From contig JAENYT010000005.1 of the NCBI GenBank assembly GCA_016841665.1, positions 1 to 64,000 on the forward strand: a DNA stretch of 64,000 nucleotides, given 5' to 3'. Shown here piece after piece: positions 1-64,000 of this stretch. The position numbers and the translations under genes were made by a program. Origin of the DNA: Methanobacteriota archaeon. Lineage in GTDB: Archaea > Halobacteriota > Methanomicrobia > Methanomicrobiales > Methanomicrobiaceae. Within the stretch, counting starts at the first letter, position 1. Every line of letters starts with the position of its first letter. Below the pieces are notes generated by a model. That model saw nothing but the letters and a program-made list of their open reading frames with translations, made no database searches and was not told where the DNA came from.

Positions 1-474
1 GGACCGGCAGGCATGCTCACGGGAGGCGTGCGCCCCATCCGGCGGGCCGAGGGGGGCGTCACCATACCTTGCCGTTGCCGGGTGCGGAAACGAAGGGCGG
101 ACGGGCCGCAGCTCCCCCGGGGACCGTCCGCCGTCGTGTCCGCTATTCTTCCGGTGCAGATCCTCGCCCGACCGCCGCGTCGCAGAATCCGGTTCCATAT
201 ACGTGCGGGGGGTGTATGACCCGCGAATGTCCGCAATGTCCCCGGTGTCCGCCATGTCCGCTGTTTGCCCCGGGGTGCGGCCGGGATCGGCCCTGCCGGT
301 AGTAGTAATAGTATAGCAAATGGCCCGGCCGGAGCGGTGGGCCGCCACCCCGGGCAGGTCCCGCAGGATGCGCCGGACGTGGCGGTCGCTGTAGCCGAGG
401 GCCTCCGCTATCTGCCGGGAACTGAGAAGAGGCGTCCGCTCCAGAAGGGCACGGACGCGGGCGGGGGCTGACAC
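1..474 (-). CDS. Winged-helix DNA-binding protein of the integrated element (3' end cut by the window edge)
   Basis: An open frame on the minus strand starts at GTG 474 and runs without a stop to the left edge, giving at least 158 codons. The first 60 residues read as a winged helix-turn-helix: LLSSRQIAEALGYSDRHVRRI is followed by a basic wing (VAAHRSGRAICYTI). The rest is low-complexity and rich in Asp, Gly, Arg and Pro, and includes a degenerate nine-base repeat at about 225-285 that encodes TAD-MAD-TGD-IAD. The start was chosen because GAAGGGGG lies 4-5 bases upstream of GTG and only 10 bases separate it from the stop of the preceding gene. It is probably the last visible gene of the small-gene operon and may regulate the element. 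The wHTH call rests on motif reading only; no family is assigned. Confidence 0.55.
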   Translation of the reverse strand, partial: MSAPARVRALLERTPLLSSRQIAEALGYSDRHVRRILRDLPGVAAHRSGRAICYTITTTGRADPGRTPGQTADMADTGDIADIRGSYTPRTYMEPDSATRRSGEDLHRKNSGHDGGRSPGELRPVRPSFPHPATARYGDAPLGPPDGAHASREHACRS

Positions 475-484
475 GGCGCCCCCT

Positions 485-619
485 TCACTGCTGCATCTTC
501 TGTGCGAGGGCGTCCTCGAGACCGCTCACCCGCTGCCGGAGGTTCGCCACCGTCTCCATGAACTCGCGGTGCTGGGCATGGGGCGGGGGTTCCAGGGCCC
601 GCTGGGTAACGCCACGCAT
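485..619 (-). CDS. Small predicted coiled-coil protein, 44 aa
   Basis: This short frame starts at ATG 619, which overlaps the TGA stop of the upstream gene (TGATG), with GGAGGGG just upstream as ribosome binding site. The C-terminal half (EFMETVANLRQRVSGLEDAL) has heptad-like spacing of hydrophobic residues and could form a short coiled coil. No family is recognised. Support comes from position: it sits between overlapping or nearly touching genes on the same strand and has a strong binding site. Its role is unknown; small accessory proteins of this kind are common in archaeal plasmids and integrated elements. Confidence 0.5.
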   Translation of the reverse strand: MRGVTQRALEPPPHAQHREFMETVANLRQRVSGLEDALAQKMQQ

Positions 620-942
620 CAACCCCTCCTCCGAGAGGCCGCGCAGTGGCAGGCAGCGCAGCAGACGTCGCCGCCGAGGATCGCGGAGAGGTACCTGGCC
701 GCCAGGATCTCCAGCGCACACGCGTCCCCGTCATCGGCGGAGGAATCGAGCAGCCGGGTGCGGCAGGCATCGATGCGGCCGGCGGTCAGTCGGACGAGCA
801 GATCATCGAGGGTGGCAACGAGGTGCGCGGGCAGATCGTCCTCGAGAGGATCGCATCCCTCTTCCACCTCGTCCCCCGAGACCACCACCGCGATGCGTTC
901 GCCGTTGCCCAGGGGGATGGTGGCGATCAGTGCGAACCGCAT
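619..942 (-). CDS. Hypothetical protein of the integrated element, 107 aa
   Basis: ATG 942 is preceded by GGAGGTGTGAG, a near-ideal Shine-Dalgarno sequence, and lies one base after the TGA of the upstream HicB-like gene. The product begins MRFALIATIPLGNGERIAVVV, which looks like a beta-hairpin, followed by an acidic stretch and a helical part (HLVATLDDLLVRLTAGRI). The C-terminus carries a cluster of cysteines and a histidine (CCAACHCA, about residues 94-101) that could bind a metal. A longer frame would extend to 1005, but the binding site and the tight gene spacing favour 942. No family is recognised. Confidence 0.6.
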   Translation of the reverse strand: MRFALIATIPLGNGERIAVVVSGDEVEEGCDPLEDDLPAHLVATLDDLLVRLTAGRIDACRTRLLDSSADDGDACALEILAARYLSAILGGDVCCAACHCAASRRRG

Positions 943-943
943 C

Positions 944-1120
944 TCACACCTCCGCGGAGGCCGCCGACGCCGCCCGGTGTGCCTCGACCTTCTTACGTAT
1001 AGCATTATACGCTTTCTCCAGCGATCCGGCCGTCACCTGCACCCCCTCGAGGTTGGTGGCCCGGGCCACCCAGCGGCCGGTCCTGGCGTCGAGCCGGAAC
1101 ACCACGCGCACCCCTTTCAT
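944..1120 (-). CDS. Small HicB-like protein, 58 aa
   Basis: The frame runs from ATG 1120 (GGAGGGGCCCGC upstream) to TGA 944-946. Its start overlaps the stop of the preceding gene by ATGA. The sequence pattern VRVVFRLDARTGRWVARATNLEGVQVTAGSLEKAYNAIRK follows the fold seen in HicB-type antitoxins: a strand, a hairpin, an LxGVxVxAxSLEEA-like turn and a helix. No HicA-like dsRNA-binding partner is visible next to it, and it lacks a C-terminal DNA-binding domain. It is therefore better described as a HicB-fold protein than as a proven antitoxin. The fold assignment is inferred by eye. Confidence 0.55.
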   Translation of the reverse strand: MKGVRVVFRLDARTGRWVARATNLEGVQVTAGSLEKAYNAIRKKVEAHRAASAASAEV

Positions 1121-1314
1121 GCGGGCCCCTCCAGGTCATGAAAGAGCGGGCGGCACCCATTGTAGTCATCAATGGCCGCATCGATGATGGTCCGCTGCCG
1201 GGGCGTCGGTGCTATTATCCCGGTTCCGGTTGTAGTGTGATCGGCAGTCTCCTCGTGTGTGCTGGCCGGCATGACGATGTGTGGGCTGCCCTTCACTGTT
1301 CTGCTCGAATGCAT
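1117..1314 (-). CDS. Hypothetical protein of the integrated element, 65 aa
   Basis: Start ATG 1314 has GGGAGGATGCGCA upstream and overlaps the end of the preceding frame by about 22 bases. The TGA stop overlaps the next start (ATGA). The product is Thr-rich at the N-terminus and ends with a helical part containing RQRTIIDAAIDDYNGCRPLFHDL. No known domain is visible. An in-frame upstream start at 1488 is disfavoured because it would run through the upstream small gene and has no binding site. It belongs to the minus-strand operon of tiny genes. Confidence 0.5.
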   Translation of the reverse strand: MHSSRTVKGSPHIVMPASTHEETADHTTTGTGIIAPTPRQRTIIDAAIDDYNGCRPLFHDLEGPA

Positions 1315-1460
1315 TGCGCATCCTCCCGATTCACGATCTTCCAGATACCGATCCGTTCCATCGCATCGCCGATCCGCTCCAGGAACGGCGACTCCCGGAC
1401 CAGGGCCTCGACCTGATCCGCGTACACAATACGGGGATTCCCCGGCGATGGAACACTCAT
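1293..1460 (-). CDS. Hypothetical protein, first gene of the tiny-gene operon, 55 aa
   Basis: ATG 1460 is preceded by GGAGGTTCTCCTC, and the frame runs 55 codons to TGA 1293-1295. The sequence (MSVPSPGNPRIVYADQVEAL, then a helical LVRESPFLERIGDAMERIGIW) has no recognised domain. It is the most upstream gene of the run that continues through at least five further genes to the left edge. No convincing TATA box was fixed; the AT-rich stretch at about 1515-1575 (for example TTTATTGTA on the minus strand) is the likely promoter region. Confidence 0.5.
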   Translation of the reverse strand: MSVPSPGNPRIVYADQVEALVRESPFLERIGDAMERIGIWKIVNREDAQCIRAEQ

Positions 1461-1629
1461 GAGGAGAACCTCCTCTGCAGTAATCCATGCATGAAAAATG
1501 GGTTGATCAGGGTGTCATAAAGAGGTGAACCGAGCATCGTACAATAAACAAACGAGCGTTATAGATAACTACAAAAAGTGTATGGTCGATTTCCAATGGA
1601 GAGGGATTAAGAAAAAATGAATTAATGCG

Positions 1630-2367
1630 TTATTTGAACAATTTTTTATAGCAAGAATAGCAGATCGGCTTCTCATAGCTGCTCTTGTGTGAGGGATCAT
1701 TCTTCCCACAAGCATGACAGTATTTTTCTTGGTATTTTTTATCACCAAATTTGGCCCAAATTTGATAGCATTTATCACATAAGGGGTGATTTGGATCGAA
1801 TTTTATCATTTCACCGCAACGGATACAATATCCTTTGTTACTTCCCGTTGCTTCTTCAGTATGCTTTTTTGGAATATTTTTTTGAGGTTCCTTCTTGATT
1901 GAAGCCGAATCATCCGTTTTCTTTTTAATTTCAAATTGAAATGGCCTACTGGACGATATTATTGCATTTGCCTCGGCGTATACTTCATCATATAATTCAC
2001 GTTCTTCCGCTTTATCAATTTTAATGCCCATTTCTTTGTTATTTTGCTGGGAGTACTGATATAAATTCATTGACGTAATAATTGCAGTATCTTCATTCAA
2101 GTAGCATTTTGAATGTAAATTCGGACACGCAAAGATATGACTCATCGTTAATTCCTGTAAAAAGAGCATATCATCTGGGTTTATTTTCCCATCTTCCCTG
2201 AATATTACTCGGATATCGACATTAGAATTATCCCGATTTTTTATCTGAATTTTAATTTGGTCATTTAATTGAAGATAAGGGCTAATTAACCACAATTTCT
2301 CTCTTGAATTTTTAATTAATTGGGTCAATTCGTAAGAAACTCCGGTTGTCTCCAAAAATTTTACCAT
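1630..2367 (-). CDS. PLD-like nuclease domain protein with C-terminal zinc ribbons
   Basis: The 245-residue product has an N-terminal phospholipase D-like domain (about residues 1-135) with a single HKD signature: LHSKCYLNEDTAIITSMN, i.e. HxKx4-5D followed by the typical TSxN. Single-HKD proteins usually dimerise to form the active site and are often nucleases. A charged linker leads to two Cys-pair modules (CIRCGEM...CDKC and CHACGK...CYSCYKK) that probably bind zinc. Start ATG 2367 has TTTGGAG eight bases upstream. Base composition is far more AT-rich than the surrounding genes, which points to transfer. Together with the adjacent DUF4145 gene it is cargo of the integrated element; a defence or DNA-processing role is an inference. 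Confidence 0.8.
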   Translation of the reverse strand: MVKFLETTGVSYELTQLIKNSREKLWLISPYLQLNDQIKIQIKNRDNSNVDIRVIFREDGKINPDDMLFLQELTMSHIFACPNLHSKCYLNEDTAIITSMNLYQYSQQNNKEMGIKIDKAEERELYDEVYAEANAIISSSRPFQFEIKKKTDDSASIKKEPQKNIPKKHTEEATGSNKGYCIRCGEMIKFDPNHPLCDKCYQIWAKFGDKKYQEKYCHACGKNDPSHKSSYEKPICYSCYKKLFK

Positions 2368-2476
2368 TTATCGTCTCCAAATAGTGGATTTTATAAGAAA
2401 AGTCATAAGTATTTCTTTTTTCTTTCAATAACGTTACATCCTGCTTGGAACAGATTAAGACATGCATTAGAAAATC

Positions 2477-3145
2477 TCAAATCGTTGGTTTTCCAGCTTT
2501 CTCAAGTTTTTCATTAATTTTTTCCTTTTGACTGGCGATTTTCGATGGAAGAACAAAATGAAAATCAAACAAAGATTCAAGGATATCTAGGCACAATTCA
2601 GCCTCACCGGGTTCGACCTCAATAATCTCTCCAGTTGATGTATTTTTTTGGGGATGAGCCGAAAAATTACCTACTTGGCGAAGTGCATGTAATAATCCTG
2701 CAATATATGATGGATATCTTTCTTTTTCAATCGCTTCATTGATTTCTTTTTCAAGATTATCCTTTTGTACTCCAACTTTTTCACGAAGTAATGATTGCAG
2801 GCACCTTCGGCTTAAAGCTGCAGAAGCTTTAGGACTATCTTGAATGACAAGACATGCCTCTTCATACTCTACGCTAAAGATTTCATCAACCTCAAGAGGA
2901 CATGGTGCCCGAGATATGCCTTTGGGGTAGACTTGTATTGTCTTTTCAATTAAAAATTTATTTTCGGTTAGTGATATGTGTGGATTAGACATCCTCTTTT
3001 TATCAACAAAAAGTAGAAAAATCACGGCTTTTTTACAAGAAGGGCAAATTTCAGTTTGATAATACCAATGTCCCTGATTATCAGTGTTAATATATCCGTC
3101 TTCTGGGGCAGGATGAAATTCTACTAAACAATGAGGGCATTTCAT
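2477..3145 (-). CDS. DUF4145 domain protein with N-terminal zinc ribbon
   Basis: The 222-residue product begins MKCPHC and has a second Cys pair at CPSC (about residues 34-37), forming a small zinc ribbon. The C-terminal half matches the DUF4145 pattern: SPKASAALSRRCLQSLLR, then LLHALRQVGNFSAHP and ELCLDILESLFDFHF. DUF4145 is an all-helical domain of unknown function found alone or fused to restriction or helicase proteins in bacteria and archaea. TTATAG about 30 bases before ATG 3145 suggests a nearly leaderless transcript. It is AT-rich like the PLD gene about 110 bases downstream on the same strand; the two may be co-transcribed. Confidence 0.8.
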   Translation of the reverse strand: MKCPHCLVEFHPAPEDGYINTDNQGHWYYQTEICPSCKKAVIFLLFVDKKRMSNPHISLTENKFLIEKTIQVYPKGISRAPCPLEVDEIFSVEYEEACLVIQDSPKASAALSRRCLQSLLREKVGVQKDNLEKEINEAIEKERYPSYIAGLLHALRQVGNFSAHPQKNTSTGEIIEVEPGEAELCLDILESLFDFHFVLPSKIASQKEKINEKLEKAGKPTI

Positions 3146-3210
3146 AATTCTGTGTTAAAGATATTGCTATAATTATCTTACATTTTATCCGAGTAATAAA
3201 AATAATCCAA

Positions 3211-3357
3211 CTAAATAGATGTCGCATCATAGTTGCTGGATCGTATTCGATCTTTCATCCCTTTCGGTGTGCTCCGATACTTAATCCCATACTTTTTCGC
3301 TTCTTTCGGCGTCAAACTCAGTATAAATTCTTTTAATTCTTCCTGAAGGCCATTCCA
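3211..3357 (-). pseudogene. Coding-like remnant in frame behind the integrase stop codon
   Basis: Directly after the TGA of the integrase (3358-3360) the same frame stays open for 48 codons to TAG 3211-3213. It reads like a real protein tail: ELKEFILSLTPKEAKKYGI, then YRSTPKGMKDRI. The TPKEAxxxGI...RSTxxGMKxRI pattern resembles short helix-turn-helix tails I associate with archaeal recombination or transposition proteins, but this memory is not verifiable here. No good start codon lies in this frame. The other frame offers a 25-codon ORF (ATG 3358 to 3281) with no such character. Possible explanations are a decayed gene tail, a nonsense change in the integrase, or a scar of element exchange. 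Confidence 0.4.
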
Positions 3358-4581
3358 TCATATGTCTCCCCCCTCCATCTCTTCCCTGCGGTTCGTCGAG
3401 AGCATCATCTGCATCGCCTCCGGATGGTCCTTGATATCCCGCTTCAGTTCTCCCATGGTGGCCTCCGCCTCGGGGTTCAGGGCCCGGCCGCAGACCGTGC
3501 AGTAGTTGGAGAGCGGGCCGTTGATGGTGTAACACTTCGGGCACTGGCGGGGGGCCATGGCGTTCTCCTGCTTGCGCGGCTTCTGCTTGACGCCCATCAC
3601 GTTGAGCATCTCCGAATCGATGTCCCGCTCCGAGAGCACCACGTAGGTCTGGAACATCTCGGTGTTCAGGTTGCCCCACATCGCCTCCTTGATCACCGAC
3701 TCCTGGCAGTTCTGCTGGATCAGGTGGGTGATGCGGGACTTGCGGAAGAGGTGCGGGTGGACACGTTTTGGGATCTCGGCCCGGTCGGCCGTGCGGTGCA
3801 CAATACGGGAGATGGCATCGTACTCCATCGGCTTCTTCTTCACCGTGAGGAACACGAGCTGCTCGCCCTCCGGGTGCCCGGGGTAGTCGCTCTTCCAGGT
3901 GGCCAGGTACTGGGTCGCCGCCCCCAGGCGGTTGTAGCGGGTCTTGCGGGTCTTGGTATCGTTGACGTAGATGCCGCACCCGTAATCGTCGAAGCGCACA
4001 TCCCGCCACTGCAGGCGGGCCAGCTCCCCGCACCGGCACCCGCTGTCGTAGAGGGTGGCGATGAGCGCCCGGTCGCGGGAGTTGCGGCAGGCCGCCAGCA
4101 TCATGCGGATCTCGTCGGTGGTCAGGATCTCCTCCGGGGCCGTGGTCTGGTAGTTCTTGGGCGGCCGTTTGATCTTCTGCACCTTCTTCTCGGGCAGCGT
4201 TGAGTACTCGTTCTCGATGAGCCAGAGCAGAAAGGGCTTGAGCACCTTCACGTAGTCGTGCTTGGTGTTCTGGGCGAAGGGCGTGCCCTTCTGCGACCGG
4301 GCGGACTTCATGGTGTCGATCGCCGCATACACATCGCCGATGCTGCAGGTGCGGTAGGGCCGGGTGAGGAACCGGCGCCAGTTGACCAGGACGTACTGGT
4401 TCATGAGGGCCCGGCCCTCGGAGAGATTCCTGTGGGCCCGGGCTTCGGTGACGTACTCCCGGATCAGGTCGGCATCGTCCTGGGTGATGCGGCCCTCGGC
4501 CAATCCTTTCTCGATGCTCCGGTCCCCGTACACCCGTCGGACGTTGGCGTGGAACTTATGGTACCGGGTCGTGTCTACCAT
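3358..4581 (-). CDS. Tyrosine recombinase (integrase) with C-terminal zinc ribbon
   Basis: The product has 407 residues. An N-terminal SAM-like core-binding domain covers about residues 20-135 and the catalytic domain about 150-330. Catalytic residues visible are Arg183 (SGCRCGELARL), Lys210 or Lys213 in the beta-hairpin, His277 and Arg280 (HPHLFRKSR), and Tyr313 (FQTYVVL). The usual second His position appears to be Trp302 (MWGN), a known natural variant in this family. Cys347, Cys350, Cys361 and Cys364 form a zinc ribbon after the catalytic core. The gene starts 66 bases from the 3' end of tRNA-Gln, the classic arrangement of an element integrated into a tRNA gene. It would catalyse site-specific integration and excision. 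Confidence 0.92.
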   Translation of the reverse strand: MVDTTRYHKFHANVRRVYGDRSIEKGLAEGRITQDDADLIREYVTEARAHRNLSEGRALMNQYVLVNWRRFLTRPYRTCSIGDVYAAIDTMKSARSQKGTPFAQNTKHDYVKVLKPFLLWLIENEYSTLPEKKVQKIKRPPKNYQTTAPEEILTTDEIRMMLAACRNSRDRALIATLYDSGCRCGELARLQWRDVRFDDYGCGIYVNDTKTRKTRYNRLGAATQYLATWKSDYPGHPEGEQLVFLTVKKKPMEYDAISRIVHRTADRAEIPKRVHPHLFRKSRITHLIQQNCQESVIKEAMWGNLNTEMFQTYVVLSERDIDSEMLNVMGVKQKPRKQENAMAPRQCPKCYTINGPLSNYCTVCGRALNPEAEATMGELKRDIKDHPEAMQMMLSTNRREEMEGGDI

Positions 4582-4646
4582 CTAAAAATGCGTCTGAAAA
4601 GAGTCTATATTAACATTTGGTGAGGGATTCGAACATGAATGCTGGA

Positions 4647-4719
4647 TACCCCCGGGCGGATTCGAACCGCCGTTACCGGTTCCAAAGACCGGTATGATTG
4701 ACCACTACACTACGGGGGT
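4647..4719 (-). tRNA. tRNA-Gln (UUG)
   Basis: A full cloverleaf can be folded on the minus strand. The acceptor ACCCCCG pairs with CGGGGGT, the anticodon stem is CCGGT/ACCGG with loop CTTTGGA (anticodon TTG, glutamine), and the T-arm is GGCGG-TTCGAAT-CCGCC. The discriminator is A and the CCA end is not encoded. The 3' end faces the integrase gene, so the attachment site of the element is expected in the 3' half of this tRNA. No second copy of the tRNA 3' segment is visible to the left, so the distal att site should lie outside the window. Confidence 0.95.
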
Positions 4720-4821
4720 GTTCGGGAAATGACTTCGTTGATTGCAGTGAACAAAATTCAACGGTGCTACCCGGTGGGAAACCCTCGTCTGCATTTTGTT
4801 CCATTAGGAGTGGGCGCGTGG

Positions 4822-4830
4822 AATATTTAA
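4822..4830 (+). promoter_or_regulatory. TATA-like box for the radical SAM gene
   Basis: AATATTTAA lies about 40 bases upstream of ATG 4870, followed by a GGAGAGA binding site just before the start. Spacing suits archaeal transcription initiating near 4850. Confidence 0.4.
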
Positions 4831-4869
4831 TTCAACTTCAGCGGCAAGGATGTCCCGGAGAGAGATGAC

Positions 4870-5778
4870 ATGATCACCCAGCTGCATTTCATCACCACGT
4901 ATATGTGCACGCATACCTGCGATCATTGCTTTGTGTGCAGCAGTCCTGCTGCGGAAGGCACATTCACCCCCGGACAGATTGTCCAGGCGCTCGATCAGGC
5001 GCAGGCCATCGGCACCGTGGAGCGGATCTACTTCGAGGGGGGCGAGCCGTTTTTGTTCTATCCGCTCCTCATGGAAGGTATCCGTCAGGCACGGGCGCGG
5101 GGTTTTTCTGTGGGAGTGGTAACGAACGGGTACTTTGCCACGTCGGACGAAAATGCCCGCCTTTTTCTGGAGCCTCTGGCGGAATTGGGAATCGCCGGCC
5201 TGAGTATCAGCGATGATGTGTTCCACTACGAGAACCGGGTTGACAACCCCGCCCGCCGTGCATTCTCGGCAGCCCGGGAGATGGGGCTCCCCGCATCCGT
5301 CCTCACCCTCGATGCCGGGGGTTCGGGACCGGATACTCCGGGCTCCCCCCGTGAAGAAAAAACCGGTGTGGTGACCGGCGGTGGCATCATGTTCAGGGGG
5401 CGTGCCGCGGGCAGGCTGAGCAGGTACGCTTCCCCGCGCGACTGGCGGCAGTTCACACGCTGCCCCTACGAAGATCTCGTCAATCCAAAACGCCTTCATG
5501 TCGACTCGTTCGGCAATCTCCAGATATGCCAGGGGATTTCGATAGGGAATATCTGGGAACACCCGCTCCGGGAACTCCTCCGCCGGTATTCTGCAGCCAG
5601 ACATCCCATCTGCGGACCGCTGGTGCGGGGAGGCCCGGTTCAGCTGGCGCGGGACCTGGACTATACGCCCCCACCCACGGTCGCCGATGCCTGCCATCTC
5701 TGTTTCCTTGCCAGAAAAGCAAGGAGAGAAAAGTATCCCGAGATCCTGAGCCCCGGGCAGGTGTACTGCGATGATTGA
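4870..5778 (+). CDS. Radical SAM domain protein
   Basis: The 302-residue protein carries the radical SAM cluster motif CxxxCxxC at Cys13, Cys17 and Cys20 (CTHTCDHC), the glycine-rich FEGGEPFLFYP strand and a VVTNGYF strand, as in enzymes that cleave S-adenosylmethionine. C-terminal cysteines (CPYEDL, LQICQG, CHLCFL) could hold an auxiliary cluster, as in SPASM or twitch-type proteins. Start ATG 4870 has CCGGAGAGAG upstream. It stands alone between tRNA-Gln and the convergent aIF1A gene, so context gives no substrate. The function beyond the family is unknown. Confidence 0.85.
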   Translation: MITQLHFITTYMCTHTCDHCFVCSSPAAEGTFTPGQIVQALDQAQAIGTVERIYFEGGEPFLFYPLLMEGIRQARARGFSVGVVTNGYFATSDENARLFLEPLAELGIAGLSISDDVFHYENRVDNPARRAFSAAREMGLPASVLTLDAGGSGPDTPGSPREEKTGVVTGGGIMFRGRAAGRLSRYASPRDWRQFTRCPYEDLVNPKRLHVDSFGNLQICQGISIGNIWEHPLRELLRRYSAARHPICGPLVRGGPVQLARDLDYTPPPTVADACHLCFLARKARREKYPEILSPGQVYCDD

Positions 5779-5997
5779 ATCGAGGGAGGCGACATCCTGA
5801 GAACCTTCAGTGCAGAATCCCGCAAAAAAGTCATGTGCCCGCGCAATCGTCCGGGACCTGTATTGGAGAAGACAATCCCGAGAAAGCGCTGCATTCCGCA
5901 CCACGTTAAAAGCCGATCACCCAGACTCCCCATTTTACCGGGGTGACCGTGGGTACAAAAAGGGATTGCAAGAAGATGCGGAGAGTCAGGATTGAGA

Positions 5998-6312
5998 TTA
6001 ACTCAAATACCCGTTCTTCTTCAGCCAGTCCACCTGGGGGCCCCTGTACCTGAAGTGGATGTCGCACTTTTCGTCCTGGAAGTCCCACGGAATGACGATG
6101 AGGAGGTCGCCTTCCCGGATCCAGGCCCGCTTTTTGATCTTTCCCTTGATCCGCCCCATGCGGGTGACGCCGTCAAAACAGCGGACGCGGATGTGGTTTG
6201 CGCCCAGCATCAGGTCGGCGCGAGCAAACATCTCTCTGTCTCGTTTCCTTGGCAAACGTACGCGAACGATCTCGGTTCCGGTATTGTTATTGGGATTTTT
6301 TCTATAAGTCAG
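5998..6312 (-). CDS. eif1A: Translation initiation factor aIF1A
   Basis: The protein contains the highly conserved aIF1A/eIF1A OB-fold core: NNNTGTEIVRVRLPRKRDRE, then MLGANHIRVRCFDGVTRMGRI, KGKIKKRAWIREGD and IPWDFQDEKCDI. It acts with aIF1 on the small ribosomal subunit in start selection. The likely start is CTG 6312, giving MTYRKNPNNNTG and 104 residues, the usual family length, with GGAG eight bases upstream. The only longer option is TTG 6357 (119 residues). That start lies so close to the TATA box at 6365-6375 that it would probably be outside the transcript. No ATG is available near the conserved N-terminus. Function is certain, the start less so. Confidence 0.9.
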   Translation of the reverse strand: MTYRKNPNNNTGTEIVRVRLPRKRDREMFARADLMLGANHIRVRCFDGVTRMGRIKGKIKKRAWIREGDLLIVIPWDFQDEKCDIHFRYRGPQVDWLKKNGYLS

Positions 6313-6364
6313 CGAATCAGCTCCTGCACACACGATGGCAGAAACCACCGCCTGCAATCAATGA

Positions 6365-6375
6365 TAAATATATAA
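6365..6375 (-). promoter_or_regulatory. TATA box of the aIF1A gene
   Basis: TTATATATTTA on the minus strand lies about 55 bases upstream of the proposed CTG start. Transcription would begin near 6340-6345, downstream of the alternative TTG start at 6357. Confidence 0.5.
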
Positions 6376-6607
6376 GTCGTGGGCAGGCTGCATAAAGGTA
6401 TGTATATAGGGGTTATCCGATGGTGATGGTGCCGATTTCATTGAAACGCTTATAGGAGCGGGCATAGTCCCGGGCATTAAATAACATTATTCGTGGGAAA
6501 TTCCTCTGAAAAAATTTGGTATCACCTTCCAGAGAGACAAAGCAGGAAACAAATCAGTCTCCGAACATCGATGAGAAAAAAACTCAATGAGAGAAAGCCC
6601 CGCCTGT

Positions 6608-6622
6608 AAAAAAAGGAAAAAA
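6608..6622 (-). terminator. U-rich terminator after the DUF642-like gene
   Basis: On the minus strand T6-CC-T7 follows 17 bases after the stop codon at 6639. Runs of T without a hairpin are the usual archaeal termination signal. Confidence 0.55.
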
Positions 6623-6638
6623 TTGGTTGAAATGGGTA

Positions 6639-8219
6639 TTACGCCAATTCAACACTCACATCGTCCAGGAACATGCCAAACGAGTTGGCGGTCCCTGTCT
6701 CGACGAACGCCAGTTCAGTGATCAGGCCAGTCGCAGTGACGGTTTGTGTTGAATAGGTCCATTCTTGAGCTGAACCGAAATGGGTGTCAATTTTATAACC
6801 ATCCCACCACACCTCCATTTCGTCCGTTTCACCCTCATTACCGCGAGGACTCCATGCATAGGCAAGGGTATAGTCCTGGCCCGGGCAGGTGTTGAGATCC
6901 TGAGAGATCTTGACGGATGCCTCTTCACCACCACTACTACCAGGCCCGTCCCAATCGGTGTCGAGCTCGGCATACTGGTTGCCTCCATACGCGTCGACGA
7001 CAGTGCCAGATGTATGGATTTCGAGGTTTGCGATATCTGGCGCTCCGGAATAATCACCAGCCCACTCCACCGTCCAGCCAAGGCCATCAGTACCGCTCTG
7101 GAAGATATCCCAGCCCTCCTGAACCACCGGGGCTTCGAAGCCGCCGTTCACAAGGCCCGTATCACCGCAGCAACGCACCGTGTAGGTGAAGTACATGCCC
7201 CAGTTGCCCTTCTCAGCGAAGCGCTCACCATCGCCCCAGGCGGTCTCCTCCTGAACGCAGGGCTTCTCAAGGCGCAGCCAGTCCCAGAATGTGCCGTCGC
7301 CCTGCGTGTGCCTGATGTATATATCGTAATCGCCGCTTACAAGCGGTTGTACCGGGAGGGTGTTTTCGACCAGCGGATACGTGTCGAGGAACCAGCCATT
7401 ACCGGACTGCGCCTCGCCAAATGCCGAGAAGGATTGGAGTGAGATCCCATCGCCGGAGAATTGCTTTACTTCTGTTGCACTCTGTCCGGGCGACCAGCTG
7501 AAGATCAGCGTTCCACCGAAGGGAAGCTCCCCGTTCCACTGCACATTGATGTAAGTGGCGTATTCCTTGATTTTGTTGGCGTTGTAGGGGAATTCGTCGG
7601 TGGGCGTTGTTCCCACAATAAATGGATTGGTAAAAGCTGGTTGATCTATATTAAGATTAGGTCCGGCGGTAAACGGCCCCGCGGGGTAACCCCAGTTGAA
7701 CTCGTCGGCATAGTTGTTCAGCAATCCGGTGGTCGCGTTGACCTCTTCGACATCGCCGATCTGCCAGACGGTCTCGGTGCATCCCTCGACCAGCTTCACC
7801 ACCACCGCGTGGGCCGCAATCGCAAGCTCTTGGCCGCAGACATCGTCATTACATGCAGGAATCGGGATCGCCTGGCACCATGTGGTCCTCATCTCGGTCA
7901 TCGCAAAGGTGTCACCGAATTCATACTGCCCGGGGATCGGGTTTTCCTTACTCGTCTGCGGGATTAGACTTTCGTCGCACTTGGCATCGAGATGTGTCTC
8001 GGTCAGGTACCAGCCAGGTGCATCGATCATGTAATAGACATAGAGGTACTCCGCGTCATTCCAAACATAGATGTCACCGACATCCTCAGTCTGCCCCGCA
8101 AGGAGATCCGTGTAGGACTCCAGACCGGGAGGGAGCGTGCACTCCTCATTCGCCGCAGCAGTCCCGACCACGCCCGCAGCCACGAGCACGATCAGGATCG
8201 CAAATACGTGTTTTTTCAT
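6639..8219 (-). CDS. Secreted protein with C-terminal DUF642-like carbohydrate-binding domain
   Basis: The 526-residue product starts with a clear Sec signal peptide (MKKHVFAILIVLVAAGVVGTAAA, cleavage near AAA-NEE). A middle part of about 350 residues has an aromatic-rich beta-strand character (YVWNDAEYLYVYYMIDAPGW) and several cysteines that may form disulphides. The last 170 residues, beginning LVNGGFEAPVV and ending MFLDDVSVEL, follow the jelly-roll pattern of DUF642-like galactose-binding domains. No C-terminal membrane anchor or archaeosortase signal is visible, so it is probably released or held by binding surface glycans. ATG 8219 is preceded by GGAGGAGGATGAATT, a very strong binding site. 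Confidence 0.75.
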   Translation of the reverse strand: MKKHVFAILIVLVAAGVVGTAAANEECTLPPGLESYTDLLAGQTEDVGDIYVWNDAEYLYVYYMIDAPGWYLTETHLDAKCDESLIPQTSKENPIPGQYEFGDTFAMTEMRTTWCQAIPIPACNDDVCGQELAIAAHAVVVKLVEGCTETVWQIGDVEEVNATTGLLNNYADEFNWGYPAGPFTAGPNLNIDQPAFTNPFIVGTTPTDEFPYNANKIKEYATYINVQWNGELPFGGTLIFSWSPGQSATEVKQFSGDGISLQSFSAFGEAQSGNGWFLDTYPLVENTLPVQPLVSGDYDIYIRHTQGDGTFWDWLRLEKPCVQEETAWGDGERFAEKGNWGMYFTYTVRCCGDTGLVNGGFEAPVVQEGWDIFQSGTDGLGWTVEWAGDYSGAPDIANLEIHTSGTVVDAYGGNQYAELDTDWDGPGSSGGEEASVKISQDLNTCPGQDYTLAYAWSPRGNEGETDEMEVWWDGYKIDTHFGSAQEWTYSTQTVTATGLITELAFVETGTANSFGMFLDDVSVELA

Positions 8220-8842
8220 AATTCATCCTCCTCCAATTTTTCAAAGGTGCAGCCTGTCAGGGATACAAAAGGAACGGCATGCTGGATGGCGCTGACTGCG
8301 GGATACACTCCCATATACCCTCGCTGACAAACACTGTACGGTATGTGCCTTCGATCCTGACTGCTGATATAGCAGCATAGTTGCCCGAATAAATAAAATG
8401 ATCCATGATAATATTAAAAGCATAAAATGGATTTATTTCCCCCTAAAAATTACCTGAAAAAATACGGATCGCGGCGGGGTATACCGCCTTACCCTCCACC
8501 ATCCCATCCTAGCCCCAAATATCTGGACAATTATTGTTTGATGACAATATATCTTCAGGAAATAAGCAGTTGAGAGATCCGGATCCATATCAGGTCCAGA
8601 ATACCGTACCCTGGGTAATAATTGATGCAGTGAAAACCACACCGAAGGTGGCCACGTGATGCACCCGGTGCGGGTTCTGCGGCTGCAATCCGGAGAGGCG
8701 GGACGGTGAGAGAAGAAAATTGGGCCCCGTGATAACCGACATATCCACTTCCCCCAGCAGGTACACAAAGTGGGTGATGACCGCGGCAGGGCCCGCGGAA
8801 GAGATCAGAGCAGCTGCTCCTGTGGCCACCATCCACGGGGGT
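8220..8842. other. Intergenic stretch with the promoter of the DUF642-like gene
   Basis: About 620 bases without a convincing gene. AT-rich TATA-like sequence (ATTTTATTTATT on the minus strand, about 8390-8402) lies about 170 bases before the DUF642-like start, implying a long leader. A frame at 8590-8832 (minus, 80 codons) has a hydrophobic, protein-like N-terminus (AAALISSAGPAAVITHFVYLL) but no binding site; it could be a decayed membrane gene. Confidence 0.5.
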
Positions 8843-8865
8843 GGGGAGGATCCCTTCTCCTCCCC
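8843..8865 (-). terminator. Hairpin after the UPF0182 gene
   Basis: GGGGAGGA and TCCTCCCC form a perfect 8-bp stem with a 7-base loop, 11 bases beyond the stop codon of the UPF0182 gene. It probably terminates or stabilises that transcript. Confidence 0.5.
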
Positions 8866-8876
8866 GGAAGCGTCTT

Positions 8877-11573
8877 TCAGCTCCTCGCGATATCCCCGAT
8901 CTCGTCGATCAGCTCCTGGTAGCGCCCGAGGTCACCCTCGGCCAGCGCCTGCTGCGCTTGGTCGTAGAGGTCAGCGATCCGGGCGAGTTTCTGCGCGTCC
9001 TCCGCACTGATGGGCGGGGGTGCCTCCTCACCGGGGGGCACCGGGGCCGCTCCCTCGCCAAAGATGACCGCAAGAGCCTCCCCGAGGGTCGGCTGCATGG
9101 TCAGGCGGTCGTGGTAGGCGACGATCACCCGCTGCAACTGGGGAAGTGTCCCCCGCTCGGTGGCCTCCAGGTAGAGGGGCTCAACGTAGATGATCGAGTC
9201 TTCGATGGGGATGACCAGTGTGTTGCCCCGCAGCACCGCCGATCCTGACTGCGACCAGAGGGTGATGCGCTGGGAGATCTCCGTGTCTTGGTCGATGCGG
9301 GCCTCGATCTGCATGGGCCCGTAGGTGAGCTCCTGCTTGGAGAACTGGTAGACGAGGACCTTGCCGTAGTCGGGCATATCGCAGCGGGCCGCCATCCAGC
9401 CAATCATGTTCTCCTTGTCGCGGGGGGTGAAGGGGAGCATGAGGATGAACTCCTCGGTCTCTTCCCCGGGCAGGCTCATGATGATGTAGTAGGGCTCCAT
9501 CATCTGCCGGGACCCCCGGTAGATCTCGTCAGGGATCACCCACGCGTCCTCCTTGTTGTAGAAGACACGGGGGTCCTTCATGTGGTAGGTGGCATACACG
9601 TTCGCCTGTACCACAAAGAGTCCCTGCGGATAGCGGATGTGGGGCTGCAGCTCGGCAGGCATTGCCGAGAAGTCCTCGAATACGTCCGGAAACATCTTGC
9701 GGTAGGTCGCAATCAACGGATCCTCGGGCTCCACCACGTAGTAATGCACGTCGCCATCGTAGGCGTCCACCACCACTTTGACGCTGTTCCTGAGGTAATT
9801 GAACGCCCGGCCCTGCAGGTACTCGTACCGGAACGGCTCTGAGTAGGGGTAGAGGTCGGAGGTGGTATAGGCATCGATGATCCAGTAGGTCCTGCCCCCG
9901 GCGATCACCACGTACGGGTCGGGGTCGTAGAGCAGGAAGGGGGCGATGGTGGCCACCCGGTCTCCGATGTTGCGGTGGAAGAGCAGGCGGCTCTCCGGGG
10001 TGAGAGCGCCGGAGATGAGCAGCTCGACCGACCGGAACCGCATGGCGTACACCAGGCGGCGGAGCGTGTCGGAGAGGGGCACGCCCCCGGCCCCGTCATA
10101 GCTGCGGTAGATGTTCTGCTCGCCAGCCGGGTAGTCGAACTCCTCGGTGGTGGTGTGGGTCACCACGTAGTTGCCGGTAGCCTCGCCGTAGTAGATCCGC
10201 GGCTGGTCGATGGTGAGGTAGTCGGAGGTGGGCGGGATGTCCTTGAGGTAGAAGACGGGGAGTCCCTCTGCGGTGGCCTGGTCGACAGGGTTCATCACCG
10301 CCCCGTAGCCGTGGGTGTAGACCAGGTGGGTGTTGACCCAGGTCTGCGCCTGGGCAGGCAGGTTGTCGATATTCATCTCCCGGGCCGAGACGAGCACCTC
10401 CTTGTAGCGGCCGTCGAACTGGTAGCGGTCTACGTCAACGTCGTTGAAAAGGTAGTAGGTCCGGAAGAGCTGCAGCTGCTCGTAGGTGGTCTTCAACGGC
10501 CGCCAGTCCCAGACGCGGATGTTTTCCACCGTGGCGTTATTCTCCCGGATGTCTTCGGCCGTGAGGGTGTAGTTAACCAGAAAGCCCTGTTCGGAGACAT
10601 CGCCCAGCCCGTAGGCGGCAAGAGTGTAGCGGATGTTTCTGTCCAGGTACTCCTCTTCGAGCGTGAGCTCGTCCGGCTGGACGATCAATGCCTGCACCAC
10701 CCCGGCGGCGATGATGCCGAGGAGGGCGATGACCGCGAACGCGGCGATCCCGTAGGTGATAACCTCCATACGCTTGAACTTCTCGTTGACCAGAAAACCG
10801 ATCCCGATGGTGAAGGTGACGACCGTAAGAATGGTCAGCACAGGAAGGGTGACATGCACGTCGGTGTACCCGGCGCCGTAGACCACGCCTGTCGTGGAGA
10901 AGAGCAGGTTGAAGCGGGCGAGCCACAGCCGCACGCTGAGCACGGCGAAGACCAGGAAGAGCAGGAAACTGAGCTGGGGGAGAAACTGACGCAGGTAGAA
11001 GCGCCAGTCGATCCGCTCCTCGTAGCCCTCGATGATCACCTGAGGGGTGCCCTCCCCCCGGACGGCGATGCCCAGGATCTGGGAGAAGTAGGCAAATGCG
11101 GAGAGGATAACGGTGAAAATGGCCAGGGCCAGCAGGTAATTGACAATGAGCGAGTAGAAGGGAAGGTCGAAGATGTAGAAGCCTGCATCGAGGTCGAAGA
11201 GGGGGTCGGTGATGGCGAACGGGGTTTGGTTGAGGTACCGCAGCACGGTCTCCCACGAAGCCGAGAGTGCGAGTGCCGCGAACAGGCTCCCGATCCCGGC
11301 GAAGATGGCGGTCAGCTCGAGACGGGGACTGCCCTCTTCCTTTCTGATGCCGGCGGCCTTCCGTGCGGCGATGAGGGCGTTGCCGAAGCTGAATCCAAGA
11401 AAGATGACGAACGCGGCGATGAAGAGGACAATCCGTGTCAGCAGGATGGTCAGATAGACCGACTCATAGCCCACCGCAGTGAACCAGTAGAGGTCGGCAA
11501 GAATACTCGTGAGGGAGAGAAAGCCGACCACCGCCACGGCGATGATCACCGCCAGGATGCTTGAGCGCTGCAT
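8877..11573 (-). CDS. UPF0182 family membrane protein
   Basis: The 898-residue protein has seven predicted membrane segments in its first 330 residues (for example ILAVIIAVAVVGFLSLTSIL, LFLVFAVLSVRLWLARF, AFAVIALLGIIAAGVVQALI). A large extracytoplasmic domain follows with typical UPF0182 motifs (NVRVWDWRPL-like, TYGYGAVMNPVDQ-like, YNKEDAWVIPDEIY). It ends in a Pro/Glu linker and a helical tail (ADLYDQAQQALAEGDLG). The family is widespread in actinobacteria, cyanobacteria and archaea; its function is not established. Start ATG 11573 gives MQRSSILAVII, which begins directly with the first membrane segment. An upstream start at 11660 adds 29 residues of low plausibility. Confidence 0.88.
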   Translation of the reverse strand: MQRSSILAVIIAVAVVGFLSLTSILADLYWFTAVGYESVYLTILLTRIVLFIAAFVIFLGFSFGNALIAARKAAGIRKEEGSPRLELTAIFAGIGSLFAALALSASWETVLRYLNQTPFAITDPLFDLDAGFYIFDLPFYSLIVNYLLALAIFTVILSAFAYFSQILGIAVRGEGTPQVIIEGYEERIDWRFYLRQFLPQLSFLLFLVFAVLSVRLWLARFNLLFSTTGVVYGAGYTDVHVTLPVLTILTVVTFTIGIGFLVNEKFKRMEVITYGIAAFAVIALLGIIAAGVVQALIVQPDELTLEEEYLDRNIRYTLAAYGLGDVSEQGFLVNYTLTAEDIRENNATVENIRVWDWRPLKTTYEQLQLFRTYYLFNDVDVDRYQFDGRYKEVLVSAREMNIDNLPAQAQTWVNTHLVYTHGYGAVMNPVDQATAEGLPVFYLKDIPPTSDYLTIDQPRIYYGEATGNYVVTHTTTEEFDYPAGEQNIYRSYDGAGGVPLSDTLRRLVYAMRFRSVELLISGALTPESRLLFHRNIGDRVATIAPFLLYDPDPYVVIAGGRTYWIIDAYTTSDLYPYSEPFRYEYLQGRAFNYLRNSVKVVVDAYDGDVHYYVVEPEDPLIATYRKMFPDVFEDFSAMPAELQPHIRYPQGLFVVQANVYATYHMKDPRVFYNKEDAWVIPDEIYRGSRQMMEPYYIIMSLPGEETEEFILMLPFTPRDKENMIGWMAARCDMPDYGKVLVYQFSKQELTYGPMQIEARIDQDTEISQRITLWSQSGSAVLRGNTLVIPIEDSIIYVEPLYLEATERGTLPQLQRVIVAYHDRLTMQPTLGEALAVIFGEGAAPVPPGEEAPPPISAEDAQKLARIADLYDQAQQALAEGDLGRYQELIDEIGDIARS

Positions 11574-11767
11574 GGGATACACCAGTATATAGACTAATGA
11601 GAACCATGGGGTAAAAAGGCATTGCCGCCTCCGCCTCCCCGGAGAAGCGAAGAGGAGCAAAGAAGACGGGCAGAGAAACAGCTCCAGATGGGGGTGACAC
11701 CGCCGAATTGGAGAATCTGGTCCGGAATACTGCAGATAGAGCAGCAGGAGTTTTTATAGTCAAAAAG

Positions 11768-11776
11768 ATATTTATT
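11768..11776 (+). promoter_or_regulatory. TATA box for the first beta-helix gene
   Basis: ATATTTATT is centred about 35 bases before ATG 11807, and no ribosome binding site is present, so the mRNA probably has a very short leader. Confidence 0.45.
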
Positions 11777-11806
11777 CCTGCATTACTCTTGGTGTACTGA
11801 TCCCTG

Positions 11807-13474
11807 ATGAACATCTATCAACTGCCATGCTGGGTAGTGGTTTTCATACTATCGCTCATTTTCGCCACACACGTATTCCCGGCTTCAGCAGCGACCTACT
11901 ATGTTGATGCAACCGGCGGCAACGATGCCAATTCGGGACTCAATGAACACGAAGCCTGGGCGACGCTGGAGAGAGTAAATTCATTTCAGTATAAACCCGG
12001 CGATTCTGTGGTATTCAAGTGCGGAGAGATGTGGAATGGCACACTCATCCCGCCGGACTCCGGGACTGAGACCGCGTACATCACCTTCGAATCATATGGG
12101 AAAGGGCCACTCCCGGTGATCGGGAAGAAAATCGATGTTCCACACGGAAACCGGCCGTCTTCCTGGACTGAAGGAGCACAAGACATCTGGTACGCACCAA
12201 TTACGAAAAATCCCTATCGCGTGTGGCTCGGGAATACTGAGTATGAATATGCTAAGGACGCAACAGCAGTCAATACCTCATTGCGGTGGTACTGTGATCT
12301 GCAAGAAAACCGCCTCTATGTGTATTCTCAGGGAAACCCCGCAGACTATTATTCGACAATCAAATGTCTGGACAATGAATTTGCATTGAATGTCGTGCGA
12401 AAGAGCCACCTGGAATTTCAAAATCTCAATTTTTCATTCAGCAGAATGAGCGTTCGAATACTGGGATCGCAGAATATTCGGATGCATGATTGCGAACTGG
12501 GCTATGGCTCACTCGTCGGCCTGTATGTATCCGGGGATGCGGCGAGTGGCGAGGAGAGCGTGGATAATGAGTTTTCCGATCTCTCCATCGACAGCGGCTA
12601 TCGGCTGCCGAACACCTACTACGAGTATCTCTCGGACGGCGTACACTTCGACGCCGGGGTCTATCGCAATTCCATACACGATTTCACCCTGGTGAACTGG
12701 GGGCATTCCGCCCTATACTTCCTCTGCACCACACAGACATTCCCTCACGGGTGCAGTTACAACAGGGCCTGGAACTTTGCCATCTCCGCCCCCGATCTCG
12801 TATACGGGAGGGGATTGAACACTGATGGTCTGGAAGGGATGACGCAGTACAATGAGATCTTCGACGGAACAGTCACAGATACATGGACCAGAAACCAGCT
12901 CAACGGGAATCACAACATCTTCCGCAACATCACCATCGATACGGTGCACAATAGCATACGCCCCTCAAAACCATGGGGCGTCGGAGAGGGGATCGGTTTT
13001 GAATGCTACTCTGGTCTGGTATCGCATGGCAACACCATCGAGCAGTGCACCATTATGAACACCGATGAAGCCGGCATCTACGTACAGGGACCAGATACGC
13101 ACAGCCATGTCATAAAAAATACCATCCTCTACAACTGCGGGCTGGATTCCTGGCACGGTAAAGAGGGTATCGCCTTAAACGTCCTTGACGAGGACGGGAT
13201 AGGCAACAATACCTTTGTCGACAACGCATTCTACCAGGATACCGGAGAAACACGCGTGATTACCATGTATAACCGTGCCATGAATGTTTCGGAGTTCAAC
13301 AATGCCAGTGGCATGGACGGCCGTAATGATCGCATTGAGCGCAATTCGTACAGCGTTCCCTTTTCAGGAGAATTACCCGCCGCAATCGAAGGTACCGAAC
13401 ATGGGTGGGTGGGCGCAGTCGACATCCTGCGTGCGATAGGCATGGTGTGTTCCCGCACCAACGGCAAATGGTGA
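11807..13474 (+). CDS. Secreted right-handed parallel beta-helix protein
   Basis: The 555-residue product has a signal peptide (hydrophobic CWVVVFILSLIFATHVFPASA, then ATYYVDATGGNDANSG). The motif TYYVDAxxGNDxNSG plus W-A-T-L-x-x-V-N opens many pectate-lyase-like beta-helix proteins. Many short Asn/Ile-rich rungs follow (LNFSFSRMSVRI, SQNIRMHDCELGYG, HNIFRNITIDTVHNS). It closely resembles the N-terminal 500 residues of the large protein at 15585-19844. It lacks PKD, CBM or dockerin domains and any anchor. By family it could bind or cleave acidic polysaccharide; catalytic residues cannot be assigned. The neighbouring flippase suggests a role at the cell-surface glycan. Confidence 0.8.
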   Translation: MNIYQLPCWVVVFILSLIFATHVFPASAATYYVDATGGNDANSGLNEHEAWATLERVNSFQYKPGDSVVFKCGEMWNGTLIPPDSGTETAYITFESYGKGPLPVIGKKIDVPHGNRPSSWTEGAQDIWYAPITKNPYRVWLGNTEYEYAKDATAVNTSLRWYCDLQENRLYVYSQGNPADYYSTIKCLDNEFALNVVRKSHLEFQNLNFSFSRMSVRILGSQNIRMHDCELGYGSLVGLYVSGDAASGEESVDNEFSDLSIDSGYRLPNTYYEYLSDGVHFDAGVYRNSIHDFTLVNWGHSALYFLCTTQTFPHGCSYNRAWNFAISAPDLVYGRGLNTDGLEGMTQYNEIFDGTVTDTWTRNQLNGNHNIFRNITIDTVHNSIRPSKPWGVGEGIGFECYSGLVSHGNTIEQCTIMNTDEAGIYVQGPDTHSHVIKNTILYNCGLDSWHGKEGIALNVLDEDGIGNNTFVDNAFYQDTGETRVITMYNRAMNVSEFNNASGMDGRNDRIERNSYSVPFSGELPAAIEGTEHGWVGAVDILRAIGMVCSRTNGKW

Positions 13475-13792
13475 GCGGAGATGGGGGAGGCCTTGAGAAC
13501 GCCGGGCCACATGCCCCGTGATCGTGCATCCACAATTGGTGCCCGGGGGTGGATCCTTGAGCGCATGTAACGTTCCTCGCCAACATCTGTCAATTCGAGC
13601 GTGCAGGATGGTGGAGCGAAGCACCCACCAGACCGATCTCCCGGGTATCGTGCGCCAAAGCCGATTCTGGATATCCAGGCCTGCACAGCCACGGCCGCAC
13701 ACAGGGCAAACGGAGGCATCGTCCCTGCCGGAGAATATACATGGATTTATATAATAATAGATAATATGTGCCAGCAAAGAGGAGAACACACT
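13475..13792. other. Intergenic region with flippase promoter
   Basis: About 318 bases without a gene of normal length. A TATA box, TTTATATAAT at 13746-13755, points to transcription starting near 13780, just ahead of the small leader frame at 13793. Nothing else is recognised in the GC-richer part at 13475-13730. Confidence 0.5.
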
Positions 13793-13870
13793 ATGTCTGT
13801 TGCGTCCGTTTTTATTGAAATGCAGAGCAGCATTCTCGACGATCCATGCTCCCCGAATGTCCTCTCATGA
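13793..13870 (+). CDS. Short leader peptide overlapping the flippase start, 25 aa
   Basis: ATG 13793 has GAGGAG seven bases upstream, the only good binding site before the flippase. The frame encodes 25 residues (MSVASVFIEMQSSILDDPCS...) and ends in TGA, which overlaps ATG 13867 of the flippase as ATGA. The arrangement implies translational coupling: ribosomes terminating here can restart on the flippase. The peptide has no recognisable domain. It may be a regulatory upstream frame rather than a functional protein. Confidence 0.45.
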   Translation: MSVASVFIEMQSSILDDPCSPNVLS

Positions 13871-15357
13871 CATCAAGCAAAAGAATCGCAAAAAACACTT
13901 TCGTCATATTGGTATCAGAAGCGATAAGCCTACTTTTAAGTTTTATTTTTATTGCTGTTCTCGCCCAATATCTCGGCGTAAAACATTATGGAATTTACAC
14001 ATTTGCGTTTGCATTTGTCGCACTTTTCAAGACATTTTTTGATTTCGGCCTGAATACACTCATCGTTCGTGAAACGGCAAGAAATCAGATCAATACCCAG
14101 TATTATCTGGCAAATGCATTCGCGATTGAAGTGCTGTTCAGCGTATTTTTCGTCGTAGCCATCCCGCTGATCGCATATCTCATCGGGTACCCCCTGGAGA
14201 CGGTTTTTATCGTGTGTATTGCTGCGGCGATCGCGGCCATCGATACCTTCAGCGGACTGAATTATGCCTTTTTCAAAGCCTATGAAATCAGAGAATATGA
14301 GGCGTATACTAAAATTGCCGGTAAATTAGTATTTATAACGCTTGGATTTGTCAGTATATATCTTGGTTTTGATCTGCCGCAGATTGTCACCCTGTTCATC
14401 ATTTCTTCAGTCATATCATTTCTGTTAAGCTATGGATTTATTCATGCACATATTTGCCCGTTAACATTGAACGTGAGGCCGAGACACTGGATAAGCCTCA
14501 TGAAATTGGCCTTTCCTTTTGCCCTCAGCATTCTCCTCATTGAGATCTACTTCAACATCGACATGACCATGCTTTCCTACCTGCAGGGCGATGAACCGGT
14601 GGGACTGTATTCTGTTGCGTATCGGTTTATTACCATTTTTCTCATAATACCCGCAGCATTTACCCTTTCGATATTTCCCGTCTATTCGCGATTGTTTGAA
14701 CATGCGGGTGACGGACTTCATATCGCGTTTCACAAATCTGTCGAGTATTTACTCGTCCTCAGCATTCCGATATCGATCGGCATCACGATCATCGCGGACA
14801 ACATCATTCTCGCATTTTTTGGAGAGATGTATTCTGATTCGATCATCGCCCTTCAAATCCTCATCTGGGTGATAGCGTTTCTTTTTGTAAACTACACCTG
14901 CAATAGCATACTGCAGTCGATACTCAAACCAAATCTCTGCATATCAAGCTTAATAATCAGTGCAATCTTCAATATAGCGTTAAATGCGTTGCTGATACCG
15001 GTGTACAGCTACAAAGGTGCCGCATTTGCCACGGTGGCCACCGAAATACTGCTGCTCTCACTGTACACCTACCACCTGAAGAATAACGGAATACGGTTTA
15101 ATTTCTTCAAATTCATATCAACGCCAGTTATTGCGGGATTATTCATGGCGCTGAGCATCTATGTTGTGAAATCGCTGATGGCGGCATACCCCGATATCCT
15201 TCAGATGCTCATCGTTATCCCGCTGGGCATGCTAGTGTATGTGCTCTCGCTGATAAAAATCCGAAAATTTGACAGGGATGACCTTGCCATTTTCAGGGGA
15301 ATTCTTGGAGACGAAACATACAATAAAATCTCTTTTCTCTTTAAACGCCAGGAATAA
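13867..15357 (+). CDS. Wzx-type polysaccharide flippase (MATE/MOP superfamily)
   Basis: This 496-residue hydrophobic protein has about 14 membrane segments. It opens with SSKRIAKNTFVILVSEAISL and contains LAQYLGVKHYGIYTFAFAFV, the GxxxYGxYxxAxA pattern typical of O-antigen and polysaccharide flippases. Such proteins move lipid-linked oligosaccharides across the cytoplasmic membrane. Here the cargo is probably the glycan made by the minus-strand cluster at 20-39 kb. ATG 13867 was chosen over 13846 because it overlaps the stop of the leader frame and fits homologue N-termini. TTTTTTAA directly after the stop is a likely terminator. Confidence 0.9.
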   Translation: MTSSKRIAKNTFVILVSEAISLLLSFIFIAVLAQYLGVKHYGIYTFAFAFVALFKTFFDFGLNTLIVRETARNQINTQYYLANAFAIEVLFSVFFVVAIPLIAYLIGYPLETVFIVCIAAAIAAIDTFSGLNYAFFKAYEIREYEAYTKIAGKLVFITLGFVSIYLGFDLPQIVTLFIISSVISFLLSYGFIHAHICPLTLNVRPRHWISLMKLAFPFALSILLIEIYFNIDMTMLSYLQGDEPVGLYSVAYRFITIFLIIPAAFTLSIFPVYSRLFEHAGDGLHIAFHKSVEYLLVLSIPISIGITIIADNIILAFFGEMYSDSIIALQILIWVIAFLFVNYTCNSILQSILKPNLCISSLIISAIFNIALNALLIPVYSYKGAAFATVATEILLLSLYTYHLKNNGIRFNFFKFISTPVIAGLFMALSIYVVKSLMAAYPDILQMLIVIPLGMLVYVLSLIKIRKFDRDDLAIFRGILGDETYNKISFLFKRQE

Positions 15358-15362
15358 TCAGC

Positions 15363-15370
15363 TTTTTTAA
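15363..15370 (+). terminator. T-run after the flippase gene
   Basis: TTTTTTAA lies five bases after the flippase stop codon, in keeping with archaeal U-tract termination. Confidence 0.45.
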
Positions 15371-15440
15371 TAGGAATTTATGTACATTGTATCAGGCAGG
15401 GAGGCCAACCATGGCGTGGTTTTGAATAATTATATTATAA

Positions 15441-15448
15441 TATATAAA
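15441..15448 (+). promoter_or_regulatory. TATA box for the dockerin/PKD surface protein gene
   Basis: TATATAAA sits in a strongly AT-rich tract (15425-15448), about 140 bases before the proposed TTG start, so the mRNA would have a leader of roughly 110 bases. Confidence 0.45.
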
Positions 15449-15584
15449 CCATGGACATCGCAGATTATCAATAGTGATAATCTCAATTAATAAAGTATTA
15501 ATACCATTTTCTCCAATTTTGATCTGTCTTTTATGGACACGAAATAAGAAAGGTCTAATTTTAAAAGATTTGGAGGAAACGATC

Positions 15585-18500
15585 TTGGCGAATGGAACGC
15601 GAATACTATTATATATCCTCATGGGATTCATTCTCATTGGGCCGGTATCTGCAGCAACCTATTATGTGGATGCCGCGAACGGCAATGATGGGAATACCGG
15701 ATTGAGCGAGATAAATGCGTGGAAGTCGGTAAATAAAGTGAATTACTTCCCCCTCAAGGCCGGGGACACGGTGTTGTTCAAACGCGGCCAATCATGGAAT
15801 GAAATGCTTATTCCCACCGTCTCCGGGACCTCTTCGGCCAGGATAACGTTCGGGGCGTATGGAACAGGCGATAACCCGGTTATTGGAGGGAAAAAACCCC
15901 ATTCGGGATGGACTACGTCATCTTCCTGGACGCAATATTCGAGCAATGTCTGGGTCTGTAACAATGGAGCGACCCCGGGGCGTCTCTGGCTGAACGGTAA
16001 AGAGTACGGTTATGCATCGAGCGCCAGTGCAGTGAACAGTGTCAACCGCTGGTATTTTGACGGCAACCTCTATGTCTATTCGGAGGGAAATCCCAGCTCG
16101 TACTATCAGAATATCGAATCATTATACAGCAACTGGTGTGCAATGTACCTGAACAACAGGGATTATCTTGAGTTCAGGGATCTCTCATTCGAGTACGGCA
16201 AGCAGTGCCTCTACATTTCAGGATCCAGCAATATCATCATTCATTCGTGTGATATCGGGTACGGCGCCACCGTGGGCATGTTTGTGAAGGGGAACCCGTC
16301 CACCCTCAAGGAGTGCGTGGACAATGAGTTCTACGACCTTACCATCGACAGCGGGTACCGCCTGCCGAACACCTACTTCTATGCGCTGGACGACGGTGTG
16401 CACTTCGACGCCGGGGTCTATCGCAATTCTATACACGATTTCACTCTGGTCGATTGGGGGCATTCCGCGCTGTACCTCCTCTGTACAACCAATGCCTTCC
16501 CTCACGGGTGCAGTTACAACAAAGTCTGGAATTTCTATATCACTGCACCGAGCCTGACCTACGGACGCGGCCTGAATACCGACGGGCTTGAAGGGCAAAC
16601 CCAGTTCAACGAGATATTTGACGGTACGGTCAAAGATACGTGGACCCGAAATCAGTTCAACGGAGATCACAACATCTTCCGCAATATCGTCATCGACACA
16701 GTGCACAACAGCCCGCGCAAGTCCTTCGGTATCGGCGAGGGGATCATGTTTGAGTGTTACGGCGGATGTGTGTCACACGACAATCTCGTGGAACTGTGCA
16801 CGATCATGAATACCGACGAACCGGCGATCTGCGTTTCTGGAGATGTCGTGTACAACAACATCGTCAGGGATAACACCATGATCGACTCCGGACTGGACTC
16901 CTGGCACGCAAAGGATGATATCGCATTGTACATACGCGATTGGACCACCACCGGACGAAACACGTATGCAAATAACCAATTCTACCAGTCAAATGGAAAT
17001 ACGAATGTCATTGACTTCTATGGTGCGGTTCTTGACTGTGAAGCGTTCAATTCCTACGATGATTACAAGGGAAGAGGGGACGTCATCGACAACAACCGAT
17101 TTTCCAGCCCTTCGGCCCTGAGCCCTATTGCCCGGATACAGGCCGCTCCGCAGACAGGGGACGCACCGCTCTCGGTGCAGTTCACCGATGCCAGCGAGAA
17201 CGGCCCGACCGCATGGCACTGGGAGTTCGGTGACGGAACAACCTCGACAGAGCAAAACCCCGCTCATACCTACGAGAATGCAGGAAGCTACACTGTGACC
17301 CTCACGGCCACCAACGCAGACGGGGCCGACACGGCAACCGCAGCCATCGAGGTGACCGAACCGATCCAGCCGCCCGCATCGGAGGGTGTGAGTGTCCTCT
17401 TCGCCGACTTCGATGAAGGCGGAGAAGGTGTCGCATACCACGACACCACCCCGACGAACGAGGAATTCTGTGATTACCGCACGACCGCAGTGGACGTCGG
17501 CATGAGAGACTGGACACCCTATCCGCTCGTGACCGCTATCGTCGAGGGCGAATGGCTCAGGTACACCATGGATATCCCGGAAGCGGGGACGTATGAGGCA
17601 CACTTCTCCGTGTACTCACCCGAGCCGGGACGCTCAATCACCATCTCCGTCGATGGCGTCGAGGCGGGTACCGCAGAGATCCCGGAAGGCCCCGACTGGC
17701 AGACCCCCACTGAAGCGGTGTGCACGGTGGCATTCGAGACGGCAGGGCAGCACCAGGTAACCCTGCAGTTCAACGGGGGAGACTTCAATGCAGAGTATTT
17801 CGAACTGGTTCCTGCGGGAGCAATCGCACCGATCGCCGGATATTCTTCCGACATACAGACAGGCGATGCACCGCTCACCGTGCAGTTCACCGATGTCAGC
17901 GAGAACAGCCCTACAGAATGGTACTGGGAGTTCGGTGACGGCACCACCGCAACCGAACAGAATCCCCTCCATACGTATGAGGGAGCCGGCACCTACACGG
18001 TTTCTCTGACCGCCACAAATGAAGGAGGCAGCACTACCGAGACAAAGGTCGATTACATCACCGTGCATGCAACGACAACCCCACCGGTCGCAGGCTTTAT
18101 CACGGACGTGACCGCGGGCGATGCGCCGCTCGCGGTGCAGTTCACCGATGCCAGCGAGAACAGCCCCACAGAATGGCACTGGGATTTCGGTGACGGCACC
18201 ACCGCAACCGAACAGAATCCTCTCCATACGTATGAGAATGCGGGCAGTTACACCGCAATCCTCACGGTCACCAACGCAGACGGGACCGACACGGCAACCG
18301 CAGCCATCGCTGTGACCGAACCGATCCAGCCGCCCACATCGGAGGGCGAAGTCCTGTTCATCGCCGGTGATGCCTCCCTGAAAAAGGGCGATCGGTCCAT
18401 CCACGACCATCTTGAGGCGCTGGGGCTTGCGGTGACGGTCGTCAACGATGACGCGTGCTCTGCGGCTGATGCCGAAGGAAAAGACCTAGTCTACGTCTCT

Positions 18501-19844
18501 TCGACCATCGGCTCACACAAGGTCGGTTCAATATACCGTGACCTGGCGGTTCCCTTCATCACCCACGAATCATACCTGTTCGACGATATGAAGATGACAG
18601 GCACAGGATTGAACACCGACTACGGCTCTTTCTCGGGAGAAAGCAGTGTCGTTATCGGTGAAGTGTCCCATCCGCTCACCGCCGATCTGAGCGGTACGGT
18701 TGCGGTCTATACTGTCGATGAAGCGGTATCGTTCGGCAAACCCGCCGAAAGCGCAGTCCGCGTTGCACGGGATCCCGCTGACAGCACCCGGTGTGTGCTC
18801 TTCGGCTACGACGAAGGCGCAGAGATGGTTGGCATGACCGCTCCTGCCAGGCGTGTGGGCCTCTTCCTGACAGATTCTTCCAGTTCCATACTCACCGATG
18901 ATGGATGGATGCTCTTTGATGCTGCAGTTGCCTGGGCTCTCGAGGAAACCCAGCATACGCCTCCAATCGCACAGTTCTCCTCGAACCCACAGACAGGGGA
19001 CGCACCGCTCTCGGTGCAGTTCACCGATTCCAGCGAGAACAGCCCCACAGAATGGTACTGGGAGTTCGGTGACGGTACCACCGCAACCGAACAGAACCCC
19101 CTCCATATCTACGAGAATGCAGGAAGCTACACCGCAACCCTCACGGCCACCAACGCAGACGGGGCCGACACGGCAACCGCAGCCATCGAGGTGACCGAAC
19201 CGATCCAGCCGCCCGCATCGGAGGGCGCACTGAGCGTCCTCTTCGCCGACTTCGATGAAGGCGGAGAAGGCGTAGCATACCACGACACCACCCCCACAAA
19301 CGAGGAATTCTGTGATTATCGCACCACCGCGGTGGATGTCGGTATGAGAGACTGGACACCCTACCCGCTCGTGACCGCCACCGCCGACGGGGAATGGCTC
19401 AGGTATACCCTGGATATCCCGGAAGCAGGGGCATATGAGGCGCACTTCTACGTCTATGCACCGGAGCCGGGACGCACAATCACTATCTCCGTTGACGGCG
19501 TCGTTGCGGATACTGCGGAGATCCCGCAGGGCACCGACTGGCAGACCCCCACTGAAGCGGTGTGCACGGTGGCATTCGAGACGGCAGGGCAGCACCAGGT
19601 AACCCTGCAGTTCAACGGGGGAGACTTCAATGCAGAGTACTTCGAACTGGTTCCATCACCGGGGATCCCGGGCGATTTCAACGAAAATGGGGTCATCGAC
19701 ATGGATGATGTCACAAAAGCCTCATTCATGGCAAATGATCTTATTGAGGATGATCTTTCAGGAGATCTCAATCATAACGGCTATATCGACGATAATGATG
19801 TGGCGCAAATGCTTTATCTCTACCTGAAAATCAGCAATGCCTGA
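15585..19844 (+). CDS. Large secreted beta-helix / PKD / CBM6-like / dockerin protein
   Basis: Start TTG 15585 follows TTGGAGGAAACGATC and gives a 1419-residue protein with a signal peptide (LLYILMGFILIGPVSA-ATYYVDA). Order of domains: beta-helix domain (about 20-505) paralogous to the upstream secreted protein; PKD (about 515-590, HWEFGDGTTS); CBM6/35-like jelly roll (about 602-742); two PKD domains (about 745-915); a Rossmann-like domain resembling class I amidotransferase or ThuA folds (about 920-1120, VLFIAGDASLKKGD); a fourth PKD; a second CBM6-like domain; and a C-terminal dockerin-like pair of EF-hand loops (GDFNENGVIDMDD and GDLNHNGYIDDND). The dockerin should bind calcium and a cohesin partner; none is seen here. 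Probably a surface polysaccharide-binding or -modifying protein. Confidence 0.85.
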   Translation: MANGTRILLYILMGFILIGPVSAATYYVDAANGNDGNTGLSEINAWKSVNKVNYFPLKAGDTVLFKRGQSWNEMLIPTVSGTSSARITFGAYGTGDNPVIGGKKPHSGWTTSSSWTQYSSNVWVCNNGATPGRLWLNGKEYGYASSASAVNSVNRWYFDGNLYVYSEGNPSSYYQNIESLYSNWCAMYLNNRDYLEFRDLSFEYGKQCLYISGSSNIIIHSCDIGYGATVGMFVKGNPSTLKECVDNEFYDLTIDSGYRLPNTYFYALDDGVHFDAGVYRNSIHDFTLVDWGHSALYLLCTTNAFPHGCSYNKVWNFYITAPSLTYGRGLNTDGLEGQTQFNEIFDGTVKDTWTRNQFNGDHNIFRNIVIDTVHNSPRKSFGIGEGIMFECYGGCVSHDNLVELCTIMNTDEPAICVSGDVVYNNIVRDNTMIDSGLDSWHAKDDIALYIRDWTTTGRNTYANNQFYQSNGNTNVIDFYGAVLDCEAFNSYDDYKGRGDVIDNNRFSSPSALSPIARIQAAPQTGDAPLSVQFTDASENGPTAWHWEFGDGTTSTEQNPAHTYENAGSYTVTLTATNADGADTATAAIEVTEPIQPPASEGVSVLFADFDEGGEGVAYHDTTPTNEEFCDYRTTAVDVGMRDWTPYPLVTAIVEGEWLRYTMDIPEAGTYEAHFSVYSPEPGRSITISVDGVEAGTAEIPEGPDWQTPTEAVCTVAFETAGQHQVTLQFNGGDFNAEYFELVPAGAIAPIAGYSSDIQTGDAPLTVQFTDVSENSPTEWYWEFGDGTTATEQNPLHTYEGAGTYTVSLTATNEGGSTTETKVDYITVHATTTPPVAGFITDVTAGDAPLAVQFTDASENSPTEWHWDFGDGTTATEQNPLHTYENAGSYTAILTVTNADGTDTATAAIAVTEPIQPPTSEGEVLFIAGDASLKKGDRSIHDHLEALGLAVTVVNDDACSAADAEGKDLVYVSSTIGSHKVGSIYRDLAVPFITHESYLFDDMKMTGTGLNTDYGSFSGESSVVIGEVSHPLTADLSGTVAVYTVDEAVSFGKPAESAVRVARDPADSTRCVLFGYDEGAEMVGMTAPARRVGLFLTDSSSSILTDDGWMLFDAAVAWALEETQHTPPIAQFSSNPQTGDAPLSVQFTDSSENSPTEWYWEFGDGTTATEQNPLHIYENAGSYTATLTATNADGADTATAAIEVTEPIQPPASEGALSVLFADFDEGGEGVAYHDTTPTNEEFCDYRTTAVDVGMRDWTPYPLVTATADGEWLRYTLDIPEAGAYEAHFYVYAPEPGRTITISVDGVVADTAEIPQGTDWQTPTEAVCTVAFETAGQHQVTLQFNGGDFNAEYFELVPSPGIPGDFNENGVIDMDDVTKASFMANDLIEDDLSGDLNHNGYIDDNDVAQMLYLYLKISNA
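17151..17812 (+). repeat. Internal direct repeat, copy 1 (PKD + CBM6-like)
   Basis: This stretch inside the large surface gene is nearly identical at the DNA level to 18990-19654, apart from a three-base insertion near the domain junction. It encodes a PKD domain followed by a CBM6-like domain and indicates a recent tandem-type duplication or gene conversion. Confidence 0.8.
18990..19654 (+). repeat. Internal direct repeat, copy 2 (PKD + CBM6-like)
   Basis: Second copy of the PKD + CBM6-like unit, about 1.84 kb downstream of copy 1. Long runs are unchanged, including the segment encoding QHQVTLQFNGGDFNAEYFEL. Confidence 0.8.
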
Positions 19845-19856
19845 AGGCAATACCTA

Positions 19857-19882
19857 TCTTTTTTTGCCGCATGCATGCGGCA
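19857..19882 (+). terminator. T-run and palindrome after the large surface gene
   Basis: CTTTTTTT is followed by the perfect 18-base palindrome TGCCGCATGCATGCGGCA (19865-19882), 13 bases after the stop. The T-run probably terminates transcription. The palindrome may block read-through towards the convergent DUF2206 gene. Confidence 0.5.
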
Positions 19883-20089
19883 CCAGAACGCGGGTCTCCT
19901 CGAAACGTGCCTGACGCGCATGCACCATGCAGGGGCAAGCCCCTCTGCACCGGCATTGCCTGCACGAACCAAATCGCAAGCCTTCATCCGGGGCAAAGAG
20001 CCAGGACCCTGTCCGCGAGGAGCATGCATCGACAGCTCCCGGGATATCGTGCCGCACTGTATCCGGGCAAAGGGATTCTCGATTGCTCT

Positions 20090-22306
20090 CTATTCAGCGA
20101 CGATGCCCCTGATTTCAGAATCTCCATTGTCATAGACCTTGTCCCACCTCTTATTCCCAATCACCGCATCCAGGGGATAGTATCGTTTATTCACCGCCAT
20201 TTGCGCTGGCGGGGTGATGAGCAACTGGTTCTCCTGAAGATTGTACTCGCCCAAAAACACGAAAGAATCACCTGGAGGCCCATTCTCCGTTAAGTGAAGG
20301 TATACACTATCGATTCCCATATATCCATGCAACAGCAGACGCCGATATTCATCCGCATAGACATCATGCTGCGAGATGTGATGTGAAATCCACACTGCAC
20401 ACTGCACTTCCTTTTCATTGTATACGGGATAGTCCAGCTGAGCATCGAGGGCAACAGACGAAGAACTCTGGTATGCAATTTCATATAAAAATCCGGAATT
20501 GAACAGGAAATATGCGGCCAATAACACAGATATTGCAGCGTATGCATTTTTTTTCGTAAAAACCGACATTTGAGGAATTCTATGCAGAAAAAATGTCACT
20601 AGCAATATTCCCCCGACAATGCAGAATGGGGACAGAGAAAACTGTGATATGTGATAGAGTCTCGTTGCATTCAGCTGGTACGCAAAATAGGGGACGACAA
20701 TGATCATGATGTTCAGCAGAAACGAAAACACTGAGAGAACTAAAAATTCGAGCTTGAAATTCCATTGTTTTCGATACAACACCACGCCGAACAAACCTAT
20801 CATGATGAACCCCTGAAAAATGAAATGGATATATTTCGAGAGAGAGTGCAGGAGTGTTGCTGACGCGGAAGAGATAATTTTCATTCCCTCCGCCGATTCG
20901 GGATTCAATAAGTCGGTGAATACGGTACTGAATATGTGATTGCCAATTTCAAGCGCATTTACCAGGCATGATGATTGCGACACAAAAAAATACCATCCGA
21001 TCAAGAAGAATGAATAGAATAACACGTAATTTAAACTAATTAATCGATTGTTATGGATGTTGACGCTGTTCGCTCCTTGCAGGGCGATGGACGCATGAAT
21101 ACGTGTTGCGTACCGTGAGATGACTTGCACCACCTCTGTATGCTCGATGATGGCGAGGGTAGCCCATACAGGAAGCAACAACAGCAGGTAAATATAGGAA
21201 AGACCGTAGTGCGAGACGATGAGCGAGCCGCTGAATATGGTTAGTAATAGCATCCGTTTCCGAATCTGAATGTTTTCAGACACCAGCAGCACGATGATCA
21301 GCATGAAAAACAATTCTGCAATCTGCTGTCGCGCTAACTGTATCAGTTCTCCATAAAAAGCAGAAAATGATATGAAAAAGAAGCACGCCATAAATGCAAT
21401 TTTTTCATTTGTCTGTGTTTTGTATGCATAATACAGTCCCACGGGAACGAGGGAAAACAGCAGGGGATACACTGCTTTCAACACCCACACCAGATTGATA
21501 TTGCAAAATTCCGCGATAAATGGACCGATCGACACAACGCTCAGCATTGCGTTGATATTGTGCTGGATTGTCGGGTCCCATACTGCGTTTTGCAGCACAA
21601 GATTCGCAAAATAATATTCCTGATGAATGTCCCACCCCGTAATATAGGCGGATATCAATGCCTGGTGCAACACCAACGCCAGTGCCATCGAGGATATTGC
21701 AAACGGATAGAGATCGTTTGAGATCGTGTCGCTGGCCACAAAAACGAGAAACACTACCGGTATGGTAAACAACAACAACAGCAGGAGAATGTTGGAATTA
21801 TATACATTCATGAGATATGTGCCAATTATTGCCAATGAAGGAAATGCCACCATGAGAATGGTTTTTTCGGAGAGATTCCGGGGAGCACGGAGCGTTCTGT
21901 CGTTCTGTGAACCCTTGCGCTTGCGCCGGAGCAATATCCCTATCAATGGTAGCATACACAGGCTGAGAACCGCGACTGCCAGCACCGGGGTATCCGGGAT
22001 CCAAATGCCAAATGATGGCATGAAATAATAATACACGGCTGAAATAAGGAGCAACGCGGAAACACTGAGCCCGGTAAAAAACACGAGCGTTTGAATTGCA
22101 TCGTGGGGGCGAATATTGAATAATCCCAGCAACACAACGCCCGGAACAATAAGGATATAGCAGAGGCACAGTACCTGCCTGAGGGGAAAGATGGGAAATC
22201 CAAGTTCATCAAGGGCTATGACGGCCCACAGAACGGGATGAAGAAGAATCAACCCGTACAACAAGGTACTCGGTGTACATGGGTGTGACAGGAAGAAATG
22301 ATTCAT
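20090..22306 (-). CDS. DUF2206-type polytopic membrane protein
   Basis: The 738-residue protein has a dozen or more membrane segments and a short soluble C-terminus (WISHHISQHDVYADEYRRLL, DSVYLHLTENGPPGD). The layout, with ITGWDIHQEYYFANLVLQ between membrane segments, matches archaeal DUF2206 proteins, which look like GT-C-fold membrane glycosyltransferases but are not characterised. The acidic, His-containing external loop after the early membrane block would be the expected catalytic loop if so. ATG 22306 overlaps the stop of the upstream glycosyltransferase (ATGA) with GAGGT six bases upstream, so the two are translationally coupled. It is the last gene of the minus-strand glycan cluster. 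Confidence 0.75.
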   Translation of the reverse strand: MNHFFLSHPCTPSTLLYGLILLHPVLWAVIALDELGFPIFPLRQVLCLCYILIVPGVVLLGLFNIRPHDAIQTLVFFTGLSVSALLLISAVYYYFMPSFGIWIPDTPVLAVAVLSLCMLPLIGILLRRKRKGSQNDRTLRAPRNLSEKTILMVAFPSLAIIGTYLMNVYNSNILLLLLLFTIPVVFLVFVASDTISNDLYPFAISSMALALVLHQALISAYITGWDIHQEYYFANLVLQNAVWDPTIQHNINAMLSVVSIGPFIAEFCNINLVWVLKAVYPLLFSLVPVGLYYAYKTQTNEKIAFMACFFFISFSAFYGELIQLARQQIAELFFMLIIVLLVSENIQIRKRMLLLTIFSGSLIVSHYGLSYIYLLLLLPVWATLAIIEHTEVVQVISRYATRIHASIALQGANSVNIHNNRLISLNYVLFYSFFLIGWYFFVSQSSCLVNALEIGNHIFSTVFTDLLNPESAEGMKIISSASATLLHSLSKYIHFIFQGFIMIGLFGVVLYRKQWNFKLEFLVLSVFSFLLNIMIIVVPYFAYQLNATRLYHISQFSLSPFCIVGGILLVTFFLHRIPQMSVFTKKNAYAAISVLLAAYFLFNSGFLYEIAYQSSSSVALDAQLDYPVYNEKEVQCAVWISHHISQHDVYADEYRRLLLHGYMGIDSVYLHLTENGPPGDSFVFLGEYNLQENQLLITPPAQMAVNKRYYPLDAVIGNKRWDKVYDNGDSEIRGIVAE

Positions 22307-23427
22307 CCGATGACCTCATTCAGGTTCCGAACAAGATTTTTCGCAATAACTTCCCATCGAAATTCATTCTCGGCCAATAACCGCGACTTTTTTCCCATTT
22401 CGGTCAATTCGGCTACGCCTTTATCAGAGAACTCCAGGATGCCCGTTTCAATGTCGTCCACACCATCAACGACAATTCCGTTGTGGTATTCACGAACATA
22501 ACGGCTTGCATCACCTACATCGGTGGTAAGTATGGGTTTTCCCATAGCGGCATACTCGCCGAATTTCGTGGGAGCGGCGACCGCCGTCGCAGGATGGGCC
22601 GGTCGCGGCAAAACAAGGACATCACACAGGGAATAATAGTGAAGAAGCTCGTTTCTGGGGAGCCTGGACACCGAAACCAGATTGCCCTTTCGATAATTCG
22701 TCGGCCCGCCCACAAGCAGGAATCCCAATGCATCGGACTGTATGTGTTCTGTAGCCCGGATAAATGCATCAACGCCCTGCCATTTTTGAAAACCCCCGAG
22801 GTATCCGAAGACCATTTTGTCCTGTAAACCCAATGTTTCTTTTAATTGTGCCTTATACTCACCACTATATCGGAAAAAGTCTATATCCACTCCGTTGGGG
22901 ATTACGCACATCTTTTCCGGTGGAACATCGAGATGCTCTGCAAGATAGTCCTTCATGGTTTCTGATACACAAAGCACGAGTTCAGCATCCCTTATTGCCC
23001 ATTTATCCACCATTTTGAGCATAAGGAACCGGAAGAAATCGGAAATCCCCGTCGAATGAGCGCTCATGATGCACTCCTCAGAAGGCACACCATGACAGTC
23101 CACAATCATGGGAATTCGGCAGATCTTTCTCACAAAAATGGAATGGAATCCCGCCCACGACGTATTTGCATAGATGCAGTCATACTTATGTTTCATAAGA
23201 CAGCGGAGGTATGAGTATTGCGGCAAAAAACTCTTATTTATTGAAATTCTATGAAAATCATCGCTTTCAAGGTTTTTTTCACGAAGGAAGTTCAAGGTAA
23301 AATAGGTCAGGTCCGTATGGATCCCATTTTTCTCAAGTAGTTCCCGTATATTCACAATTCTCCAGAGCATGGCGTTATTTTGCAGTGGGGTAAAAGGAAG
23401 GTGATAGATTGTGCTGAGAATGTTCAT
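22303..23427 (-). CDS. GT4 family glycosyltransferase
   Basis: This 374-residue GT-B-type protein has an N-terminal acceptor-side domain (MNILSTIYHLPFTP, DCIYANTSWAGFHS, PMIVDCHGVPSEE) and a C-terminal donor-side domain. The latter carries CVIPNGVDIDFF, VFGYLGGFQKWQGVD and the E-x7-E-like region APTKFGEYAAMGKPILTT, all typical of GT4 enzymes. ATG 23427 has CCGGAG six bases upstream and was preferred to a TTG at 23448. It would transfer a sugar from a nucleotide donor to the growing glycan at the inner membrane face. The donor cannot be read from sequence. Confidence 0.88.
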   Translation of the reverse strand: MNILSTIYHLPFTPLQNNAMLWRIVNIRELLEKNGIHTDLTYFTLNFLREKNLESDDFHRISINKSFLPQYSYLRCLMKHKYDCIYANTSWAGFHSIFVRKICRIPMIVDCHGVPSEECIMSAHSTGISDFFRFLMLKMVDKWAIRDAELVLCVSETMKDYLAEHLDVPPEKMCVIPNGVDIDFFRYSGEYKAQLKETLGLQDKMVFGYLGGFQKWQGVDAFIRATEHIQSDALGFLLVGGPTNYRKGNLVSVSRLPRNELLHYYSLCDVLVLPRPAHPATAVAAPTKFGEYAAMGKPILTTDVGDASRYVREYHNGIVVDGVDDIETGILEFSDKGVAELTEMGKKSRLLAENEFRWEVIAKNLVRNLNEVIG

Positions 23428-23573
23428 GCGATACTCCGGAAGCAGCAATATTTGAACATATATTCAATATCTATATATATCACTTTTCCAATGTTTAAGG
23501 CGGATAAATGTAAGCGATAGTCATTCAACCTCTGTGATACTTCGCAATGGTGAAGAATCCATGAGGCACCTGC

Positions 23574-24713
23574 TCAGGGGGAGGGGGATTGAGGAGCATT
23601 GGCAACATCAAGATACACATGCTCCATTTTTTGGGCGATGCGTTCCCAGGAAAATTCATTCGCATACTCCAAAATCGCCTCACTATCCCAATCCTTCGCC
23701 AGACTTTCCAGGATGATCTCCTTCAAGACCTCCGAATCTCCCGGGTTGCACAGTACTCCGTACGTATCCGAGGTGATGACATCAGGTATCCCTCCCACAT
23801 TGGTGCCGATGAATGGTTTCCCGCATGCCATGGCTTCAAACATCACGGTAGGATTGCCTTCATTCAAACTGGGCAATACAAATAGATCACAGGCATTTAT
23901 CCAGAGATTTAATTCATCAACGGGTTTATTCCCCCCGGCAAGGAACATGTACTGCTCGAGGTTGTGTTGAGTGATCAACCGCTTCAACGTTGGTTCCAGG
24001 GACCCCAGTCCGACAATGTAGGCGGCAACGTCATTTCTCGTTTCAACGATTTTCTTCATGCTTTCAACGAGATATGCATGGCCTTTGTACTCCTCCAGGC
24101 AGCCAATCGTCAGGAGAATTTTTATATTCCCGGGAATGTTGAGGTTCTCTCGTGCGATTGCAGGGTTGATAGCATGAAAATTGGATTGGATAAACCCATT
24201 GGGGATTGGATAAATCCTCGAACAATTGGTACAGATATGGTTGATTACGGGGATCCACCGTTCGGAGGTAACGACGATCCCGTCAGATTTGCGCAACACA
24301 AATGCAATATACTTTTTTATCCATAGACCGCTCTGCTCATAAAAATCCTCGAATTCGGCCCCGTGAATATGGGTGAGTACTTTTCCTTTTGAACCTACGC
24401 TCGAAAGGACAATATAGGGGCTGTTGCGGAAAAAACTCATCTTCGACGCAGTATGGATATGAAAGATATCCGACTTCCTGAACTGGAAAGTGGCGAGATA
24501 CCTGAAAATTTTGACGATCTCCAAGAACATCTGGACGAAATTTGAGGCAGTTTCGTCTTTTTTTCCCGTTCGATAGAATGCCAGAGAAAAGCGATCCTGC
24601 AGTCTCTGCTGGGCCATGAGATGCTGAATGTGGGTGGCGACCCCTCCGATAGGAGGGGGATAGGGCCCAATGACCAGCACACGTGGTTTATGTTCTTTCA
24701 AACGCCCGTTCAA
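23574..24713 (-). CDS. GT4 family glycosyltransferase
   Basis: The product is a GT-B-fold enzyme with RVLVIGPYPPPIGGVATHIQ at the N-terminus, IYPIPNGFI, a donor-site ILLTIGCLEEYKGHAYLVES and the signature PSLNEGNPTVMFEAMACGKPFIGTNVGG. The start is uncertain: no ATG exists before the first strand. TTG 24713 has GGAAGGG six bases upstream, while TTG 24743 adds ten residues. Both overlap the 3' end of the CapK-like gene, so translation is probably coupled. It belongs to the minus-strand glycan cluster. Confidence 0.87.
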   Translation of the reverse strand: MNGRLKEHKPRVLVIGPYPPPIGGVATHIQHLMAQQRLQDRFSLAFYRTGKKDETASNFVQMFLEIVKIFRYLATFQFRKSDIFHIHTASKMSFFRNSPYIVLSSVGSKGKVLTHIHGAEFEDFYEQSGLWIKKYIAFVLRKSDGIVVTSERWIPVINHICTNCSRIYPIPNGFIQSNFHAINPAIARENLNIPGNIKILLTIGCLEEYKGHAYLVESMKKIVETRNDVAAYIVGLGSLEPTLKRLITQHNLEQYMFLAGGNKPVDELNLWINACDLFVLPSLNEGNPTVMFEAMACGKPFIGTNVGGIPDVITSDTYGVLCNPGDSEVLKEIILESLAKDWDSEAILEYANEFSWERIAQKMEHVYLDVANAPQSPSP

Positions 24714-26100
24714 TGTAATCCCTTCCCAATCTATTGATGACAAATCGTTTTTTGAACGCCCCGGTCCGGGGAATCGTGCTCACGATATTGATGTTCAGTT
24801 CAAATTCATTTCCAAGCATGGTATCAAAGGCATCTTTAAGGTGCAGACAATCGGTGTTTGAAAAGCCCTCCTGTTTGACGATATTGATTGATATCCTATC
24901 GATGTCTTCCTGAATAATTTGTGATTCGGTAACATTTCGCATATTCTTCATCGGGAATGTGAGAAGAGAGGGGGAATATATCATTCCTTTCGGGGAAATA
25001 ATGAAATCCTCAAGCGATGTATCGACCTTGAATATCGTAGGTAGAGTTCTCCCGCAATCACACGAATCCCCCGCATACCCGGTGAAATCATTGAGCGCAT
25101 ACCTGATAAACGGCATCGCATAATTATGGAGAGAAGTCGTCACGGTAAATCCTTTTTCACCATCACGCACCACCTCTCCGTTCTGCACGATTTCAGTAAT
25201 CCCATCAATCATGGTCAGATGATACCTGTTCTCAGCACATTCGGTTGCTGAGATGGCTCGCTCGGCCTGCCCATAGAATCCGAAGAGTTTTGTGCGAAAT
25301 CTCTTTTCAATAAGTCCTCTTTGATGGTCATACATCGGTTCCGAAGAGTAGAACAAAGCATTAAGATCGTAAAAGGTATCCTCAAATTCCAGATATTTCG
25401 CCAGAATATACGCCGTTGAGGGATAGGACTGAATGTACTTTACCCGGTGTTTTCGCAATAGTTCGAATATCTTCGGAAAATTGTCAATGCTCAGACAATA
25501 CGAGGGAAATATCAACCTGTTCATGATATACGATCGTCTGAAAAGATACCGGTCATTGCAATCTTTGACCGGTTTATCCCCCACAAAACGGGCAATAAGT
25601 GAATTGCGTATATACCCGCCCCATAGATTTCTCCTGTAGGCAATTGCATAATTCAGTACATCCAGATCCCGGGATACGAGGAATTGCAATGGCGTGCCGG
25701 TTGTTCCGCTGGTGTGCATAACCAGCGGGTGCTTCTCATTCGGGGAGATCAATCGGGTATAATTGGAAGAGATATCCGCTTTCGTGATAATCGGCAATTT
25801 CTCCAGATCGTCCAAGTTCCTGATCCGATCTATGTCGATCCCGTGGTCATCGTACAGTTTCCGGTAAAAGGGAACATGGCGATAGGCAAAATTGACAATG
25901 GTTTGCAGGTGCTTGTTCTGGTATGCCTCGAACAGGTGATTATCCCACCGTTCGGTTTCCTGCAGTAATGCGAAAAAATCAAAAAATTGCTTGCTTCTAT
26001 GCACAGCCCATGCGTTCAGTTCAAACAGGTTTATTCCCAGTGTCTGAATGCCGTGCGGCATATGATGATAGTACCTGATAAGATGCTCATTCACGTTCAT
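24688..26100 (-). CDS. CapK/PaaK-like adenylate-forming enzyme
   Basis: The 470-residue protein shows the ANL-superfamily phosphate-binding motif HTSGTTGTPLQFLVS, an acidic-aromatic FYGQAERAI region and a C-terminal CDCGRTLPTIFKVDTSLEDF segment as in phenylacetate-CoA ligases. Within polysaccharide loci such proteins are known as CapK; their substrate is usually unknown, and acyl-group activation for glycan decoration is a plausible role. It is clearly distinct from the two PaaK enzymes at 52.8-55.4 kb (longer N-terminus, divergent motifs). It overlaps the upstream gene by 14 bases and the downstream glycosyltransferase by about 25-55 bases. Confidence 0.82.
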   Translation of the reverse strand: MNVNEHLIRYYHHMPHGIQTLGINLFELNAWAVHRSKQFFDFFALLQETERWDNHLFEAYQNKHLQTIVNFAYRHVPFYRKLYDDHGIDIDRIRNLDDLEKLPIITKADISSNYTRLISPNEKHPLVMHTSGTTGTPLQFLVSRDLDVLNYAIAYRRNLWGGYIRNSLIARFVGDKPVKDCNDRYLFRRSYIMNRLIFPSYCLSIDNFPKIFELLRKHRVKYIQSYPSTAYILAKYLEFEDTFYDLNALFYSSEPMYDHQRGLIEKRFRTKLFGFYGQAERAISATECAENRYHLTMIDGITEIVQNGEVVRDGEKGFTVTTSLHNYAMPFIRYALNDFTGYAGDSCDCGRTLPTIFKVDTSLEDFIISPKGMIYSPSLLTFPMKNMRNVTESQIIQEDIDRISINIVKQEGFSNTDCLHLKDAFDTMLGNEFELNINIVSTIPRTGAFKKRFVINRLGRDYIERAFERT

Positions 26101-27286
26101 GCACCTCCAGCATCGTTGCCAACGCTCGCATCATCCATGCCTGGGCCCACCGCATATAGGGAATGGTGGTTGAAAACCAGAACCACTTCTGGTGGTTGAA
26201 ATATCCGCAGGGATTGAGCATTTCAGAGATGGTATAGTCGGCAATCTGGTGTGCGAACTCACGATACTCGTGATTACCGGTCAGGTCGAATAGGTTTGAG
26301 AACGTCAGGATTCCCTGCGCCTGATGATGGATATCAACCGGCCATGCCCTCGGCAACCGCCATTTCGACCGTCCATTCTCATCGAATTGCGCATTTTTAT
26401 AGAAATCCGCTCCCCTCTGGAGGGCATCGTGGAGGGCTGCATCGGCTTGGTCGCCGTATCGGATGACGTCGCAGATCGCGTCAAGAATAAATCCCTGGTG
26501 GAAGTCAATTTGCATGCGTTCAGTCTCTGCCGCAGGGTTCTTGCTATAGGCCCAGGATCCATCCTCTTTTTGTTCAGAAATGGAATAATTGAATGAATTT
26601 TCTGAAAATTCAATCAGCTTCGCTTCTTTTGTGTAGGAATACACTCTTGCAAGGAAAGCCGCTCCCAGCATATTCGCATTATGGACAATATGGTGATCGA
26701 TCGGGGTATAGCTGAAGCATATCCCGTTCCTCATTTCTGTGATATTCAAATCATTCAGGATAAAATCGCAGCAATGTTCAGCAATTTGCAGGTAGAACGC
26801 ATTCCGGGTTACATCATAGAGATCCAGAAATGAATTACCGATATATGCGGTATTGACAACCGTAGGGAGGTTTTCTTCAGAGAATCTCGTGACATCCTGC
26901 CATGGGAAGTTGAATCCCCAGCAATAATGCGAATACCCTTTGGACCGTCCAGCTAGTAAGTACTGCACAAGTCTGGTGGATAGTGCATCAAACTCATCCT
27001 GTTTGAGAAAACCTGCCCTGGAGAGGTTGCAGTATGCAGATAAAAACAGCCCCAGTGCCTTTGGATTTCTGCCCGGCTTCACACCGAACAATCCACGCAG
27101 ATCAACAGGCGAGTAGACGAACATCTGGGTCATCAGGATTTTCAGGTACGTACCGGGCAACGACTTCAGGATTGGTGAATTAAGGGCGTCATACGGGTCA
27201 TACCCACTGAAATCTTCCCTGCGCACGTAGTGATCCAGTGTTGTCACGACGTTTCGTAGTCGGACTGGATCGGGTCTCCTTCTCAT
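26087..27286 (-). CDS. (alpha/alpha)6-barrel-like glycan cluster protein
   Basis: The 399-residue product (from ATG 27286, GAGGAT eight bases upstream) is helical with repeated W/Y/H-rich turns: SHYCWGFNFPWQDVTRF, PTVVNTAYIGNSFLDLYDVT, NANMLGAAFLARVYSYT, IDFHQGFILDAICDVIRY, WPVDIHHQAQGILTFSNL. This pattern suggests a six-hairpin (alpha/alpha)6 toroid as in glycoside hydrolases, epimerases or lyase N-domains. Relatives are often misnamed delta-aminolevulinic acid dehydratase. No signal peptide is present, so it acts in the cytoplasm. Longer starts at 27301 and 27445 lack binding sites. Function unknown; sugar-chain modification is inferred from context. Confidence 0.65.
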   Translation of the reverse strand: MRRRPDPVRLRNVVTTLDHYVRREDFSGYDPYDALNSPILKSLPGTYLKILMTQMFVYSPVDLRGLFGVKPGRNPKALGLFLSAYCNLSRAGFLKQDEFDALSTRLVQYLLAGRSKGYSHYCWGFNFPWQDVTRFSEENLPTVVNTAYIGNSFLDLYDVTRNAFYLQIAEHCCDFILNDLNITEMRNGICFSYTPIDHHIVHNANMLGAAFLARVYSYTKEAKLIEFSENSFNYSISEQKEDGSWAYSKNPAAETERMQIDFHQGFILDAICDVIRYGDQADAALHDALQRGADFYKNAQFDENGRSKWRLPRAWPVDIHHQAQGILTFSNLFDLTGNHEYREFAHQIADYTISEMLNPCGYFNHQKWFWFSTTIPYMRWAQAWMMRALATMLEVHERE

Positions 27287-27290
27287 ACAA

Positions 27291-28316
27291 TCAATCCTCA
27301 TCAACAATACGAACAAGTTCGGAGAGAACCTCTGCTTTGACACGTTTGCACCGTTGTAAATCCGGTGGTTTTTTGTCAAAGCAGGCACCGGCGATATGGT
27401 CGATGATCTCCCCGGCATCTCTGGAATAAAAGATTTTTCCTGCACGGATCAATTCCTGATCCACCGAAAGCAGGTTCTTGCTCGGGAAAAAGGATACTGC
27501 AGTTGTTCCCATGCACGCAGCTTCCCGGGCCATCGTTCCCGACCCCGTGAGGACCGCACGGGCATGGTAGCAGAGATCAAGGCCGTTGACAGGGCTGTCC
27601 GGGATAAAAACCCCATTATCCTGCCTGAGATAGGCGAAGTCAGCCATTTCACGGGGGAGATACACCACATTCAGGTTTTCCCTCTCTGCGAGGCGCAGGA
27701 GATCAGGAACGATGCTTGCTTTATCCTTGACATAAAACGATCCAAGGGCCTCGGGCCGAATTGCGATGAAGTCGCGGAATGGAATGGTTTCAAAAAAGTC
27801 GGGATCGGGCTTGAAATCGGCGATATACACATCCTCCTTGTAGCCGTCGTACGAGATGATGGTGTCGGGATCGGCATACAGGGAGAATCGTTCCCGGCAC
27901 GCCCGTGGTAGGAACAGGTAATCAGCCATGAGTTTGAATTTCATCTCCAGATCCTGAAGAGAAGATGTTTTTTGGTGAAATTTCAAATCGTTGTCGCAGA
28001 AAAGGATTGATGTGGCTCCCCTGAGCCGTGCTATCAACGTGCTCATGCCATTCTCGAAGGAAAGTGCATAATCAGGGTTCTTAACCCTGAAAAAGAGCGT
28101 AATCGTTCGATACATCATGGCCATGGTCTTTCTCAGCGGATCCCGGTAATCCGTGCCGATGACCTCCCCCGAGAGTCCGAATGAACGGGCGAGGCCCACG
28201 GTTTCCGCCCGGTCGCGCAGGGTGATCGTTATCTCATAGTTCTGCAGTTCCGGGAGAAGGGAGGAGAAAAAATGAGAATGTGACGGATTGATGATATCAA
28301 CCCAGATGGTTGTCAT
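27291..28316 (-). CDS. DUF354 family (GT-B-like) protein
   Basis: This 341-residue protein matches DUF354: N-terminal MTTIWVDIINPSHSHFFSSLL, central DYALSFENGMSTLIARLRGATSI and C-terminal ARAVLTGSGTMAREAACMGTTAVSFFP, which resembles the donor-binding region of UDP-GlcNAc 2-epimerase and GT-B enzymes. The family is common in archaeal surface-glycan loci and its activity is unproven. Its start overlaps the stop of the WecC-like gene (ATGA), and the six-hairpin gene follows immediately. Coupling in the operon suggests a sugar-transfer or nucleotide-sugar step. Confidence 0.8.
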   Translation of the reverse strand: MTTIWVDIINPSHSHFFSSLLPELQNYEITITLRDRAETVGLARSFGLSGEVIGTDYRDPLRKTMAMMYRTITLFFRVKNPDYALSFENGMSTLIARLRGATSILFCDNDLKFHQKTSSLQDLEMKFKLMADYLFLPRACRERFSLYADPDTIISYDGYKEDVYIADFKPDPDFFETIPFRDFIAIRPEALGSFYVKDKASIVPDLLRLAERENLNVVYLPREMADFAYLRQDNGVFIPDSPVNGLDLCYHARAVLTGSGTMAREAACMGTTAVSFFPSKNLLSVDQELIRAGKIFYSRDAGEIIDHIAGACFDKKPPDLQRCKRVKAEVLSELVRIVDED

Positions 28317-29626
28317 AACGGTATCACCTTGTCATCCATGACAGGGATGGATACTTCTGTGGGTAACTCCTCCAGTCCCTGCGGTTCCGGTTCCCCATTT
28401 CCCATAATTTTGATGGTGAACCCGTGTGCCTTCCATCTCTGCGAATCAAGAATATTCCTGGTATCGATGACGTTTTTCCTCCGCATTTGCACCTTTGAGG
28501 GGTCAATCTGCTGGAATACCGTATGGTCTGAAATGAGGACAATACAGTCACTGTCCGAGAGAGCGGATGGTAGATCTAATAACGGATAGTCAAATGCGTT
28601 CACGAACGGATCATAACATTTTATGGCATACCCCTCGTTTTCGCAGAGCTGAATAAATTTAAGTGCCGGTGATTCCCTCGTGTCACCCACATTTCCTTTA
28701 TAACTCACCCCGAAAATGGTGACCGTGGGTTCTTTCACCCCTTTCAGGATCCCTCTCAGGATATGGATGACGAAATTCGGCATCGAGTCGTTGATGTCGC
28801 GTGATAGGTGAATGATGCCGGTTTTCGTTGAATTTTCCGTTAAAAACCAGGGATCGATCGCGATACAGTGACCCCCGACACCGGGCCCGGGGTTATGGAT
28901 GGTGCATCGCGGGTGCTTGTTTGCGAGCTTGATGGCATTCCAGATATTAATCCCGGATTCTTCAGCAATCTTCGCCAGCTCGTTGGCGAGCGCAATATTC
29001 ACGTCACGGTAGGTATTTTCCAGTAATTTGATGAATTCCGCATTCCGCACGTTTGTCAGGAAGATGGATCCCTGCACAAAGGAGGAATACAGTTCTCTGG
29101 CGCGCATGCCCGATTCCGGGTTGGTCCCGCCGATAATGCGATCATTGTGTACCATTTCGTGGATGGTGTTCCCCGGTATCGCCCGCTCCGGACAATGCGC
29201 ATAAAAGAAATCAGATCCGGATAATCCACTTTTTTCAAGAATGGGGATCACAATACGCTCGCTCGCTCCGGGAGGCACTGTCGATTCCAGGACAACAAGA
29301 TCCTGTTTCTTCAATTTCGTTGCGATCATGGCCGCAGCAGCGCGAACATAGCTCAGATCTGCGATCCTGAGCGATTTATTCAACGGTGTAGGGACCGCGA
29401 TGATGAACGCATCCGCCTCAGAAATGGTGTTCTGCGCGATGAAATGGTCCTTTGCCTGATCAAATAATTCCTGCAATCCCGCCTCCTCGATATGAATATT
29501 CCCTGCATTCAGCGAATCTATGACCTGTTGATTCACATCTACCCCAATGACCTCATGACCGCCCTTTGCAAACAGCAGAGCAGTGGGAAGGCCTATGTAC
29601 CCGAGTCCCAGAACAGAAATCTTCAT
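28313..29626 (-). CDS. wecC: UDP-N-acetyl-D-mannosamine dehydrogenase-type nucleotide-sugar dehydrogenase
   Basis: The 437-residue enzyme has a Rossmann start (MKISVLGLGYIGLPTALLFA), the central helix region FIKLLENTYRDVNIALANELA, and the catalytic segment NPGPGVGGHCIAIDPWF with the active-site Cys. The C-terminal UDP-binding domain contains VTIFGVSYKGNVGDTRESPAL. This pattern fits the WecC branch, which oxidises UDP-ManNAc to UDP-ManNAcA with two NAD+. It directly follows the WecB-like epimerase (4-base gap), forming the standard two-step route from UDP-GlcNAc. A UDP-Glc or UDP-GalNAc specificity cannot be fully excluded. Confidence 0.88.
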   Translation of the reverse strand: MKISVLGLGYIGLPTALLFAKGGHEVIGVDVNQQVIDSLNAGNIHIEEAGLQELFDQAKDHFIAQNTISEADAFIIAVPTPLNKSLRIADLSYVRAAAAMIATKLKKQDLVVLESTVPPGASERIVIPILEKSGLSGSDFFYAHCPERAIPGNTIHEMVHNDRIIGGTNPESGMRARELYSSFVQGSIFLTNVRNAEFIKLLENTYRDVNIALANELAKIAEESGINIWNAIKLANKHPRCTIHNPGPGVGGHCIAIDPWFLTENSTKTGIIHLSRDINDSMPNFVIHILRGILKGVKEPTVTIFGVSYKGNVGDTRESPALKFIQLCENEGYAIKCYDPFVNAFDYPLLDLPSALSDSDCIVLISDHTVFQQIDPSKVQMRRKNVIDTRNILDSQRWKAHGFTIKIMGNGEPEPQGLEELPTEVSIPVMDDKVIPL

Positions 29627-29630
29627 GATG

Positions 29631-30704
29631 CTACCCCGAATGGTCCAGTATGTTTACAATGTTCCTCGCCGCATTTCCATCACCAAAAGGATTCACCCAG
29701 TCAGGCTTCCTTTCAAGCATCTCATGTGTTTTTTCTACCATCTCGCCGGATGAACAATCAGACAGAATATTCGCCCCCACGAGCAGGGTTTCGGGTCTTT
29801 CTGTGTTCTTTCTGACTGTCACACAGGGTACGCCAAGAATGCAGCTCTCCTCCTGGATCCCTCCGGAATCGGTCAGAATGCACCTTGCATGGGCTTCAAA
29901 CTGAAGAAACTCAAGATACCCGACCGGATCGATAATGTGGATTGAACCGGGGGATAGTCCCATCGCGGTCATCTGCTTTTTGGTACGGGGGTGCATGGGA
30001 AACACAACCGGCATAGAAAACTCATCATAAATGGCATTCAGCCCATTCAGAAGTTCACACAATGTTGCAGGACTGTCCACGTTCTCCGGACGGTGGAATG
30101 TGACGAGAAAAAACTCTTTGGATTTCAGCCCGAATTGTTCTAAGACGTCGTAATTTCTGCAGGATATCTGCACATTTTGGTGCACCGCATCGACAATCGT
30201 ATTCCCGGTAAGATGGATCTTGTTTTGGTCAATACCTTCATTTTTCAGGTTTTTGACCGCCTCCGGGGTTGGAGCAAAGAGATAATCGGAGATATGATCG
30301 GTAACCACCCGGTTGATTTCTTCAGGCAGTCTCCTGTCAAAGCACCTGAGTCCCGCCTCAACATGGCCGATTGGCTTGTGCAGCTTCGACGCCGCCAGTG
30401 CCGCAGCAAGGACGGTATTGGTATCCCCCTGAACAAGGATGAATTCGGGAGGATTCTCAAGGAGCAACGATTCCACGCCGGCCATAATTTTTCCCGTCTG
30501 CGCGGCATGGGAGCCGGATCCTGCATTCAAATTATACTGTGGGCGTGGCAGCCGCAATTCATCAAAAAATGTTTGATCCATTTCAAACGAATAGTGCTGT
30601 CCGGAATGGATGAGGTAATAATCGATACTCTGTTGCTCGCATTCTCGAATAATCGGAGCCATTTTGATTATCTCGGGACGGGTCCCCAACGTAATTGCAA
30701 TCAT
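29631..30704 (-). CDS. wecB: UDP-N-acetylglucosamine 2-epimerase (non-hydrolysing)
   Basis: The 357-residue protein shows all family marks: MIAITLGTRPEIIKMAPII, HSGQHYSFEMDQTFF, VQGDTNTVLAAALAASKL, HVEAGLRCFDRRLPEEINRV, and the C-terminal LTDSGGIQEESCILGVPCVTVRKNTERPETL. It interconverts UDP-GlcNAc and UDP-ManNAc by a 2-epimerisation. Asp, Glu and His residues in GDTN, EEINR and GQH match the known active site. The gene sits between a GT2 gene and wecC on the minus strand. Confidence 0.93.
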   Translation of the reverse strand: MIAITLGTRPEIIKMAPIIRECEQQSIDYYLIHSGQHYSFEMDQTFFDELRLPRPQYNLNAGSGSHAAQTGKIMAGVESLLLENPPEFILVQGDTNTVLAAALAASKLHKPIGHVEAGLRCFDRRLPEEINRVVTDHISDYLFAPTPEAVKNLKNEGIDQNKIHLTGNTIVDAVHQNVQISCRNYDVLEQFGLKSKEFFLVTFHRPENVDSPATLCELLNGLNAIYDEFSMPVVFPMHPRTKKQMTAMGLSPGSIHIIDPVGYLEFLQFEAHARCILTDSGGIQEESCILGVPCVTVRKNTERPETLLVGANILSDCSSGEMVEKTHEMLERKPDWVNPFGDGNAARNIVNILDHSG

Positions 30705-30713
30705 CGTAAAACC

Positions 30714-31679
30714 TCAATTACGGACACTTTTCATGATCGCAACAATTGTGTTGAGAATTATGCCTGAAGCGAATAGCAACAATCCCAGTATCACTGCAAA
30801 TGCTGCAATCACGGTTAATGAGAAGGGAAAGATGTGAGACGCATAGAACTGGGATACTGCGATTGTGGCGATGATTATACCCAGGAACGAGAGAAAGGCT
30901 CCGGGAAGCCCAAAAAACAGAAGAGGTCTTTTATACCCGATAAACCCGACGAGATTGACGAGAATATCCACTCCATGGGGAACAGGATGTTGTTTGTGCT
31001 TATTCGGAACATCGTAGTTGATTTCTATCGGGACTTCTTTTATCCGTAAATTGCGAGAAGAAAAATGATGTATCATGTCCGACTCGATGTTGTACCCATT
31101 TGAGATAAAATCCATATTTTCCAGCGCCGATTTTCCCAGAGCCCTGAAACCGGACTGTGAATCCGTAGTTTTCACCTCAGATCCGGCATTGGTAAAAAAA
31201 TTCAATGTTTTTTGCCCGAATTTTCGATAAAAGGGTATTTGTGATGAGATATCCAGAAACCGCGATCCTATCACCATATCCGCTTCATCATCGAGGATCG
31301 GTTGTGCGATGGATGCAATATCCCCCGGATCGTGCTGTCCGTCACCGTCCAGCGCGATGACCGTGGAGAATCCCAATTCCTTCGCCCTTTGTATCCCGTG
31401 CATCAATGCATAGGCCTTTCCATGATTTTCCTTGAGCTGGACAATATCCGCCCCGGCCATCTCGGCAACCTTCGAGGTTCGGTCCGTTGAACCATCGTCC
31501 ACCACGATAACCGTATCTACATACATTTTTGACCTGAGCACGAGAGTGCCTATCATCATTTCCTCATTGAATGTAGGAATTACCGCAGCGATGTGGGTAG
31601 TACCTGATACAAAAGAGGCCATGGAAGGAGAATGTATACCCGGATCCACCTCCAAAGCCCCGCTCGTTTGCCCCCTCAT
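30714..31679 (-). CDS. GT2 glycosyltransferase with two C-terminal membrane helices (DPM1/AglD-like)
   Basis: The catalytic GT-A domain (about residues 28-235) contains AAVIPTFNEEMMIGTLV, VIVVDDGSTDRT, and ALDGDGQHDPGDIASIAQPI with the DxD-like motif. Two membrane helices follow (LLFFGLPGAFLSFLGIIIATIAV and SLTVIAAFAVILGLLLFASGIIL). Such proteins often make polyprenyl-phosphate sugars or start glycan synthesis. ATG 31679 was kept because a TATA box 28 bases upstream suggests leaderless translation from it. ATG 31622 has no binding site. Confidence 0.87.
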   Translation of the reverse strand: MRGQTSGALEVDPGIHSPSMASFVSGTTHIAAVIPTFNEEMMIGTLVLRSKMYVDTVIVVDDGSTDRTSKVAEMAGADIVQLKENHGKAYALMHGIQRAKELGFSTVIALDGDGQHDPGDIASIAQPILDDEADMVIGSRFLDISSQIPFYRKFGQKTLNFFTNAGSEVKTTDSQSGFRALGKSALENMDFISNGYNIESDMIHHFSSRNLRIKEVPIEINYDVPNKHKQHPVPHGVDILVNLVGFIGYKRPLLFFGLPGAFLSFLGIIIATIAVSQFYASHIFPFSLTVIAAFAVILGLLLFASGIILNTIVAIMKSVRN

Positions 31680-31982
31680 ATCGTGACCATTCCGGCGATT
31701 AATATAAATAACTATTTATTTATATTTATGGATATATCAAAAATGATAAGAGGAAATACTTTTTGCCAATTTTTTCCCTGATCGACGTGTTGAATCAATG
31801 CGAAATTGTTTTCCTTTGAAGCGATACGCCCCAGGAAATCCAGGACTACCTTCATTGAGTCTGAAATAGCTCAAACTGATTCTTGATGCCTGATATCGCT
31901 ACCGGACACGCACCATGGGCCTGACTGCACCATCGATGTGCCCGTTCAATCCGCAAGGTTCGGGTAAATTATACCTCCGGAT
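31680..31982. other. Intergenic region between two GT2 genes
   Basis: About 300 bases without a gene. It holds the AT-rich promoter for the gene at 30714-31679 (31701-31726) and the 3' flank of the upstream GT2. No convincing frame or RNA is seen in 31760-31980. Confidence 0.5.
31701..31726 (-). promoter_or_regulatory. Promoter with inverted repeat before the GT2 gene
   Basis: AATATAAATA (31701-31710) and TATTTATATT (31717-31726) form a perfect 10-bp inverted repeat around a 6-base spacer. The proximal arm lies about 28 bases upstream of ATG 31679 and can serve as TATA box. Because the repeat spans the box, a dimeric regulator could compete with TBP. Confidence 0.5.
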
Positions 31983-33026
31983 TCACTGTGCAAAGGGGGT
32001 TGATGTTTTCAAATTCCTGCTGTCCTTGATTCCCTTTAAATAGTATCGCAATTTGGTGAAATCCCTCTGGTATATACCATACAGGAACAGCGTGTACCAG
32101 AACTGAAATCCCATCTGGTAGAGTAAAAATTGCCGGTATTTCGCCGCAGCAGTATGTTTTTTGACAAAATATGCCCTATTCCTCGTCATAAAATAGGTAT
32201 TCAGCCCGCTCCCGCTTGTCGCACCCTCTTTATGCCATATTTTGGCTTTCCACGCGTACATGCTTGCATAGCCTTCCTTCTTCCCCCTCAAACACCAATC
32301 CGTCTCCTCCCAGTATGCGAAGAATGTATCATCCCACAACCCGATGGTGTCGATTACCTCCTTTTTGCACAGGATGCACGCGCCTCCGGCATAATCCACC
32401 TCATAATTTCGATCGTAATTCCCGGTATCCCGCTTATTCCTGGCGATGCAGGGCGAAATTCCGCGCAATAAATCAATCGACCCCCCGCCGGTATACTGGA
32501 TGACCCCGTCTTCATGGTAGTAGTAGGCTTTCGGCCCCACAAACCCTATATGCACGTCGCTTTCGGCGACAGCGACCATTTCCCCTAAAAATTCTCTGTC
32601 GACAACCACATCGTTGTTCAATAAGAGAATATAGTCTGCATTCAGGCAATTGAGCGCATACCGCATTCCGATATTATTCCCCTCGCTGCATCCGTAATTT
32701 TTCCCATTTTTAATGATGCGCAGTTTTCGGTCCGAAGGGATAGCACCGAGCGTATCAACTCCCCCGGATTCAACATTATCTCGGGTGTATTCGACAAGCG
32801 CAATGGGTTTGTTCTCCGGTTGATAGGATACAAAATCGGTGGCGACTTCAATATTCCCCTCACAATAGTCCCTGATGTTGCCGAGGGAATTGTCCTCAGA
32901 TCCATTATCCACGATAACTACCTCGTAGTTGGGATATGTGATTTGATACAGCGATTCCAGGCATTCCAGTGTATCTTTCCAACCATTCCAGTTCAGGATA
33001 ATTATCGCAACCTTGGGTGCCAGCAT
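31983..33026 (-). CDS. GT2 family glycosyltransferase (rhamnosyltransferase-like)
   Basis: From ATG 33026 (TGGAGG six bases upstream) the product has 347 residues. It contains the GT-A motifs KVAIIILNWNGWKDTLECLES, VVIVDNGSEDNS, YGCSEGNNIGMRYALN, DYILLLNNDVVVD, and CKKEVIDTIGLWDDTFFAYWEETDWCLRG. These are characteristic of bacterial-type GT2 rhamnosyl- and related transferases. About 45 extra residues sit between the VDNGSEDNS and NGKNYGCSEGNN motifs compared with typical members. The donor is unknown; dTDP-sugars from the nearby rml-type genes are plausible. Confidence 0.87.
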   Translation of the reverse strand: MLAPKVAIIILNWNGWKDTLECLESLYQITYPNYEVVIVDNGSEDNSLGNIRDYCEGNIEVATDFVSYQPENKPIALVEYTRDNVESGGVDTLGAIPSDRKLRIIKNGKNYGCSEGNNIGMRYALNCLNADYILLLNNDVVVDREFLGEMVAVAESDVHIGFVGPKAYYYHEDGVIQYTGGGSIDLLRGISPCIARNKRDTGNYDRNYEVDYAGGACILCKKEVIDTIGLWDDTFFAYWEETDWCLRGKKEGYASMYAWKAKIWHKEGATSGSGLNTYFMTRNRAYFVKKHTAAAKYRQFLLYQMGFQFWYTLFLYGIYQRDFTKLRYYLKGIKDSRNLKTSTPFAQ

Positions 33027-33078
33027 GGTAAATCCTCCAGAAAACAGCAGCAATGTAACAGGTCGTATAATAGTTGTT

Positions 33079-33089
33079 TATTTATAAAT
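33079..33089 (-). promoter_or_regulatory. TATA box for the rhamnosyltransferase-like gene
   Basis: ATTTATAAATA on the minus strand lies about 55 bases upstream of ATG 33026. The leader carries a clear GGAGG site. Confidence 0.45.
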
Positions 33090-33283
33090 CTTTTTCAATA
33101 TAATAATGACAGGTCTGCATTCCGCGCCGGTCTCTTCAAGGTCGCTGCCGATACGGGGATACAGGAAGGAAATTTTAACCCACCTTCCTATCCTCAGGGG
33201 CTCGATACAGAGTATTCCTCCTGCAGGCCTCCCGCACCCGCTGTGTGCAGAGAGGACCTTTTTCAGCAGACCGTTGAATGCTC

Positions 33284-34399
33284 TCAATCGGGCGAAAAAA
33301 ACGTCCTCACCGCGGATATAATCCGATGCATTTCATCGCCGTTGAGGTCAGGAAACAACGGAATATCCACAATTTCCTTCCAGATATTCTCCGCAACCGG
33401 GACATCGCCGGAGAGTGCGGCATAGATGGGATGATGATGAACCGGCATGAAATGGACACCTGTTGCAATGCCGTGCCGGCTCATATGCGAAATGAATTCA
33501 TCTCTTTCTTTCATTTTCATCGTGTAAAGCCAATATACGTGGTTTGCCCACGGTTTTTCGACGGGAAGGGAAATGGGTTGAAGGGGAGAAAGCACATGGC
33601 CATAATTCCGGGCAATGTTTCTTCGTGCTTCATTCATCGTGTCCAGTTTCTGCAGCTGCACCAGCCCTATCGACGCCTGGATATCATTCATATGGTACTT
33701 GTATCCGACCTCGTCGACTTCATAATACCATGAATACCGTTCCGGATTTGCGTTCCGTTTCCACGTATCCAGATTGATGCCGACCCACCGCAGCCGCTGA
33801 AGCCTCTCCACGATCTCTCCATGGGAGGTGGTGATCATCCCTCCATCGCCGGTGGTCATATTCTTGGTCGCCTGGAAGCTGAAACATCCGGCATCACCGA
33901 GAGATCCGACCTTTTGCCCTTTGTACTCCGCCCCGGCCGCGTTGGCGGCATCCTCGATTACGACCAGGTTGTGGTCCCCGGCAAGCTCGAGAATCGGGTC
34001 CATATCACAGGGATGCCCGCCCAGATGCACAGGGATTATCGCCCGGGTTTTTTCTGTGATTTTTTCCTGGAGGTCATCGATATCCATGCAAAGCGTATCT
34101 CTGGAGACATCGACGAGCACCGGTGTTACATGGTTGTAGACCGCTGCGTGTGCGGTGGATACAAACGTAATTGCAGGGATGAGGATTTCGCCGGAATTGA
34201 TATGGAAGGCCTTCAGAGAAAGGTCCAGTGCCGCGGTGGCCGAATTGACACCGATTGCATGCGGCGTTCCGATATAGTCGGCAAACCGGTGTTCAAATTC
34301 TTTTGTCTTCGGGCCAAGCCCGATCCATCCGGATGCGAAGGTTTCCCTGATTGCGGCTATCTCCTCTTCTCCCAGAGAAGGCTTGAAAACAGGAATCAT
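33284..34399 (-). CDS. DegT/DnrJ/EryC1 family PLP aminotransferase
   Basis: The 371-residue protein has the sugar-aminotransferase pattern: VNSATAALDLSLKA, IPAITFVSTAHAAVY, VIEDAANAAGAEYKG and the PLP-binding Lys179 in SFQATKNMTTGDGGM, plus YHMNDIQASIGLVQL. Such enzymes transfer an amino group from Glu to a keto-sugar nucleotide at C3 or C4. It lies just downstream of an SDR enzyme gene with a 9-base gap, and near RmlB and the RfbH-like dehydrase, so a dTDP-4-keto (or 3-keto) deoxysugar is the likely substrate. Confidence 0.9.
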   Translation of the reverse strand: MIPVFKPSLGEEEIAAIRETFASGWIGLGPKTKEFEHRFADYIGTPHAIGVNSATAALDLSLKAFHINSGEILIPAITFVSTAHAAVYNHVTPVLVDVSRDTLCMDIDDLQEKITEKTRAIIPVHLGGHPCDMDPILELAGDHNLVVIEDAANAAGAEYKGQKVGSLGDAGCFSFQATKNMTTGDGGMITTSHGEIVERLQRLRWVGINLDTWKRNANPERYSWYYEVDEVGYKYHMNDIQASIGLVQLQKLDTMNEARRNIARNYGHVLSPLQPISLPVEKPWANHVYWLYTMKMKERDEFISHMSRHGIATGVHFMPVHHHPIYAALSGDVPVAENIWKEIVDIPLFPDLNGDEMHRIISAVRTFFSPD

Positions 34400-34408
34400 A
34401 CCACTGCG

Positions 34409-35407
34409 TTAAATATACTCCATCAACCTGTTTTGATAAAATGCAACCGTTTTTTCCAATCCTTCCTTCAGGGTAATCGTCGGATGCCATCCCAGGTATT
34501 CGGTGATCTTGTCGTTTGCGACATAGTACTTCTGCACATCTATCTTCTCACGCCCTTCGGGATATGGTGTATGCTGCAGTGACCCTTTTCCCACGGCGCT
34601 GATAACCTGGTTGGCCATATCAATAAATTTGACCGGTTCTCCACTGCCGATCACAAAATACTCCCCGATGGACTTCGGAGTCTGTGCAGAAAGAAGAAAC
34701 GCATCACATACATCGTCGACATAGCAATATTCGCGGATCTGCTGGCCGTCTCCATAGATCATGATCGGTTCATCCAGCATTGCACGCCTGATGAAATAGT
34801 TCAACACCCCGTATTGTCCGTGCTTCATCTGGTGCCTCGGCCCGTAGGTATTCCCTACGCGAATAATCGACGTGGGCATCCCATAGACATGGGTATACAT
34901 CAGGTGATATTTCTCTGCCGCCAGTTTGTTGATGCTGTAGATATCGGAGGGGTTGTCCGGGTGGTGCTCGTCGACGGGCAGATACTGCGCGTCGCCCGAT
35001 TCACTCCGCGTACCTGCAAAGAGGATCACCGCATCGTCATTCAACCGCCTGCAGGCCTCAAGGACGTTCATATTTCCCCGGCAATTAATATCGATATCCA
35101 TAAATGGCCGTTCCATGGACAGGCTGTGGCTCACCTGCGCAGCAAAATTGAAAATATAGTCTTTATCCGTCACCTGTGTCTTTACCGCTTCAAAATCTCG
35201 GGTATCCGCAACAATGACCTCGACATCACGCTCGATTTCTTTGATGTTCGCATAGTTCCACCCGTAGGGATCAAGGCAGGCATCGAATATGACAACATGT
35301 GCACCCAACGCTACCAGCCGGTGGGCAAGGTTGCTGCCGATAAAACCGAGCCCGCCGATGATGAGAACATTCGCATCTTCCATTCCTGTACTCGTGTGTG
35401 TGTTCAT
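34409..35407 (-). CDS. NAD-dependent nucleotide-sugar epimerase/dehydratase (extended SDR)
   Basis: The 332-residue protein has the NAD-binding LIIGGLGFIGSNLAHRLV and the active-site YSINK (Tyr and Lys of YxxxK), but no clear 4,6-dehydratase TDE motif. The catalytic Ser/Thr region reads FAGTRSESG, and the C-terminus has YGDGQQIREYCYVDDVCDAF. This is the pattern of epimerases or reductases such as GalE-, RfbJ- or abequose/tyvelose-type SDRs. It probably modifies the keto-deoxysugar made by RmlB and the RfbH-like dehydrase; exact stereochemistry cannot be stated. Confidence 0.85.
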   Translation of the reverse strand: MNTHTSTGMEDANVLIIGGLGFIGSNLAHRLVALGAHVVIFDACLDPYGWNYANIKEIERDVEVIVADTRDFEAVKTQVTDKDYIFNFAAQVSHSLSMERPFMDIDINCRGNMNVLEACRRLNDDAVILFAGTRSESGDAQYLPVDEHHPDNPSDIYSINKLAAEKYHLMYTHVYGMPTSIIRVGNTYGPRHQMKHGQYGVLNYFIRRAMLDEPIMIYGDGQQIREYCYVDDVCDAFLLSAQTPKSIGEYFVIGSGEPVKFIDMANQVISAVGKGSLQHTPYPEGREKIDVQKYYVANDKITEYLGWHPTITLKEGLEKTVAFYQNRLMEYI

Positions 35408-35422
35408 CCTGCTCGCGGCTCC

Positions 35423-36775
35423 TCAGGTGGCTTTGTGCATGAATGCACTGACCGTATCCATAATGTAGGTGAGATGGTCTTCTGTGAGCCCCGGATATAC
35501 ACCAATAAAAAAGGTATTTTTCATAATTCTGTCGCTATTCTCGAGCTCGCCGACAACCCTGCAGTGTACGTGTTTATATGCGGGCTGACGAATGATGTTG
35601 CCAGCGAAGAGTAGCCTTGTCTCAATGTTATGCTGTTCAAGCCACATCACAATATCCTTTCTTGTAAACGGAGCATTGTCTTTGACGGTCAGCGCAAAAG
35701 AGAACCAGGCGGGATCCGATCCGGGCAATGCCTCAGGTAGCATGAAATAATCAGAATAGCCTTCAAAGAAGTCTAACAGCTGTGCAAAATTGTTCTTTCT
35801 TGCTGCGATAAAACCAGGAAGTTTTTTGAGTTGTTCAAGTCCCATCGCTGCCTGAAACTCGACTGGCTTCAAATTGTATCCGACATTCAGGTATACATAT
35901 CGCTTGTCATAATCATCGGGCAATGTGTCGGTTTCAAACTGGAATCGCAATGGGCATTGGTAATCCGGGTTGAGGGAAACCTTGCATACGGGACAGACGC
36001 ATGCCCTGCCCCAATCACGTATGGACCTGAGGATCGGTTCGATCTCCGGATCGCCGGTGACCACCGCACCCCCCTCTCCGAGCGTCATCTGGTGCGCGAC
36101 ATAAAATGAAAATGTCCCGACATCGCCGAAGGTACCCAGATACTTTCCCTGATATTTTGAGCCCAGTGCATCACAACTGTCTTCAACGACCACGAGGTCA
36201 TGTTCCTCCGCGAAATCCATTATCGCATCCATTTCGTTCGGATTTCCAAGCGTGTGCGGGATCATGATACCCCGGGTGCGGGGTGAAACCGCCTTTTCCA
36301 GATCGTCTGCGTTGAGGTTGTAGGTATGGGCATTCACATCCAGCAACACAGGGGTGAGCCCGTTCTGAATCAATGGATTGAACGTCGTGGGGAACGTGAC
36401 CGCAGGTGAGATGACCTCATCTCCCCTGCTCAGTTGTCCCTGAAATTGATCGGACATGAGTGCGGACACGGCGATCAAATTCGCAGATGAACCCGAATTC
36501 ACAAGGATTGATTCGTGTGCACCCAGAAACCTTGAAAATTGATTCTCAAATCGGCGGCAGAATTTTCCCACACCAAACCAGCCGTCCAGAATTGCATTGA
36601 GCATCGCGATGATCTCTTTCTCGTCGTACTCGGCTCCGGCATACTGGACTTTCGTTCTTCCTTCCGTAAAGTTCTCTTTCGTATCCCGGTAATACTTCCA
36701 GTACTCCCTGATATCATCCCAAATTTTTTGTTTTAATACCTCGTCGGCTGAAAGATGAACGGTTCCATTCTCCAT
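35423..36775 (-). CDS. rfbH: RfbH/E1-type PLP, [2Fe-2S] sugar 3-dehydrase
   Basis: The 450-residue DegT-fold protein has His228 where aminotransferases have the PLP Lys (SFYVAHQMTLGEGGAVVT), the hallmark of the E1/RfbH 3-dehydrases. Cys201, Cys259, Cys261 and Cys274 (with an extra Cys264) fit the C-X57-C-X-C iron-sulphur motif of this group. These enzymes remove the C3 hydroxyl of a 4-keto-6-deoxyhexose nucleotide on the way to 3,6-dideoxyhexoses, using a reductase partner. Classic RfbH acts on CDP-sugars, yet the adjacent genes are of the dTDP type (RmlA, RmlB), recalling TDP-specific SpnQ. No reductase partner is encoded nearby. Confidence 0.9.
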   Translation of the reverse strand: MENGTVHLSADEVLKQKIWDDIREYWKYYRDTKENFTEGRTKVQYAGAEYDEKEIIAMLNAILDGWFGVGKFCRRFENQFSRFLGAHESILVNSGSSANLIAVSALMSDQFQGQLSRGDEVISPAVTFPTTFNPLIQNGLTPVLLDVNAHTYNLNADDLEKAVSPRTRGIMIPHTLGNPNEMDAIMDFAEEHDLVVVEDSCDALGSKYQGKYLGTFGDVGTFSFYVAHQMTLGEGGAVVTGDPEIEPILRSIRDWGRACVCPVCKVSLNPDYQCPLRFQFETDTLPDDYDKRYVYLNVGYNLKPVEFQAAMGLEQLKKLPGFIAARKNNFAQLLDFFEGYSDYFMLPEALPGSDPAWFSFALTVKDNAPFTRKDIVMWLEQHNIETRLLFAGNIIRQPAYKHVHCRVVGELENSDRIMKNTFFIGVYPGLTEDHLTYIMDTVSAFMHKAT

Positions 36776-36870
36776 AGAGGTTCACATACAAAACGAAGTA
36801 TTAAATAATTATCTGAATATAAAACCGATATCTCATTTTCTGGTTTAATCAGCCATAGTTCTTTGATACA

Positions 36871-37824
36871 TTAATGTGGATTGGTCAGCGGCTTCCACCA
36901 CCACTCGTTCCGGACATACCACGAAATGGTCTCGTCGAGCGCCTCTTCAAATTTATACTGCGGTTTCCATCCAAGCAAGTTCATTTCCCTGGCCGATAAC
37001 GAGTACCGGAAATCATGACCGGGGCGGTCCCCGACAAAGGTGATCAAATCCTCCGGTTTCTTCAGGAATTTGAGGATCATTTTGGCGATCTCGAGATTCG
37101 TTTTTTCGTATCCTGACCCGATAGTGTAGATGTTCCCGCAGGATCCCCCGGTCACCACGCGGTCGATTGCGCTGCAGTGGTCCCTGACATAAATCCAGTC
37201 CCGAATATTTGTTCCATCCCCATATATCGGCAGGGGTTGATTTTTCAACGCCTTGAGGATCAGGACCGGAATCAATTTTTCCGGGTACTGATACGGCCCG
37301 AAATTGTTCGAACACCTCGTGATGAGCACCGGCAGTCCATAGGTTTTGTAATACGCCAGCGCAATGAGATCCGCCCCGGCCTTGCTCGCGGAATAAGGAG
37401 ACGAGGGATTCAACGGGTCGTTCGCGGTAAATGAGCCCTTATCAATACTCCCGTATACCTCATCCGTACTCACCTGAAGGAACCTATCGACATCGATCGT
37501 TCGGGCATATTCAAGGAGCGTGTGTGTGCCAAGAATATCGGTCTTGATAAACAGCCCCGGATCATTGATCGAGCGATCAACGTGGGATTCTGCAGCAAAA
37601 TTAATAATTACATCGCATTTTCCGGTTTTCTCGACATCCTCCCGTTTGCAGATATCCCCTTTCACAAATTCAATACGAGGGGCAATGTCCTCCAGATTTT
37701 CCATTCTCCCTGCGTAGGTCAGCTTGTCAAGGACAACGAACTCGTCATCCAGATACTGGTCCAGCATGAAACGGACAAAGTTGCTCCCGATAAAACCTGC
37801 AGCACCTGTAATGAGAAATCGCAT
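36871..37824 (-). CDS. rmlB: dTDP-glucose 4,6-dehydratase
   Basis: From ATG 37824 (GGGGGAG five bases upstream) the product has 317 residues. It shows FLITGAAGFIGSNFVRFML, the substrate-specific FAAESHVDRSI, the catalytic STDEVYGS (Asp and Glu), YSASKAGAD (Tyr and Lys), and NNFGPYQYPEKLIP. It removes water from dTDP-glucose to give dTDP-4-keto-6-deoxyglucose using bound NAD+. An in-frame GTG six bases upstream is possible but less likely. Neighbouring rmlA supplies its substrate. Confidence 0.93.
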   Translation of the reverse strand: MRFLITGAAGFIGSNFVRFMLDQYLDDEFVVLDKLTYAGRMENLEDIAPRIEFVKGDICKREDVEKTGKCDVIINFAAESHVDRSINDPGLFIKTDILGTHTLLEYARTIDVDRFLQVSTDEVYGSIDKGSFTANDPLNPSSPYSASKAGADLIALAYYKTYGLPVLITRCSNNFGPYQYPEKLIPVLILKALKNQPLPIYGDGTNIRDWIYVRDHCSAIDRVVTGGSCGNIYTIGSGYEKTNLEIAKMILKFLKKPEDLITFVGDRPGHDFRYSLSAREMNLLGWKPQYKFEEALDETISWYVRNEWWWKPLTNPH

Positions 37825-37940
37825 ACTCACTCCCCCTGAGAGATATTATTTTTCCACTACTATATTAATTACATTAAGAAACTTATTGTATGACCGGATA
37901 GGCCCTCAGTTGCCCAATAATTGCATCTGAAGCGCACCGT

Positions 37941-39002
37941 TCAGAGTTCGATCTCCGAATTGTCCCCGATGACCAATTTCTTCCCTTTGGGCAAGGAACC
38001 GTTTCTCGATATTTTCACGTCTTTGCCGATCAAACTCTCGATAATCTTTCCTCCATGGGCAATATTCGAACCGTCCAGAACAATTGAATTCTCAATCTCG
38101 GTGTGAATGATCTGGCAATTATTCCCGATGCTCGTGAATGGACCGACATATGCATTGGATATGCTGCAATTGTTTCCAATGATTGCCGGGCCCGCAATCG
38201 TTGAATTTTCCCCAATTACTGTATTGTCCCCTACCACGATCCTGCCGCTTACCCTGCTGTTTTCGATGCTCCCCTTATTCTCAGAAAAAATGCCGTCCAA
38301 TATCAGGCGATTCGCCTCCAGGAGATCTTCAGGCTTGCCGGTGTCTTTCCACCAGCCTTCGACCAGATCATACCGTACCGAATATCCTTTCTCAATGAGC
38401 CAGTGAAGCGCATCGGTGATTTCAAATTCGCCCCGCCAGGAGGGTTTGATATTATCGATTGCCTCAAAAATCGAGGGTGTCAGTCCGTAAATCCCCACGA
38501 TGGAGAGGTTGCTTGGAGGGCGTTTTGGTTTTTCAAGCAGTTGTAATATGACCTTTTTTTGCTCGTCCACCAGGGCGACCCCATATTGTTCCGGATTTTC
38601 CACCCTGGTCAGGAGCAGGCTTGCCTCAACCTTGGCATCCACAAAATCCTTTACAAAACCATTAATTCCGCCTTTCAGGAGATTGTCCCCAAGATACATG
38701 ATGAATTTGTCATCGCTGAGAAAAGGCTCCGAAATTTTCACCGCATGGGCCAGACCACGCGGGGCGTCCTGATAGAAAAATTCGATATTGGCATCCCATT
38801 TCGCAGAACGTACGGTATTCATAACCTGCTCTTTGTTCGGGCCGACAACAATGGCAATGTCCTCTATGCCCGCATTGATCAGATCTTCAATACAATAAAA
38901 TAAAATCGGCTTGTTGGCAACAGGGATGAGTTGCTTTTGTTGCGAATAGGTGATAGGCCGCAGCCGTACTCCATGCCCCCCTGACAGGATCAATCCTTTC
39001 AT
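37941..39002 (-). CDS. rmlA: Glucose-1-phosphate thymidylyltransferase, long archaeal form
   Basis: The 353-residue protein has the nucleotidyltransferase signature MKGLILSGGHGVRLRPITYSQ (with KQLIPVANKPI), metal-binding MYLGDNLL, and VEGWWKDTGKPEDLLEANRL. A C-terminal left-handed beta-helix of hexapeptide repeats (IVVGDNTVIGENSTIAGPAIIGNNC) covers about residues 245-350, as in the long RmlA-type enzymes of archaea and actinobacteria. It makes dTDP-glucose from dTTP and glucose-1-phosphate. It is the first gene of the minus-strand glycan cluster. Confidence 0.9.
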   Translation of the reverse strand: MKGLILSGGHGVRLRPITYSQQKQLIPVANKPILFYCIEDLINAGIEDIAIVVGPNKEQVMNTVRSAKWDANIEFFYQDAPRGLAHAVKISEPFLSDDKFIMYLGDNLLKGGINGFVKDFVDAKVEASLLLTRVENPEQYGVALVDEQKKVILQLLEKPKRPPSNLSIVGIYGLTPSIFEAIDNIKPSWRGEFEITDALHWLIEKGYSVRYDLVEGWWKDTGKPEDLLEANRLILDGIFSENKGSIENSRVSGRIVVGDNTVIGENSTIAGPAIIGNNCSISNAYVGPFTSIGNNCQIIHTEIENSIVLDGSNIAHGGKIIESLIGKDVKISRNGSLPKGKKLVIGDNSEIEL

Positions 39003-39416
39003 AATCCAACCAGATTTTTATTGCAATATTATTATAAAATCATTTACCTGTTCGCCGGGCCATCGAAACGCACCCCGCATGCAGCGAATAAAACGATATG
39101 CTTACAAAAGCCATCCCTGACAGCCCGGGGCGGAAAAACGCAGGGGATCCGAAAGGGGGGTGGGGTGCGGTATCGCCCACCACGCCGTAGCATATCGCAT
39201 AATATGGTGTATAGTGCATCGCATGTCTCTGCATAGCGTTGTGCCGGCGTATCGGATCCGCTCGCAATCCCTCCTTGCTGTTTGAAAAACCTCTCTGGCC
39301 GTGATGCTATAACGAAGAGCGTTTGCCGCCGAACAGGAGATGATAGATACATTCGAAAAACGATATAAATTGCCAAATATTTATCAGGCCCTGTTCTAAT
39401 AAGGGGGTGATTTTTC
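39003..39416. other. Divergent intergenic region between rmlA and a radical SAM gene
   Basis: About 410 bases. Next to rmlA a TATA-like ATTTTATAAT lies at 39031-39040 (minus). Next to the radical SAM gene AATATTTATC lies at about 39376-39385 (plus), followed by AAGGGGGTG before the GTG start. The GC-rich centre (39050-39300) has many overlapping frames with no family resemblance; I see no gene in it. Confidence 0.5.
39031..39040 (-). promoter_or_regulatory. TATA box of rmlA and the glycan cluster
   Basis: ATTTTATAAT on the minus strand is centred about 33 bases before ATG 39002. A short GGTTGGATT leader precedes the start. Confidence 0.5.
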
Positions 39417-40508
39417 GTGATACCACAGAAAGAATCCCCGGTTGAGTGGACGTGCCGAAAAGCCGGCACCTGCGATATCTATTACAATCACAGGACAGGA
39501 AAATTCAGCCAGTCCCGTCCATTGAGCGAAAGTACCGGAGATATTATCGAAGTCCCGCATAGTCCGGCCGCACCGCTCAGGGTATATCTGGATCCCACCT
39601 ATCGCTGCAACCTGTCATGCCGGCATTGCATGACAAATTCATCTGCCTCTCATCACACCCCCGATCAGCTACCCGAAGAGAGGGTCTTATCAATTCTTGC
39701 GGAATTGGCGGATATTGGCGTGCTCGAAGTGGCAATAACTGGTGGCGAACCCCTCTGCTACCCCCAGATCGTCCCGCTGGTAAACCATGCAGCACAATTG
39801 GGGCTGAATTGCACCATTACTACCAACGGTGTACTCATCAATGAGCACATCGCAGCACAACTGAAACGAGCAGGAATATTTGAAATGAAGGTCAGCTTCG
39901 AGGGTGGGCGAGCACAAAACGATTCAATCCGGGGAGTCGGTATATATGACCGGGCTTTAGGGGGATTGCGATGTCTCAAAGACCAGGGGATCAATGCATC
40001 GGTCCGCCTCACGTTGCATCGGGGAAGCGAAATCGGCCTTGAAGGGCTCTTTTCCGATCTGGCCGAGGTGAACGTGACCAAGGTGAAAGCTGCGGTGGTA
40101 AAACCGGTTGGCCGAGCCGCCCTCCCGGAAAATGGCAATCTTCTCGGTTTTGAGGCATCACAAAAAACAGTGGACCGGATCAGGGATATGGGCCTGCACC
40201 ATGGTATCACAATACATTTCTCCTCAGATGATTTTCCGTTCCCGCCCGAAGCAATCAATGACGATAAGCTTCGCAGTCAAGAACGGTGCAATTGCGGGGC
40301 AGGGTTTGAGACGGCATACATATCGCCTTCCGGGGATGTTATGCCCTGCTCGTCGATTCCGGATGTAATATTGGGAAATATCGCTGAAACGCATTTTTTT
40401 GCCATCTGGAACGGGGAACGAACCCGGCAATACCAGCAGGCTGCAGAGCGGTGCACTATGCAGAGACTGTGCTGTTGCCAGGACATTCGAGGAGGCCTAA
40501 ATCAGTAA
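39417..40508 (+). CDS. Radical SAM/SPASM domain protein
   Basis: The 363-residue product starts at GTG 39417, preceded by AAGGGGGTG. The CxxxCxxC cluster motif is at Cys64, Cys68 and Cys71 (CNLSCRHC). ITGGEPLCYPQIVPL and TTNGVLI complete the core. A C-terminal SPASM-like region carries CNCGAGFETAYISPSGDVMPC, LGNI and CTMQRLCCCQD, which would hold auxiliary iron-sulphur clusters. SPASM enzymes often modify peptides, but related ones act on heme or other substrates. No small precursor peptide is recognisable nearby, so the substrate is unknown. Confidence 0.88.
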   Translation: MIPQKESPVEWTCRKAGTCDIYYNHRTGKFSQSRPLSESTGDIIEVPHSPAAPLRVYLDPTYRCNLSCRHCMTNSSASHHTPDQLPEERVLSILAELADIGVLEVAITGGEPLCYPQIVPLVNHAAQLGLNCTITTNGVLINEHIAAQLKRAGIFEMKVSFEGGRAQNDSIRGVGIYDRALGGLRCLKDQGINASVRLTLHRGSEIGLEGLFSDLAEVNVTKVKAAVVKPVGRAALPENGNLLGFEASQKTVDRIRDMGLHHGITIHFSSDDFPFPPEAINDDKLRSQERCNCGAGFETAYISPSGDVMPCSSIPDVILGNIAETHFFAIWNGERTRQYQQAAERCTMQRLCCCQDIRGGLNQ

Positions 40509-40654
40509 TTTCCCTGGCTGGATGCGAGTTTGATTCCAGGACCCGTGGAAAGAGGGCCATGTGGGAGTGATGGTCCAATCGGATCCCGTTTCTTTCAGCA
40601 TCCCGGGACATATAGCATCATACAGTTTACCACAAGGAGAATCCGGGATGGACA

Positions 40655-41581
40655 TCAGGATTTATCATCCCCATTCCCGTTCGAAAGCGGGAAAAAACGC
40701 CGGTATACCTCTCTTCGCTCGTCGAGATCGGTATGCAGGTAGATCTCGGTGGTCTTGATGGAACTGTGGCCAAGGTTCTCCTGAACAACACGCAGGTTTC
40801 TCGAGCGTTTATACAATTCGGAGGCGTAGCTGTGGCGGATTTTATGCGGGGTGATGCCCTCGGGGGCGTAACATTTGAAGATATGCTGGACGGTGCGGGG
40901 CGAGATGGCGTTGCCCAGCTGGCCCTCGAACAGCGGCCCGGAGATTCTCTCGCCGATAAACGCCTCGATTTCCTCGAGGGTGTCCTCGTCGATGAATACA
41001 ATCCGAATTTTACCGCCTTTTCCCCGGATACGGATGGTATGCTCCTCGAAATCGATGTCATCGATCCTGATGCCGCACAGCTCGGACACCCGCACTCCGG
41101 TGGCATAAATCGTCCGAAAAATGAGCCGATCACGGGGATTCTCGATAGAATCGATGAGTTTTACGACCTGACTGTGCTTCAGGCAGCGTATCTCCGTCTC
41201 CTTGACCCGGGGACGGTCCACGCTGACCATGGGGTTGAGATCGACGACGCCCTGGGTGGCGAGATACCGGTAAAAAGAGCTCAGCGTCGAGATTACTCTG
41301 TGCAGCGTGGCTGGTTTGTACTCCCGCATCGAGATCAAAAAGGAGAGAAAGTCGTTGATCATTACGGGAGTGGCGTCCACCTCCGTGTCCAGGCGGGCCC
41401 GGTCGAGGTCCTTCCAGTAAAATACCAGCTTTGTGGGGTCGATATGCCGCCTGAGCCACATATAGTAGGCGAATTTCTTAATCACCCGCTCGTAGCTCTG
41501 GATGGTACGGGGCGAATAATTTCTCATTCTCAGGTGGTGGCTGAACCGGGAGACCCACTCGGAGAAATAATCGCCCTCCAT
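40655..41581 (-). CDS. xerA: Archaeal tyrosine recombinase XerA
   Basis: From ATG 41581 the product has 308 residues, the normal XerA length. A core-binding domain (about 1-115) precedes the catalytic domain with Arg164 (ATGVRVSEL), Lys188 (RIRGKGGK), His246 and Arg249 (HKIRH), His272 (NLGHSS) and Tyr281 (TTEIYLHTD). XerA resolves chromosome dimers at dif. The start was chosen because a TATA-like TTTATT lies 25 bases upstream, implying leaderless translation; longer starts add non-conserved sequence. A near-perfect inverted repeat with dif-like geometry sits immediately upstream. Confidence 0.92.
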   Translation of the reverse strand: MEGDYFSEWVSRFSHHLRMRNYSPRTIQSYERVIKKFAYYMWLRRHIDPTKLVFYWKDLDRARLDTEVDATPVMINDFLSFLISMREYKPATLHRVISTLSSFYRYLATQGVVDLNPMVSVDRPRVKETEIRCLKHSQVVKLIDSIENPRDRLIFRTIYATGVRVSELCGIRIDDIDFEEHTIRIRGKGGKIRIVFIDEDTLEEIEAFIGERISGPLFEGQLGNAISPRTVQHIFKCYAPEGITPHKIRHSYASELYKRSRNLRVVQENLGHSSIKTTEIYLHTDLDERREVYRRFFPLSNGNGDDKS

Positions 41582-41602
41582 GCTTAGATCTTTCATAGCT
41601 CC

Positions 41603-41612
41603 ACATAATAAA
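41603..41612 (-). promoter_or_regulatory. TATA box of xerA
   Basis: CTTTATTATG on the minus strand ends about 22 bases before ATG 41581. It lies between the gene and the inverted repeat at 41616-41641. Confidence 0.45.
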
Positions 41613-41615
41613 GTT

Positions 41616-41641
41616 TTGCGCAGAATGCCCATTCTGCGCAA
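41616..41641. promoter_or_regulatory. Inverted repeat upstream of xerA (dif-like candidate or operator)
   Basis: TTGCGCAGAATG and CATTCTGCGCAA form a perfect 12-bp inverted repeat around two bases. It can also be read as 11-bp arms with a 6-base centre (TGCCCA), the geometry of Xer dif sites. It abuts the xerA promoter, so it could be the recombination site, an autoregulatory operator, or both. Confidence 0.45.
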
Positions 41642-42802
41642 TATCACCCCGGACGGGCGATCCGCCCTTCCCGGCGAATCGGCAGTGCAGAAAAAGAGAG
41701 GGATCCAGCTCCATCCAGGTGCACCGAATGTCGGTATGTGGATTGGTGGGGTGTTCGCACCTGGATGGAAATGCTTCGTTTTCCGGTTCGAAGTGCGTTC
41801 TGGAGGTTTGTAGGGTTTTGAATTTTCGAACCCGGTTGGGTTCACTACAGAGGTCTCCCTTGCCCCATTTAACGAAAAACCGTGCGGGGAGAAAGTGAAC
41901 CGCCCACCCGGAGGAAACCATGCGCCTTCTCCATTCCTGCCTTCAACCCCTCATAGTTTGCCTCTAAATAGGGCCCTTCGGGCAGGAAAAACAACGTGGG
42001 CCTACCCATGACCCTTTGCAATAGGAAATCCGGCCGGAAATCACCGGTATGAGGGCCTTTTATATATGCGTCGGCTCTGCAGGTTGCCCAGCCCCTCCCG
42101 CAGAAAAACCCGGGCCACCGGCACATGTCCCTACAGGCGGATCATGGTACGGCCGGGCAGGAGGGGTATTGCACGCCACCCTAATCGCCCCGAAACAGGG
42201 CACCCGAAGAGCCCCGATCCGGCTGCAGCACCTGGAAAGTGTCCCGAAGGGTGCGCTTCGGCCTGGAGCGTTTTCCGGGGAATAAACCGTATGATGCTAT
42301 ACCCACAGGGAGCGAGGAGAATGGAGAGATCACGGGGGTTGCCCGTGCAGGATGCTTCCCAAAAATCCGGCTGAATCGCAGCGAACAGCGACGTCCGGAA
42401 CTCACACGGCATGAATGAATACGCTGCGAAAAGCAGGAAGGCGCTCATGCCCATTCGAGATGACCGCCGCACCCATATCCCGGCCCATGCGGTGAGGAGC
42501 GTTTGCATTGCAAGCGCCCCTGTCCGGCAGACCTACCCGACGGATCATCTCGGTACAAGATCAGCAATGATCCCGGCAGAGGCCCCTGTCCGGCATGCGG
42601 CGAGGGATCACACCAACCCTTCATCATGCCCGTATTCCCGTCGTTCGGGGAATCCGGCGCCAGATCGCAGGAGGGATTATGGGAAGAGCGCTGCATGGCC
42701 ACCGCACCATATACCATATCATGCTCTATGGAAGGCCCGGGCACGACTGGGCACCTGAACGACCAGTAATGTTCAATTGATCTTCTCTCGAAGTATACCT
42801 AA
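41642..42802. other. About 1.2 kb without a convincing gene
   Basis: Overlapping frames on both strands have composition-driven sequences and no family resemblance. The region holds several hairpins (41710-41769; GAACCC-AACC-GGGTTC near 41828-41843; CCGAAG/CTTCGG near 42244-42261; CACGGG/CCCGTG near 42332-42347). It also holds a TATA-like TTTTATATATG near 42058-42068 and a short direct repeat CCCCTGTCCGGCA (near 42519 and 42585). I looked for RNase P RNA and SRP RNA landmarks and did not find them. It may hold an unrecognised RNA or decayed DNA. Confidence 0.5.
41710..41769. repeat. Long hairpin with 13-bp perfect stem
   Basis: TCCATCCAGGTGC (41710-41722) is the exact reverse complement of GCACCTGGATGGA (41757-41769), with a 34-base loop. 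It lies outside any credible gene and could fold in RNA. Confidence 0.6.
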
Positions 42803-43501
42803 ATGGACGAGCCAGATCGCGGCGGAGCACAGGAATCCATCCCCCCGGATCCCGAACGGGAGGAGCAGCACGCAGACGACCTTGCGGTGCAGGAAGCAGG
42901 GGAAACTGCACAGGATGTAGCGGCAGAACTCCCCGAACCCCCGGGCGAAGCGCGGAGAGAGAAAGCCGCTCCGACCGCCGAACAGCGGGAACGCATCAAC
43001 AAATACCGCAAATTCAAGAAGGTGGACGGAGCAACCTACCATCGCGTCAACCAGTTCCTCCGCAAGCACACCCACATTACGGCGAGGGAATGGGCCATCG
43101 CCCGCCTCTGCGCAGACTTCTCCACGCGGAGCGGGGCGGAGATGACCTTTATCGGGGAGAATCTCCCCGGTCTCGTGCCGTTTATGACCGACACCTACAC
43201 CCCCCAGGCGGTCAACCAGGCCCGAAACTCGTTTAAGAAGAAGGTGCGGAAAGCAGGAGCAACGTTTTTTTACGGGGCGTTGTGCGGATTTTTCACCGCG
43301 GAAGAGCTCGACGACATCCTCTTTGAAGCGAGCGAGGTGGCGCGTTTCCTTCTCGAGGTCGAGGAAACCTCCATCGACATCGACGACGAACTGGATATCG
43401 AGGACCGCATCACCGAAGTGATGCGCAGCGTTGCCGAAGCTGCCCAGATGATCCGGCAGCCAAAGCCGGAAGAGGAAGAACAGGAGATGGATGAAGAATG
43501 A
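42803..43501 (+). CDS. Archaeal protein of unknown function (DUF5806-like)
   Basis: The 232-residue protein has an acidic, low-complexity N-terminus (about 1-60), a conserved-looking helical core (INKYRKFKKVDGATYHRVNQ, ARLCADFSTRSGAEMTFIG, AVNQARNSFKKKVRKAGATF, FYGALCGFFTAEELDDIL), and an acidic tail. The core resembles DUF5806, known from haloarchaea and methanogens without an assigned role. This family name is from memory. The stop overlaps the MobB-MoaE start by ATGA, so the two genes are translationally coupled. No clear binding site precedes ATG 42803. Confidence 0.65.
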   Translation: MDEPDRGGAQESIPPDPEREEQHADDLAVQEAGETAQDVAAELPEPPGEARREKAAPTAEQRERINKYRKFKKVDGATYHRVNQFLRKHTHITAREWAIARLCADFSTRSGAEMTFIGENLPGLVPFMTDTYTPQAVNQARNSFKKKVRKAGATFFYGALCGFFTAEELDDILFEASEVARFLLEVEETSIDIDDELDIEDRITEVMRSVAEAAQMIRQPKPEEEEQEMDEE

Positions 43502-44268
43502 AAGTGATTCAGGTAACAGGTCTTTCGAATACCGGGAAGACGACCTTTGTCGGGCAGCTTATCGAGCGCCTCGGAGCCGTGGGAACGGTCGCCGCGGTCA
43601 AACACCTCGGCGGCCACCCGTATACGCTCGAAGAAGGCAAGGATACGACCCTCTTCTATGAGAAAGGCGCGGCGTTCTCCGTTGGGATCGATGAGGATAA
43701 AGCAGTGGCTGCGATACGTAACCCCGACCTCGAGGCAAACTTGCGCATGCTCTGCGATGCGGGGGTGGACTTTGCGGTCGTCGAGGGGTTCAAACAGCAC
43801 TCGTTTGCCAAGGTCGTCATGGGCGACCTCGACGCAGAACGCTGCGTTCTGCGCAATCCCACCGTCGAGGAGGTCATGGCGTCGCTCGACCGTTTCGACG
43901 ACTTCGTCACCATGCAGGGGCTTGTGCGCGACCTCAAGAATACCTGCGATCTCACCAGGGCGGGGGCGCTCATGACCTTCAATGGCATCGTGCGTGAATG
44001 GACGGGGGAGACCCACACCCCGTACCTCGACTTCGACCAGGACTTCGAGGCGCTACTGTCGAGCATACGGCGCGAGATGGAACAGGTTCCGGGGATCCTC
44101 GGGGTGCGCTTCCACCACCAGAAAGGCAGGCTCTATGCAGGCGAGGATATCACCTATATTGCGATACTCTCGGAGCGCCGGTACGAGGCCTTCAACGCAC
44201 TCAGCAATGCCATCGACCGCCTGAAGCAGGAACTCCATGACGTGGGAAGGGATATCGTCGAGGTGTAG
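43498..44268 (+). CDS. MobB-MoaE fusion (molybdopterin cofactor synthesis)
   Basis: The N-terminal half (about 1-145) is MobB-like: P-loop VTGLSNTGKTTFVGQL, AAVKHLGGHPYTLEEGKDTT, and DFAVVEGFKQHSFAKVV. The C-terminal half (about 150-256) is MoaE-like: AGALMTFNGIVREWTGET, FHHQKGRLYAGEDITYIAIL, SERRYEAFNALSNAIDRLKQ. MoaE is the large subunit of molybdopterin synthase; MobB helps dinucleotide cofactor formation. The usual MoaE end motif PIWKKE is not recognisable (HDVGRDIVEV instead), so activity of the MoaE half needs care. Methanogens need this cofactor for Mo/W formylmethanofuran and formate dehydrogenases. Confidence 0.87.
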   Translation: MKVIQVTGLSNTGKTTFVGQLIERLGAVGTVAAVKHLGGHPYTLEEGKDTTLFYEKGAAFSVGIDEDKAVAAIRNPDLEANLRMLCDAGVDFAVVEGFKQHSFAKVVMGDLDAERCVLRNPTVEEVMASLDRFDDFVTMQGLVRDLKNTCDLTRAGALMTFNGIVREWTGETHTPYLDFDQDFEALLSSIRREMEQVPGILGVRFHHQKGRLYAGEDITYIAILSERRYEAFNALSNAIDRLKQELHDVGRDIVEV

Positions 44269-44272
44269 CCAC

Positions 44273-45637
44273 ATGGCAGAAAAAGCAGAAAAGCAATTAT
44301 TTGGCACCAACGGGGTGCGGGGCATCGTGGGCAGGGATATGACGCCCGATCTCGTCATGCGCATCGGGATGGCACTCGCATCCATGCGGAAAGGGACGAT
44401 CGCCGTGGGCAGAGATACGCGCACCTCCGGGCCTGCACTCTGCAGCGCCGCCAAGGCAGGAATCCTCGCCTGCGGGTGCGATGTGGTCGATGTGGGTGTG
44501 CTCCCCACCCCTGCGCTCCAGTACCTGGTCAAGCACCATTTCGACGCCGGCGCGATGATCACCGCGTCCCACAATCCACCCGAGTATAACGGGGTCAAGA
44601 TCATCGATGCCGACGGGACCGAGATGGGGGACGAAGAGACCATCAAACTCGAACAGCGGATATTCTCAGAGGCATTTGAGGTGCAGGGATGGAAATCGGT
44701 AGGATCGGAAGTCTACGCCCCCCACCTCATCGATGAGTATATCGATGCAATTGTCCGGAGTTTCCCCGCACATGTAGGAGAAGGGATGACCGTCGTCGTC
44801 GATCCCGGCTCGGGCCCCGCCTCGCACAGCACGCCCACCATCCTCTCCAGAATGGGGTGCAGGGTGCACACCGTCAATGCGAATATGGACGGGACGTTTC
44901 CAGGAAGGCTTCCCGAACCGTCGCCCGAAGGCCTCGCCGCGCTCGCAGAGATGGTGGTGAAAACCGGCGCTGCGTTCGGGGTTGCCCATGACGGCGATGC
45001 GGACAGGGCGGTGTTCATCGACGAAACGGGCACCTATGTCGAGGAAAATGTGGAATTCGCACTCATGCAGCGCTACGTGTGCCGGAACAGGACAGGCTTC
45101 GTGGTCACCCCGGTGAGCACCTCGCGGCGGGTGGAGGACGTCTGTGCCGAACATGGGTGCCAGGTGGCCTACACACCGGTGGGCAGCATTTACGTCGCCC
45201 GCACCATGCTGGATCTGGCCGCATCAGGCAGGACCGTGCTCTTCGGCGGAGAGGGCAACGGGGGCCTGATTTTCCCCGATCACCAGCACTGCAGGGACGG
45301 GGGCATGACCGCGGCTGCAATGGTGGGCCTTCTTGCGGCAGAACAGTCAAGCCTCTCCTCGCTCGTCGGAGACCTTCCTGACTACTTCATGATCAAGGAG
45401 AAGATCTTCACCGGCAAACCCGCGTCGGTCGTCGACCTGGTAAAGGCGCGGTTTTCCGAGGAACGGCTCGATGCGACCGACGGCATCCGGATCAACCGCG
45501 ATCACGCCTGGGCGCTCCTGCGGCCTTCGGGGACCGAGCCCTTTATGCGTCTTCTGGTGGAGGCGCGGGACCGCCAGTTAGCAGAGGCGCTGTACGGTGA
45601 GATCACCGACGCCATCGGCTCTGCGGATCAGGCATGA
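44273..45637 (+). CDS. glmM: Phosphoglucosamine/phosphohexomutase (GlmM-like)
   Basis: From ATG 44273 (GAGGTG upstream) the product has 454 residues. It contains LFGTNGVRGIVGRDMTP, the phosphoserine loop MITASHNPPEYNGVKI, the metal-binding HDGDADRAVF, the sugar-binding GEGNGGLIF and the phosphate-binding RPSGTEPFMRLLVEA. It belongs to the alpha-D-phosphohexomutase superfamily; archaeal members with FGTxGVRG starts include glucosamine-1-phosphate-forming enzymes that feed UDP-GlcNAc synthesis, as used by the glycan locus. It lies 4 bases after the MobB-MoaE stop. Phosphomannomutase activity is possible too. Confidence 0.88.
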   Translation: MAEKAEKQLFGTNGVRGIVGRDMTPDLVMRIGMALASMRKGTIAVGRDTRTSGPALCSAAKAGILACGCDVVDVGVLPTPALQYLVKHHFDAGAMITASHNPPEYNGVKIIDADGTEMGDEETIKLEQRIFSEAFEVQGWKSVGSEVYAPHLIDEYIDAIVRSFPAHVGEGMTVVVDPGSGPASHSTPTILSRMGCRVHTVNANMDGTFPGRLPEPSPEGLAALAEMVVKTGAAFGVAHDGDADRAVFIDETGTYVEENVEFALMQRYVCRNRTGFVVTPVSTSRRVEDVCAEHGCQVAYTPVGSIYVARTMLDLAASGRTVLFGGEGNGGLIFPDHQHCRDGGMTAAAMVGLLAAEQSSLSSLVGDLPDYFMIKEKIFTGKPASVVDLVKARFSEERLDATDGIRINRDHAWALLRPSGTEPFMRLLVEARDRQLAEALYGEITDAIGSADQA

Positions 45638-45681
45638 GCCCTCCTCCGGGACGCAGGGGATGCGCCGCAGGTTGCCGGAGG

Positions 45682-45695
45682 GGTAAGTACTTACC
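45682..45695. promoter_or_regulatory. 14-base perfect palindrome before the acylphosphatase gene
   Basis: GGTAAGTACTTACC is a complete palindrome located 18 bases upstream of ATG 45714 in a 70-base gap. It may be a binding site for a dimeric regulator. It does not match the NrpR (GGAA-N6-TTCC) type. Confidence 0.4.
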
Positions 45696-45713
45696 ATTCC
45701 TGCAACAACCTTG

Positions 45714-46043
45714 ATGCAGGTGACACCGAATACGTCTGGAACCGCGGGATTTTCCCAAAAAGACGCAACAATAACGATAGAGATAGAGATCTCAGGTTAT
45801 GTCCAGAATGTCGGGTTCCGTGCATGTGCCAGGAAAATCGCCACGCACCTGGGTGTCATGGGCGAGGTCATGAACCTTGAGTGCGGTGCCGTGCTCATCA
45901 CCGCGAGCGGGGAGACCTTCGTCCTCGAAAAATTCATCTCCATGCTCTACGGATGCCCCCGGGCGGTGATACGGGGCATCAGGACAAAAGAGGTGGAACC
46001 AAGGATTTTTTCTGAATTCTCGGTGAGAAGAGGTCTTTTTTAG
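45714..46043 (+). CDS. Acylphosphatase-like protein
   Basis: The 109-residue protein has an approximately 20-residue extension and then the acylphosphatase fold: IEISGYVQNVGFRACARKIATHLGV, GEVMNLECGAVLITASGE. The catalytic Arg (VGFR) and Asn (VMNL) are present; the usual VQGVGFR reads VQNVGFR. Family members hydrolyse acyl phosphates such as carbamoyl phosphate, or act as domains of HypF. Start is uncertain: ATG 45714 directly follows a TTG (45711). Its stop overlaps the stop of the convergent Cas1 gene by four bases. Confidence 0.75.
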   Translation: MQVTPNTSGTAGFSQKDATITIEIEISGYVQNVGFRACARKIATHLGVMGEVMNLECGAVLITASGETFVLEKFISMLYGCPRAVIRGIRTKEVEPRIFSEFSVRRGLF

Positions 46044-46975
46044 TATATAAGGTGCAGTTCCTTGGTTCCCATGATGTACTCAAGGTAGTGGGCGCAGTTT
46101 GCATTGAGCGTTTCCTGGTCGATTGTTTCATGAAGCCTGGCGATGAGACGCCCTACCAGATCCTCGGACAGGTGGCAGCGTTCGCCGCTCACCTCGTAAT
46201 CGGCATCGCAAATCCCCCCGGCCGCCACGGAAAAGACGACCTCATCGACCATCCGCGGCTTCTGAGGGTCGATGAGGTCATTGACCAGGGCACATTCACC
46301 CTGGTGGAGGGCGCCGATGCCGGGATGCAATCCGGCTCCGATGACCGACACACAGCAGTTCCCGAAGAGCAGCGCATACCCGAGGGAGAGCATCGCGTTG
46401 ACGGGATCACGGTGGGGCCTTGATGCCCGCCGGTGAAACCCGAGTTCGGGAGGGAGAGTGCGGGCCATGATCTCGTAGTACATGTCGAGGGTGAGCCTGT
46501 GCATGCGCCGCAATTCGTCCAGTTTGATCAGGAACTCGAGCTGGTCCAGCGACTCGTGCAGGAACTCTTCCTCCCCCTGGTAGAACAGGCTGCGCCGCAG
46601 GGCCTCCCCCCGCTTTTCAATGCTCATGAGGCGGGCTTTAAGCGAATTTTGTGCCGCGAGCACGGCGGCGGAGTACGCGGGCGTATGCTTCTGCCGCTCA
46701 TGGATCTCCGCCTCCCCGTCATCGCCGAAACCACGCAGGATGGCGGTCGGCGTCCCGTCCGCATCGAAAAAGGTGATTGCGGCGCCGGATTTGAGCAGAT
46801 GGGTGATCACCGAGGTGTGCATGGTATGCCCCCCCACCACGAGCAGGTGGCGAAGCCTGGAGATGGGGTACTCACGGACCTCCCCGCGGTGTCGGATGGT
46901 GAGCGTGGTGGGCGTGGACCTGATATGGCTCCCGAACCCTGCGACAACAAGCCAGGGATAGTTGGACTGTGACAT
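46040..46975 (-). CDS. cas1: Stand-alone Cas1-family protein
   Basis: The 311-residue protein has the Cas1 two-domain plan. An N-terminal beta domain carries WLVVAGFGSHIRSTPTTLTI, LLVVGGHTMHTSVITHLL and AAITFFDADGTPTAIL. A helical domain carries DPVNAMLSLGYALLFG and GLHPGIGALHQGECALVNDL. By hand alignment His224 and Asp233/Asp236 match metal ligands, but the usual catalytic Glu (EG...Y helix) appears to be His159 (LRRMHRLTLDMYY). No cas2, other cas gene or CRISPR array occurs in the window. It is divergent from the deiminase gene and convergent with acylphosphatase. It may be an integrase-like DNA enzyme outside immunity. Confidence 0.85.
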   Translation of the reverse strand: MSQSNYPWLVVAGFGSHIRSTPTTLTIRHRGEVREYPISRLRHLLVVGGHTMHTSVITHLLKSGAAITFFDADGTPTAILRGFGDDGEAEIHERQKHTPAYSAAVLAAQNSLKARLMSIEKRGEALRRSLFYQGEEEFLHESLDQLEFLIKLDELRRMHRLTLDMYYEIMARTLPPELGFHRRASRPHRDPVNAMLSLGYALLFGNCCVSVIGAGLHPGIGALHQGECALVNDLIDPQKPRMVDEVVFSVAAGGICDADYEVSGERCHLSEDLVGRLIARLHETIDQETLNANCAHYLEYIMGTKELHLIY

Positions 46976-47096
46976 TGCAAGCGCCTGTGTTCTTCGAAGA
47001 GATATGGCATCCGCCCCCTATAGGTTCTTTTGGTATCATTGCAATGCGGCAGGCTCAGGATCGAAATCGCCATGAAGCATCGCAGTGTACAGCACC

Positions 47097-48392
47097 ATGA
47101 GAACGATGCAGTGTTGTGCGCGGGCAGAATGGGAGCCCCTCAGGGAGGTCATGGTGCATGAACCGGGGATCGAAGTATTCTTTGCACTCCTTTCCCCTTC
47201 AGCGCATCTCTACGAACGTTTTTTCAGCCTCAGCGATGCACAGAGAGAGCATCGCGATCTCTGCACCCTGCTGCGTGAATCCTTCGGGGTGAAGGTCGTC
47301 CCGCTCTGCGATGCCCTCATCACGCGTGCCCGCGACGATCCTGCATTCCACCGGGAACTTGCCGCACTCGCCGCATCCCGCCTCGGGCGGCGGTGCGAGG
47401 ACGCGGGATGCGAGCTCCCGCCGGGCCTGCAGAGGGAGCGTGAAGCGCCGCTGCCTCTCGACGCGAGGGATGCCGCCCACCTGCTGGATATCATCCGGCT
47501 CGATCCCACGCTGGTCCACACCGCCACGGGCATTCGTGTGGAGCTGAACCGCCCCCTCCATAACCTCTATTTTTTACGCGACCAGCAGGCATGCACCGAC
47601 CGGGGGATGGTGCTCGGCCGTATGGCGCGCCGGGAACGGGAGGGGGAGAGGGACCTGACCGGGCTTGCTCTTGCAGCGATCGACGCCGCCCCGATCATGC
47701 GCATCGGCGAAGGAATCCTTGAGGGAGGCGATGTGATGCCCGCGGGTGCGTGTGCCCTCGTCGGCTACGGATCGCGCACCAACCGCCGGGGCGCGGAGGA
47801 GCTGATGGCAAAAGGGCTCGGGTTCGATGAGGTGGCACTCGTCCGCCAGCCCTGCCATCCCCTCGTGGAGGGGCGGGACCCAATGCTGGCGATGCACCTG
47901 GACACCTATTTCAACATCCCCGCACAGGGAGTGTGCGTGGGAAACCGGACCCTCCTGCACGGCGCGGAGGTCGAGGTCTTCCACCGCACATCCGAAGGCT
48001 ACGTGCCCGCGGGGCCGTCTTCACATCTTGATGCCTATCTGATTGACCGGGGGTTTGAGATTATCGAGATAACGACGCTCGAACAGCTCTGTTACGCCTC
48101 CAACTTTCTCTGCATCAGGAACGGCGAGTGCATCGTTCCCGATACGGTTCGCATCGCCCCTGCGGTTCTCGCGCGTCTGGCGGAGAGAGCGCACCGGAAC
48201 CCGCAGAAATACGGGGCACTGTTCAGCCAGGCAGAGCACGATTACGCCAGATTACGGGCCGATGCCGAGTTTTTCCCGCATAAGCAGGAGGTGTACGCCC
48301 ACGGCCTCGAGATGACCCCGCTGCTGCTCACCAATGCCACCGGCGGCTACGGCGGTGCGCACTGCATGACCTGCGTGCTGCGGCGAGGGTGA
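47097..48392 (+). CDS. Arginine deiminase-family amidinohydrolase
   Basis: The product has about 431 residues (ATG 47097; GTG 47085 and ATG 47106 are alternatives). Guanidino-group-modifying motifs are clear: AEWEPLREVMVHEPG, NLYFLRDQQA (Asp), ILEGGDVM (Glu and Asp), MHLDTYFNIP (catalytic His) and the C-terminal GGAHCMTCVLRR (catalytic Cys). This set is that of arginine deiminase, which yields citrulline and ammonia, although the acidic insertion and spacing differ enough that a related guanidino substrate is possible. Carbamate kinase is encoded 3.4 kb away, supporting an arginine deiminase pathway. Confidence 0.85.
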   Translation: MRTMQCCARAEWEPLREVMVHEPGIEVFFALLSPSAHLYERFFSLSDAQREHRDLCTLLRESFGVKVVPLCDALITRARDDPAFHRELAALAASRLGRRCEDAGCELPPGLQREREAPLPLDARDAAHLLDIIRLDPTLVHTATGIRVELNRPLHNLYFLRDQQACTDRGMVLGRMARREREGERDLTGLALAAIDAAPIMRIGEGILEGGDVMPAGACALVGYGSRTNRRGAEELMAKGLGFDEVALVRQPCHPLVEGRDPMLAMHLDTYFNIPAQGVCVGNRTLLHGAEVEVFHRTSEGYVPAGPSSHLDAYLIDRGFEIIEITTLEQLCYASNFLCIRNGECIVPDTVRIAPAVLARLAERAHRNPQKYGALFSQAEHDYARLRADAEFFPHKQEVYAHGLEMTPLLLTNATGGYGGAHCMTCVLRRG

Positions 48393-48405
48393 GGGGCACC
48401 CGCAA

Positions 48406-49485
48406 TCAGATGCGTCCTGGTGCCCACGCTGCGGCATTCTTCTGGTAATGCTGGATTCTCGAATCGACGTCGGAAAAAAGGGCGATCAGGGTTTCCGTGT
48501 TCTGGGAGATCTCTTCGAGGGTGGTTTTTCGGGAGAGAAGCGCCCCGTGTGCGTTGGCGAGCTTCCGGATCTCGTGGAGGGGGGCGTGCATCACCGCATG
48601 AAGCCGTGCGATCTCGCTGATATCTTCGTGTATCGCCTTGAACTCGCTTTTGATAATGTTTTGCATCATCTCCGAGGTTTTCTCCTCGTAGACATCGTGG
48701 ACGATGACCACGATATGGCGCACATCAGGGCCTGAAAACGTGGGTATCCTATCGATGGCGATAAAAATGCTCTTTTCCTGCGATTTGAGGATTTTTTCCG
48801 TCTTTTTCGGCGTTCCCGTGGAAAACACCTCGCGGTACTCCTCCTCAGAGCCGACAATGGACTCGGGGAGGAGATCGTGAAGATGCCGGCCCGGACGGAC
48901 GGGGGTCTTTCCCAGCATTCCGCAGAGGGAGGAGAATGCCCGGTTGTGCAGGATGAGCTGCAGGTTGCGATCCACGATGAAGATGGGGTCTTTGAGGGCG
49001 TCGAGCACTTCCTGTCCGAACGCTGCATTTTCCAGGCCACAATCGCCCTTTCCTGCCGGATTGTGCACCGCAGGCTCCCCGGATGCCACGCGGGCCTCCA
49101 TCTTTTTCCTGATAGTGTGCTTGTGGATGGCTATCTCGATGTTGCTGTACAGGGCTCGTTCATCGACCGGTTTGACCAGGTAGCCTGCCGGCGTGGTGTC
49201 GATGGCTTTGCGGAGCGTCTCATTGTCGGAATGGGCGGTCAGGTAGATCACGGGCACATCGTAGAGGGAGAGGAGCCGTTCCGCAGTCTCGATGCCGTCC
49301 ATATCCCCGCGTATCCGGATGTCCATGAGCACCACGTCCGGCTGCAGCCTTCCGGCCTTCTTGATGGCGTCATACCCGTTGTCGACGGTTGCAACCACGG
49401 TATAGCCCAGTTTTTTGAGCGTTTCCTTTAATTCGAGCGCGACGATCATCTCGTCTTCCACAATAAGGACTCTTCGTTCCGTCAT
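48406..49485 (-). CDS. Response regulator with PAS domain
   Basis: The 359-residue protein has an N-terminal receiver (VLIVEDEMIVALELKETLKK, phospho-acceptor Asp in DVVLMDIRI, YLTAHSDNETL, Lys in GYLVKPVDE), a PAS domain (about 155-265, DALKDPIFIVDRNLQLILHN), and a helical C-terminus without a kinase or DNA-binding domain. Receiver-PAS proteins are typical of methanogen signalling. It lies 20 bases after the sensor kinase gene on the same strand and is probably its phosphorylation target. The output is unknown. Confidence 0.88.
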   Translation of the reverse strand: MTERRVLIVEDEMIVALELKETLKKLGYTVVATVDNGYDAIKKAGRLQPDVVLMDIRIRGDMDGIETAERLLSLYDVPVIYLTAHSDNETLRKAIDTTPAGYLVKPVDERALYSNIEIAIHKHTIRKKMEARVASGEPAVHNPAGKGDCGLENAAFGQEVLDALKDPIFIVDRNLQLILHNRAFSSLCGMLGKTPVRPGRHLHDLLPESIVGSEEEYREVFSTGTPKKTEKILKSQEKSIFIAIDRIPTFSGPDVRHIVVIVHDVYEEKTSEMMQNIIKSEFKAIHEDISEIARLHAVMHAPLHEIRKLANAHGALLSRKTTLEEISQNTETLIALFSDVDSRIQHYQKNAAAWAPGRI

Positions 49486-49505
49486 CGTCTCTCCTCAGAT
49501 CCCGA

Positions 49506-51674
49506 TCAATTGCGCGTTGCAGGGAAGGTGATGGCAAATTTGGTTCCCCCGTTTCCATCCATCACAATGGTCCCTCCCAGCTGGGCCACCAGATTGTTGA
49601 CCAGTTGCATGCCCAGCGATTCGGTGTTCTCGAAATCCACGGTCTCCGGAAAGCCCACGCCATTGTCCCGGACCACCAGCTCGTAGGTTCCTCCGTCCTT
49701 TTTCCCGAATACAATGGTGATGAGCCCGGATTTTCTCGAGGTAAAAGCGTATTTCAGCGCATTGGTGATCAGTTCGTCGATAATGAGGCCGCAGGGGATC
49801 CCGGTGTCGATATCAAGGGTGACATCGTCGTCGCATTCGACCACGAGCGATATCTCGGGGGTAATCGAGAGGAATTCATAGATCAGGTGATCGCCCAGGT
49901 GTTTGATGTATTCGGCGATATTGATCCGCGAGAGATTCTCCGAACGGTAGAGCTCCTCGTGGATCATTGCGATGGAAAAGACGCGGTTCCTGCAGTCCCG
50001 AAGGGCATTGAGGGCCATCTGATCATCGAGCCGCATGGACTGCAGTTTGAGAATGCTGGCGATGACCTGCAGGTTGTTCTTCACCCGGTGGTGGATCTCC
50101 TTGATCAGGGTCTCCTTGATCCTCAGCGACTCCAGCATCTGCTGTTGCTTGGTGATCCGCTCGCTGATATCATTGTAAATGGCAATGATCTCTTCGGAGG
50201 GGAGAATGTAGATATAGTATTCACGCCATTGCTGCGTTCCTCTCTTTTCGAACCCCATCAGGGGAACAGAACGCGGTTTGCCGGTTTTCCAGACAAACGA
50301 CATGGCATCGTGAAGTTGCTGGCCTGCGGCGCAGGAGTAGACCTCGGAGATGCTTTTGCCGACGATGCTGGCCTTCTTCTCCCCCTCGATCACCTCACCG
50401 GCATAGTTGATGTCCATAACGACGAAGTCTCTGCCCCCCTGGATCGCCCGAAATATCGTGCCCCCGCAGTTCATGCGGTAAAAGAGCGTCCTGAACTGCG
50501 CTTCCCTTCCTTTGAGCAGCTTCTCCCTGCGTACCTTTTCGGTGATGTCCTGGTAGACGCCCGTCATCTTGACCGCAGTCCCGTCATCATCCCGCTCGAT
50601 CACCTTCCCCCGGATTTCGATCCATATCCACTGAGCATCCCGCCAGCGAAGCCGGCACTCGGTGTCGAGGCAGGCGGTTTTCCCGGCCGCATGATCCGCG
50701 GACTCTTTCAGGAGCTGCGGGAGGTCCTCGGGGTGAATGAAATCGTACCACGTACCTGAAACAAGATTGCTCATCCGGGCCTCTTCGCTTTCGTCCCCGC
50801 GAACGCGGGTGCTGTAGGTCACGGTGCCGTCTGCCATGTCCCAGTCCCAGACAAAGAGATTCGCACTCGCGATCGCCAGGGTGAGCCTCTCTTCACTCTC
50901 CTGCAGTGCCCGTTCGGCTTCCCGCCGTTTGCTGATGTCGACCGCAATCCCCCGCAGCCCGACCGCTTCCCCGTCGTGAAGGATCGGGCGGGTGAAGACA
51001 TCCATGGGAAAGGTGGTGCCGTCCCTGCGAAGCGCCGTGTACTCGTTGTCCCCCATTTTGATGTCGCGGAGGCTCCACCAGCTATTCTCCTTCGCCCGTT
51101 CCCTGTCCCGGGAGGCGACGAGAGAAAACGCGTTCATACCGCTCGCAAGATCATCTGCGGTAAGCCCGAATACCTCAAGGCCGGTTTCATTGACATAGAT
51201 CAGGTTGCCCTCCCTGTCCATTTCAAAGACCGGCTGGGGCATCAGGTCGGCAAGTTCACGATACCGCGCCTCACTGTCCAGAACGCTCTGGAATTTCTGC
51301 GTTCTTTTATACCACCGGTGGATGTGGCGCAGGAGATCGGGGAACCGTGCCGTGGGATCGCGCCCTCTCAACAGAAAGGCATTCGCTCCCCCGTTGAGAG
51401 CTTCGAGCAGCGATCCTTCGCCTCCTATCGAGGCAAAGAAGATGAACGGCAGGTCGGGATCCTGTTCACGGATGGCTTTCAGGAGAACGAGACCCTCCAT
51501 TTCCTGCATGGCATACTCTGAGACGACCGCATCATAGTGCCGGGTAGCAAGGAAATCGAGGGCTTTTGCAGGAGAACTGAGCGGTTCCACGGAGATATCA
51601 CCTGCTTCTTCAAGAAATGCCCTGGACAATTCCAGAAACCTGGGATCTTCATCCACCATAAGCACGTGTATCAT
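49506..51674 (-). CDS. Hybrid sensor kinase: pseudo-receiver, PAS repeats, HisKA_2-type kinase
   Basis: The 722-residue cytoplasmic protein has a receiver-like domain (about 1-120) followed by three PAS/PAC units (about 140-500). The kinase has the dimerisation/phosphorylation helix ETLIKEIHHRVKNNLQVIASIL (HisKA_2 type) and the ATP-binding part NALKYAF, VRDNGVGFPE, ESLGMQLVNNLVAQLGG. In the receiver the phospho-acceptor position reads VVSEYAM, i.e. Glu53 instead of Asp, and the conserved Lys is Arg. It therefore may not be phosphorylated. No membrane segment is seen. It should phosphorylate the downstream receiver-PAS protein. Confidence 0.88.
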   Translation of the reverse strand: MIHVLMVDEDPRFLELSRAFLEEAGDISVEPLSSPAKALDFLATRHYDAVVSEYAMQEMEGLVLLKAIREQDPDLPFIFFASIGGEGSLLEALNGGANAFLLRGRDPTARFPDLLRHIHRWYKRTQKFQSVLDSEARYRELADLMPQPVFEMDREGNLIYVNETGLEVFGLTADDLASGMNAFSLVASRDRERAKENSWWSLRDIKMGDNEYTALRRDGTTFPMDVFTRPILHDGEAVGLRGIAVDISKRREAERALQESEERLTLAIASANLFVWDWDMADGTVTYSTRVRGDESEEARMSNLVSGTWYDFIHPEDLPQLLKESADHAAGKTACLDTECRLRWRDAQWIWIEIRGKVIERDDDGTAVKMTGVYQDITEKVRREKLLKGREAQFRTLFYRMNCGGTIFRAIQGGRDFVVMDINYAGEVIEGEKKASIVGKSISEVYSCAAGQQLHDAMSFVWKTGKPRSVPLMGFEKRGTQQWREYYIYILPSEEIIAIYNDISERITKQQQMLESLRIKETLIKEIHHRVKNNLQVIASILKLQSMRLDDQMALNALRDCRNRVFSIAMIHEELYRSENLSRINIAEYIKHLGDHLIYEFLSITPEISLVVECDDDVTLDIDTGIPCGLIIDELITNALKYAFTSRKSGLITIVFGKKDGGTYELVVRDNGVGFPETVDFENTESLGMQLVNNLVAQLGGTIVMDGNGGTKFAITFPATRN

Positions 51675-51820
51675 CAGCCGTTCCCCGAATTCCGCCGATC
51701 AGGCCGCCTGTACAGCCTTTGAGAATGATGTAATCTCAATTCATAAAATATCGTCGTTTTTATCCTCGAACGTGGCAATCCGATGCGAAACACGCGCAGG
51801 CGGGAGGCAAGGAGCCGGGT

Positions 51821-52762
51821 TCAGCGAATAATTCTCGTCCCCACCGTTCCCTCAAGTGCCTGGTCTACCAGATCGAGCGAGGTGATGATCGCCTTCTGCC
51901 CGCCGCCCTCCACAAACCGCATGCACGCCCGCATTTTGGGGGCCATGCTTCCTTCGGCAAACCGGTCTTCTGCGAGCCATGTGCACACATCCTGCACCGT
52001 GACGTCGGCAAGAAGCCGCTGCTCGGGGGTGCGGTAGTGGAGGTACACGCCCGGCACATCGGTGAGAATGAGCAGGATATCTGCCCCGATTCCTGTCGCG
52101 AGCTTTTCTGCGGCGAGATCCTTGTCCACCACCGCTTCGATGCCCCGAAGAGCCCCCTCTGCAGTCCTGTATACCGGAATACCTCCCCCTCCGGCCGCGA
52201 TGACAATGAACCCCTCATCGGAGAGCGCACCGATGGAGGAGTGTTCGATGATGTCCAGCGGTTCGGGGGAGGGGACGACACGGCGAAACCGCGCATCACC
52301 GCCCCCTGTCTCGTGCATGCTCCACCCCTGCTCGCGGACGTGGGCGTCTGCCTCTTCCCGGGTAAAAAACGGTCCGATCGGTTTGGAAGGGTGTGAAAAC
52401 GCGGGATCGAGGGGATTGACGCGGGTCTGGGTAATGATGGAGATCACCGACCGTTCGATCCCCCGTGCCCGCAGAGCGTTCTCCATGCACTGCTGCAGCA
52501 TGTACCCGATCATGCCCTGGCTCTCGGCGCCGCAGACATCAAGCGGCATGCGGGGAAGCGTCTCTGCCGCACATTCGTTCTTGAGAAGGATGTCTCCCAC
52601 CTGGGGACCGTTTCCATGGGTGATAAGGATTGTCTCCCCCCGGGACACCAGGTCCACCAGCCGGGCCACGGCGGATGTCACGTGGGCGAACTGCTCCTCT
52701 GCCGAACCTTCTTCCCCCCGCTGGAGAATGGCGTTGCCCCCGAGAGCAACGACGATCTTCAT
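51821..52762 (-). CDS. arcC: Carbamate kinase
   Basis: From ATG 52762 (AAAGGAATGC upstream) the product has 313 residues, the family length. Motifs include MKIVVALGGNAI, TILITHGNGPQVGD, the PLDVCGAESQGMIGYMLQQ segment, PVYRTAEGALRGIEAVVDKDLAAEKLA, LLILTDVPGVYL and the end GQKAIITSLDLVDQALEGTVGTRI. It interconverts carbamoyl phosphate + ADP and carbamate + ATP. An in-frame extension to 52906 would run across the start of the divergent PaaK gene and is rejected. With the deiminase nearby it could yield ATP from arginine; ornithine carbamoyltransferase is not in the window. Confidence 0.92.
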   Translation of the reverse strand: MKIVVALGGNAILQRGEEGSAEEQFAHVTSAVARLVDLVSRGETILITHGNGPQVGDILLKNECAAETLPRMPLDVCGAESQGMIGYMLQQCMENALRARGIERSVISIITQTRVNPLDPAFSHPSKPIGPFFTREEADAHVREQGWSMHETGGGDARFRRVVPSPEPLDIIEHSSIGALSDEGFIVIAAGGGGIPVYRTAEGALRGIEAVVDKDLAAEKLATGIGADILLILTDVPGVYLHYRTPEQRLLADVTVQDVCTWLAEDRFAEGSMAPKMRACMRFVEGGGQKAIITSLDLVDQALEGTVGTRIIR

Positions 52763-52844
52763 GCATTCCTTTACCCCCGCCGACCTCTTGAAGCCACCTG
52801 ATTGCATAACAATTATGCCATGCCATGGCGTACCATAGAATAGA

Positions 52845-54137
52845 ATGTTCTGGAACAACCATATCGAGACCCTTTCCGATGACGAACTCGCCGCACTCCA
52901 GCTCAAACGGCTGAAGTGGACGATTCGCCAGGCGGAGAAGGTCCCGTTTTATCGCACGCAATTACGGGAAGCGGGCCTGCATGCCGACGACATCCGGTCG
53001 CTCGACGATGCCGGGCGCCTTCCCTTCACCCGCAAGCAGGACCTGCGGGAAGGGTACCCGTTCGGGTTTTTTGCCGTACCCCTCAAGCAGATCGTGCGCA
53101 TCCACACCACCTCGGGCACCACGGGAAAGCCTACCGTGGTCGGGTACACCCGGCAGGATCTGGACAACTGGGCGGAGATGATGGCAAGGGACCTGACCAT
53201 GGTCGGGCTGTCTGATGATGATGTATTCCAGAATGCACTCGGGTACGGGCTGTTCACCGGCGGGCTCGGCTTTCATTACGGTGCGGAGAAGATCGGGATG
53301 ACCGTGATCCCGAGCGCCACAGGCAACACAAAGCGCCAGATCGAGATGATCATGGATTTCGGGGTGACTGCCATCAACAGCACCCCGAGCTACGGCATGC
53401 GGCTCGCAGAGGTGGCGGAGGAGATGGGCGTCGAGCTGGATACCCTCCGGGTGGGCATCTTCGGGGCCGAACCCTGGTCGGACAACATGCGAAAGGAACT
53501 CGAAGAACGCCTGGGCATCACCGCCTATGACTCCTACGGCATGAGCGAGATGTACGGGCCCGGCGCATCGTTCGAGTGCGAGGAACGTAACGGGCTGCAT
53601 TTCTGGCACGACTCCTACCTCGTCGAGATCATCGACCCCGAGACCGGGGAGGTGCTGGGCCCCGGTGAGAGGGGCGAACTGGTGGTCACCCCGCTCGTCA
53701 AGGAGGCGATGCCCCTGATCCGCTACCGCACCGGCGATATCACCATGCTCATGGAGGACCGCTGCCCGTGCGGGAGAGGCCAGAAGATCGCCCGCATCAT
53801 GGGGCGCAGCGATGACATGCTCGTGATCAGGGGGGTGAATGTCTTTCCCTCCCAGATCGAGCACGTCCTGCTCTCCCTGCCCGAGGTGGGGGAACAATTT
53901 ATGGTTTATATAGACAGGATGCACCATCTTGATGAGATGAACATCGAGGTCGAGATCAACCGCGAGTGCTTCAGCGGGGAACTCAAGGATCTCGCAAAAT
54001 TACAGAAACGGGTTGCCGGTGCGCTCCGGGACACGCTCGGCCTGCGCACCAGTGTCACTCTCGTCGAACCGGGGACTCTGCCGCGGTTCGAGGGAAAAGC
54101 AAAACGCGTAATCGACAGGAGAGGTGAAGTCTGGTGA
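52845..54137 (+). CDS. paaK: Phenylacetate-CoA ligase-type enzyme, copy 1
   Basis: The 430-residue ANL enzyme has the PaaK pattern: FYRTQLREAGLHADDIRSLDD, the phosphate loop TTSGTTGKPTVVGYT, YGLFTGGLGFHYGAEKIG, IFGAEPWSDNMRK, DSYGMSEMYGPG, RYRTGDIT and VRIRGVN-like VIRGVNVFPSQIEHVL. It activates an aryl-acetate or related acid to its CoA thioester with ATP. In methanogens paaK genes often go with indolepyruvate:ferredoxin oxidoreductase, suggesting aryl-CoA use in aromatic amino-acid metabolism. Its stop overlaps the next paralogue start (ATGA after GGTGA). Confidence 0.9.
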   Translation: MFWNNHIETLSDDELAALQLKRLKWTIRQAEKVPFYRTQLREAGLHADDIRSLDDAGRLPFTRKQDLREGYPFGFFAVPLKQIVRIHTTSGTTGKPTVVGYTRQDLDNWAEMMARDLTMVGLSDDDVFQNALGYGLFTGGLGFHYGAEKIGMTVIPSATGNTKRQIEMIMDFGVTAINSTPSYGMRLAEVAEEMGVELDTLRVGIFGAEPWSDNMRKELEERLGITAYDSYGMSEMYGPGASFECEERNGLHFWHDSYLVEIIDPETGEVLGPGERGELVVTPLVKEAMPLIRYRTGDITMLMEDRCPCGRGQKIARIMGRSDDMLVIRGVNVFPSQIEHVLLSLPEVGEQFMVYIDRMHHLDEMNIEVEINRECFSGELKDLAKLQKRVAGALRDTLGLRTSVTLVEPGTLPRFEGKAKRVIDRRGEVW

Positions 54138-55435
54138 AGACATGGGATCCCCGGATCGAGCAGATGCCGCAGGAAGAACTCAAAAAACTGCAGTACAGAC
54201 TGCTCAAAACCCTTGTATACAGGTTGTACAGTTTTTCCGCGTTCTACCATGATCGCATGAAAGAGGAGGGGGTCCACCCCGACGATATTCGGAGCCTGGA
54301 AGACGCCAGGAAACTGCCGTTCATGACAAAAAGCGACCTCCGTGACAATTATCCCGACCGCATCTTCACCGCGTCGAAGGACGAACTCGTCCGCTACCAT
54401 GTCTCCTCGGGAACGACCGGCAAACCGACCGTCGTGGGCTACACCTCGCACGACCTCGAACTGTGGACGACTTCACTGGCGCGGTCCCTCACCGCATGCG
54501 GGCTCGGCAGGGGCGATGTCATTCAGGTCTCTTACGGATACGGCCTCTTTACCGGCGGGCTCGGCATGCACTACGGTGCGGAGCGCATCGGGGCGACCGT
54601 GGTACCCACCAGCGTAGGAAACACCGAGCGCCAGATCGAGCTGATGCAGGATTTGGGCGTCACGGCCATCGCCTGCACCCCCTCCTACCTCATCCACATG
54701 GGTGAGGTCGCTGCGAAGATGGGGGTCTCCATCAAGGACGATACCTCCCTGCGGGTGGGCATTCTCGGAGCGGAACCCTGGTCCGAGCAGATGCGGGATC
54801 GCATCTCCGATCAGCTCGGGATCCGGGCCTATGACATCTACGGCACGAGCGAACTCTCCGGGCCGATGTTCTGCGAGTGCACCGAGCAGCAGGGCATCCA
54901 CATCTGGGGCGATATCGCATTCACCGAAATCGTCGACCCGGACACCGGGGAATCCCTTGATGCGGGAGAGAAGGGCGAGCTCGTCTTTACCATCCTCCAG
55001 AAGGAAGCGCTCCCCATGATCCGGTACCGGACCGGGGACATCACCTCGCTGAAGGAGGAGACCTGCGCCTGTGGGCGTACGCACCCGCGTATCGGAAGGA
55101 TCCAGGGCAGGGTGGATGACATGCTCATCATCCGGGGTATCAATGTCTTTCCCTCGCAGATCGAGCATGCACTGCTGACCATTCCGGAAGTGGGGCAGCA
55201 TTTCCAGATCGTGGTCGACCGGAAGGGTGCGCTCGACACATTGCTCGTCCGCGTTGAGGTGAGCAGGGACGCCTTTTCGGACAAGATCACCGACCTGATG
55301 GGCATCAAGGAGACGGTGGCCCACAGGCTGAAGAACACCCTGAACGTGAACGTGGGGGTGGAACTGGTCGAACCGGGCTCTCTGCCGCGTTTTGAAGGCA
55401 AAGCAAAGAGAGTGGTCGACAGGAGAGTGCTTTAA
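54134..55435 (+). CDS. paaK: Phenylacetate-CoA ligase-type enzyme, copy 2
   Basis: The 433-residue paralogue of the preceding gene has VSSGTTGKPTVVGYTS, YGYGLFTGGLGMHYGAERIG, ILGAEPWSEQMRDRI, DIYGTSELSGPM, RYRTGDITSL and IIRGINVFPSQIEHAL. Differences around the acyl pocket (TSELSGP against MSEMYGP) suggest a distinct acid substrate. It is coupled to copy 1 by a four-base overlap and is followed one base later by the ACT gene. The two ligases may be paralogues specialised for phenylacetate- and indoleacetate-like acids. Confidence 0.9.
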   Translation: MKTWDPRIEQMPQEELKKLQYRLLKTLVYRLYSFSAFYHDRMKEEGVHPDDIRSLEDARKLPFMTKSDLRDNYPDRIFTASKDELVRYHVSSGTTGKPTVVGYTSHDLELWTTSLARSLTACGLGRGDVIQVSYGYGLFTGGLGMHYGAERIGATVVPTSVGNTERQIELMQDLGVTAIACTPSYLIHMGEVAAKMGVSIKDDTSLRVGILGAEPWSEQMRDRISDQLGIRAYDIYGTSELSGPMFCECTEQQGIHIWGDIAFTEIVDPDTGESLDAGEKGELVFTILQKEALPMIRYRTGDITSLKEETCACGRTHPRIGRIQGRVDDMLIIRGINVFPSQIEHALLTIPEVGQHFQIVVDRKGALDTLLVRVEVSRDAFSDKITDLMGIKETVAHRLKNTLNVNVGVELVEPGSLPRFEGKAKRVVDRRVL

Positions 55436-55436
55436 G

Positions 55437-55874
55437 ATGGAGTATAAAAGCGAGTATGTCATCAAACAGATCTCCGTGTTCTCGGAGAACCGCCCCGGAC
55501 GACTGGCGGCAATCGCAGAGGCACTCAGGGAGAAGAACATCAACATCTTCGCCTTTTCCATTGCCGAAGCAAACGGCTTCGGAGTGGTCAGGGCGCTGGT
55601 GAATAACCCTGAGCAGGCGCATGAAACACTGACGGAAATGGGGTTTATGGTCTCGTTTACCGACGTGATCGCGGTGAAAATGCGGGATGAGCCCGGCGGG
55701 CTGTACGAGACGGCCCGCATTCTCGGCGATGCAGGCGTCAATATCGAGTACAGCTATGCGTACAGCGGAAAGGATGCTGCGGTGCTCGTATTGCGGGTCG
55801 ACCAGGCGGAAGAGGCGATCGAGCAGATCATCAAGCACGGCGGGAACCTGCTCAGCAGATCGCTCTTCTCATAG
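55437..55874 (+). CDS. Tandem ACT domain protein
   Basis: The 145-residue protein from ATG 55437 carries two ACT domains: QISVFSENRPGRLAAIAEAL (about 8-75) and VIAVKMRDEPGGLYETARIL (about 78-140). ACT pairs typically bind amino acids and regulate neighbouring enzymes. Its location one base after the paaK pair is a common arrangement and suggests aromatic amino-acid control of the ligases or their expression. The stop lies three bases from the convergent HPS-RraA stop. Confidence 0.87.
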   Translation: MEYKSEYVIKQISVFSENRPGRLAAIAEALREKNINIFAFSIAEANGFGVVRALVNNPEQAHETLTEMGFMVSFTDVIAVKMRDEPGGLYETARILGDAGVNIEYSYAYSGKDAAVLVLRVDQAEEAIEQIIKHGGNLLSRSLFS

Positions 55875-55876
55875 CG

Positions 55877-57163
55877 CTATTTTTTTTCCCATTTCAAGAG
55901 CTCGGTAACGGCGGAGAGGGTGCTGCCGCGCCGGATCTCCTCCCTGATGCGCTCCTCGGTCTTCTTTACCTCAAGTGCCCGCCGGGCGATCTCGTAGGCA
56001 CGCTCTTTCGGGATGACCACCACGCCGTTTTCATCGCCCACGATCCAGTCCCGGGCCCGGACCGCGCAGCCGCAGCAGGTGATCTCCGCATTGATCTCGC
56101 CAAACCCTTTCGGCTCCCCCGCGTTGGGAACCACGGCCTTCGCAAAGACAGGGTAGCCCAGTTTTCTGATATCGTCCACGTCACGCGCCGCGCCGTCGAT
56201 CACCACCCCGGCGATCCCCTTGTTGATGCAGCTCCTGGTGGCGAGCTCACCCCAGGGGGCAACGTGGGTGGCCCCGTCGTTGTTGATGACAAGGACATCC
56301 CCCCGGTCCGCCACATCGATCGCCTCCACCGGCTTTGCCCAGTCGCCGGCGATGGTATGCACCGTTACCGCCCTCCCCACCGCCTTCACATCGCCGCAGA
56401 GGGAAACAATGTCACGCATCGCCCCTTTCCGGTGCATGGCGTCCGAGATGTTCGGGGTTGAGACGTCCTCGAGGATCGACCTGATCTCCTCCTCGATGCT
56501 CTCGCCGGACGGTGGTGTGAGCGCCGGGCTGTCGATGGCGTTCCTGATGGTTTCTGCCGAGCGGCTTACCTCGGCGGACCGCACGATCCATCCCCCCACG
56601 ATCACAATGCTCGCCCCGTGGAGAACAGCCTCTGCCGCCGTATTGGCATCCAGACCTCCCGCCACGGCGACCGGAACCGACAATTTTGCCGCAATGCGGT
56701 CGAGCAGGTCGATCGAACGTTTGCCGATCATCTGCTGGTCGATCCCTACATGGGCGTTGATGATATCGACCCCCAGGCGTTCCAGTTCCACAGCACGGGT
56801 GATGGGATCGGCGACATTGATCAGGTCCGCCATGATCCTCACCCCGTAGAGCTGGCCTGCACGCACCGCTTCACTGATCACCGCATCATCGGCATCCCCG
56901 AGGATGCACACGATATGGGCGCCGGCTTTTGCCGCCATTTCCACCTCGATCGTGCCGGTATCAGCGACCTTCATGTCGGCAACGATCGGGTGATCGGGAA
57001 ACCGTGCACGGAGGGTGCGGACCGCGTCCATCCCCTCGCTCTTGATCAGCGGCGTTCCGGCCTCGATCCAGTCGGCACCGCCGGCAACCGCCTCCTCCGC
57101 GATCTGCACCGCACGGGGAAGCTCGAGGACGTCCAGCGCAACCTGGAGAATGGGGGATTTCAT
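55877..57163 (-). CDS. 3-hexulose-6-phosphate synthase fused to RraA-like domain
   Basis: The 428-residue protein starts [20 protein letters not shown]. Residues about 1-210 form an orotidine-decarboxylase-superfamily barrel with [43 protein letters not shown] and [12 protein letters not shown]: 3-hexulose-6-phosphate synthase. Residues about 230-428 are RraA-like ([51 protein letters not shown]). HPS in archaea works with hexulose-phosphate isomerase to make ribulose-5-phosphate and formaldehyde in place of the pentose pathway. RraA-fold proteins include aldolases and decarboxylases; the role here is open. Confidence 0.88.
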
Positions 57164-57250
57164 ACTCTCAGATACGGGAGATACAGGATTAAGATTTTGC
57201 CGCACCGGGGATTGCAGCGTTCAGTGAAAAAGAAAGAATGAAGCCCGGAT

Positions 57251-57763
57251 TTATTCCTTTGCCGGGCCCCAGCGGTTGGTAAACGAGATATCTTCCAGCG
57301 GTTTCTTGGGGACCAGTTTCATGTCCTCAGGATATCCGGCAGGAATCAGGGAGACGAGCGTGTACTCGGGGGGCACCTGCAGGAGATCCCGGACCTCCCC
57401 GGCATAGTCCTTCTTGTCCCCGGCCACCCAGCAGGATCCGACCCCGTGCGCCCAGAGGCCGAGCATCAGCTGCTCGGTGGCGGCGCAACAGTCCTCGAGA
57501 TAGTAGGTCCAGTCCCGCTCGCCGAACACGGCGAAGCATATCGGCGCGTCGGCGATAAATTTGCCGTGATCGGTAAGATCGGCAATGGATTTCAGGAGAT
57601 TTTTCTCGGTAATCACGCCGAACAGCCAGTTCTGCCCGTTTTTGGCGGTGGGTGCATTGCGGGCACATTCGAGGGCGTCCGAGATGACATCCCCCGAGAC
57701 CGGGGTATCCTTGTACTGGCGGACGCTCCGCCGCGATTTGATAATGGTTATCCCGAGATTCAT
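57251..57763 (-). CDS. Nitroreductase-family flavoprotein
   Basis: The 170-residue protein from ATG 57763 has the FMN-binding nitroreductase plan: IIKSRRSVRQYKDTPVSG, ALECARNAPTAKNGQNWLF, DCCAATEQLMLGLWAHGVGSCWVAG and SLIPAGYPED. It would bind FMN as a homodimer and reduce an unknown substrate with NAD(P)H or another donor. An in-frame start nine bases earlier is equally possible. It is a single gene between HPS-RraA and TraB on the same strand. Confidence 0.87.
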   Translation of the reverse strand: MNLGITIIKSRRSVRQYKDTPVSGDVISDALECARNAPTAKNGQNWLFGVITEKNLLKSIADLTDHGKFIADAPICFAVFGERDWTYYLEDCCAATEQLMLGLWAHGVGSCWVAGDKKDYAGEVRDLLQVPPEYTLVSLIPAGYPEDMKLVPKKPLEDISFTNRWGPAKE

Positions 57764-57824
57764 GCAAGGCATGGCACGGGTGGAGAATTAAATATTTTGC
57801 ATACTCGGGGCAGCGAGAGGGGGA

Positions 57825-59027
57825 TTAGAAGGGGAGGAGGGACTGGACGAACGCGATAAGGTTGGTGATGCCCTCCATGATCACCACCCCGGGATCGATC
57901 CCCAGAAACGGGAAAATGAAGAGGAAGTAGGCGAATGTGCCGATGGTGCTCCCGATGTTCGCCAGCGCCGCGACGAGAACTACCCTGAAGAGGGGGATCT
58001 TTCTCATCGCATCGAAGGTGTCTGCCTCAATAATTGCACGGAAATCCGCGCTGGTGGGCTTTCGTATCTTCGCCTCGGTGACGGCGGCAAACCAGCCTGC
58101 GGCAATCAGCGGATTGAGGGAGGTGAGCCATGATACGCCGAACGCGGTCAGGGCGGAGAGGGGATGGCCGCCGGCAATGAGGGTGAATGCCGCGCTGAGC
58201 ACCCCGTTGATAAGCACCCAGTAGAGGAGGGCGAGGAGCAGCACCTCGAGCCCCACGCTTGAAAAGGCGATGGCTGTGATCAGAAAGGCGAAGAGCACCA
58301 GCACGACGATGCCCAGGATCTTCGCGTAGGGGAGCTTTTTTGGTTCTTCGACCAGCCGGGACATGGGAGGGAGGTCCGCAGGAGCGGCAATGTAGCGGTT
58401 GATGCCCCCCACATGGCCCGCGCCCACGACCCCGAGCACCCGCTCGTGCCGGTGGGCAAGGGCGAGGAACTGGTGGGCGAGATAGGCATCGCGCTCATCG
58501 ATCAGTGCCTGCGCACCGTGCGGCGCATATTTCCTGAACTCCTCGAGGGCGGCCGAGATGACGTCCTGGTTGGTGAGCGCATCGACATCGATCTCCTCCC
58601 CGCCAACTCCCAGCAGGGACGCAGCCAGCGCCGCGAGCATCTTTCCCTTTTCCCAGAGGGTCATCGTGCGCCAGAACCGCATGAGCGTGATACGGATGTC
58701 GCGATCCGCAAGGGCGACCGGGATGCCGTGCCGCTCCGCCTCCTCGATGGCGGTGAGCATCTCGGCACCGGGCTCCACGCCCACGTCCATGCCGATGCGC
58801 CGCTGGAGGTAGGCGAGCATCCACTGCACGAGCAGCTGGGAAAAGTTCCCTCCCTTGAGCACATCGCTGACCGCAGGGGCCTGTGCCTCCTTCCGGAGCG
58901 CGGCATACCGTCCGCGGTCAAGTTCCACCGCCACGATATCGGGTGCAAACTCCTCAATCGCCGAGGTTACGTCCTGTATGCTTTTTCGGGAGACATGCGC
59001 CGTCCCCACAATCCTGATTTCAGCCAT
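57825..59027 (-). CDS. TraB/PrgY family membrane protein
   Basis: The 400-residue protein starts with the family motif EIRIVGTAHVSRKSIQDV and DIVAVELDRGRYAAL. A second motif, RVLGVVGAGHVGGI, lies near residue 200. At least four membrane segments fill the C-terminal half (ILGIVVLVLFAFLITAIAF, LEVLLLALLYWVLINGVL, VVLVAALANIGSTIGTFAYF, and the terminal segment). The fold is related to Tiki/TraB metalloproteases with GTAH and GAGH His ligands. PrgY blocks pheromone signalling in Enterococcus; archaeal roles are unknown. The start overlaps the upstream gene by eight bases. Confidence 0.88.
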   Translation of the reverse strand: MAEIRIVGTAHVSRKSIQDVTSAIEEFAPDIVAVELDRGRYAALRKEAQAPAVSDVLKGGNFSQLLVQWMLAYLQRRIGMDVGVEPGAEMLTAIEEAERHGIPVALADRDIRITLMRFWRTMTLWEKGKMLAALAASLLGVGGEEIDVDALTNQDVISAALEEFRKYAPHGAQALIDERDAYLAHQFLALAHRHERVLGVVGAGHVGGINRYIAAPADLPPMSRLVEEPKKLPYAKILGIVVLVLFAFLITAIAFSSVGLEVLLLALLYWVLINGVLSAAFTLIAGGHPLSALTAFGVSWLTSLNPLIAAGWFAAVTEAKIRKPTSADFRAIIEADTFDAMRKIPLFRVVLVAALANIGSTIGTFAYFLFIFPFLGIDPGVVIMEGITNLIAFVQSLLPF

Positions 59028-59568
59028 GGATGGGTTTTTCCCCTTCGCTGTCGATGACCAGCGTTCTGCCGCCTGAAGGTTTCATGTTCATGAAATGCAT
59101 TTTCACTGCTGCGTATTCCTCGTCCTCGGCGCGCGTTCGTGCGAGAAGGTTGCGGGCAATGGCAACCGCATCCTTATCGGCGATGTCCCTGCCCAGTCCA
59201 GGACACTCGAACACCATCAGTCCCTCCTCGCCCAGCATGAAGGGATAGGTGCGGCATATCCACGGCCGGTGATCATACACGGCGCAATGATCGTGTTCAA
59301 GAAACATGCACCGGTCCTCCGTTCGTTTGAGACACCAGCCGAAGGTGTACCGTGTCCCCTGCCCGTCCTCGATGAACTCGGGATAGGGCTCTGCAATCTC
59401 CCGCCAGGCGCGCCCGGTGGCAGTGCATATGCGCCGTATCTCGGGCGGGCCCACCATGACGAGGTTGGACTCCCTCGCCACGCGGCGGCAGCAGTCTCCG
59501 CATCGCTGGCACTGGAATCCAATAGCCTTGATCCGGGCTGCCAGGGCGGTTTCAGGTTCCATGAGCAT
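59020..59568 (-). CDS. YkgJ-type cysteine cluster protein
   Basis: Starting at ATG 59568 the product has 182 residues. It contains the zinc- or iron-chelating CxxCGxCC motif (FQCQRCGDCCRRV), FGWCLKRTEDRCMFLEHDHCAVYDHRPWICRTYPF and FECPGLG, the UPF0153/YkgJ signature. The metal and function are not established. Upstream starts up to 59637 would overlap the guaA stop region and lack similarity. The gene overlaps TraB and probably forms an operon with guaAa upstream. Confidence 0.85.
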   Translation of the reverse strand: MLMEPETALAARIKAIGFQCQRCGDCCRRVARESNLVMVGPPEIRRICTATGRAWREIAEPYPEFIEDGQGTRYTFGWCLKRTEDRCMFLEHDHCAVYDHRPWICRTYPFMLGEEGLMVFECPGLGRDIADKDAVAIARNLLARTRAEDEEYAAVKMHFMNMKPSGGRTLVIDSEGEKPIHG

Positions 59569-59578
59569 GCAGCGTTCG

Positions 59579-60145
59579 TCAACGCGAGGCCAATTCTCTG
59601 CAGATGGCATCGAAGTTTTCATAGACGCGTCGGCCATCCTCGGTGTGGCTTACTTCGGGATGCCACTGGATGCCGTAGATACGGTGCGCCGGGTCGGCGA
59701 TGGCTTCGGCCCCGCATATCGATGACCGCGCCAGAAGTGAAAAGCCCTCGGGCACCACCGACACCTCATCCGCGTGGCTTGCCCAGACATTGATGCTGTC
59801 CGGATACCCGGCGAGAATGTCGTCGTGGTCGATGATCTCCACCCGTACGGCCCCGTACCCGCCGCTGGCCCCTTTCGTGACGGTGCCGCCCTTTGTGGCG
59901 GCGATCACATGCAGCCCAAGGCAGATCCCGAGCACGGGGAGGTCCAGATCCAGGTACTGCGGAGCATTGTTCACCCTGCTGATATCCGGCCCCCCTCCGA
60001 GAATGATGCCGCGGCACTCCTCGGCCACCTGTTCCGGGGGAGTCGTATTCGGGATCATCTTCGCATCGATCTCCAGATCCCGCAGCATCCGGAGGATGAG
60101 ATGATTGAACTGCCCGAAATTATTGACCACGTACAGAGGACGCAT
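59579..60145 (-). CDS. guaAA: GMP synthase glutamine amidotransferase subunit (archaeal split GuaA)
   Basis: The 188-residue class I amidotransferase has LYVVNNFGQFNHLILRMLRD, the nucleophile Cys75 in VLGICLGLHV, and His162 and Glu164 in GIQWHPEVSHTE. It releases ammonia from glutamine for the separate ATP-pyrophosphatase subunit that makes GMP from XMP. In archaea these subunits are encoded apart; the partner is not in this window. It probably leads a small operon with the YkgJ-type and TraB genes. Confidence 0.92.
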   Translation of the reverse strand: MRPLYVVNNFGQFNHLILRMLRDLEIDAKMIPNTTPPEQVAEECRGIILGGGPDISRVNNAPQYLDLDLPVLGICLGLHVIAATKGGTVTKGASGGYGAVRVEIIDHDDILAGYPDSINVWASHADEVSVVPEGFSLLARSSICGAEAIADPAHRIYGIQWHPEVSHTEDGRRVYENFDAICRELASR

Positions 60146-60260
60146 TTTATCAATATGGGAAGTCCGAGAGTATAGCGTTTTGTGAGGGGGCCAACGAACC
60201 TCCGGGTGCGCATCACCTTCACAAGAAAAAATGGGTAAACAGGGGTGGATAATTCACCCT

Positions 60261-61277
60261 TCAATCATAGCTGTCGACAAACCGGAGAATGCTACCGGTG
60301 ATCTCTTCCGGCGTATATCCCATAATGCGGGCGAGGAGCATGGCTCCCCCGGCCCCCATTCCCTCCTTCACCTCACCGATGCAGTACCGGGCGAGCCCCC
60401 CGTGCCCGAGATCGCCAAACGCGGGATCGACGTAATACGCAGTCGTGCCCACCTCCTCGACGGTCGCCGCAAAGCTTGCACTCGGGTCGTCACGGAGATA
60501 GACCGTGGTGGCGAGCGGGGGCATCGCCTCCCCCATTGTCCCCAGCAGCGCTGCGACTGCGAGCATCTGCGTCCCGCCGGCAAGCACCAGTGTCCCCTCG
60601 TACGCGGTCGCAATGCCGGCCGCCACCGCCATCATGGGGTCGCCTGCGTAGCGGATGATGTCGAGGGGATCCGTTATCCCGTCGTACCGGATACGGTGCA
60701 GGGCCAGTTCTGCCACTTCGTCCTTGAGCCCGTGGGGGTTCTCGACAAAACTGCTGCTCACGCGGGCATCGTACCCGAGGGCACGGAGCACGCAGAGCGC
60801 GGTGGTGGTCCCGCCGGGGACGCACTCACCGAGCACCAGAAGATCGCTGATCGAATTGTAGATTGAGGCGATATACTGCCCTTTTTCAAAAAGCCCTGCC
60901 ACACCGGGGACGGCCTCGCCGTAGCGGGGATCTTCTCCGGGCGTCCCGTAGACATCAAGGCAGGGGACCGTGGGGGAATACCTGAGCCCCGCATTGATGA
61001 AGAGGGGCGCAAGCCCGGTCAGCTCGACCATCGAGCGGGTGATCGTTGCGGGGGTGGGGCACCCGGTGGGCGTGTTGGGTTTTTCCGACATGCTCGTGAT
61101 CGATCCGCGGGCCACGAGTTCCGCGTCGAGAATGGGGGTGTAGAGAGTTTTTTCCGGGGAGGGACCTGCTCCCGAGATACCGGGAACCGTACTGAGCATG
61201 GTGTTGCCGAGTATCAGGCTCAGGATGGGTCGTGTGAACGTGAAGGACGGTGGTTCCGAGAGAAAAACCATACCCAT
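60261..61277 (-). CDS. cobT: Archaeal CobT-like nicotinate-nucleotide:base phosphoribosyltransferase
   Basis: From ATG 61277 (or 61271) the product has about 338 residues. It follows the archaeal CobT-like (UPF0284) pattern: PILSLILGNTMLSTVPGISG, TPTGCPTPATITRSMVELTG, VLGECVPGGTTTALCVLRAL, GTLVLAGGTQMLAVAALLG and the Glu-containing end CIGEVKEGMGAGGAMLLARI. It would form alpha-ribazole phosphate or an analogue for the lower ligand of cobamides, cofactors of methyltransferases in methanogens. The extension to 61370 is not family-like. Confidence 0.87.
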   Translation of the reverse strand: MGMVFLSEPPSFTFTRPILSLILGNTMLSTVPGISGAGPSPEKTLYTPILDAELVARGSITSMSEKPNTPTGCPTPATITRSMVELTGLAPLFINAGLRYSPTVPCLDVYGTPGEDPRYGEAVPGVAGLFEKGQYIASIYNSISDLLVLGECVPGGTTTALCVLRALGYDARVSSSFVENPHGLKDEVAELALHRIRYDGITDPLDIIRYAGDPMMAVAAGIATAYEGTLVLAGGTQMLAVAALLGTMGEAMPPLATTVYLRDDPSASFAATVEEVGTTAYYVDPAFGDLGHGGLARYCIGEVKEGMGAGGAMLLARIMGYTPEEITGSILRFVDSYD

Positions 61278-61376
61278 CAATAGTGCGCTCCTCGTAGTAA
61301 AAAGTGCGGGATTTCCCGCCGTGGAGAAGAAGGCAATGCCGGGAACAAGGGAAAGAAAAGTGCGATGCACAACGTT

Positions 61377-64000
61377 TCAAGACTTGAGACGCTTGCGCAG
61401 CTTGAAGAGTATGCCGTCTTCCGCCTCTTGCTTCAATTTATCCATCGTTTCGACCGCGCTCAAGCCTGCAGTGCGCACATGCGTCCCTTCATTCCCGGGG
61501 AGCGTACCTTCCCGCTGGGAATTATTCACCATTTCAAGGGCGTTTTTCAGCGCGGCCTGCATCCGCGCCTTTTCCGAGCTGGTCACCCTGACCTCCTTGT
61601 AGAAACGGTGTACCTGCTCCATCGATACCTTCGGGATTTCGGCCCCTAAATGCCCGTTTTCACCCGCGGAGGGAGCGGGAGGAGCGTGTCCCGGGGAAGC
61701 ATCAGCCTTCGTCATGGCCGGCTCACCGGGTTCGGGCACGGCCGGTCCCTGAACGGGAACGCCGGCAATGTTGTTCAACCCCGCACCGGGCATGATGCGC
61801 TCCAGAAGATCGTCGGGAATGTCGATCTCACCTTCGTTTCTTTCCGTTGCTGCAGGTGACTCGGGGGCTGTTTCGCCGTGGAACCGGTTTTTATCGAAAT
61901 TCGCCGTTTCGGTTTCTTTCTTGAGGAGGTTCACCTGACCGAGGGAGTACTTGAGGGCATCCTGCAGTTTCTCCCTCTCGGCATGCGTGGTTTGAAGTTC
62001 GGCCTTCAAACGGTTGATCTGGTCGAGAAGATGCTCCATTTCCCTGGTCGCATCGATGAATACCTCCTGCATTTCAGCCTTTTCCGCCTTTAAGCCCTTC
62101 ACCTCACCTCTCAGCTGCTCAAGCTCTTCAAGCGCATTGTCGAGCGCAATCTGCACACCCACCTCGTCGGCAATATCGGGCTTCTGCCGGATGCGATCGA
62201 GTTCCTCCCGCACCTCCAGGAATTCGGCTTCCAGCTCATCATTCCGGGCGGCAGCCAATTCCATCATCCCCTGTTGTTGGCTGACCAGTTCAAGCGCATC
62301 GTTGAGGGCCGTCTGGATCCCACTTCTTTCTGTCCTGAGCGCGACGGTTTCACGCTCAAGCTCCGCAACCCGGGTATCTGCCGCATGGTCAGGATGGTCA
62401 TTGTCGGCGGTGGATGCCTCGAACGCATTGCGAAGCTGCAGCACCTCATCCTGCGATGCGGCGAGGGCGAGGGCCAGATCATTTCTCCTGCTGCGGATAT
62501 CCGCAACCATACGATCGAGGTCCTCCACGCGGGCATCGGCACGCGCAAGGGCAGCCGAGAGTTCAGTGTTGCGGGCCGAGACTTCACGGGCATCGGCATG
62601 CAGCTGCTCGTGTTCAGCCCGGACCGCGAAGAGAGAGGCCTCGAGACCCGCCTTTTCCCTGCCCGCCGACGCAAGCGCTTCCTCCAGCGCCGCAGCGCGT
62701 GCCGTGAGTGCCTCCACCTCTCCATCCAGGCGGGATTTTTCCGCGTGCGCTTCAGAAAAGGCACAGTTGAGCGCTTCGTTCTCCTGCCGGAACGCGTCAA
62801 TCCTTCTCAGGAGGTCAGCCCTCTCCTGGTGCATCCCTGACCACTCGAACTCCAGCATGCCGATACGCTCCTTTGCCTTTCCCAGGGCATCGCCGAGATC
62901 CGCCTTTTCAGCCTCGATCCCCGCGCTCTTTGCATAGAGATCCTCGAGTTCGCTTCGTGCGGCCAGTAGATCGGAAAGGATCCGGGATTTTTCAGAGGTG
63001 ACTCCCTCAAACGCGTCCTGGAGCGCTTCCACACGGGAATCGGCGTTCTCAAGCGCTTCGGTAAGGTTCGCGTGCTCCTGCTCAGCGGTTGCAATTGCGT
63101 TCTTCAGGGATTCGATCTCGCTATTGGCAGCCTTGAGGGAGGATTCGATCTCGGTCTTCTCCGCATTGACCGAAATCGCCTCATTCCGCCACCGGCCGGT
63201 TTCATCCCGCGCGTCCGCAAGGGCTTGCTCGCGTTCACGCCCCGCGCCCTTGAGTTCCTGCACGGTCTGGTTGAGCTCGTAGATACGCACGCGTGAGAGA
63301 TGGAGCTCATCTCGATATGCGTCCCGTTCATCGCTCGCACGCTCGTATTCGGTCAGCAGCTCCTCGAGCTCATTCTGAACCCCGCGCAGCTGTTCAGCCT
63401 GTGCCCCACGCTCGCCCTCAATGCGTGCGGTCTCCTCTTGTAATCCGTCGATCCGCTCCAGCGCATCGCTGAGCGCCGACTCGGTCTCGCGGTTTTTCTC
63501 CGATAGGGCGTACATTGCCTGCTTCAGCCGGTCACCCTCGGCAGCTGTCTCCTCGAGGATCGCGTTGAGCTGCTCTTTTTCGTCCTGGAGCGTTGTGATC
63601 TCTTCATTGAACCGTTGCAGTTCTTCCAGCGTTTCATGCAGCTGATTCTGCATGCGCACCTTTTCCCTCTGCGAAACCAGGACTTCCCCGTTGTAGCGTT
63701 CGACCTGCGTCAGCGACTGCTCGACCTGGCGGAGCGCCTCTCTCAGTGCCGCCTGCATGCGGGCATTTTCCTGTTCCGCCTGCAGTGTCTCTCTGTTCAC
63801 ATGGTCGACCTGAAGCAGGGCATTGTTCAGTGCGCGCTGGATGCGGGTATTTTCCTCCTCCACCCGTGCGGCTTCCCGTTCCAGCACAGCCACCCGTTTT
63901 AGTGCCGACCGGGCATTTCGCACCGCACCGTCACGCTCCTCTTCGGCGGACTGCACCTTTGATTGCAGGGTTTTGATCTGCGTGACATGCGAGTCCAGTT
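61377..64000 (-). CDS. Very long coiled-coil protein (N-terminus beyond window)
   Basis: The frame is open to the right edge, so at least 874 residues are seen and the start lies outside. Nearly all of it is Glu/Lys/Arg/Ala-rich with heptad spacing and reads as continuous coiled coil. Several segments repeat a theme of about 40 residues ending in EKARMQAALKNALE or ENARMQAALREAL-like blocks. A Pro-rich gap (about 120-170 residues from the end: GVPVQGPAVPEPGEPAM) precedes a short helical tail (KLKQEAEDGILFKLRKRLKS). No SMC hinge or ATPase motif is visible. A structural or scaffold role is possible; function unknown. Confidence 0.8.
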   Translation of the reverse strand, partial: LDSHVTQIKTLQSKVQSAEEERDGAVRNARSALKRVAVLEREAARVEEENTRIQRALNNALLQVDHVNRETLQAEQENARMQAALREALRQVEQSLTQVERYNGEVLVSQREKVRMQNQLHETLEELQRFNEEITTLQDEKEQLNAILEETAAEGDRLKQAMYALSEKNRETESALSDALERIDGLQEETARIEGERGAQAEQLRGVQNELEELLTEYERASDERDAYRDELHLSRVRIYELNQTVQELKGAGREREQALADARDETGRWRNEAISVNAEKTEIESSLKAANSEIESLKNAIATAEQEHANLTEALENADSRVEALQDAFEGVTSEKSRILSDLLAARSELEDLYAKSAGIEAEKADLGDALGKAKERIGMLEFEWSGMHQERADLLRRIDAFRQENEALNCAFSEAHAEKSRLDGEVEALTARAAALEEALASAGREKAGLEASLFAVRAEHEQLHADAREVSARNTELSAALARADARVEDLDRMVADIRSRRNDLALALAASQDEVLQLRNAFEASTADNDHPDHAADTRVAELERETVALRTERSGIQTALNDALELVSQQQGMMELAAARNDELEAEFLEVREELDRIRQKPDIADEVGVQIALDNALEELEQLRGEVKGLKAEKAEMQEVFIDATREMEHLLDQINRLKAELQTTHAEREKLQDALKYSLGQVNLLKKETETANFDKNRFHGETAPESPAATERNEGEIDIPDDLLERIMPGAGLNNIAGVPVQGPAVPEPGEPAMTKADASPGHAPPAPSAGENGHLGAEIPKVSMEQVHRFYKEVRVTSSEKARMQAALKNALEMVNNSQREGTLPGNEGTHVRTAGLSAVETMDKLKQEAEDGILFKLRKRLKS

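Follow-up and report, generated by a model that had tools for sequence, protein, structure and literature searches.

A stand-alone Cas1 homologue with an incomplete metal site is retained across Methanomicrobiales, mostly beside a convergent acylphosphatase gene

The window, i.e., the whole stretch of 64,000 nucleotides (64 kb) that was analysed, encodes a solo Cas1 homologue whose lineage is distinct from the CRISPR Cas1s sampled and has been fixed by vertical descent in the order Methanomicrobiales. Its incomplete metal site is a family-wide property and nothing peculiar to the window genome, and the protein is not tied to CRISPR. With the catalytic set incomplete, the protein counts as a Cas1 homologue whose activity as a Cas1 endonuclease/integrase is doubtful. 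The features concerned are as follows, with positions counted along the window.

45711..46043 (+ strand): acylphosphatase (PF00708, 53.6 bits), convergent with cas1 with a 4-bp overlap at the 3' ends; start codon uncertain
46040..46975 (- strand): 311-aa protein best placed in Cas1-solo group 1 (coding part 46043-46975, stop codon 46040-46042), from the open reading frame, profiles, AlphaFold2 and Foldseek
46499..46501 (- strand): His159 codon, aligned with the catalytic Glu (E. coli Cas1 E141)
46304..46306 (- strand): His224 codon, aligned with E. coli H208; only 75/139 orthologues have His
46277..46279 (- strand): Asp233 codon, aligned with E. coli D218; 139/139 orthologues have Asp
46268..46270 (- strand): Asp236 codon, aligned with E. 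coli D221; of 139 orthologues, 70 have Glu, 61 Asp and 8 another residue

The open reading frame at 46040-46975 on the reverse strand was recognised as a full-length Cas1 by Pfam PF01867 (168 bits, E 3e-49, against a cut-off of 22.3 bits) and scored 121 bits against NCBIfam TIGR00287. Its AlphaFold2 model had a pLDDT of 94 and a pTM of 0.92, and Foldseek matched the model to solved Cas1 structures and to a casposase at a TM of about 0.8, including Archaeoglobus Cas1 (4n06; E 7e-19, TM 0.83) and a casposase with DNA (6opm_C; TM 0.84). The whole Cas1 fold is predicted to be kept in the window protein. An earlier note on this DNA had described a full-length Cas1 homologue at this position; the profile scores and the recovered fold both agree with that description.

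At E <= 1e-25, the solo gene was found in 217 of 232 genomes of Methanomicrobiales, and it was present in 133 of the 135 near-complete ones, defined by a completeness of 90% or more and a contamination of 5% or less. When the phylum was sampled evenly, 25/25 Methanomicrobiales and 0/123 others had the gene. Of the 80 top-ranking loci in the named collection, 79 had titles that fit Methanomicrobiales, some of them just 'Euryarchaeota archaeon'. The sole misfit (L283, DFYU01000109.1) was titled Geobacter sp. UBA4074, and its match statistics were those of a match titled Methanoregula; this contig is probably a mis-binned archaeal one carrying a Methanoregula-like solo Cas1. A search of viral contigs for relatives of the solo protein confirmed none. 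The gene was nearly always single copy. When 59 solo proteins were placed in one tree with 22 CRISPR Cas1, the solo sequences formed a single clade (SH-aLRT 94) that largely tracked taxonomic families, and a tree with 139 solo sequences agreed with it.

The helix carrying the catalytic Glu was free of gaps in every row of the alignment with CRISPR Cas1 from Methanomicrobiales, and this alignment matches the hand alignment of the earlier note, which had put His159 in the Glu column and considered His224 and Asp233/236 kept. The 22 CRISPR Cas1 of the order all had Glu, His and Asp in the first three catalytic columns and Glu (17) or Asp (5) in the fourth, whereas only 1 of the 139 solo orthologues had a complete Glu-His-Asp-acid set. 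In these orthologues, the Glu column (159) contained His in 84, Ser in 19, Phe in 8, Gln and Tyr in 7 each, Glu in 6, Ala in 3, Asn and Asp in 2 each, and Leu in 1, so that an acidic residue occupied the position in 8/139. The His column (224) contained His in 75, Arg in 20, Asn in 14, Ser and Tyr in 9 each, Thr in 5, Lys in 3, Gln in 2, and Phe and Ala in 1 each. Asp filled the first Asp column (233) in all 139, and the second acidic column (236) contained Glu in 70, Asp in 61, Asn in 4, Ala in 3 and Gly in 1. Glu at column 159 was absent from the first 59 orthologues and appeared in six once 80 more were added. The sole orthologue with the full Glu-His-Asp-Glu set was L136 (G131:C333); its three genus mates (L154-L156) retained the Glu but carried Asn or Lys in the His column.

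On the tree with 139 solo sequences, column 159 changed letter 22 times, with His as the inferred ancestral state, and column 224 switched between His and non-His 21 times; both columns were more variable than the median one (58th and 62nd percentile, respectively). Since His159 occurs in 84/139 orthologues, the His224 equivalent is gone in 64/139, and both columns exceed the median variability, the Glu/His metal site reflects relaxed constraint and drift, with no conserved new ligand set. The earlier note was right that the metal site is altered, His standing at position 159 where 22/22 CRISPR Cas1 have Glu. Its further suggestion, that the Glu-to-His change points to a different metal chemistry, found no support in these counts, and the check that it had named, conservation of His159 across Methanomicrobiales, returned a variable column. 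A new metal site involving His159 is rejected on this variability among the 139 orthologues.

Other parts of the protein were strictly kept. Eleven positions were identical in all 139 solo proteins (W8, G15, G48, E135, R157, Y166, E168, R172, D233, D244 and C267). D233 is common to all the CRISPR Cas1, and D244 and Y166 to most of them, while R157, W8, E135, R172 and C267 are specific to the solo proteins; at position 157, 21 of 22 CRISPR Cas1 had Gly. Position 160 was likewise Gly in CRISPR Cas1 and was Arg or Lys in 113/139 solo proteins, which together with R157 (139/139) places extra positive charge beside the old metal site. Across ten related solo pairs, dN/dS was 0.05-0.19, indicating purifying selection. 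Reading frames were intact in the listed solo matches with one exception, a 59%-complete MAG (G027) in which solo cas1 (L093, G027:C6) was split in two frames by a frameshift or an assembly error.

In the window, the neighbours of solo cas1 encode the acylphosphatase, a phosphoglucosamine mutase-type enzyme, MobB-MoaE, an arginine deiminase-type protein and a response regulator. In most genomes, the solo gene stands alone, its upstream neighbour being usually divergent and its downstream neighbour convergent. An acylphosphatase gene lay directly downstream, tail to tail, at 127 of 140 loci, comprising 57 of 59 loci, 69 of 80 further loci (1 of the 11 misses was cut by a contig end) and the window. 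Regarding the spacing in the 57 paired loci, the two genes overlapped at their 3' ends in 26 and were up to 334 bp apart in the others. Of the 47 loci that extended for 5 kb or more on both sides, 45 had the acylphosphatase nearby, and each of the other neighbours tested was near at 28 or fewer. The pair was absent from the sampled members of genera g21, g37, g30 and g34 and from one genome of f3. G127 and G162, the two near-complete genomes that lack solo Cas1, likewise showed no paired-type acylphosphatase, as would be expected if both genes had been lost together or the assembly had a gap. All 57 paired acylphosphatases had the catalytic Arg and Asn as well as two Cys (in RAC and CPR motifs). 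Because the genes converge, they do not form an operon, and a functional link between solo Cas1 and the acylphosphatase is only suggested. A literature search for acylphosphatase linked with cas1, and for inactive Cas1, returned nothing relevant; with no published mention found, this neighbour is apparently an unpublished feature of the family.

The best explanation, which we consider probable, is that a Cas1-fold, probably nucleic-acid-binding and non-integrating protein was exapted once in the ancestor of Methanomicrobiales. A Cas1 lineage would have been recruited there a single time and then descended vertically, and its product would no longer act as a Cas1 integrase or nuclease. The protein would still form a Cas1-type dimer, and its retained Arg/Asn/Asp/Tyr core, with the added arginines adjoining the old metal site, would let it bind nucleic acid (ends or branched DNA); we infer such binding from the predicted fold and the residues kept. 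It may serve some core process of Methanomicrobiales by binding DNA or RNA in a structural or regulatory capacity. Non-catalytic Cas1 subunits already occur next to catalytic ones in the integration complexes of Cas1 and casposases (PMC6977970), which makes a role in binding alone a small step. The full catalytic set of L136 and the acidic residues found at the Glu position in 8/139 orthologues are points against this explanation, and most of the remaining probability goes to an active site that has been rebuilt or a metal site that has been weakened.

A rebuilt site would make solo Cas1 an enzyme of changed chemistry, with a new catalytic centre formed by E135, R157, E168, R172, H50, R266 and C267 together with D233 and D244. 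The 11 positions invariant in 139 proteins, several of them charged and not conserved in CRISPR Cas1 (W8, E135, R157, R172 and C267), are in keeping with such a centre, but they are equally explained by folding, dimerisation or binding, and along the chain they are scattered from the N-terminal sheet through the helices to the C-terminal hairpin; we regard this explanation as unlikely. A more far-reaching proposal, an order-specific core protein derived from a former integrase in which the invariant set would replace the metal site, confer a new activity and be tied functionally to a dedicated acylphosphatase with two invariant Cys that stayed tail to tail with it throughout the families of the order, appears no more probable than the new centre itself.

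With Asp233 invariant and position 236 acidic in 131/139 orthologues, a weakened or one-metal site may persist, and another acidic residue, E168 or D244, might fill it. These two columns are also what would favour an active Cas1-type nuclease able to do without the Glu, in which D233 and D236 would act with water or a His ligand. However, Ala at any of the four positions abolishes the nuclease activity of E. coli Cas1 (cited in PMC4046053), and the Glu and His columns do not regularly supply a metal ligand, as Phe, Tyr, Ala and Ser occur in them. A Glu-less nuclease is likewise unlikely, slightly more so than the new catalytic centre.

The genomic context also bears on whether the protein could serve CRISPR adaptation. 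A script able to pick up arrays of 31, 81 and 144 repeats at other loci found no array-like repeats in the 64-kb window, and no direct-repeat family was found within 13 kb around solo cas1. Together with the absence of cas genes among the neighbours examined, this upholds the earlier note's statement that the window offers no CRISPR context. The genome-wide check for arrays and cas2 that it had named revealed two cas1-cas2 pairs in the window genome, on C4 and C21, both with Cas1 proteins that retain the catalytic residues, and a 31-repeat CRISPR array near the C21 pair (L295 11672-13903, G000:C21). A CRISPR locus lacking its own Cas1 and borrowing the solo protein is disfavoured by these two pairs with intact sites.

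In 19 of 60 Methanomicrobiales genomes, the solo gene was the only Cas1, and 11 of these 19 were at least 98% complete. Cas2 of PF09827, a profile that may miss type I-E Cas2, was found in 0/11 of the latter; because they have no other Cas1, solo-only genomes lack an adaptation module whatever PF09827 covers. A role as partner or regulator of the CRISPR Cas1 that the cell also encodes, such as the non-catalytic subunit of a mixed Cas1 dimer, would be consistent with the retained fold and with the two cas1-cas2 pairs of the window genome. This role is improbable, given at least 11 genomes, 98% or more complete, without another Cas1 or PF09827 Cas2, and given that the relatives' loci examined show no cas locus beside the solo gene.

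Several Methanomicrobiales genomes also encode a type I-E-like Cas1 beside arrays of up to 144 repeats (L109-L113). Weak Cas1 matches of about 300 aa in relatives were considered as casposases and rejected, as they are type I-E-like Cas1 adjoining arrays.

A functionless, decaying remnant, in line with the published suggestion that the group 1 genes are probably vestigial, their catalytic residues not being conserved (PMC9755687), is very improbable in view of the retention in 133/135 near-complete genomes, the dN/dS of 0.05-0.19, the invariant residues, and frames that are intact in the listed matches but for the split copy in the 59%-complete MAG.

A Cas1 that is probably unable to integrate DNA and yet is kept order-wide would show that the Cas1 fold can be recruited for work unrelated to immunity or transposition. 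Although described a decade ago, the group was set aside as inactive or vestigial. With the retention, purifying selection, invariant set and acylphosphatase neighbour, its function can now be asked about concretely and tested in cultured genera of Methanomicrobiales, such as Methanoculleus, Methanogenium and Methanocalculus.

Compared with known systems, solo Cas1 shares with CRISPR Cas1 of several type I families the PF01867/TIGR00287 homology, the fold and the conserved R183, D190, N193, G221 and D233. The two differ in that the set of Glu, His, Asp and Asp/Glu is complete in all 22 CRISPR Cas1 of the order, as against 1/139 solo proteins, and in that the solo gene has no Cas2 or array. With casposases (Cas1-solo group 2, encoded by casposons), the window protein shares the Cas1 fold (TM 0.84 to 6opm) and the absence of Cas2. 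Casposases, however, retain every catalytic residue and sit with PolB in mobile elements, whereas the window gene has lost residues, is vertically inherited and has no PolB among the neighbouring proteins examined, at 43.5-49.5 kb. The earlier note had likewise seen no casposon-type polymerase, and it also mentioned seeing no terminal repeats. The four catalytic residues strictly conserved in casposases are not conserved in solo Cas1, and casposase identity is rejected on the residues and the neighbours examined.

The closest known system is Cas1-solo group 1, one of the two groups described by Krupovic 2014, citing Makarova 2013 (PMC4046053). That group was reported as confined to Methanomicrobiales, without horizontal transfer and with no member having the full active-site residues, and it was set aside by the authors, who deemed activity unlikely (PMC4046053). 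The probable placement of the window gene in this group is based on its order, uniqueness and residue pattern, and bears out the earlier note's view of it as a stand-alone Cas1 of a kind known in methanogens. Like the published members, the window gene and its relatives lie outside CRISPR-cas loci, in a clade that is largely ordered by family and restricted to Methanomicrobiales (133/135 near-complete genomes, against 0/123 others in the phylum sample), with no sign of horizontal transfer; the catalytic residues are incomplete, the window protein lacking the Glu and 138/139 orthologues the full set. Nothing was found that separates the window gene from the group. Overall, the family has been known since 2013-2014 and the window gene is a further record of it; this analysis widens the group to 217 genomes and adds near-universality in the order, drift of the old site in place of a Glu-to-His design, an invariant set of residues and the acylphosphatase neighbour.
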